Under the pieces are notes generated by a model, which was given only the letters and a program-made list of their open reading frames with translations, did not search any database and was not told the DNA's origin. The position numbers and the translations under genes were made by a program. Below, piece after piece: positions 1 through 23,934 of a stretch of DNA of 23,934 bases (position 1 is the first letter of the stretch; each line of letters begins with the position of its first letter). Origin of the DNA: a virus; the IMG/VR virus record IMGVR_UViG_3300021962_000650, positions 1 to 23,934 of that record, one strand, 5' to 3'.

Positions 1-124
1 CAGCTACTGCCCCAACATTCCCAGAACCAAAAATTCCAGTTACGTTAACCGATACATTTACTCCCCCTCCCGCAGAAGGAAGGCTGGAAAATGGGACTTG
101 GGAAAATGAGGATATGCCAAACAT
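1..124 (-). CDS. partial appendage/fibre-like protein (N-terminus only)
   Basis: An open frame starts at ATG 124-122 and runs 41 codons off the left edge without a stop. The start is supported by an AGGA motif six bases upstream, next to the stop codon of the preceding spike gene, which ends at 133. The visible protein begins MFGISSFSQVPFSSLPSAGG and continues with Val/Asn/Gly-rich segments of the form VSVNVTGIFGSGNVGAV. From memory, aquatic phages encode fibre-like proteins that begin with a short F/S/Q/P leader and then carry many degenerate 'V-T-G-x-x-x-x-G-x-V-G' repeats, so I infer the first repeat of such a protein. Position at the end of a run of lectin/spike genes fits a role in host attachment. 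The rest of the gene is outside the window, so its length and C-terminal function are unknown. Confidence 0.7.
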   Translation of the reverse strand, partial: MFGISSFSQVPFSSLPSAGGGVNVSVNVTGIFGSGNVGAVA

Positions 125-132
125 GATTTATC

Positions 133-2880
133 CTAGCTGAACGCCCCTGGATTGCAAGCGCCACGCAGCTCTTCGTCGGACATCTGATACGTGAATACAC
201 GCAGTACCTTAAGGCAAATATGCCCGCCATTCCCCCCTGCGTAATCCGCTCCAACCCTAAAATAATTGAATGTCGGCACGCTACCACTTGTACTGGTGTA
301 TACGGTTCCGCCATTTGTACAAAGCTTGAAGCTGTTATTTTTGTAGGAAAAAGCGACTAAATTCACTGTTCCAGGTCCATAAACAACCCCTGGGGCATCA
401 ATGTCCTCTTGCACAGATCCGCCACTGTCTAAAACCGTCAAATTATGGCTTAAGTCATTTTGATAACTCAAACGCATAACGTTAACAGTATTCGACGAAT
501 TGCTTATATGCATTAAAACCCTAGAATAGCTGGAAGCTAGTTGATTTAATGCAGGTAAGTTGTATGCAAGAACTATAGTTCCCTCACTACCATTCAGCAT
601 ATTTTGCGCATTGGCAGTGCTAGATGATGAAAAAAAACTAGCGCCAAGTGTTACGTTTACGGTAGCTGTAGGAATAGCGCTACATAGGTCTGGAACAGAG
701 GCCATTGTTGGATAAAAAACCACTAAGCCCTTATTAGTGCTTCCCGTATAACTTGACTGACCTGAATCGTCTAAAACATAAATATAAAAATTTGCGGTAC
801 TAAGCGTTCCTGCTACCCCGTATATAGCTACGCGAACAAGCCCAAGACCTATGTACTCTATGTACGTTCCTTGAAGCGCTCCATCTCCAGTAGAACCAGA
901 AGAAATAACCGTAAGAGTTTCTGTATTGAAGTCTGCGTAAAAGTTATGCGTTCCATCTCCAAACAAAAGACGCACATTCTTTCTTCCAGCAAAAGATTGC
1001 ATTACATATACGGAACACGAGTACGGTTGGCCAGAGGTTATAGAAGCATAGTTTTTGTATACATAATGCTCCCCGTTAGCAGTAGTCTCAAAGATGGTTC
1101 CGGGTCTAGCAGTAGCCGTAGCAGAATTTGAAACAACATATACATTTCCAGATGAATACGTGGTATTTACTTTAGTCCACACCGCCGATGAAAGCTCTGG
1201 AGTAGGCAATGCCGTTGCGGACCCCTCTAGCAAAAGTCCTTCCACATAGCGTAAAGTTGGGTACTTTTTTGAAGGAGAAAAATTTTCTCGCCATATTGGC
1301 ACGTAATTGCTAGCAGACGCAGATAAACTTATAAACGCTTGGCTAAAATAAAATACAGAACTGGAACGAGTAAAGGTTAGCCGCCCATCAACTATTGCTA
1401 GAGAGCTTGATGCTGTTGTGATCCCACGAAAGTCATAGTTTATAGCTGCTTTAGTCCGATATATTGGGGATACTAGAGGTAATTTTGGAAGCATTCTATC
1501 TGGAGGATACAACGCGGACCAAACTCCAAAAGTAGTTAATAAAACTGGCCCTAGACTAGCAGTAACAGGAACAGTAGTGCTGATTAAGCTTAGGTCTGTA
1601 CCAGTTGGCATTAGCCCCGTTCCTATAGCACTTATACCCTCTACATTAGCACTTATAGCATAATTATTTTGTTCTATCCGTACTGCAACGCCGTACTCTT
1701 TATACTGTTGAAGTTTTTCCAAACCCCCAGATTGAGGTGAATATACGTCAGCAACCGAAGCTGTTCCGTACCAAACATTTAACCTAGCGCCCGTAGAAGA
1801 ACTATTTGGGAACATACACCCAAAACCATTCCCGCCAAGGTAGTTTCCAAGCAAGCCTCTCGGTCTATTTGTGACAGAAAGAGGGCACGCATCATTTGCC
1901 ATAAACCTCATGTTTAAAAGTAAGGTCACATTATTTTGTGCGGAAGCAAAAGTTATTACATCGGGTTGTCTGGTTATTGCACTAGAAAACGTATTTCGAA
2001 TATATGAGCTAACTTCTAATTCGGCAGAACCAGATGTTTCCTCCAACTGGGCGCCCCAAAAATACACACCCTTAGTCGCGTCTCCGACGTAGGAAAACCC
2101 GCCGTTATAAATCCCGAAGTCTATTCTCCTAGGATTTATAGAAGAAGGGCAAGAACCGCACAAAGCTATCCTGTACCATCCAGTTTGGTATGGTTCTATA
2201 TAAGCATAACTTATGGCAGCAGAGCCAGATGTGCTGGTGGTTATGGTCCCGTTAGTCAAATCAAAAATTGCATAATAAGAGCTAGTGCCACTGTTTACTC
2301 TTAAATAGACATTATCCCGCCCTAAACTAGGTTTTACGTAAATTGATTGCCCAAACGTAATCGTAGATGTTACAGCACTATATGAATACGACAATAAATG
2401 TTCACCATTTGCAGTGGTTTCATATACTCCATCAGCATTTTGCGTTCCATCAGGAGAATTTGTCTCATCAGTAGCTATGGTAATGTTTGTCCGATCCCCA
2501 GAGTTCCAACTAGAAAAAGCTTCGGAATAAGAGATCTGATTTACAGATCCAGGCTCAAAAAGACAACCTAGCCTCTCTAGAGTATATGGATGGTAGTAGG
2601 GTCGAAAAATATTCGTGTTTACAAATTCAATATATCCAGACGAATTAATTGTTGACCTGATATTGCTTCCAGTTGCGTTAGAAAACGTTAGTCTATTGTC
2701 TAACGCATGCATTTCAACAAAATTAAAAAAGGAACGAGGAAAAGGGTAGTTGTATAAAGAAGGCCATGTAGCGGGATCGTTAAACGTTTCCACATCGTCA
2801 AGCGTCCACATGCCAGAGGCGGCAATATTTGTCGGCTCTGTCTGATCCGCAGTTATTACATTTTTAAGATATTTAGACAT
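133..2880 (-). CDS. large spike/fibre protein with duplicated ~440-residue module
   Basis: A 915-residue Ser/Thr/Tyr/Gly-rich protein, almost certainly a virion appendage binding the host surface. It contains two copies of one architecture. Residues about 63-300 and 500-740 each start with an RLTF motif (RLTFSNAT, RLTFTRSS), continue through a segment holding the identical string ETTANGEH (about 154 and 598), and end in strands like 'Y.A.F...T.T'. Each is followed by a concanavalin-like stretch beginning NVTL. The last 50 residues (LKVLRVFTYQMSDEELRG) look like the end of a LamG-type fold. The RLTF/'N...S..F..W' pattern resembles, from memory, phage head-spike or tailspike fibre domains. I chose ATG 2880, eight bases after the preceding stop, over an in-frame TTG at 2898 that would overlap it. 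The ribosome site is weak (AGG), so translational coupling is likely. No enzyme motif was recognised. Confidence 0.75.
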   Translation of the reverse strand: MSKYLKNVITADQTEPTNIAASGMWTLDDVETFNDPATWPSLYNYPFPRSFFNFVEMHALDNRLTFSNATGSNIRSTINSSGYIEFVNTNIFRPYYHPYTLERLGCLFEPGSVNQISYSEAFSSWNSGDRTNITIATDETNSPDGTQNADGVYETTANGEHLLSYSYSAVTSTITFGQSIYVKPSLGRDNVYLRVNSGTSSYYAIFDLTNGTITTSTSGSAAISYAYIEPYQTGWYRIALCGSCPSSINPRRIDFGIYNGGFSYVGDATKGVYFWGAQLEETSGSAELEVSSYIRNTFSSAITRQPDVITFASAQNNVTLLLNMRFMANDACPLSVTNRPRGLLGNYLGGNGFGCMFPNSSSTGARLNVWYGTASVADVYSPQSGGLEKLQQYKEYGVAVRIEQNNYAISANVEGISAIGTGLMPTGTDLSLISTTVPVTASLGPVLLTTFGVWSALYPPDRMLPKLPLVSPIYRTKAAINYDFRGITTASSSLAIVDGRLTFTRSSSVFYFSQAFISLSASASNYVPIWRENFSPSKKYPTLRYVEGLLLEGSATALPTPELSSAVWTKVNTTYSSGNVYVVSNSATATARPGTIFETTANGEHYVYKNYASITSGQPYSCSVYVMQSFAGRKNVRLLFGDGTHNFYADFNTETLTVISSGSTGDGALQGTYIEYIGLGLVRVAIYGVAGTLSTANFYIYVLDDSGQSSYTGSTNKGLVVFYPTMASVPDLCSAIPTATVNVTLGASFFSSSSTANAQNMLNGSEGTIVLAYNLPALNQLASSYSRVLMHISNSSNTVNVMRLSYQNDLSHNLTVLDSGGSVQEDIDAPGVVYGPGTVNLVAFSYKNNSFKLCTNGGTVYTSTSGSVPTFNYFRVGADYAGGNGGHICLKVLRVFTYQMSDEELRGACNPGAFS

Positions 2881-2888
2881 TGGTGTAC

Positions 2889-3149
2889 CTAGGCCCAAAC
2901 TGTGTGCGGAGTTGCAGGGGGATCAAGAATAAGAGGTGTGATGTGGTGAAATTCTTTTTCGCCATACAAAGACCTGAGGTTTAAATGATAACCCTCAACT
3001 CCCGGTATTTGTCCAATCGCGTCAATTGCGTATTCTTCGGCTAGATTGTTTTCCCAACAAGACGAAACCAATCCCTCTTTCTCCAGGAGCGAAAACATCT
3101 CCTCTTTAGAAGACGCCCTTAAAAAATAATCAAAAATATTAAGTTCCAT
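2889..3149 (-). CDS. small conserved phage protein between fibre genes
   Basis: An 86-residue, mostly helical protein with an acidic N-terminus (MELNIFDYFLRASSKEEMFS) and a Pro-rich tail ending DPPATPHTVWA. The segment around residues 40-60 reads AIDAIGQIPGVEGYHLNLRS. Similar small proteins ending in a 'TP.T/R.VWA' tail sit among fibre genes in aquatic phages as I remember them, but no function is known to me. It starts 11 bases inside the end of the LamG fibre gene and has no clear Shine-Dalgarno site, so it is probably translated by coupling with that gene. Sandwiched between two large fibre genes, a role in fibre assembly or a small structural part of the appendage is possible, but this is inference from position only. 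Confidence 0.6.
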   Translation of the reverse strand: MELNIFDYFLRASSKEEMFSLLEKEGLVSSCWENNLAEEYAIDAIGQIPGVEGYHLNLRSLYGEKEFHHITPLILDPPATPHTVWA

Positions 3150-5334
3150 ACGCGGTGGGGAAATCTTCTGTGGGTACTGTATAACTGCTACCCGTATACC
3201 TGTTTATTCCAGCTGTTAAGCGTATTGGGCCAAGATAGCTGTTCCACGAAACCGAACTACCACCCACAGTCCCTAAAAAATCAAGGGTTGTAGAAGAAAC
3301 AACAATATCTCCGTATCCGGTATATGTCCTAGTACCATCACGATAAAAATCAATCCCAGATCCCGTATTGACTAGAGCAAAATGACTCCATTGCCCAGTA
3401 ACAAAAGTTCCCACCTGTGTTCCAGGTGACAATCCACCCGCCAGTATTTGTAACGTTCCGACGTCGTTTTTAAAAAAAAGACCTAAAGAATCGCAAAGAG
3501 CCATGTCAATAGAACCGGAGGTATTTGTTAGGTAATACCACAACTCCAAAGTACACTTGGCACCGGTCCGAAATAAACGTTGAAAGTGCGTGTTATACTG
3601 AGTAAATAAAACACTCATTGGACGGTCAGCTGCGACACTAGGAAAATACAGTGTTGGTTTGCCAAACAATAGCTGCCTATTAGAAAGAACAAAAGCACTA
3701 TTGCTATAACTCACAGCTTTTCTAGCTTTATCTACATAAACCCCATTATTCTCTACCCCAAAAAGTAAAGTGGACTCAGTAGCGTAGTTTTTATAGGTGT
3801 CTAAAGGATCAAATCCTGAGGTATAAACGGCTTCGTTAGATACTTTTATGCCAGCGAAAAAGCCATTATTATACGTGGTTCCAGAAACCCCAATACCGAA
3901 AAACTGAGACCCACCCCCTACAATATTATTTACTGTAGCTAAAGAATTATTAGTGCCAACATTTCTGCCGTTTAAATAACAGGTTAGTTCCCCATTTTGG
4001 CGCACCAAAGCCAAATGCATCCAGTTACGATTGTTCCCTTGCCCCGTTGTTGGGCTAGTTATTACAGTATTAAATGTGTAGCTAGCATTAGCAAGTGTTA
4101 TTGAAGGAAACCCGCTAGTCAATCCAAAAATTATCCTAAAACCAGTTGCAGTAGTTAAATTGACACTATCTGTGTATAAATAAGTATTTACCGCGTTTGT
4201 TGATACGTTGCTTGAAAACCAGCCCTCAATTGTAAAATCCCCCGCTAGCGTTCGGTGCCCATCCCCAACCGAATCTGCAGAATAAGGCCATATCTGGCCG
4301 GTTGGAGTACACAATGCTCCTAAGTTTGGAAAAGCGTCAAAGCCATACAAATTTACAGGAAGGTTTTTATCAAACGGGGAAAACGGAACTTGTGGATTTA
4401 TAGCAGTAGTAGAATTAAAAACGGTATAGTTATTTGGGCCATCGTCTTTGTAAAAAAATCCGTTACAAATAAGCGCGACAGTATTTGTCTCCGTAGGGCT
4501 TAATGGTTCTGAAGGAACAGTTAAGGAGGCTCCTGTGTATAAGGCAGTGCCATTCAATATTCTGAAATTTGAAACATGCCCAGTCAGGTAGTTTGCGGCT
4601 ACTGATCTATTCCCTAATCTCCAAGTGTTTGTAGTTATGGAGGTACTGTTAGTGGCTATGTTATCTAATAAAACACCGTCAATATATACGTAATAAGTGT
4701 TCCCGCTAGTTCGACAAACTGCTATGTGAACCCATTTATTTCGTTGAAAGGTACCGTTTGTAGCAGAAGCCACTATATCCGTACCGTTTACGTAAACTAG
4801 TAGTTTGTTTGTGCTGCTTGTAAAAGCAACGGCTAGTTCTGCTGTTGTGGTTGTTGGGCTTGTAGTAAAAATATATGGCGTTGCAGCTGCCACATAATCT
4901 ATGTAGATAAAGAACTCAACAGTAAAATCATTAGTGTTTAGAGCTAAAGATGCTTGCCCTGTTGGCAAAAATAAGTATGTGTTTGCGCCATAAAACTGAG
5001 TAGACCAATACCCGTTTTTTTGTTCTAAAGGGAAACAAGGCCCTTGCGTTATTATTACGTTGGAACTACCTTGCGTTGCAAGAGGGTAATAATTTTCTTT
5101 AAAATAAATTGAGCTATTGGTTGTGGCGGGAAATTTATTATTGTAATTATCGACTACTGTTGCATTTGGGTTTGTGCTAAAGCAAAACATCACATAGTCC
5201 CAATAAGGGTCTTTTGGTATTCCTCCATTTTGCTCTAAAACCGCTTGGTCAACTAAATTTAGTTTAGCTGGGGCATCAACCGCCAAATCAGAAGACTTAG
5301 CTGGTAGGAGGGAGTAACTTCCCTCTAAAGACAT
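3139..5334 (-). CDS. fibre/receptor-binding protein with three LamG-like lectin domains
   Basis: A 731-residue protein made chiefly of three concanavalin/LamG-like modules at about residues 105-290, 330-530 and 555-731. Each shows the family signature of a central strand 'W-x-H-h-A' (WVHIAV at 201, WMHLAL at 438, WSHFAL at 649) followed by a 'Y-x-(D/N)-G' turn (YIDGVLL, YLNGRNV, FYRDGTR) and a closing 'NFRI/GIKV/PIRL...Y' strand. LamG-type domains commonly bind carbohydrate, so I infer a receptor-binding or decorating fibre subunit. The N-terminal 100 residues lack a recognised fold and may attach the protein to the virion. The start is firm: ATG 5334 overlaps the previous stop by one base (TAATG) and has GAGGAG upstream. 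Composition is AT-rich compared with the packaging and capsid genes. It resembles many environmental phage fibres in general form; specificity cannot be told. Confidence 0.8.
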   Translation of the reverse strand: MSLEGSYSLLPAKSSDLAVDAPAKLNLVDQAVLEQNGGIPKDPYWDYVMFCFSTNPNATVVDNYNNKFPATTNSSIYFKENYYPLATQGSSNVIITQGPCFPLEQKNGYWSTQFYGANTYLFLPTGQASLALNTNDFTVEFFIYIDYVAAATPYIFTTSPTTTTAELAVAFTSSTNKLLVYVNGTDIVASATNGTFQRNKWVHIAVCRTSGNTYYVYIDGVLLDNIATNSTSITTNTWRLGNRSVAANYLTGHVSNFRILNGTALYTGASLTVPSEPLSPTETNTVALICNGFFYKDDGPNNYTVFNSTTAINPQVPFSPFDKNLPVNLYGFDAFPNLGALCTPTGQIWPYSADSVGDGHRTLAGDFTIEGWFSSNVSTNAVNTYLYTDSVNLTTATGFRIIFGLTSGFPSITLANASYTFNTVITSPTTGQGNNRNWMHLALVRQNGELTCYLNGRNVGTNNSLATVNNIVGGGSQFFGIGVSGTTYNNGFFAGIKVSNEAVYTSGFDPLDTYKNYATESTLLFGVENNGVYVDKARKAVSYSNSAFVLSNRQLLFGKPTLYFPSVAADRPMSVLFTQYNTHFQRLFRTGAKCTLELWYYLTNTSGSIDMALCDSLGLFFKNDVGTLQILAGGLSPGTQVGTFVTGQWSHFALVNTGSGIDFYRDGTRTYTGYGDIVVSSTTLDFLGTVGGSSVSWNSYLGPIRLTAGINRYTGSSYTVPTEDFPTAYGT

Positions 5335-5708
5335 TAGGAAATCTCCTCATAAGAGCACACGATTTTTATATCGTTGGCTGTGGCGGCAGTAGCGCCAATG
5401 CTCTTGTCCTCCTCTAGGTATATGGGGGTGGTTTTATCTACAACAATTAATGAAGCATTTGCCGGGATATAAACCGTTTTCACTAATTCAGTGGCTGTCC
5501 CGCCTATGTCATCCTGGCTGTAAACAGATACCGTAAGTTGAGCAGAGCTACTTCCGTCAACGTTGCTAGCAACAATTGAGTTAACCTTTAACACTTTGCC
5601 GCTACTGGCCGCATTGCTTACGACCGCAGTAGCATTTGTGGTTGTAAGGTCAACAACCGCTGTTTTTCCAATAATACTGGAGACATTTACAATATTTGGG
5701 GCAGCCAT
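5334..5708 (-). CDS. small beta-rich virion protein
   Basis: A 124-residue protein (begins MAAPNIVNVSSIIGKT) with alternating Val/Ile/Thr strands: KVLKVNSIVASNVDGSSSAQ, then TVSVYSQDD, then ELVKTVYIPANASLIVVD. The 'strand, NVDGSSSA, strand' pattern is, from memory, typical of small structural proteins of aquatic phages. I take ATG 5708 as the start because it has a GGAGT motif seven bases upstream and leaves one base after the preceding stop; an in-frame TTG at 5720 would overlap that gene and adds only four residues. It is the third of three consecutive small Ser/Thr-rich beta proteins and overlaps the LamG fibre gene by one base. A decoration or fibre-base function is likely but not shown by any motif. 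Confidence 0.65.
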   Translation of the reverse strand: MAAPNIVNVSSIIGKTAVVDLTTTNATAVVSNAASSGKVLKVNSIVASNVDGSSSAQLTVSVYSQDDIGGTATELVKTVYIPANASLIVVDKTTPIYLEEDKSIGATAATANDIKIVCSYEEIS

Positions 5709-5709
5709 G

Positions 5710-6054
5710 TCAGACTCCAAAAACGAAATTCAAGGCGATAGTCCTTCCTTTAGTGGACGAAAGACCTGCCGGATAGGTTACAAAAACATCCTTGCTTCCA
5801 GCCCCCCAATTAACAGCAGATCCGCTATTTGAAGAGGCAAGAATCGTATCCCTGCTTAACGTCGTACCACTTGCGGTGTAGGTACCAATCCCTACTTCCC
5901 AGTCCGTGCCATCCGTGATGGTGTAGTACGTAGAGTTTCCGTCACCAACCACCGAAAAAGATTGAAATCCAGTGGACGCCCCACCAAGGGTTACGGTCCC
6001 CGTACCAGTGGTCGTAGTCGTTTCTTGAACGCGATCAGCTAGTACGAGGGCCAT
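5710..6054 (-). CDS. small virion protein of the 'MALVLADRV' type
   Basis: A 114-residue protein beginning MALVLADRVQETTTTTGTGT, followed by beta-strands and turns (GFQSFSVVGDGNSTYYTITD, WEVGIGTYTASGTTLSRDTI) and ending in KDVFVTYPAG and a short tail. This pattern is one I recognise from memory as a very common small protein in tail/fibre regions of many phages: an ADRV leader, a Thr run, a 'WEVG.GTYT..GTTL.R' core and a 'VFVTYPA' strand. Its exact place in the particle is not known to me; attachment between tail and fibres, or fibre decoration, are the usual guesses. The Shine-Dalgarno is strong (AAGGAGT). The stop codon is one base before the start of the next gene, so the three small beta proteins are likely co-translated. 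Confidence 0.75.
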   Translation of the reverse strand: MALVLADRVQETTTTTGTGTVTLGGASTGFQSFSVVGDGNSTYYTITDGTDWEVGIGTYTASGTTLSRDTILASSNSGSAVNWGAGSKDVFVTYPAGLSSTKGRTIALNFVFGV

Positions 6055-6064
6055 TTTTTACTCC

Positions 6065-6499
6065 TTAGGCGATACGAATGATTGCGCCCGTAGCCGTAGC
6101 TGCAGGGAACACAATTGTGAAAGTACCGGAAGTCGAGCTCTTGTCCGAACCAAAATCCAGCACCGCAACCGTAGGATTGCCCGTTGCCGTGTCGTTATAA
6201 ATCAAAGCACCACGTGCAGTGATCGTAGCAGTGGTAAACGACAGATCAGAAAAGTCCGTCAGAGCGGTCGTTCCCGAAGTCGTAACACCAAGCTTGGTCA
6301 ACGTACCGCCACCCGCCGTATAAGAGCCAGAGGCAGCCACTTCGTTGGTGGTCGTGTAAGCAGTGGTTGCAGCAGTAAACGAAGCACTGTTGGTGTACAG
6401 AGCCAGTTTAAACGTGCTACCTCCAGTTGCAAAGTTGTGTACGGCTTGAAGGATTTCAGCCTTAAAAGACGTACACATATAGTTGCCGGTAAATGCCAT
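6065..6499 (-). CDS. virion protein of the 'CTSFK...FKLALYT' type
   Basis: A 144-residue Thr/Ala-rich beta protein. Diagnostic stretches are CTSFKAEILQAVHNFATGGS near the N-terminus, TFKLALYTNSASF, TTAYTTTNEV, and near the end ARGALIYNDTA and TFTIVFPAATATGAIIRIA. This combination is, from memory, a widespread small structural protein in environmental phages, usually annotated only as hypothetical or virion structural. It heads a set of three small beta proteins leading into the LamG fibre gene. The Shine-Dalgarno AAGGAG lies eight bases upstream of the ATG. No enzymatic motif is seen; a decoration or tail-appendage role is inferred from composition and neighbours. Confidence 0.75.
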   Translation of the reverse strand: MAFTGNYMCTSFKAEILQAVHNFATGGSTFKLALYTNSASFTAATTAYTTTNEVAASGSYTAGGGTLTKLGVTTSGTTALTDFSDLSFTTATITARGALIYNDTATGNPTVAVLDFGSDKSSTSGTFTIVFPAATATGAIIRIA

Positions 6500-6500
6500 T

Positions 6501-6788
6501 TCAGATTCTCCTTAAAATGTCGGCAGCGTCCATGTGGCCGCCCCGAGCACAAATTTGAATGCAGCGAGCCCTCTCGGAATGTGCTGCACGATTAAAATAT
6601 TCAAGAAGTACTTTTACAAGATTTTCCCTGAATAGCCTTGCTTGCTCCCGTATCTCTGGGGGCGCAGAGTCTGCAATCTGAACAATTCTGTCCGCGCAAA
6701 TCTCTGATAAATCTTCCATTGGAAGACCACCGTAGTCGCTGGTCTTGACCATGGGGGTCAGTAAAGAACCAACCTTCATCTCTACCAT
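6501..6788 (-). CDS. small helical hypothetical protein
   Basis: A 95-residue protein with no domain I can name. After an N-terminal coil (MVEMKVGSLLTPMVKTSDYG) it is predicted by eye to be helical: DLSEICADRIVQIADSAPPE, IREQARLFRENLVKVLLEYF and a Cys-containing tail (RARCIQICARGGHMDAADIL). The pattern 'SDSAPPEIREQARLF' recalls small phage proteins that sit near connector genes, but I cannot assign a function. The start at 6788 is supported by GAGGAG five bases upstream, one base after the stop of the Rossmann-like gene; a second ATG nine bases in is less well placed. It precedes the run of small beta virion proteins. Confidence 0.6.
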   Translation of the reverse strand: MVEMKVGSLLTPMVKTSDYGGLPMEDLSEICADRIVQIADSAPPEIREQARLFRENLVKVLLEYFNRAAHSERARCIQICARGGHMDAADILRRI

Positions 6789-6789
6789 T

Positions 6790-7500
6790 TTAGCTCCTCA
6801 CCGCTTCTGGAGGAAGCAAATATTGACGCTCAGATTCAATAACTTTAGCTACTTCTGAGTAGGCATGTTTCTTGAATTTGCCGTCTTCTTCCATGGAAAA
6901 GACAAAGGTGTCCGCCAGCCTATGATAGCCATACAGCTTTTCTTTCGGATGAACGTTGGTATCCAACAAGGAAGACTCCTTTGCAATCCCCACTTGGATA
7001 CCCTTTTCAATGGCTTTTGCGAGCAGGAATTCACAACAAGCTCTTCCAGACTCTGCAAAATGCACGTTCCCACGATAAGAGAAATCAACCCCGTAGACCA
7101 TTAGTTTTTTTACTTTTGCTGCAATTGCAAAAGCGATTGTGAAGGCTACAGTGTTGTTTAAATACCATGTTCCAATAGAGTTGACAACCTCCTCCAGTGG
7201 GTACTCGACAAGTCCTGGGCAGCGCTTGTCCAATTCGCAGGTATACACAGGACCAGGATGGCGCTTTAAGACCTCCCGCATGATTCCAGTCTGTGTTCCT
7301 GCATCTTCGGAATCTAAAAAACGACTAGCCGGATCCAACATGAACATCCGGTCGTGATAAATCACACCTCCCATGGCATTAATAGCCCAAACTTCGTCAA
7401 TTTCTTGCGAATGGGTTTTTGCCAATACAAACTCCTTGTGGCTAAGACCCATTGCCACTATTGCTACTGTCTTTCCAGATAAATCAGGTACTTTCGTCAT
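6790..7500 (-). CDS. Rossmann-like protein resembling Maf/DUF115 and GT42 sialyltransferase folds
   Basis: A 236-residue cytosolic-type protein unlike its structural neighbours. Residues 11-20 (TVAIVAMGLS) form a strand and glycine turn as in nucleotide-sugar-binding Rossmann folds; residues 34-50 (DEVWAINAMGGVIYHDRMF) form the second strand, and 108-130 (NSIGTWYLNNTVAFTIAFAI) with 131-142 (KKLMVYGVDFSY) match the 'S.. .... .A.aia...GykeIyl.GiDfy' pattern of GT42 sialyltransferases and Maf/DUF115 proteins as I know them. H147 (GNVHFAESGR) is a candidate active-site His by rough position. It starts with an ATGA overlap with the upstream connector gene, so it is co-expressed with tail genes. 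It could glycosylate virion proteins or act as a structural relic; the assignment is by pattern only and moderate. Confidence 0.5.
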   Translation of the reverse strand: MTKVPDLSGKTVAIVAMGLSHKEFVLAKTHSQEIDEVWAINAMGGVIYHDRMFMLDPASRFLDSEDAGTQTGIMREVLKRHPGPVYTCELDKRCPGLVEYPLEEVVNSIGTWYLNNTVAFTIAFAIAAKVKKLMVYGVDFSYRGNVHFAESGRACCEFLLAKAIEKGIQVGIAKESSLLDTNVHPKEKLYGYHRLADTFVFSMEEDGKFKKHAYSEVAKVIESERQYLLPPEAVRS

Positions 7501-8177
7501 CCTTTAGCCTCATTTGGACTGATGGGGTTGCTGGCAAGGAGCTCGGTACGGATAAGTCCATCGCGGTACTCATCACGTCTGCGGCGACCTTGTTGCTCAA
7601 TACCCAGGCCTGCAAGAGCCTGCTGGTAAGAGTTCTGGAAAAACCCAAGCATCTCCAACGGTCCTTTCGTGTAGCTGTACGCTTGCACAAGGCAACCATA
7701 AAGAAGGACTTCCGGAGCATTAATGCTGAGCCAAGTGGTTTGATTCGAAGAACTTAGCCCTGCAGGCTTTCTTATATAACCAAGTTCCACGGAATACGAC
7801 ACATCTGGTGTTGGGGCAACAACAAATGTGTTTTGATTCCACACCGCATAATATTTTGGTAGACCAAGGACAGTGCTGTTATCCCAATATTCTTTAATAA
7901 ACGAAACATCCCTAAAATCTAAAAAGGTCTCTTCGTTTGTGGAAATGTTTCTAATTAACATGTATCGATGCGTTAAAATATCTGGCGGCATCGTAAGAAA
8001 TCTATTACCTGCTGTTAAGCTTCCAATAGAACTTTGACGAAATACTTCAAGGTCAATGTCACGAAGAACACGGTTTTCCGTCATCAAAATAAACGTGTTA
8101 ATGACGGAGTTAGACAGGACGTTACTGTCCGTTTCCATGTAATTTCGAATGTTCGTTACAAGCTCGTCGTAAGTCAT
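7497..8177 (-). CDS. head-tail connector/adaptor protein
   Basis: A 226-residue protein with the usual adaptor layout: an N-terminal helical part (MTYDELVTNIRNYMETDSNV then IDTFILMTENRVLRDID-like segment), a central beta region (RYMLIRNISTNEETFLDFRD, PKYYAVWNQNTFVVAPTPD, YSVELGYIRKPAGL) and a C-terminal helical part (INAPEVLLYGCLVQAYSYTK). The 'Y.RKP.gLs.. .tTWLs..AP..LLYG.L..A' stretch is, from memory, characteristic of phage adaptor proteins that bind below the portal. It overlaps the Cys-cluster gene upstream and the Rossmann-like gene downstream by four bases each (ATGA), indicating tight coupling. Its Shine-Dalgarno is weak (GGTGATC). With the 8505-9170 protein it probably forms the short neck of the particle. 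Confidence 0.65.
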   Translation of the reverse strand: MTYDELVTNIRNYMETDSNVLSNSVINTFILMTENRVLRDIDLEVFRQSSIGSLTAGNRFLTMPPDILTHRYMLIRNISTNEETFLDFRDVSFIKEYWDNSTVLGLPKYYAVWNQNTFVVAPTPDVSYSVELGYIRKPAGLSSSNQTTWLSINAPEVLLYGCLVQAYSYTKGPLEMLGFFQNSYQQALAGLGIEQQGRRRRDEYRDGLIRTELLASNPISPNEAKG

Positions 8178-8503
8178 GTGATCACCACTAGTACAGTTCC
8201 GGCGCTTGCGACGCCCACAATAGGCTGATTAAGGGGAGCAGGCATCATGCCTACTGAAGTGAAGAAAGTATCCCCTGGTACAGCCAAATAAACATCCATC
8301 GAAGCCTTTTTGTCGGGTCTTGGCTGATACAACGCAATGGCATCACCATTGTATTTTAGCGGCTCAAGCTGCGGTTCTTTAGGCTCATAATCCGCCTCGC
8401 AAACCTTAAACCCACGCCAGTTCTTCTTGAGATCACGCAGCATATACTGCTGACCACAATAATCACAAAGTCCAAGGGCGTATTTACCAGCCGCAAACGC
8501 CAC
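8174..8503 (-). CDS. Cys-cluster (zinc-ribbon-like) phage protein
   Basis: A 109-residue protein with a small N-terminal metal-site-like cluster: C13-x-x-C16 (LCDYCGQQY), a basic helix (MLRDLKKNWRGFKV) and C35-E-A-D38. The arrangement 'C..CG..Y.l.DLkk.W.G..vC...YEPK.PQ' is one I recall in small proteins of aquatic phages located beside connector genes. In the versions I remember the second half is CxxC; here the fourth position is Asp, so zinc binding would use an altered ligand set or be lost. The C-terminal half is Pro/Gly-rich and ends in strands (PIVGVASAGTVLVVIT). The start codon is GTG at 8503 with GGAG upstream. Function is unknown; a structural neck or tail component is the likeliest reading from position. 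Confidence 0.6.
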   Translation of the reverse strand: MAFAAGKYALGLCDYCGQQYMLRDLKKNWRGFKVCEADYEPKEPQLEPLKYNGDAIALYQPRPDKKASMDVYLAVPGDTFFTSVGMMPAPLNQPIVGVASAGTVLVVIT

Positions 8504-8504
8504 T

Positions 8505-9170
8505 TTAATACTCCAGTTGCGGAACGAACCTCACACTAGCGCTGTCACGATCCTCGGCAGCAGCCCTAGCAAATTCTTCTTCATAAAGCATCTTCAAGCC
8601 TTGCGACCTCTCGGGTGCAAACTTCAACGACAAGTGATACGCCAATCCCGCTGCCAAGCAAGGCAAGAATCGAAAGTTCACATCTGCCGTATTTGTGTAG
8701 TCCCCAGCATCCTGAATACGCTTGATCCGATAGTGGAAGAAGGTATACCCAATGTCTGGCGCAGGATAAAAATAGACTCGAGGAGTGTTCGTGCGCTCAA
8801 CATAAAACTGAGCAGGACGAGCAGTCGTAGTCTTGTCAGGAACGTCCAAGTACTCAGCACGACTGATTCGATCAATGCTGATATCTGTGGACGGCGACTG
8901 AGTGTTATCCCTAATCACTGCCTCCAGAACGTTCACAACGTTATCATCCAGGTCAATGTAGTTCTGACCTGGAATTAGCGGAGTAAAAGCACGCTCAATG
9001 GTCCAAAGATTCAAGCCACGGTTGGCCCAATCCAAGAACATGAGGTTCAACGACCTACGGGCAGACGAGAGCTGATAACCGGTTGTGACACGCATGCCAC
9101 AGCGCTCGAATGCCTCTTCTACCAGCTCATCAATGGCTAGGTCGAAGTCGTAGGTGTTTGAGGTTGCCAT
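8505..9170 (-). CDS. head-tail connector/adaptor protein (T7 gp11 / P22 gp4-type role)
   Basis: A 221-residue protein starting with an acidic helix (FDLAIDELVEEAFERCGMRV), a second helix (YQLSSARRSLNLMFLDWANR) and the Trp-containing GLNLWTIE, followed by a beta domain (FTPLIPGQNYIDLDDNVVNV, FYVERTNTPRVYFYPAPDIG, TFFHYRIKRIQDAGD) and C-terminal helices rich in Ala (FLPCLAAGLAYHLSLKFAPE). This architecture corresponds to the short-tail adaptor that docks on the portal ring in podoviruses; the 'ARRSLNL...WANRG.NLWT' helix is shared, from memory, by many uncultured aquatic phages. It lies immediately after the two repeat-rich proteins and one base before the Cys-cluster gene. AAAGG precedes the ATG. 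The family role is inferred; no structural comparison was possible. Confidence 0.65.
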   Translation of the reverse strand: MATSNTYDFDLAIDELVEEAFERCGMRVTTGYQLSSARRSLNLMFLDWANRGLNLWTIERAFTPLIPGQNYIDLDDNVVNVLEAVIRDNTQSPSTDISIDRISRAEYLDVPDKTTTARPAQFYVERTNTPRVYFYPAPDIGYTFFHYRIKRIQDAGDYTNTADVNFRFLPCLAAGLAYHLSLKFAPERSQGLKMLYEEEFARAAAEDRDSASVRFVPQLEY

Positions 9171-9719
9171 TTACTTGCCTTTACGAGCAGCACCATAACC
9201 ACGAGTTGCTTTGCCACAGGTGACATCGCCACCGCCAGCATAGCCCTTCATCATTCCGCCACCCATCATCTTCTTGGGAGCTTTTTTCGACATTGCACGG
9301 CCTTTAGCATCGGCATCTGTCTTCTTCATAGCGCGACCAACTTTGTCTGCCATCTTAGATTTCATTGCCATTCCTCCCGTTTTCATCTTAGGCATAAGCT
9401 CTTCCACTTCTTTCATTTCTTTTTCGGATAAGCGCATTTTCGGCCCGTACTTTTCTTTAAGAGCCGCTTCCAGCTTTTTAATTTTTGCTAATTCGCCAGT
9501 AACGTTGGACGATCCCATGGCACGACCCATTTTCTCGGGCATTTCTTCTCCATTGGGACCAGAACCCTCAGCACGCATTCTAGGCATTACTTTTTTCATA
9601 GCACGACCCATGCTGTCTGCGCTAGGGCTTTTCATAGCGCGACCAACTTGATCTTTTTCCGCTGACTTCATCATTGGTTTAGCTACTTTACGTACTGATT
9701 TCATAATTCCCTTAAACAT
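9171..9719 (-). CDS. Met/Lys/Gly-rich protein with GRAM-type short repeats
   Basis: A 182-residue, very basic, low-complexity protein. It carries five copies of a short motif ending GRAM (residues 26-29, 38-41, 65-68, 128-131, 140-143), usually as (V/M)GRAMKK; this is a sequence motif and not the eukaryotic GRAM domain. A KMKTGGM unit occurs near 111, an EGSGPNGE unit near 51, and the C-terminus has MMGGGMMKGYAGGG then DVTCGKATRGYGAARKGK. One acidic/basic helix (residues 75-110) interrupts the repeats. The C-terminal 'GG.. .CG.A.RG.GAA.KGK' tail resembles endings I remember from cyanophage and pelagiphage proteins of unknown function. Such a charged, flexible protein could be packed with DNA or bind the capsid interior, but there is no direct evidence. 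It shares a duplicated block with its upstream neighbour. Confidence 0.65.
   Translation of the reverse strand: MFKGIMKSVRKVAKPMMKSAEKDQVGRAMKSPSADSMGRAMKKVMPRMRAEGSGPNGEEMPEKMGRAMGSSNVTGELAKIKKLEAALKEKYGPKMRLSEKEMKEVEELMPKMKTGGMAMKSKMADKVGRAMKKTDADAKGRAMSKKAPKKMMGGGMMKGYAGGGDVTCGKATRGYGAARKGK
9291..9389 (-). repeat. copy 1 of block shared with neighbouring gene (KMKTGG...GRAMKK...GRAM)
   Basis: This stretch encodes residues 111-143 of the 182-residue protein: KMKTGGM, a six-residue insert, then DKVGRAMKK, DADAKGRAM. The same order of motifs occurs at 9755-9835 in the adjacent gene without the insert. The matching codons are also visible in DNA, for example ttcatagcgcgaccaac at about 9328 against ttcatagcacgaccgac at about 9790, so this is a true duplicated block and not only similar composition. 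Confidence 0.7.
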
Positions 9720-9730
9720 GTTCTTTCCTT

Positions 9731-10165
9731 TTATCTGCCGCGCGGGGCAGCTCTCATTGCACGACCCCTAGCGTCGGCAGTTGGTTTTTTCATAGCACGA
9801 CCGACCTTGTCAACCATGCCACCCGTTTTCATCTTCTTAAGCTTTGCTCGCTCTTTCGCTCGCTTAGCAAAATCATCCATGTCCTCTTCAACCTTAGATT
9901 TTGGACGGTCCATTTCCTTTGATGCCTCGTCGTACTGCTCTTTGGTTACGCGACGTCCAAGGATTTCATACACAGCCTCGCCTTTTGGGCCAGAACCTTC
10001 TGAACGTTTGACGGGTTTAGCCGTCCGTGCAGACTTGATGAAATCCATTTTTGAAGGGGCACCTTTGCTTCCAGGCTTACGCATCTTTTCCCCAGAACCG
10101 GCGGCGATACGAGCCTTCTTTGCATTGATATTTGCGTACAACCCGGGTTTACTAGTTTTTGCCAT
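9731..10165 (-). CDS. basic 'KPGLYANI' phage protein with GRAM-type repeats
   Basis: A 144-residue highly basic protein. The N-terminus (KPGLYANINAKKARIAAGSG then EKMRKPGSKGAPSKMDF) is a pattern I recognise from memory in many cyanophage and pelagiphage genomes; its function is not established to my knowledge. Residues 54-63 read RSEGSGPKGE, residues 64-100 are a mixed-charge helical segment, and the C-terminus has KKMKTGGMVDK, VGRAMKK and RGRAM, duplicated in the downstream gene. I place the start at ATG 10165, with GGAGG five bases upstream, rather than the overlapping GTG at 10168. A structural or DNA-associated role is inferred from charge and location between capsid and connector genes. 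Confidence 0.7.
   Translation of the reverse strand: MAKTSKPGLYANINAKKARIAAGSGEKMRKPGSKGAPSKMDFIKSARTAKPVKRSEGSGPKGEAVYEILGRRVTKEQYDEASKEMDRPKSKVEEDMDDFAKRAKERAKLKKMKTGGMVDKVGRAMKKPTADARGRAMRAAPRGR
9755..9835 (-). repeat. copy 2 of block shared with neighbouring gene
   Basis: Encodes residues 111-137 of the 144-residue protein: KMKTGGMV, DKVGRAMKK, TADARGRAM. It matches the block at 9291-9389 in motif order and at many codons. The two copies are about 370 bases apart in separate, adjacent genes, suggesting duplication or exchange of a functional tail rather than a tandem DNA repeat. Confidence 0.7.
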
Positions 10166-10167
10166 CA

Positions 10168-10413
10168 CTACCTCCGTTGCGCAAGCGCGTCAAGTTTGTC
10201 TTCAAGGCGCTTAAACCCTGAGTCAAAATGGTCACGAATTTTTTCCAGATCGGCTCTAACTTCTGCACGAGTGATGTGATCACGTGCAACCTCCTCTCTC
10301 GTCTTGTTCAAAAGAATGCTAAGGCGCTGAATCTCATCAAACTTGCCCTTAAGCATGAACATCATGATCCCCACTATCGCACTGAGTACGACGTTCCAAA
10401 GCATCATTTCCAT
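10168..10413 (-). CDS. small membrane protein with coiled coil (possible lysis protein)
   Basis: An 81-residue protein with one N-terminal hydrophobic segment (about residues 4-21, MLWNVVLSAIVGIMMFML) followed directly by a charged, heptad-like helix to the C-terminus (FDEIQRLSILLNKTREEVAR, ADLEKIRDHFDSGFKRLEDK). A single anchor plus coiled coil is the layout of inner-membrane spanins and of some small holin-like or ejection-associated proteins. No endolysin or outer spanin gene is adjacent and no lipoprotein partner is seen, so the lysis assignment is speculative. The start follows the previous stop directly (TAAATG) with GGAAG upstream, and its own stop abuts the next start, so it is part of the virion operon. 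Confidence 0.6.
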   Translation of the reverse strand: MEMMLWNVVLSAIVGIMMFMLKGKFDEIQRLSILLNKTREEVARDHITRAEVRADLEKIRDHFDSGFKRLEDKLDALAQRR

Positions 10414-10695
10414 TTAGCACTTCCACCGTTTTCTAGCCTGTCGAATGCGGCTGTTTGGATCGGCTGCTGCTTTGGGAAACTTCTCCATCTGCCCAGCAGA
10501 ACGGGCACAGAACGACTTGCGCCGCGCTGCCCGCTTGCCAGTAGGTTTGTCTTCCGTCACTGCCGTCTGAAGTTTGGAGCCAGGATTGGCCTTGCGATAA
10601 GCCGCAACACCCTTTTTGGTCATGCCAGCGCCCTGCTTAGTCGGGCGAAAATTGCCCGACTTCACAGAGGTTTTGATGCCCATGCCCTTAGCCAT
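10414..10695 (-). CDS. small basic conserved phage protein (GVAAYRKANPGSKL...RKSFCARS type)
   Basis: A 93-residue basic protein with strongly patterned sequence: GAGMTKKGVAAYRKANPGSK, LQTAVTEDKPTGKRAARRKS, FCARSAGQMEKFPKAAADPN, RIRQARKRWKC at the end. I recognise this from memory as a conserved family in cyanophages and other aquatic phages (annotated as a DUF; I believe DUF6321, unverified). The 'RRKSFCARS.GQM' and terminal RKRWKC parts are the most conserved in the versions I recall. It is small, Arg/Lys-rich and has two Cys residues, which suggests nucleic-acid contact or a structural metal, but no activity is known to me. The start follows the previous stop directly and has only a weak ribosome site, so coupling is likely. 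Confidence 0.75.
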   Translation of the reverse strand: MAKGMGIKTSVKSGNFRPTKQGAGMTKKGVAAYRKANPGSKLQTAVTEDKPTGKRAARRKSFCARSAGQMEKFPKAAADPNSRIRQARKRWKC

Positions 10696-11001
10696 TTAAG
10701 CCGCCGCACCGCCGCAAAATAGCAGCGTCACACTGGTCACATTGGCATCTGCTACGTCAACGTAAATGCCGTTTTCGAACAGAATGCCGTCGTTTGGCAT
10801 GATGATATCCGCACCGCCAGCCGAAGCAGGAGTGTAGATGGTCAACCGACCAGTACCAGACGATGTCGTGCCATCTTTAAGAGTGAATGAAGAACCCGTT
10901 CCAGAGTTCGTAAAATACAAACCCTGAAGACGAGTCCTCCCAACAACAGCGGAGGCATCGGCAGTCTTAGTGACTGCTTTTACGTCACTTGAGAAGCCCA
11001 T
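10696..11001 (-). CDS. small beta-rich virion-type protein
   Basis: A 101-residue protein beginning MGFSSDVKAVTKTADASAVV. It consists of Ser/Thr/Gly-rich strands (RLQGLYFTNSGTGSSFTLKD, GRLTIYTPASAGGADIIMPN) and ends with GIYVDVADANVTSVTLLFCG. The 'LQGLYF.. .SGT..F.LKDG' and 'MP..GILFENGIYVD' patterns look like phage decoration proteins, with a predicted beta-sandwich. The start has a strong AGGAGG site six bases upstream. It sits downstream of the capsid gene terminator with another beta-rich protein, so capsid decoration is a reasonable inference, without a specific family match. Confidence 0.65.
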   Translation of the reverse strand: MGFSSDVKAVTKTADASAVVGRTRLQGLYFTNSGTGSSFTLKDGTTSSGTGRLTIYTPASAGGADIIMPNDGILFENGIYVDVADANVTSVTLLFCGGAAA

Positions 11002-11013
11002 GTCGACCTCCTA

Positions 11014-11553
11014 TTAGGAATCAGCGAACGGAGTGGCGGGAGATCCCGTGCAATTCACAACGCCTTGAACCATGTACTTGGCACTCGACAATGCAGTGAT
11101 CTGGATGTAAGAGCCAGCCACGCCACCGGTAGTGCTACCGTTCAGGTTGATTGCGTCATTGCTAGATGCAGGAGCAAATCCAGCCATAGCACCCGAAGAA
11201 TCGGTATCAACGGTCAGAATCGAACCAACAAACTTGTCCGTGCCGTCCGTAACAATCTTCAAAGTGCTGGTCGCAACAGTCGTTGGAACAAAAATGGTAA
11301 AGACAGCACCCTGATTGTTGGGGCTGTTGCCGTCGGCGCCAGGGCCAGAGACACTGGAATAGGCCGAAACATTAATGGCCGGAAGAGTGATCGTCAGGTT
11401 AGCAGCAAGAGTGCCACCAGCAGTGATGATCTTGCCAGCATGTGCCGCAACGGTGAGCGCTGTGCTCGAAGTAACGTTAACGACGTTTTGGGGGCCCTGC
11501 GTAATAAAGCCGTTCAGAGACCGAACTGGCCCTTGAAATGTAGTCTGTGCCAT
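11014..11553 (-). CDS. beta-rich virion protein after the capsid gene
   Basis: A 179-residue protein beginning MAQTTFQGPVRSLNGFITQG. It is Ala/Thr/Ser/Gly-rich with strands such as NVVNVTSSTALTVAAHAGKI, TLAANLTITLPAINVSAYSS and AVFTIFVPTTVATSTLKIVT, and contains a Gly/Asn-rich turn region (GPGADGNSPNNQG). This composition and a 'FQGPVRS.NGF' opening are typical of small phage structural proteins in my memory, perhaps capsid decoration. I choose ATG 11553, preceded by AAAGGA at good spacing, over an upstream in-frame codon at 11577 that would add eight residues with no ribosome site. It is the first gene after the terminator that follows the capsid gene, separated by about 140 bases. Confidence 0.65.
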   Translation of the reverse strand: MAQTTFQGPVRSLNGFITQGPQNVVNVTSSTALTVAAHAGKIITAGGTLAANLTITLPAINVSAYSSVSGPGADGNSPNNQGAVFTIFVPTTVATSTLKIVTDGTDKFVGSILTVDTDSSGAMAGFAPASSNDAINLNGSTTGGVAGSYIQITALSSAKYMVQGVVNCTGSPATPFADS

Positions 11554-11596
11554 GACAGTCCTTTCGTGTAGTAGCACGCCCCTGCACCGTCTCTAC

Positions 11597-11641
11597 TAAG
11601 TCTGCTAGGCCAGTCGGTACAGGTGAAAATTCCTAGACTTA
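11597..11641 (-). promoter_or_regulatory. imperfect inverted repeat in the leader between capsid terminator and next gene
   Basis: Plus-strand TAAGTC (11597-11602) and TAGG (11606-11609) can pair with CCTA (11632-11635) and GACTTA (11636-11641), giving a ten-pair stem with a three-base bulge and a 22-base loop. It lies in the 139-base gap between the capsid stop and the next start. It could be an mRNA stem in the 5' leader or an operator. I see no convincing -35/-10 pair here, so a promoter is not claimed. Confidence 0.35.
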
Positions 11642-11656
11642 CAGCCAGTGTACAAC

Positions 11657-11684
11657 GAAAAAGGGGCCCTGGGGCCCCTTTTTC
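11657..11684 (-). terminator. intrinsic terminator after the major capsid gene
   Basis: A perfect 28-base inverted repeat: a 12-pair stem (GAAAAAGGGGCC against its complement GGCCCCTTTTTC) closed by a four-base loop. Read on the minus strand it lies eight bases beyond the capsid stop codon and ends in T5, the classic Rho-independent form; the A-run on the other arm makes it symmetrical, so it could also work in the plus direction. It would separate highly expressed capsid mRNA from the downstream decoration/tail genes, with partial read-through or a new start downstream. Confidence 0.85.
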
Positions 11685-11692
11685 ACTGCTTT

Positions 11693-12601
11693 TTACGCAG
11701 CACCGGGAGAGCCAAACATGCCCCGGGGATCCGAGAATCCGAAGCTGTAGCGCTCACGAGCCTTGTACCGCACGTTGCCGGTGTCGAAGTCGCCTTCGAA
11801 AGCGGTTTTGAGCTGTACACGCTGGAACATCTTCATGCCGTTGGGGGCGTCGGTCTTGATGAACCAAGCGTCCGTATCGGTCAGGAAGTGGTTGACAACA
11901 TAACCCTGAGGGATCATGCCCATGTTGCGGATAGCGTTGATGTCGTTATCAGCAGTTCCAACACGGTCTTGCGACTTCATCAGACGCTCGGCCGTAAATT
12001 GGAGTTCTTTGGGGATGATCAGCTTCAGGCCACGAACGGCGATCTTCAAGCCACGCTCGTCGGTGAACGCGGCAATGTCGATCAAGGCCTGCTCAAGCGA
12101 GGTCTCGTTCAGGTCTGAGGCAGTCGTCAAGGTGTTGCTGAGGTTGGGGCCGCCAAGAGTGGGGTGAGCGGTGCTGAAAAGAGCAACGCCGTCGCCACCG
12201 ATCGAGGTCGTGAAACCGTTGTTGAGAACGGAAGCAGCCTTGATTTGCTTGGTTTGAGCCATGGAGCGGGCCAGAGCCTTGGTATAACGAGCCGAAAGCT
12301 TGTCATACAGGTTGTCTTCGATGGCCTCTTCGGTAAGAGCGAAGGCCAAAGCGACGGTCTGGTGGGTATAGCGAGCCGTGAAGACTTCCTGAGCGTCGTC
12401 ATACTGAACGCCAGCACCTTCGGTTTTGACCGGAGCCTCACCGAAGCCAGAAAGCATCACTTCCTCTTCGAACGCACGATCCGAGGACTCAGTGTCATAA
12501 ATCTGAGTGTGCTCGCCTTCGTAGTTCTTGTACTCCATGCCGAACAGGGCATTCAATCCCGGCTCAAGCTCTTTTACTAGTTGGGCACGTGAAATTGCCA
12601 T
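11693..12601 (-). CDS. major capsid protein
   Basis: A 302-residue protein with the look of an HK97-fold capsid subunit related to Mu-like gpT types: an N-terminal helix (MAISRAQLVKELEPGLNALF), an E-loop-like charged region (YEGEHTQIYDTESSDRAFEE), a central spine helix (FALTEEAIEDNLYDKLSARY), the 'LFSTAHPTLGGPNLSNTL' loop typical of these capsid proteins, the strand RGLKLIIPKELQFTAERLMK and a C-terminal P-domain-like part (NHFLTDTDAWFIKTDAPNGM) ending FGFSDPRGMFGSPGAA. It follows a scaffold-like gene and two capsid-associated genes, has a strong AAGGAG site and is followed by the window's best terminator, all expected for the most abundant virion protein. Its base composition is GC-richer than the fibre genes. 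The role is confident; the precise family is inferred. Confidence 0.85.
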   Translation of the reverse strand: MAISRAQLVKELEPGLNALFGMEYKNYEGEHTQIYDTESSDRAFEEEVMLSGFGEAPVKTEGAGVQYDDAQEVFTARYTHQTVALAFALTEEAIEDNLYDKLSARYTKALARSMAQTKQIKAASVLNNGFTTSIGGDGVALFSTAHPTLGGPNLSNTLTTASDLNETSLEQALIDIAAFTDERGLKIAVRGLKLIIPKELQFTAERLMKSQDRVGTADNDINAIRNMGMIPQGYVVNHFLTDTDAWFIKTDAPNGMKMFQRVQLKTAFEGDFDTGNVRYKARERYSFGFSDPRGMFGSPGAA

Positions 12602-12603
12602 GA

Positions 12604-13185
12604 TTAAGCTCCTTGACCGGCAACGCCAGCGCTGCCATAGAGATGTTCGTTAATCTTGACAACCACCACAGCATTGGTGCCAAACGAGTTGCCAGGAACG
12701 TCAAAAAGACCAACGATTTTGAGGTTCAGAGCAGCCGTATTAGCGATTGTGGAGGAGTCAAGTTCCATGGTGGACTGACCAGTGGTCGAGCTACCGCCTG
12801 TACCAACAACGTCAGCATTCTTGCCAATGTCGGTCTGAGCAACGCTCTCGTCAACCTGAATGGTGAACAGTTGGTTGGGATCATCAATCACGTCGGCTTG
12901 AATAGTACCTGCGGTAATGTTCACCGAACCGGGATAGAAGTTCTTCCAGGTGGGTTTGCCGGTCGAGGGATCGATGTAGTTACAGCCATTAAATACGCCC
13001 AGGGCAGCAGTGTGCGTGCCGGGAGCGAACTTAACAACATAACCATCATAAAGGGTGACTAGGTCGCCCTGATAAATTGCTCCGGACTGATTGTCAGCAA
13101 TTTGATAGCCATACTGCTTCTGGGCACCAGTAGCAGAAAGGTTACCTTGCGGACGCAGACCAAAGGCTTTATCAACGTTTGCCAT
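12604..13185 (-). CDS. capsid-associated/decoration-like protein
   Basis: A 193-residue beta-rich protein beginning MANVDKAFGLRPQGNLSATG, then KQYGYQIADNQSGAIYQGDL, VTLYDGYVVKFAPGTHTAAL and LGVFNGCNYIDPSTGKPTWK. The C-terminal part (ALNLKIVGLFDVPGNSFGTN) carries further strands. The opening 'FGL.P.GNLSATGAQ..YGY.IA....AI..GD.V' is one I recall directly upstream of capsid genes in environmental phages, where it is presumed to be a capsid decoration or minor capsid protein. It ends two bases before the capsid start and begins with an AAGGAA site. No enzymatic residues are recognised. Confidence 0.7.
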   Translation of the reverse strand: MANVDKAFGLRPQGNLSATGAQKQYGYQIADNQSGAIYQGDLVTLYDGYVVKFAPGTHTAALGVFNGCNYIDPSTGKPTWKNFYPGSVNITAGTIQADVIDDPNQLFTIQVDESVAQTDIGKNADVVGTGGSSTTGQSTMELDSSTIANTAALNLKIVGLFDVPGNSFGTNAVVVVKINEHLYGSAGVAGQGA

Positions 13186-13208
13186 TTGTTAGTTCCTTAA
13201 AAGGGGTT

Positions 13209-13688
13209 TCACTCTTCCCCGGAATCCTGCTTAGGACTGCCGAAAGAAGTTCGAGATTTACGATCTGGACGCTGAATAACCATCGACGAATGCGCATTTG
13301 CCTTCATCAGATCATTATCCACCGCATTAATTTGATCTCTCGTCTGTTGTTGATAGTACGCGTTCCGCTCTTCCACAATCTCTACTGGAATTTTAGCTAA
13401 GACGAGGCCACCAACGCCGATTACACCGGCGTGCCTGCCATCATCAACTGTAGGAATCACGAAATCAGGGTGGTCTTCCGCTCTTACGAGCTCATAACCT
13501 TCCCGTATCTTTGAAGCAATGTTCATCCGGTCTTCTCTACCGGCTGACTCTGCGCGAATCCAACGGTGCTTAAACCCTGGAGGGGCTGGCGGTGCATCTA
13601 AACGATTAGGACGAACCCACGACCGTTTACGAGACTCGGTTTGACGAGTGCTACGAGGACTTTTATCAATACTGAGTTGTTCGGCCAT
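13209..13688 (-). CDS. conserved head-region protein of unknown function
   Basis: A 159-residue protein, basic and Pro/Arg-rich at the N-terminus (RSTRQTESRKRSWVRPNRLD, APPAPPGFKHRWIRAESAGR), with a compact middle (NIASKIREGYELVRAEDHPD, FVIPTVDDGRHAGVIGVGGL, VLAKIPVEIVEERNAYYQQQ) and a flexible C-terminus. The segment 'GYE.VR..DHPDF..P..DDGRH.GVIG.GGLVL.K.P.E....R..YY' is, from memory, conserved among aquatic phages in the scaffold-capsid interval. It might be a scaffold partner or minor head protein; no fold or activity is evident. Its Shine-Dalgarno (AGGAGATAAATC before ATG) is strong, and it lies three bases after the scaffold-like gene. Confidence 0.6.
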   Translation of the reverse strand: MAEQLSIDKSPRSTRQTESRKRSWVRPNRLDAPPAPPGFKHRWIRAESAGREDRMNIASKIREGYELVRAEDHPDFVIPTVDDGRHAGVIGVGGLVLAKIPVEIVEERNAYYQQQTRDQINAVDNDLMKANAHSSMVIQRPDRKSRTSFGSPKQDSGEE

Positions 13689-13691
13689 GAT

Positions 13692-14606
13692 TTATCTCCT
13701 AACGTGTTTTGCGTACTCATCGAGAGGTACACCTAAGCGTCTTGCGATACTGACTTCACTTGGAGTCAGCTTGACGGATCTGCGTCCACCGTTAACCGTG
13801 CTTCCACGGGTTGCAGGCGCGACACTTGGGACGTTTGAGGTGTCTGCCCGGGGCCTACTAAATTTGTGCGGAAATTCCTTGCGGATTCTCCGATTCAGCT
13901 CATCATAATACTCGTCAGATTGCAAGTCAAACCCTTCTTCTGACAATTTATTGTGAATTGCGAATGCTGCGGTAGTCATGATTTCATCGCTACCAAACCA
14001 TTCATTTTCCTCGGCCCAAGTTTCCGCCTTTGGATCTGGCCTAGCCACCTGTTGCTGGGGCTGAATAGCTGGCTGGTATACCGGTTGAGGGGGAGGAGCT
14101 GTCGTGCGCTGCACTTTGGCGGCTTTTAGCCTTTCCTGCTGAAGCGTCAGCTGATTAAACAGCTTTTGCGCCTCAACGACCGCTTTTCCATCCCCACGCT
14201 CCACGGCATCCTGGAGATTAGCCTCCACAATAGCCAACTGGGAGTTAATACGGCCCTCAGTCTCAGTCAAATAGCTATTATCTAGAGAAGCAGCCCGCCT
14301 TTGGGTCTCCTCCAAGCTCTTTTGGACATTCTGAGCATACGAAATAGCCGCCTGCTCACGCCTTTCAGCCTCACGAAGCTTGGCCGTCAGTTTATCCAGG
14401 CGTTTTTTGACTCGACTGCTGTATTCCTCGTGTTCCTTTGACTCTTCAGGGAACAATTCTTGTTGTTGAGGTTGTGCAGATACCTCTGCGGTACTGCCAT
14501 CCTCCGAAAACTCAATGGTCGTTTCTTTGTCTTCCTCAGACAACTCAAAACGAATCTCACCATTGGGATCTGGTACAGCCAGTTCATTTTCTTCCAATTC
14601 AGGCAT
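13692..14606 (-). CDS. scaffolding-like head assembly protein
   Basis: A 304-residue protein with the organisation of phage scaffolds: an acidic N-terminal third (MPELEENELAVPDPNGEIRF, ELSEEDKETTIEFSEDGSTA), a long charged coiled coil (residues about 60-165, SRVKKRLDKLTAKLREAERR, EQAAISYAQNVQKSLEETQR), a Pro/Gln linker (APPPQPVYQPAIQPQQQVAR), a Trp/acidic helical part (AETWAEENEWFGSDEIMTTA) and a basic C-terminal helix (RRSVKLTPSEVSIARRLGVP). The last element resembles the helix-turn-helix-like capsid-binding tail of scaffolds, and the gene's place between portal and capsid genes supports this. Sequence identity of scaffolds is low across phages, so the call rests on architecture and context. 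Confidence 0.7.
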   Translation of the reverse strand: MPELEENELAVPDPNGEIRFELSEEDKETTIEFSEDGSTAEVSAQPQQQELFPEESKEHEEYSSRVKKRLDKLTAKLREAERREQAAISYAQNVQKSLEETQRRAASLDNSYLTETEGRINSQLAIVEANLQDAVERGDGKAVVEAQKLFNQLTLQQERLKAAKVQRTTAPPPQPVYQPAIQPQQQVARPDPKAETWAEENEWFGSDEIMTTAAFAIHNKLSEEGFDLQSDEYYDELNRRIRKEFPHKFSRPRADTSNVPSVAPATRGSTVNGGRRSVKLTPSEVSIARRLGVPLDEYAKHVRR

Positions 14607-14618
14607 GGTTTATCTCCC

Positions 14619-15059
14619 TTATACCATGTGCATGATGTCTTCTGGGTCAGAAATCGTCGCCAAAATCTCATCATCGTTAAGAATGCGTATCTCACCACCT
14701 TCGATATTGATACGAGCGCCTGCATAACGGGCAAATACCACCCAATCACCCTTCTTGCACCAAGCCCCGTCAGGGAACTTCTCGGTATCGGCATACGCCA
14801 GGGGTCCTGTATCGACCACATAGCCACATACCGTCGCCACTTGCTGCTTTTCAATCGCCTGCTCAGCCAATAAAAGGCCGCCTTTGGTCTTTCTAGGGGG
14901 TTTGAATGGCAAAACCACTAATCGCCAGCCAGTCGGTTTGGGAATACGGTCAATTACAGACTGATCCATGTTCTTTGGATCCAACTGATCACGCATTTCC
15001 TGCTCTTCCTGCGCTGTTTGCTCTGCCCACTTCTTTTGCAGTGCAGTCATTTCTTCCAT
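14619..15059 (-). CDS. GroES-like co-chaperonin
   Basis: A 146-residue protein whose residues about 41-139 follow the GroES (Cpn10) pattern. PTGWRLVVLPFKPPRKTKGG matches the first strand and mobile loop, and GGLLL takes the place of the GroEL-binding GGIVL tripeptide region. VATVCGYVVDTGPLAYADTE is the core strand and roof part, KKGDWVVFARYAGARINIEG matches the 'v..GD.V.f..y.G..i...g' block, and EIRILNDDEILATISDPED matches the closing 'yliL.e.DILAvie'. It has a 40-residue charged helical extension at the N-terminus and a short tail (DIMHMV), so it is longer than the roughly 97-residue bacterial form. By family knowledge it would cap host GroEL, as T4 gp31 does for capsid folding. Its place between portal and scaffold/capsid genes fits. 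The start has GGAG seven bases upstream. Confidence 0.8.
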   Translation of the reverse strand: MEEMTALQKKWAEQTAQEEQEMRDQLDPKNMDQSVIDRIPKPTGWRLVVLPFKPPRKTKGGLLLAEQAIEKQQVATVCGYVVDTGPLAYADTEKFPDGAWCKKGDWVVFARYAGARINIEGGEIRILNDDEILATISDPEDIMHMV

Positions 15060-15077
15060 TAATGCTCTCCTATATTG

Positions 15078-15094
15078 CGTGGGATCGCCCCACG
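15078..15094 (-). promoter_or_regulatory. short hairpin in front of the co-chaperonin ribosome site
   Basis: CGTGGG (15078-15083) and CCCACG (15089-15094) form a six-pair GC-rich stem with a five-base loop in the 42-base gap before the GroES-like gene, a few bases upstream of its GGAG site. There is no T-run after it, so it is not a typical terminator. It may stabilise the mRNA end, attenuate, or mark a processing site. Confidence 0.35.
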
Positions 15095-15101
15095 AGGGTT
15101 G

Positions 15102-15278
15102 TTAGTCGTCTTTCTCTGCCTTCTCCAGTATTTCTATGATCATGTCTTCAATGACCTGATATGCCTCGACATTACCGACCATCTGCCGGTAATGTTCCAT
15201 GTTCTTTACGTTTCCGTAGAGCATCGCCTCCCCAAGTTCTTGCTTGCGGCTGCGGATGTATTTCAATAATTTTTCCAT
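15102..15278 (-). CDS. small helical hypothetical phage protein
   Basis: A 58-residue helical protein: [20 protein letters not shown], then YGNVKNMEHYRQMVGNVEAY and QVIEDMIIEILEKAEKDD. The pattern 'R...E...ML.G...+.E.YR...G...AY....I..IL' is one I remember in small proteins near portal and scaffold genes of podoviruses, with no known function. It starts at ATG 15278, overlapping the previous stop by one base (TAATG), so translation is probably coupled; a TTG six bases further up is an alternative but unneeded. It could be a small head-assembly cofactor, which is inference from position. Confidence 0.6.
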   Translation of the reverse strand: MEKLLKYIRSRKQELGEAMLYGNVKNMEHYRQMVGNVEAYQVIEDMIIEILEKAEKDD

Positions 15279-15517
15279 TAGCAAATCTTTGTCAGGTTAT
15301 CTGCGTCTTTTCGTTTGACGTAAGTCACCCTACCGCCAGTAGCCATCTTTTTGGCCTTACCAGCAGTAGAAAGTGCGATTGCAACAGCCTGTTTCTGAGC
15401 TTTTTTCTTAGATTTCGGCTTCGAAGTACCGATTTTCCCGGTCTTCGAGAACTTGCCCATCATTTCACTGACGTTGCTGCTGATTGTTTTGCTGCTGGAA
15501 CCTTTCTTGAGCGGCAT
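15278..15517 (-). CDS. small basic protein of the MPLKKGSS...KQAVAIALS type
   Basis: A 79-residue basic protein: [60 protein letters not shown], then [19 protein letters not shown]. The '[13 protein letters not shown]...l' opening and KQAVAIALS core are a well-recurring small phage protein type in my memory (a DUF6496-like family, unverified) with no known activity. The start at 15517 is fixed by an AGGAG site seven bases upstream; the frame is open further up but only inside the portal gene. It overlaps the portal's 3' end by 53 bases in a different frame. The MATGGRV motif near the C-terminus matches GG-type motifs elsewhere in this window. Confidence 0.75.
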
Positions 15518-17912
15518 TTTGATTACTCCTTTCCACTTGATTGATCCTTTCGCGCGCGATCGAAGCCTTTTCAGCCGCAATCTCTTCGTTCGATTGGAGT
15601 TTTTGTTGATTAAATGCAGCGTCCTGCTGCATGTCTTGCGCTTTTAGCGCCAAGTTTTGCTGATCAACCTGTGCTTTCCTCTCCGCATCTTGCGCTCTGA
15701 GCTGGAGTTCTTGCTCTTTGAGGGCAACGAGAGGATCTGGCGCGTTGGCTCCTGACATTTCTTGGGAGAGTTTTCGGAGTTCGGCCATTCCTTGAGCAAC
15801 AAACATGGCGACTTGAGCCTCTTTTTGTATATCAGAGACAATCGACATTCCTTCCGGGCCGTATGAAGCAAATATCTGCGCCTCAACCTGCTCTTCCGCC
15901 TTCAACCGCACGTGATCCAAGATGTGTTTGGTCAGAATTGCTGCCGCCAATGGGTTTCCTTGCACAATCGGGGACATACCTTGGATCAAATGGCACACAA
16001 TGTGCGCATCGTGCTGCTGTCCAGCAAAAGCCGTAAGGTTCTTGCCGTCCAATGAGTCCGCGTTTTCGCTTGCGGGATCCTTCGGGCGCGGATGCAACGT
16101 GTCATCAGGCTTGAGCAGCATGTCAATATCCTTGGTTCCCAAGGCCTCGTACATGCGGCGATATGCTTCATATATGTTGTGGATTTGAGGGGCACTCTGA
16201 GCCAGCTGAAGCTGGGTCTGAGCCATCATGATCTTCTGAGCAGTCGAGAACACATTGGGATCTGCGACTGGAATGACATCTACGCGCTCATCAAAGTCCT
16301 TCTTGAATACCTTTCTGTCTCCACCAACCACGTCATACGGGTACTCATCAGGCAGATACTTGGCAAAACAATTCGCCATGAGTTCAAACTCAAGCTTCTG
16401 AGCGTAATGCAAGCGCTTGTGAATACCAGACATGACCATCGCGCCACGCTCGAGCAACGCAATCGTCGTTCCAACAGCAGCCTGCTGATTGCCATCACCC
16501 ACCTGCATATCAGCAATGCTGGCGATCCTACGGCCCATGTCGATACAGAAGCCCAGAAGCGTAAACAGCGTCTGACTCGGCTCCTTGTACGGCAAAGGCA
16601 AAAGCGCTGAAGCCAGCTCAGCACCCCCCGCATCAATATCCCTGAACTCCCCAGGCTGCAACGGCTTGTCACTGTCCGCAATCCGCAGACCACGTGCCTT
16701 GAATCCAGCCGGCAGATTGGAGAACGTACCCGCATCAATCAGCTGCTGGAGCGCTGCGGTTGAGGCCCGATTAAGGTTCCCAAGTAGATGGACCAAGCCA
16801 TACCCCATACTGCCAGGGCCAGGGAGGAACATGTAGTGAACGTAATAATGTGAAGGGGCGTAGGTATCATCTTCTTCATCCCAGTTGCGGTAGATCGACA
16901 AAACCTTCCCGGAATCCTTGTCCACCGTAATGATGTACGGCAGCTTGAGCCCATCCTTGTGCTCATATCCCGGGATGTCATACAGCATGTGCGCTTCGAT
17001 GAGCGTGAACTCCTCATCTAGCTCATTTGGCGAGGTGCCGGATACTTTGTCCTCTGCATCCTCAATTTCACTGCTATCTCCCGCCGCAGCCGACAGCTCA
17101 ATATCCCGATAAAAGCCGTTTACTTGGTTAGTCCTAAGCGCATTGGCCGACATCGGCACAATCTGCAAGGACCGCTCGTTCTCCCAAGGATTGCTCGAGC
17201 CGTTGTACGGCATGACGAAGTTGTCCGGGGTGATGAACGGCGATACACAGCGCATCTTCGAGCGGTCAAAATAAACCTTCTTAAAAGCCGACCCACCGTA
17301 GCCCACGTACCAAAGCATCTGGTCGTAGTCAGGGGTGTATTCCTTCATGACCGTCGTGATCTGGTAGTTCATGAACTCTTGCACCCGCTCAGCCTGCATC
17401 TCACGGTTGCGGTTGCTCTTTCCTACTACCTGCGAGCGCACGGGCCCGCCCGCAGGCATGAGCTCTTTCATCGCCTGGGCAGAGAACTGGATGATCGCCT
17501 CAGCCAAAAGAGGTACATGGGCACCAGAGGCACCCCGGAACGGCTGGGTTTTCTCTTCATACTGGAAGCCAAGCAGCTTCATACCCTTGGCATAGGTGTT
17601 GGACCACTCTTCACGGCTCGCCAGATCAGCGTCCAAAAGCAGCAGAATGTCCTGACCAATCCGATCAAGCTCGTCCTCATCAAGGCGCTCGGCCAAGTTC
17701 TCGGTGTGCTTGCTCTCGTATTCGTCTTCCTCAGGGCCCAAATTAATCGTGGCCCCACCGTCATCGTCCATCACAATCTCAACATCTTCCTCATCCATAG
17801 GGATGAGCGCTTCGGTCATTTCGACCTCCATCTCACCTTCCGGCGCCATGTCTTCGCCAGTCAAGGCTCGCTCAATGTTGTTGAACGGACTGCTCTTTTG
17901 TTTTTTAGCCAT
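15465..17912 (-). CDS. portal protein
   Basis: An 815-residue portal subunit, of the large podovirus (P22-like/aquatic) kind by length and layout. After an acidic leader (residues 15-95) it has the clip/wing pattern: [20 protein letters not shown], then [37 protein letters not shown] and [17 protein letters not shown], followed by the beta region [20 protein letters not shown]. The helical crown/stem part includes [20 protein letters not shown] and [20 protein letters not shown] (the 'Q..VGT..ALLE+g' stem helix is highly characteristic). The last 90 residues are a Gln/Glu/Lys-rich coiled coil, likely the barrel. The portal forms the dodecameric channel for packaging and ejection. Its position after terL and before scaffold and capsid genes is standard, except that a large ejection-type gene intervenes. 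Its ribosome site is modest (GAG). Confidence 0.85.
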
Positions 17913-17914
17913 TA

Positions 17915-20900
17915 TTACGCTCTATCATAAAGTGGTTTGTCCACCAGTCCGCCTTTAGAAAAGCGGATTCCTCTTTGAGGCAAATTTGAAGCATCGTCTG
18001 GAAGCACTATACCCCAACGAATGACTTCATCACCTGCTTCGTTTATCGTCTTAAACTCTCGAGCCTCGTAACCTTCGCCAAGATCTTTGGCAACTTTTTT
18101 ACTCACCCGTTTCATGATTGAGGGAGAGTACTGGCTCATGTCTTTTGCCTTTTTTGCTTCTTCCGTGGCCCAAGTGCCATATATTTGTGGCTGTCTTGAG
18201 TCTGACCCCGGGAATAAGACAAGTTTTTTATTAAGCTGTGCTGCCCCGGCTACTGCTGACTTCATCATTAGCTCAGACGCGGTATCCTCATCCGTAGCAA
18301 ACCCAGGGTAGGGTTCTTCTATTCCTTTTCGCTTGCCTGCAAACAAGTCCTTCCTGCGATCTGATTGAAGCTCAGTAAACAATAAAGCTTCTCCTGGTTT
18401 TAAGTTTGCGGGAGGATCGACAATATCCGACGGGTTTAGCTCTACAAAACGAGCAAAAGAAACTGGATTTTTTCCAGCAATCTTAGCGTGCAACAAAGGC
18501 TCGTATAACTTGCCGCTCTGCAACGTGTCGGAATCAAGCATTCCTTGCGTCAAGTTTCTTAGATCCTTAATAACTTCGTTTTTACCGAAATTTAAAACCG
18601 TATCGTAATCGCGAAGCACCCCATTTACTTCGGTTGCAAAGTCTTGCATTCTTTGTGCCATGTACTGTGACTTATTTGGATCACTTGCTTCGCGATAAAA
18701 ATCGTCAAGGCCAATCTTTAGCGCATCTGGAGAAGACGACAATCTCCCTAACATGTCTCGTTCATACCCTGATAGTGTGTTTCTTAAGAGCGTGGCATAT
18801 GAACTTCCTGAATTAATTGTTTTATTAAGCTCTTTTAAGTAGTTCACTGTTTCTATTTCTTTGGCAGCCATTGTGGCTACTTCTGGTGTAAGCGTAGTAA
18901 CGCCTCTTTTTCGAAGAAGATCTTTTACTTGTTGCGGCACAGTTTTTTCAGGGTCATTCCAATTAACTAGCCATTTGTTTTTTGGATCTAGCCCTGGAGT
19001 TGTTACATATCGCCTAGCTAATGCCAAATCAACAATCGGTCTAGCTTCACTGGCTATGTCTTGTGCTGCCATCTTCACCGACCTAGCTACTTGTGTATCA
19101 AACTCATCCACTCGATCTGCAAGGTTCATCACTTCACGTGCGTATTCGGCTATGTACGTCGGGTCATTGCCAAACACAGTGGCAGTAGATTTGTTGGCCC
19201 TAAAGTCTTGAATGTCTTCAACAATAGAGCCTATTTGTTTTTGCATTGCCCCTGGCTCAAGCAATAGATTTACTGAGCCTATGGGGCGAGCTGGGTATGG
19301 ATTATCAATGTCCCTTGAAAATCCTTCCCTCCCAATATCACTTGCTTGTAGCACTTGAAGCTTAAGTCGCTGAGGAGAAGTCCTCTTCAACGCCGACATG
19401 ATTTGATTTGGCGTCACTTTGTCCGTGGACCCAAAGTCTTCCAGCGCTTCTTCTACTCGCCTTATCTCATAGCCACGAGCTTTGTTTTTCAACGAATTAA
19501 GAAACTGCCCCTTCTGTACTGGGCCAGGAAGGTCTGCAACAAGGCGCTCAAGCTCGCCTACGAACGGGCGCTCAGGAGACGGCGACAACAAACTCCTATC
19601 AACTTGTTCCTTTTGTTTAGGAGTCGAAGCACGTTTAAAGTCATCCAAAGACCACCCAACCGACGTGTCCACAATAAGTTCTTGCTCGCCCCTGTGACCA
19701 AATCCAAGTACATGTCTTGGAGTCAAAGGCACTTCAGCCAAAACTAAATCTTCTCTTCCCTGATTTGGAGCAAATCTACGGAATGCGTTTGCAGCGTCTT
19801 TAGAAAGCGAGAAGGACAACAAATCGCCCACATCTCCGGCTTTTAGCGCTTCAAACTCTTCTTTGGGCATGAGCCGATATCCCATGAACTGATCGCCAAA
19901 GTACTTTTGAGCTATGGCTTGAGATTGCTGGGTATACTCCGGTCCGCCAGGAACTTCTCTCAGGTAATACTTCGCATCTGCATCACCAAGATTTCCCACT
20001 CCACCAATGTGAGCAGAAAGAACATTGTCTACCTCTGAGCTAACTGGAAACTTGTCCAACTCTTCCGTAGCACTCACAAATAACCCAGGATTTATTTTTG
20101 TAGGCGCTGCAGCTGGAGCACCCAATGACGCAATGCCCTTCGTGTCGGCCATCGCCCTGTAGACATCGGTTGGCTGAAGGGCCTCATTGCCCGTGATCTT
20201 CCGCACCATCGCCGTCGAGGCTTGCTCCACAGGCATCTGAATGCCCTGGCCCACAGCACCAGGACGCAATGCAGCACTGGCCGCATAGGTCTCCGGCAAC
20301 GCCGCATCTAATTTACTGCTCTGCAAAAACTGGCCGATATTCTGTAGATACTCTGGGGCTACCTTGCCACGCGGCACATACGTGCCCGCCTTCATTACGT
20401 CCGCAGCAGCAGCTTCAGCCTCGCGCACACCCGCCTGCGTGCCGTACTTGTCAGAGGTCAGGCCCTTGAACGCACCATACGCAGCACCCGCCGGCCCAGA
20501 CACCATGCCACTGAGCACAGACAGGCCAGCCTCACCCGCACCTTTGATCTTTTCCAGCAAACTAGCCTCTTCGACAGTCTGCGGCTCACGCACTACACGG
20601 CCCTGCTCATCCAATAAAGGGACTTCACCTAGTGGACCACTGCCCTTAGCGCGGCCCACCACCTTTCCCGATTCACGCTCCGCCTGCAATTCCCTCAAGG
20701 CGGCCAGCATCTCTTCCTCATTGGCATTAAGCGAACTAGGCTGTAAGGCCAAGCCCAACGGAAACCCACTCTTTGTCGCCAATAAAAAGTCCGTAGGGGA
20801 GATCTCATTTTCTTTGAGCCACTGCCCCACCCTCTCCATCATCCCGCGCTTGTTTACGTCCCCACCGTCCTTAAATCCAAAGCCAGATAGGTTGTATTTC

Positions 20901-22120
20901 CCCGGATCTTGGATCACGTCCAATGCCAACTGCCTCCCGGGCGCCTCTCTTTCTACCTTCTTTCGACCTTGCTCTACCTGTGCGTTCTTTAAATCAACAT
21001 AAGCAGCAAACGACTCCGGGTCAAAGGGCAGTGTTGGCTCTTTGGCCTCGAACTTCACATTAAACTCCCCCGGATTTTTCACCGTAGGGTTGAAGTTGGA
21101 CGTCCTAGGGCCCGCGTTCCACGCCTCCGCCTGCCGGTTGTACTCCTCGGCCTGCTTTTGCCACTGATCCAACAAGCTGTTGTACTGATCTACCTTGCTC
21201 TGATACTCCTCAACCGCTTGGTTATACCCAGATAGCAACTGCTGATTGCGTTCAATAAACTCTCTATCCCCTGGGGCATAATCCGCAGCGGGATCTAAGT
21301 ACCAATTAGGCGCCGCCGGTAAACTCGTTCCTCCAAAAACAAAGCCACCATCAGCAAAGCCCTGCACCTGCGCTATTTGGGTCCGTGGTTCTTGTTCCAC
21401 GGGCTGTTGCATCCCAGCCATGATGTCAAATGGCGATACATACTCCTTCTCCGACGGCGTAAAAGTCTTCGCTAACAACGCTCCACCGCCAGAAGGGCCC
21501 GCCTGCGCGTATTGCTCTTCCTCCAACAACCGCTCAAGCTCCTCCTGAGCCCGATCCACCGGATTTCCCTCCGGATCTGTGTCCGTGAAGTACTGCAAAG
21601 ACAACGCCGCCTTATACGAAGCAGGCAACATCGACACATCCGTCAATGCTTCACGTGGTGTGGGCGCTAACTTACGTCCAGGAGCCGGTTTATTCTGAGT
21701 TTTTGCAAGCTGCGTCTTGAATTTTGGGTCTTTTTTGGCTAACTGAGCCCGCTGCATCACCTTTTCACGGTACGCAGCCGTCTGACGGGACTTTCCAACA
21801 AGGCTTGGACCACCGTTATACGCCTCAAGCGCCTTGCCCACGTCACCATTGAACTGCTTTAGGTTGTCCCGCATCAATCTTGCCGCTGCATCGACAGATT
21901 TCGCCGGATCAAAGGGGTCATCCAACCCATAAGCCTTGGCCGTGGACGGCACAAATTGCATCATCCCCTGCGCTCGACCACTCCTGGTCCTTGGACCAAC
22001 AGCATCGGGCCGAAAATCCGACTCCACCGACGCTATCGCCTTCAAAATTGCTGGGTCTACACCATACTTGGACCCAGCTTCCTGAAAAAGCGGGTCAAAC
22101 TGCGTCGGTTTCGAGGCCAT
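17915..22120 (-). CDS. large virion/ejection protein: lytic transglycosylase plus ADP-ribosyltransferase-like and ELQSD domains
   Basis: A 1401-residue multidomain protein. Residues about 8-125 are a soluble lytic transglycosylase domain: KAIASVESDF with catalytic Glu E33, GMMQFVPSTA at 52-61 and EAYNGG at 99-104. Residues 295-335 are a Gln-rich coiled coil, and 525-555 a Gly/Ala-rich hydrophobic stretch that could contact membrane. Residues about 700-825 fit the R-S-E ADP-ribosyltransferase pattern: GYRL (R749), LLSFSLSKDAANAF (S769-F-S771), GEQELIV (E812-x-E814). The C-terminus holds TELQSD (1249-1254) with Tyr/Lys-rich strands, a motif I recall in large phage 'polyvalent' proteins. GG motifs recur (FADGGFV, FKDGGDV, FSKGGLV). 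A role as an ejected protein that opens peptidoglycan and acts on host components is inferred. The gene has a good AGGGGA site. G+C content steps up sharply near 20,100. Confidence 0.7.
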   Translation of the reverse strand: MASKPTQFDPLFQEAGSKYGVDPAILKAIASVESDFRPDAVGPRTRSGRAQGMMQFVPSTAKAYGLDDPFDPAKSVDAAARLMRDNLKQFNGDVGKALEAYNGGPSLVGKSRQTAAYREKVMQRAQLAKKDPKFKTQLAKTQNKPAPGRKLAPTPREALTDVSMLPASYKAALSLQYFTDTDPEGNPVDRAQEELERLLEEEQYAQAGPSGGGALLAKTFTPSEKEYVSPFDIMAGMQQPVEQEPRTQIAQVQGFADGGFVFGGTSLPAAPNWYLDPAADYAPGDREFIERNQQLLSGYNQAVEEYQSKVDQYNSLLDQWQKQAEEYNRQAEAWNAGPRTSNFNPTVKNPGEFNVKFEAKEPTLPFDPESFAAYVDLKNAQVEQGRKKVEREAPGRQLALDVIQDPGKYNLSGFGFKDGGDVNKRGMMERVGQWLKENEISPTDFLLATKSGFPLGLALQPSSLNANEEEMLAALRELQAERESGKVVGRAKGSGPLGEVPLLDEQGRVVREPQTVEEASLLEKIKGAGEAGLSVLSGMVSGPAGAAYGAFKGLTSDKYGTQAGVREAEAAAADVMKAGTYVPRGKVAPEYLQNIGQFLQSSKLDAALPETYAASAALRPGAVGQGIQMPVEQASTAMVRKITGNEALQPTDVYRAMADTKGIASLGAPAAAPTKINPGLFVSATEELDKFPVSSEVDNVLSAHIGGVGNLGDADAKYYLREVPGGPEYTQQSQAIAQKYFGDQFMGYRLMPKEEFEALKAGDVGDLLSFSLSKDAANAFRRFAPNQGREDLVLAEVPLTPRHVLGFGHRGEQELIVDTSVGWSLDDFKRASTPKQKEQVDRSLLSPSPERPFVGELERLVADLPGPVQKGQFLNSLKNKARGYEIRRVEEALEDFGSTDKVTPNQIMSALKRTSPQRLKLQVLQASDIGREGFSRDIDNPYPARPIGSVNLLLEPGAMQKQIGSIVEDIQDFRANKSTATVFGNDPTYIAEYAREVMNLADRVDEFDTQVARSVKMAAQDIASEARPIVDLALARRYVTTPGLDPKNKWLVNWNDPEKTVPQQVKDLLRKRGVTTLTPEVATMAAKEIETVNYLKELNKTINSGSSYATLLRNTLSGYERDMLGRLSSSPDALKIGLDDFYREASDPNKSQYMAQRMQDFATEVNGVLRDYDTVLNFGKNEVIKDLRNLTQGMLDSDTLQSGKLYEPLLHAKIAGKNPVSFARFVELNPSDIVDPPANLKPGEALLFTELQSDRRKDLFAGKRKGIEEPYPGFATDEDTASELMMKSAVAGAAQLNKKLVLFPGSDSRQPQIYGTWATEEAKKAKDMSQYSPSIMKRVSKKVAKDLGEGYEAREFKTINEAGDEVIRWGIVLPDDASNLPQRGIRFSKGGLVDKPLYDRA

Positions 22121-22128
22121 ACGGTCCC

Positions 22129-23592
22129 CTAATAATAAGAAAATTGGGCAGGAGCGCCCTCTTCATCAATCCAGTCCGAAGGAATAGTCAAGAAGTTGCC
22201 CTGGCGGAATCTCATGACCGCCTGCACCGCACTGTCGACCAAGTCATCATTCGCACCAAACGGAAACTCCGCCATCTCTTCAACTACTTCGACAGCCCAG
22301 TCCTCATCCGGGGCCCATACATACCCCGCTTCGAACACCGGTGAAACAGCATTGGCACGCGATACCTTGTCCGTCGCCCTGTTCCGACCACCCGGGGAAT
22401 AGTTTATCACCGGAATACCGGTTCTGCGCAACTCTTGAGATAAAGACATCCCAGCCGCCTTCGCCTCTATCAGCACGCAATCGGGATTCCAATACCTGTA
22501 CAACTCCAATGCTACACGCTTTAACTCCGGAAAATCCCACCGACCCTTCTTCGCATCAATCAAGATCAACTGCTCAGGATCATCCGGACTCGGACGAAAT
22601 ACCCCCCACGTCGTAATCGCAGAAAAGTCCGCCGTCTCCTTCTTCGAATACGCCGTGTCATAACTCTGAATGATGTAATGCAACTCCGGAACATAATCCT
22701 TGTTCCATACCTTCCACCACTCACGCTTGAATATCGCCCCCTCTTCAGCCGTAGGATTCTGCTGCCACTGCGCATTCCACTTGTTCACCGGCAACGCAGC
22801 TTTGACCGACAACAAAGCATCCACCGTCCAAAACTCCGGCCAACACGGCTTCCCACTCGGCATGATCGCCGGAAACTCAATCACCTCCCACTTGTCCGCC
22901 CTCGGATCCTTGGCCTGATCCGTCAACACCATCCCCGTCAAATCCGTCTTCGACCAACGAGTCATAACCAACAAAATCTTGCCCCCAGGCTGCAACCGCT
23001 GACGAGGACCAGACGTATACCACTCATACGCCCGCTCCATAGCCGTCTCCGATAATGCATCCTGCTCCGAATGCGGGTCATCAATAACCAAATAATTCGC
23101 ACCACGACCAGTCATCGCTCCACCAACACCAGCCGCAAAATACTCCCCACCCTTATTCGTCTCCCACCGCCCAGCCGCCTTACTGTCCGCCGCTAACGCT
23201 ACATTCGGAAAAACCTCCTTATATTCCTCCGAATCCATCAGGTTCCTCACCTTGCGACCAAACCGCATCGCTAACTCCGCCGTGTGCGTCGCTTGAATGA
23301 TCTTGGCATCCGGCTCACGGCCCATGAGCCACGCCAGGAAAAGATAAGACGTCAACTCAGATTTGCCATGACGCGGTGCGATATTGATGATGATTCGCGT
23401 GTGATCGCCCTTGATTAACTCTTCAAACTTTCTTGCCATGATTCTGTGATGCGGGCCACATATAAACTGGGGCCACACATAACGGACAAAGTCTAAAAAG
23501 TTCTCACGCGCACGCTCAAGGATTGCATCCTTAAGCTGCTTGTACTCCAGCCTAAGTATCTCGGCTTCCGGATCTTCGATCTCAACGGTCAT
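22129..23592 (-). CDS. terL: terminase large subunit (packaging ATPase-nuclease)
   Basis: A 487-residue motor protein of the Terminase_6-like type. The ATPase half has a variant Walker A, IAPRHGKSEL (71-80), Walker B with paired acids in YLVIDDPH (D171, D172), and the coupling strand KILLVMTRW (205-213). The nuclease half has the three expected acidic sites: SYDTAYS (D312), CVLIEAKAAG (E376) and NDDLVDSAVQA (D449/D450/D453). It cuts concatemeric DNA and pumps it into the procapsid through the portal. It is the first gene of the visible operon. No small-subunit gene lies between it and the terminator upstream, so terS is either beyond the right edge, elsewhere, or absent. There is no Shine-Dalgarno site before ATG 23592; the upstream bases are AT-rich. 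A 19-codon leader ORF overlaps the start. Confidence 0.9.
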   Translation of the reverse strand: MTVEIEDPEAEILRLEYKQLKDAILERARENFLDFVRYVWPQFICGPHHRIMARKFEELIKGDHTRIIINIAPRHGKSELTSYLFLAWLMGREPDAKIIQATHTAELAMRFGRKVRNLMDSEEYKEVFPNVALAADSKAAGRWETNKGGEYFAAGVGGAMTGRGANYLVIDDPHSEQDALSETAMERAYEWYTSGPRQRLQPGGKILLVMTRWSKTDLTGMVLTDQAKDPRADKWEVIEFPAIMPSGKPCWPEFWTVDALLSVKAALPVNKWNAQWQQNPTAEEGAIFKREWWKVWNKDYVPELHYIIQSYDTAYSKKETADFSAITTWGVFRPSPDDPEQLILIDAKKGRWDFPELKRVALELYRYWNPDCVLIEAKAAGMSLSQELRRTGIPVINYSPGGRNRATDKVSRANAVSPVFEAGYVWAPDEDWAVEVVEEMAEFPFGANDDLVDSAVQAVMRFRQGNFLTIPSDWIDEEGAPAQFSYY

Positions 23593-23605
23593 AGGTTTTC
23601 AAATT

Positions 23606-23635
23606 TTTATAAATTGGGTGGCCCAAAGTTGTTTG
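23606..23635 (-). promoter_or_regulatory. possible weak promoter giving a near-leaderless terL mRNA
   Basis: On the minus strand a TATAAA hexamer (23611-23606) lies about 13 bases before the terL ATG, inside a short AT block. The best -35-like hexamer at an 18-base spacing is CAAACA (23635-23630), only half matching the consensus. If used, transcription would start within a few bases of the ATG, which would suit the lack of a Shine-Dalgarno site. Evidence is weak; phage-specific polymerase or an upstream promoter are equally possible. Confidence 0.2.
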
Positions 23636-23777
23636 CATCATACCGGGGGGTTCATAGGTTTGGCTACATGACTGTTTGCCGAAAACTAGGCCCAAGGGGG
23701 AAATTTAAAACTGACGGGTGGGAAGAGGGAAACGGAGAGAAGCGAAGCGAACGAAGTGGAAAGAAGGTCCAGGGACT

Positions 23778-23802
23778 CCGACCCGGGCGTCGCCCGGGTC
23801 GG
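23778..23802. repeat. perfect GC-rich palindrome (11-pair stem, 3-base loop)
   Basis: CCGACCCGGGC (23778-23788) and GCCCGGGTCGG (23792-23802) pair fully around a GTC loop. Neither side is followed by a T-run at the right distance (plus: CAGTTTGTC; minus: AGTCCCTGG), so it is not a standard intrinsic terminator. It may be a protein-binding site, an RNA stem protecting the leader, or part of a packaging or end-formation signal. Confidence 0.55.
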
Positions 23803-23807
23803 CAGTT

Positions 23808-23831
23808 TGTCAAGCAAAAAATTACTTGACA
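23808..23831. promoter_or_regulatory. inverted repeat of TGTCAAG/CTTGACA (possible operator or paired -35 boxes)
   Basis: TGTCAAG (23808-23814) and CTTGACA (23825-23831) are perfect inverted repeats separated by ten AT-rich bases. Each arm holds a TTGACA -35 consensus facing outward. No good -10 hexamer is found at 16-18 bases in either direction (ACGCCC on the minus side, TATTGC on the plus side), so a dimeric repressor/activator site is as plausible as divergent promoters. Confidence 0.4.
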
Positions 23832-23866
23832 CGCGCGCCCTCTTCTGTTATTGCGAGCGCGCGTGT
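23829..23866 (-). repeat. 10-pair GC-rich dyad with 18-base loop
   Basis: ACACGCGCGC (23829-23838) pairs with GCGCGCGTGT (23857-23866). On the minus strand it is followed after a few bases by a T6 run (AATTTTTT), so it could act as a second, weaker terminator behind the one at 23892-23917, or as an operator together with the overlapping TTGACA-type repeat. The long loop makes strong termination doubtful. Confidence 0.4.
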
Positions 23867-23891
23867 TTATGTTCGTGTTTGGCAAACAAAA

Positions 23892-23917
23892 AGCCCAGCT
23901 GCTCGCGCAGCTGGGCT
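23892..23917 (-). terminator. intrinsic terminator of the upstream transcription unit
   Basis: AGCCCAGCTGC (23892-23902) and GCAGCTGGGCT (23907-23917) form a perfect 11-pair stem with a TCGC loop. Read on the minus strand the stem runs into TTTTGTTT, the expected T-rich tail. It shows that another minus-strand unit ends just right of the window and that the terL operon needs its own promoter to the left of this point. Confidence 0.8.
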
Positions 23918-23934
23918 CGTTGCCTGGGGCCGAG

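Follow-up and report, generated by a model that had tools for sequence, protein, structure and literature searches.

We describe a protein of 1401 residues, encoded next to the packaging genes of an IMG/VR virus (record IMGVR_UViG_3300021962_000650), that is best explained as a whole as a polyvalent protein, carried in the virion and ejected along with the DNA, in which a lytic transglycosylase (SLT) domain and a scaffold are followed by an exchangeable cargo region. We consider this overall reading likely, including the provision that residues 690–830 of the cargo are possibly an ADP-ribosyltransferase (ART). The ART reading taken on its own, which derives from a motif and its context, is tentative. 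The window is the whole stretch of DNA analyzed here, all 23,934 bases of the record.

Gene Context and Domain Architecture

The features of the window that bear on these readings are the following.

22129..23592, minus strand: terminase large subunit, TerL (phrog_38, E 2.5e-114)
17915..22120, minus strand: putative polyvalent (ejection-type) protein gene, 1401 aa, including the stop codon; a single open frame with TerL and portal on either side and matches to PHROG 342 and 2013 at the N-terminus
21773..22090, minus strand: SLT lytic transglycosylase domain, residues 11–116 (PF01464, E 1.1e-26)
20810..21310, minus strand: scaffold part 1, residues 271–437, common to relatives L091 and L093 (blastp E 5e-20 and 7e-19)
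20105..20662, minus strand: scaffold part 2, residues 487–672, common to relative L087 (38% identity over 190 aa, E 2e-25)
20105..20149, minus strand: module boundary, the GC3 change point at codons 658–672 (LR 66.6 against a permutation maximum of 20), at the place where L087 homology ends
19631..20053, minus strand: candidate R-S-E ART-like segment, residues 690–830 (motif only, without a family match)
19874..19876, minus strand: codon of R749
19808..19816, minus strand: codons of S769-F770-S771
19679..19687, minus strand: codons of E812-Q813-E814
17918..18427, minus strand: ELQSD module, residues 1232–1401 (65–73% identical to relative L085)
18359–18373, minus strand: ELQSD motif, residues 1250–1254
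17918..17962, minus strand: C-terminal tail FSKGGLVDKPLYDRA, residues 1387–1401 (80% identity to L087; many siblings that are otherwise unrelated also end in a KGG-V tail)
15465..17912, minus strand: portal protein (phrog_1216, E 1.2e-31; the DSL-LC04 portal is 56% identical)
11693–12601: major head protein

A preliminary description of this DNA had called the product an ejection-type protein with a lytic transglycosylase and an ELQSD domain. An ELQSD motif is present, the SLT domain is real, and the ejection-type character is well supported by domains and gene context alike. Besides the PF01464 match, E33, GMMQF and AYNGG can be read in the sequence itself. Residues 3–332 resemble phrog_342, a T7-type internal virion protein with an endolysin domain (E 1.2e-30), and when known phages were searched with tblastn the top matches were confined to this N-terminal SLT/phrog_342 part, with gp16-like internal virion proteins among them. 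From these matches and the gene order, the protein is probably packaged and ejected. It shares with T7 gp16-type proteins the N-terminal SLT domain and adjoining region, and likely ejection at infection, but its C-terminal two thirds are unrelated to them and its gene lies between terminase and portal. The SLT domain is joined to several non-SLT modules in one large protein that has TerL and portal as neighbors, which is the arrangement of a polyvalent protein.

Exchange of Cargo Between Relatives

Relatives that share the terminase and portal carry differing large proteins in the TerL–portal interval, and the pieces these have in common with the 1401-residue protein are separate ones in each case, a pattern of modular exchange. 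L087, whose portal is 72% identical, matches residues 487–672 at 38% identity and the final 15 residues at 80%; between the two it carries a different cargo with a weak PcfJ match. The common part in L091 and L093 is residues 271–437 only. L002 shares residues ~165–259 behind a different N-terminus, and L088 shares only the KGG-V-DKPLY tail, its own protein giving a weak PcfJ match. In L002 (L002:6821-7861; terminase 83%), a domain beginning RNNNPGNLRF replaces the SLT domain, so that the N-terminal domain seems to be exchangeable too.

Composition changes within the gene. GC3 falls from 0.605 to 0.388 at codon 666 (interval 658–672), the maximum LR of 20 given above being that of 1,000 permutations; the terminase, portal and head genes have GC3 values of 0.62–0.67. 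The break falls where L087 homology stops, at residue 672. A module has recently been exchanged inside one ORF, at codon ~666, and since the GC3 break and the limit of L087 homology fall together, the candidate ART segment lies in recently acquired cargo. Searched against 50,697 phage records, the cargo matched nothing, even at E 1. It diverges much faster than the portal, since L085, the nearest relative by portal (96% identical), is only 65% identical in the ELQSD module; the L085 sequence ends before the ART segment. Elsewhere in the window, two large tail-region genes (133–5334) have a GC3 of 0.32–0.34 against 0.62–0.67 in terminase, portal and capsid, a contrast that suggests a mosaic genome.

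The order TerL, large protein(s), portal is kept in HTVC027P, 023Pt_psg01 and DSL-LC04, where unrelated large proteins fill the interval. These resemble the present case in locus, in the large variable proteins found there, and in having a related terminase and portal. They differ in carrying other cargo, and no SLT or ART was found among those of their proteins that were scanned. The interval of DSL-LC04 holds a PcfJ-like protein (L082:9427-11904).

Motif Evidence for a Possible ADP-Ribosyltransferase

The preliminary description had placed a candidate R-S-E ART at 19646–20023, which corresponds to residues 700–825. Its named residues R749, S769, S771, E812 and E814 all stand where it put them, in the order GYR749, then S769-F-S771 followed by A..F, then E812-Q-E814; the pattern alone is unspecific. 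The part of the claim that is confirmed is the presence of the residues, and the part that is not confirmed is that the signature exceeds chance, profile and block scores being within noise and a loose form of the pattern occurring in 1,340 of 20,000 shuffles of the protein (6.7%) as well as in several unrelated phage ORFs. A strict form turned up in 3 of 20,000 shuffles; other phage ORFs, 403,523 residues in total, contained no instance. These figures are post hoc, the pattern having been written after the protein was seen, and do not amount to a p-value.

We compared the segment with 18 phage T4-type ARTs. The distance from R to S is 20 residues here and 24–27 in those measured; the short spacing had been flagged at the outset as a weakness, which is fair but not fatal. 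From S to E the distance is 43, against mostly 60–87 in the T4-type ARTs (one value of 47 was picked automatically and is probably from the wrong residue pair). In some other R-S-E ARTs the S-to-E spacing is near 40, so the value of 43 weighs only lightly against an ART. R749 is followed by Leu; each of the 18 T4-type ARTs has Gly or Ser at this position. The segment also lacks the P-x-G commonly seen behind E-x-E. SFS..A..F and EQE do occur in ModA/ModB relatives as well, for instance in EnC15 as SFSTDFNTARSF and DEQEW.

Profile, Structure and Homolog Searches

Residues 690–830 matched neither PF03496 nor a PHROG ART family, and the segment had no ART match in Pfam, PHROGs, NCBIfam or PDB sequences, even with relaxed limits. 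Among the controls, T4 Alt matches PF03496 at 5.8e-36, while T4 ModA and ModB match nothing in Pfam and ModB matches nothing in the PDB. Because such genuine ARTs also escape these libraries, the missing match is weak evidence.

Profiles were built from the T4-type ARTs themselves (nine Alt-type and nine Mod-type sequences). With the Mod profile in HMMER the query ranked 1,032nd among 2,280 sequences, at the level of noise; its best local match was residues 748–770, in the correct register. Scanned along the entire protein, a free-spacing block model trained on ModA and ModB was best placed at exactly R749, S769 and E812, with a score of 10.7 bits against 10.2 for the reversed protein and a rank of 34 in more than 1,750 sequences, unrelated proteins standing above it. 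The protein thus offers no better R-S-E candidate than R749/S769/E812, yet this motif is statistically indistinguishable from chance in the profile and block tests. Alignment of the segment with the Alt profile and with ModA/B by hhalign gave no signal; ModB against the Alt profile likewise fails (0.3% probability), so the power of this comparison is low. Genome searches with phrog_3895 and phrog_15144, intended to widen the ART profile, gave no matches.

A single-sequence AlphaFold2 model of residues 669–842 had a mean pLDDT of 38.7 and a pTM of 0.33, a confidence at which a fold search is uninformative; the order of strands and helices in this low-confidence model is compatible with an ART core. 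IMG/VR was searched with the complete protein and, separately, with the ART segment, the ELQSD module and each of the two scaffold parts; for the ART segment no homolog was seen there, nor among annotated phages, plasmids or 385 genomes of the class. Among genome contigs, the only one matching the ART segment was the alphaproteobacterial MAG contig JAURGE010000037.1 (L165), which carries it in identical copy, a possible hint of the host or a case of mis-binning. Weak matches in those 385 genomes (L176–L178) were rejected as homologs, since they lose the register of the catalytic motif and are chance-like matches to dehydrogenase-like proteins.

The ELQSD Module and the GG Tails

Modules containing EIQSD are found in ~45 sibling proteins at the TerL–portal locus, many of which end in a KGG-V tail. 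No support for homology between the ELQSD module and these EIQSD modules was obtained with hhalign, their likeness consisting of the motif and the tail. Siblings of 1300–1750 aa occupy the interval in L095–L163 (e.g., L095:963-5789); the FYSDIER/EIQSD module at their C-terminal end is conserved, and they have a KGGLV tail. Those scanned have almost no Pfam match, and tblastn (E<=0.01) against the 50,697 annotated phage records gave nothing for the module of one member. When the sibling C-terminal module was modeled from 14 sequences (pLDDT 65.4), the result matched no solved structure in the PDB at E<=0.001 and, among viral models, mainly one uncharacterised phage protein. A possible counterpart of the FYSDIER module at residues 853–959 (E 0.03–0.04) was dropped, shuffles and unrelated proteins scoring equally well.

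GG-V motifs recur where modules meet and at the C-termini of siblings that are otherwise unrelated, and the 1401-residue protein has internal GG pairs at residues 258, 263 and 419. A GG-V-type ending is seen in 53 of 168 ORFs of the interval against 40 of 318 other long ORFs, and so is not exclusive to the locus. The motif is perhaps a packaging or processing signal.

Relation to Known Systems

Polyvalent proteins with peptidoglycan hydrolases, and others with ARTs, have been described by Iyer et al. 2017 (PMC5512222), who predicted that they are packaged in the virions of phages with portal and terminase genes. ARTs are the commonest protein-modifying domains of that class; they are of the H-Y-D type, and R-S-E ARTs of the Alt/VIP2 kind are said to be absent from genuine polyvalent proteins (PMC5512222). 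Our protein resembles the class in its size and multidomain build, in adjoining terminase and portal, in combining a peptidoglycan hydrolase with several unrelated domains, and in modular exchange; lysozyme and ART domains are both known there. It differs in that the transglycosylase is the only one of the described domains recognised here, and in that the candidate ART would be R-S-E and theirs are H-Y-D. A 2022 survey (PMC9503650) reported Alt/VIP2 ARTs both as fusions to MuF and in the neighborhood of packaging genes. Given these precedents, the proposed architecture is not new in kind, and only an R-S-E type in a polyvalent setting would be.

The comparison with T4 Alt, ModA and ModB is similarly divided. 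The order R, SxS, ExE is common to all, SFS..A..F and EQE recur in relatives of ModA/B, and Alt is packaged and injected. Unlike these proteins, the candidate is without detectable profile similarity to them, has shorter spacings, Leu after Arg and no P-x-G, and is fused to an SLT domain and scaffold.

Alternative Readings of Residues 690–830

If residues 690–830 are an R-S-E ART, the domain, once injected, would use NAD+ to modify a host protein in the manner of T4 Alt. The ordered R, SxS with A..F, and ExE, flanked by hydrophobic residues, favor such an enzyme, as do the choice of R749/S769/E812 by the model trained on ModA/ModB, the recurrence of the serine and glutamate motifs in EnC15, the compatible order of predicted strands and helices at low confidence, and a context that fits. 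Set against this are a block-model rank of 34 with the reversed protein nearly equal, the HMM rank of 1,032, the departures in spacing and in the residues following Arg and ExE, and the H-Y-D nature of the polyvalent ARTs in PMC5512222. We regard the enzyme as possible but doubtful. The motif could instead be a coincidence within an orphan cargo domain of another fold, whether a large-polyvalent-protein domain outside the known classes or an effector other than an ART, and to this we assign slightly less than an even chance. Family, PDB and fold comparisons gave no evidence for an ART, and the loose pattern arises in shuffles and in several unrelated ORFs; on the other hand, the full strict arrangement, albeit fitted after the fact, is rare, and an independent ModA/B block model picks the same residues.

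It would also be conceivable that the cargo is purely structural, a channel or scaffold of the ejection machinery as in T7 gp16, without an enzymatic effector. The coverage of residues 3–332 by phrog_342 is in keeping with this, but the cargo has been swapped between close relatives while the scaffold was kept, and it has a distinct composition, features that one would not expect of an essential structural part; we think a purely structural role improbable.

A Model for the Protein

As a virion-ejected polyvalent protein, the 1401-residue product would enter with the DNA, and its N-terminal SLT domain, by analogy with T7 gp16-type proteins, would cut peptidoglycan during entry. The middle is a scaffold common to relatives, and the end a conserved GG tail. 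The cargo (about residues 667–1386) is exchangeable and, in this phage, recently acquired from a source with another codon composition, as the GC3 break and the L087 swap show, and we infer that it acts within the host cell. Its segment 690–830 may be a highly diverged R-S-E ART that modifies a host protein, or else another effector or accessory domain. The most specific version of the model is a strongly diverged Alt/Mod-like R-S-E ART carried as exchangeable cargo in a virion-packaged, wall-cutting polyvalent protein, with the TerL–portal interval as a site at which effectors that are injected to modify the host are loaded and exchanged, the entry scaffold ahead of them staying fixed. We consider it rather unlikely in this complete form.

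If the ART is real, the theme of virion-delivered ARTs, so far T4-like or MuF-fused, would come to include a polyvalent protein with a transglycosylase, and the locus would show how such effectors are exchanged. Even without an ART, the sharp cargo boundary beside the portal gene marks a place in relatives of HTVC027P and DSL-LC04 where injected effectors could be mined systematically.
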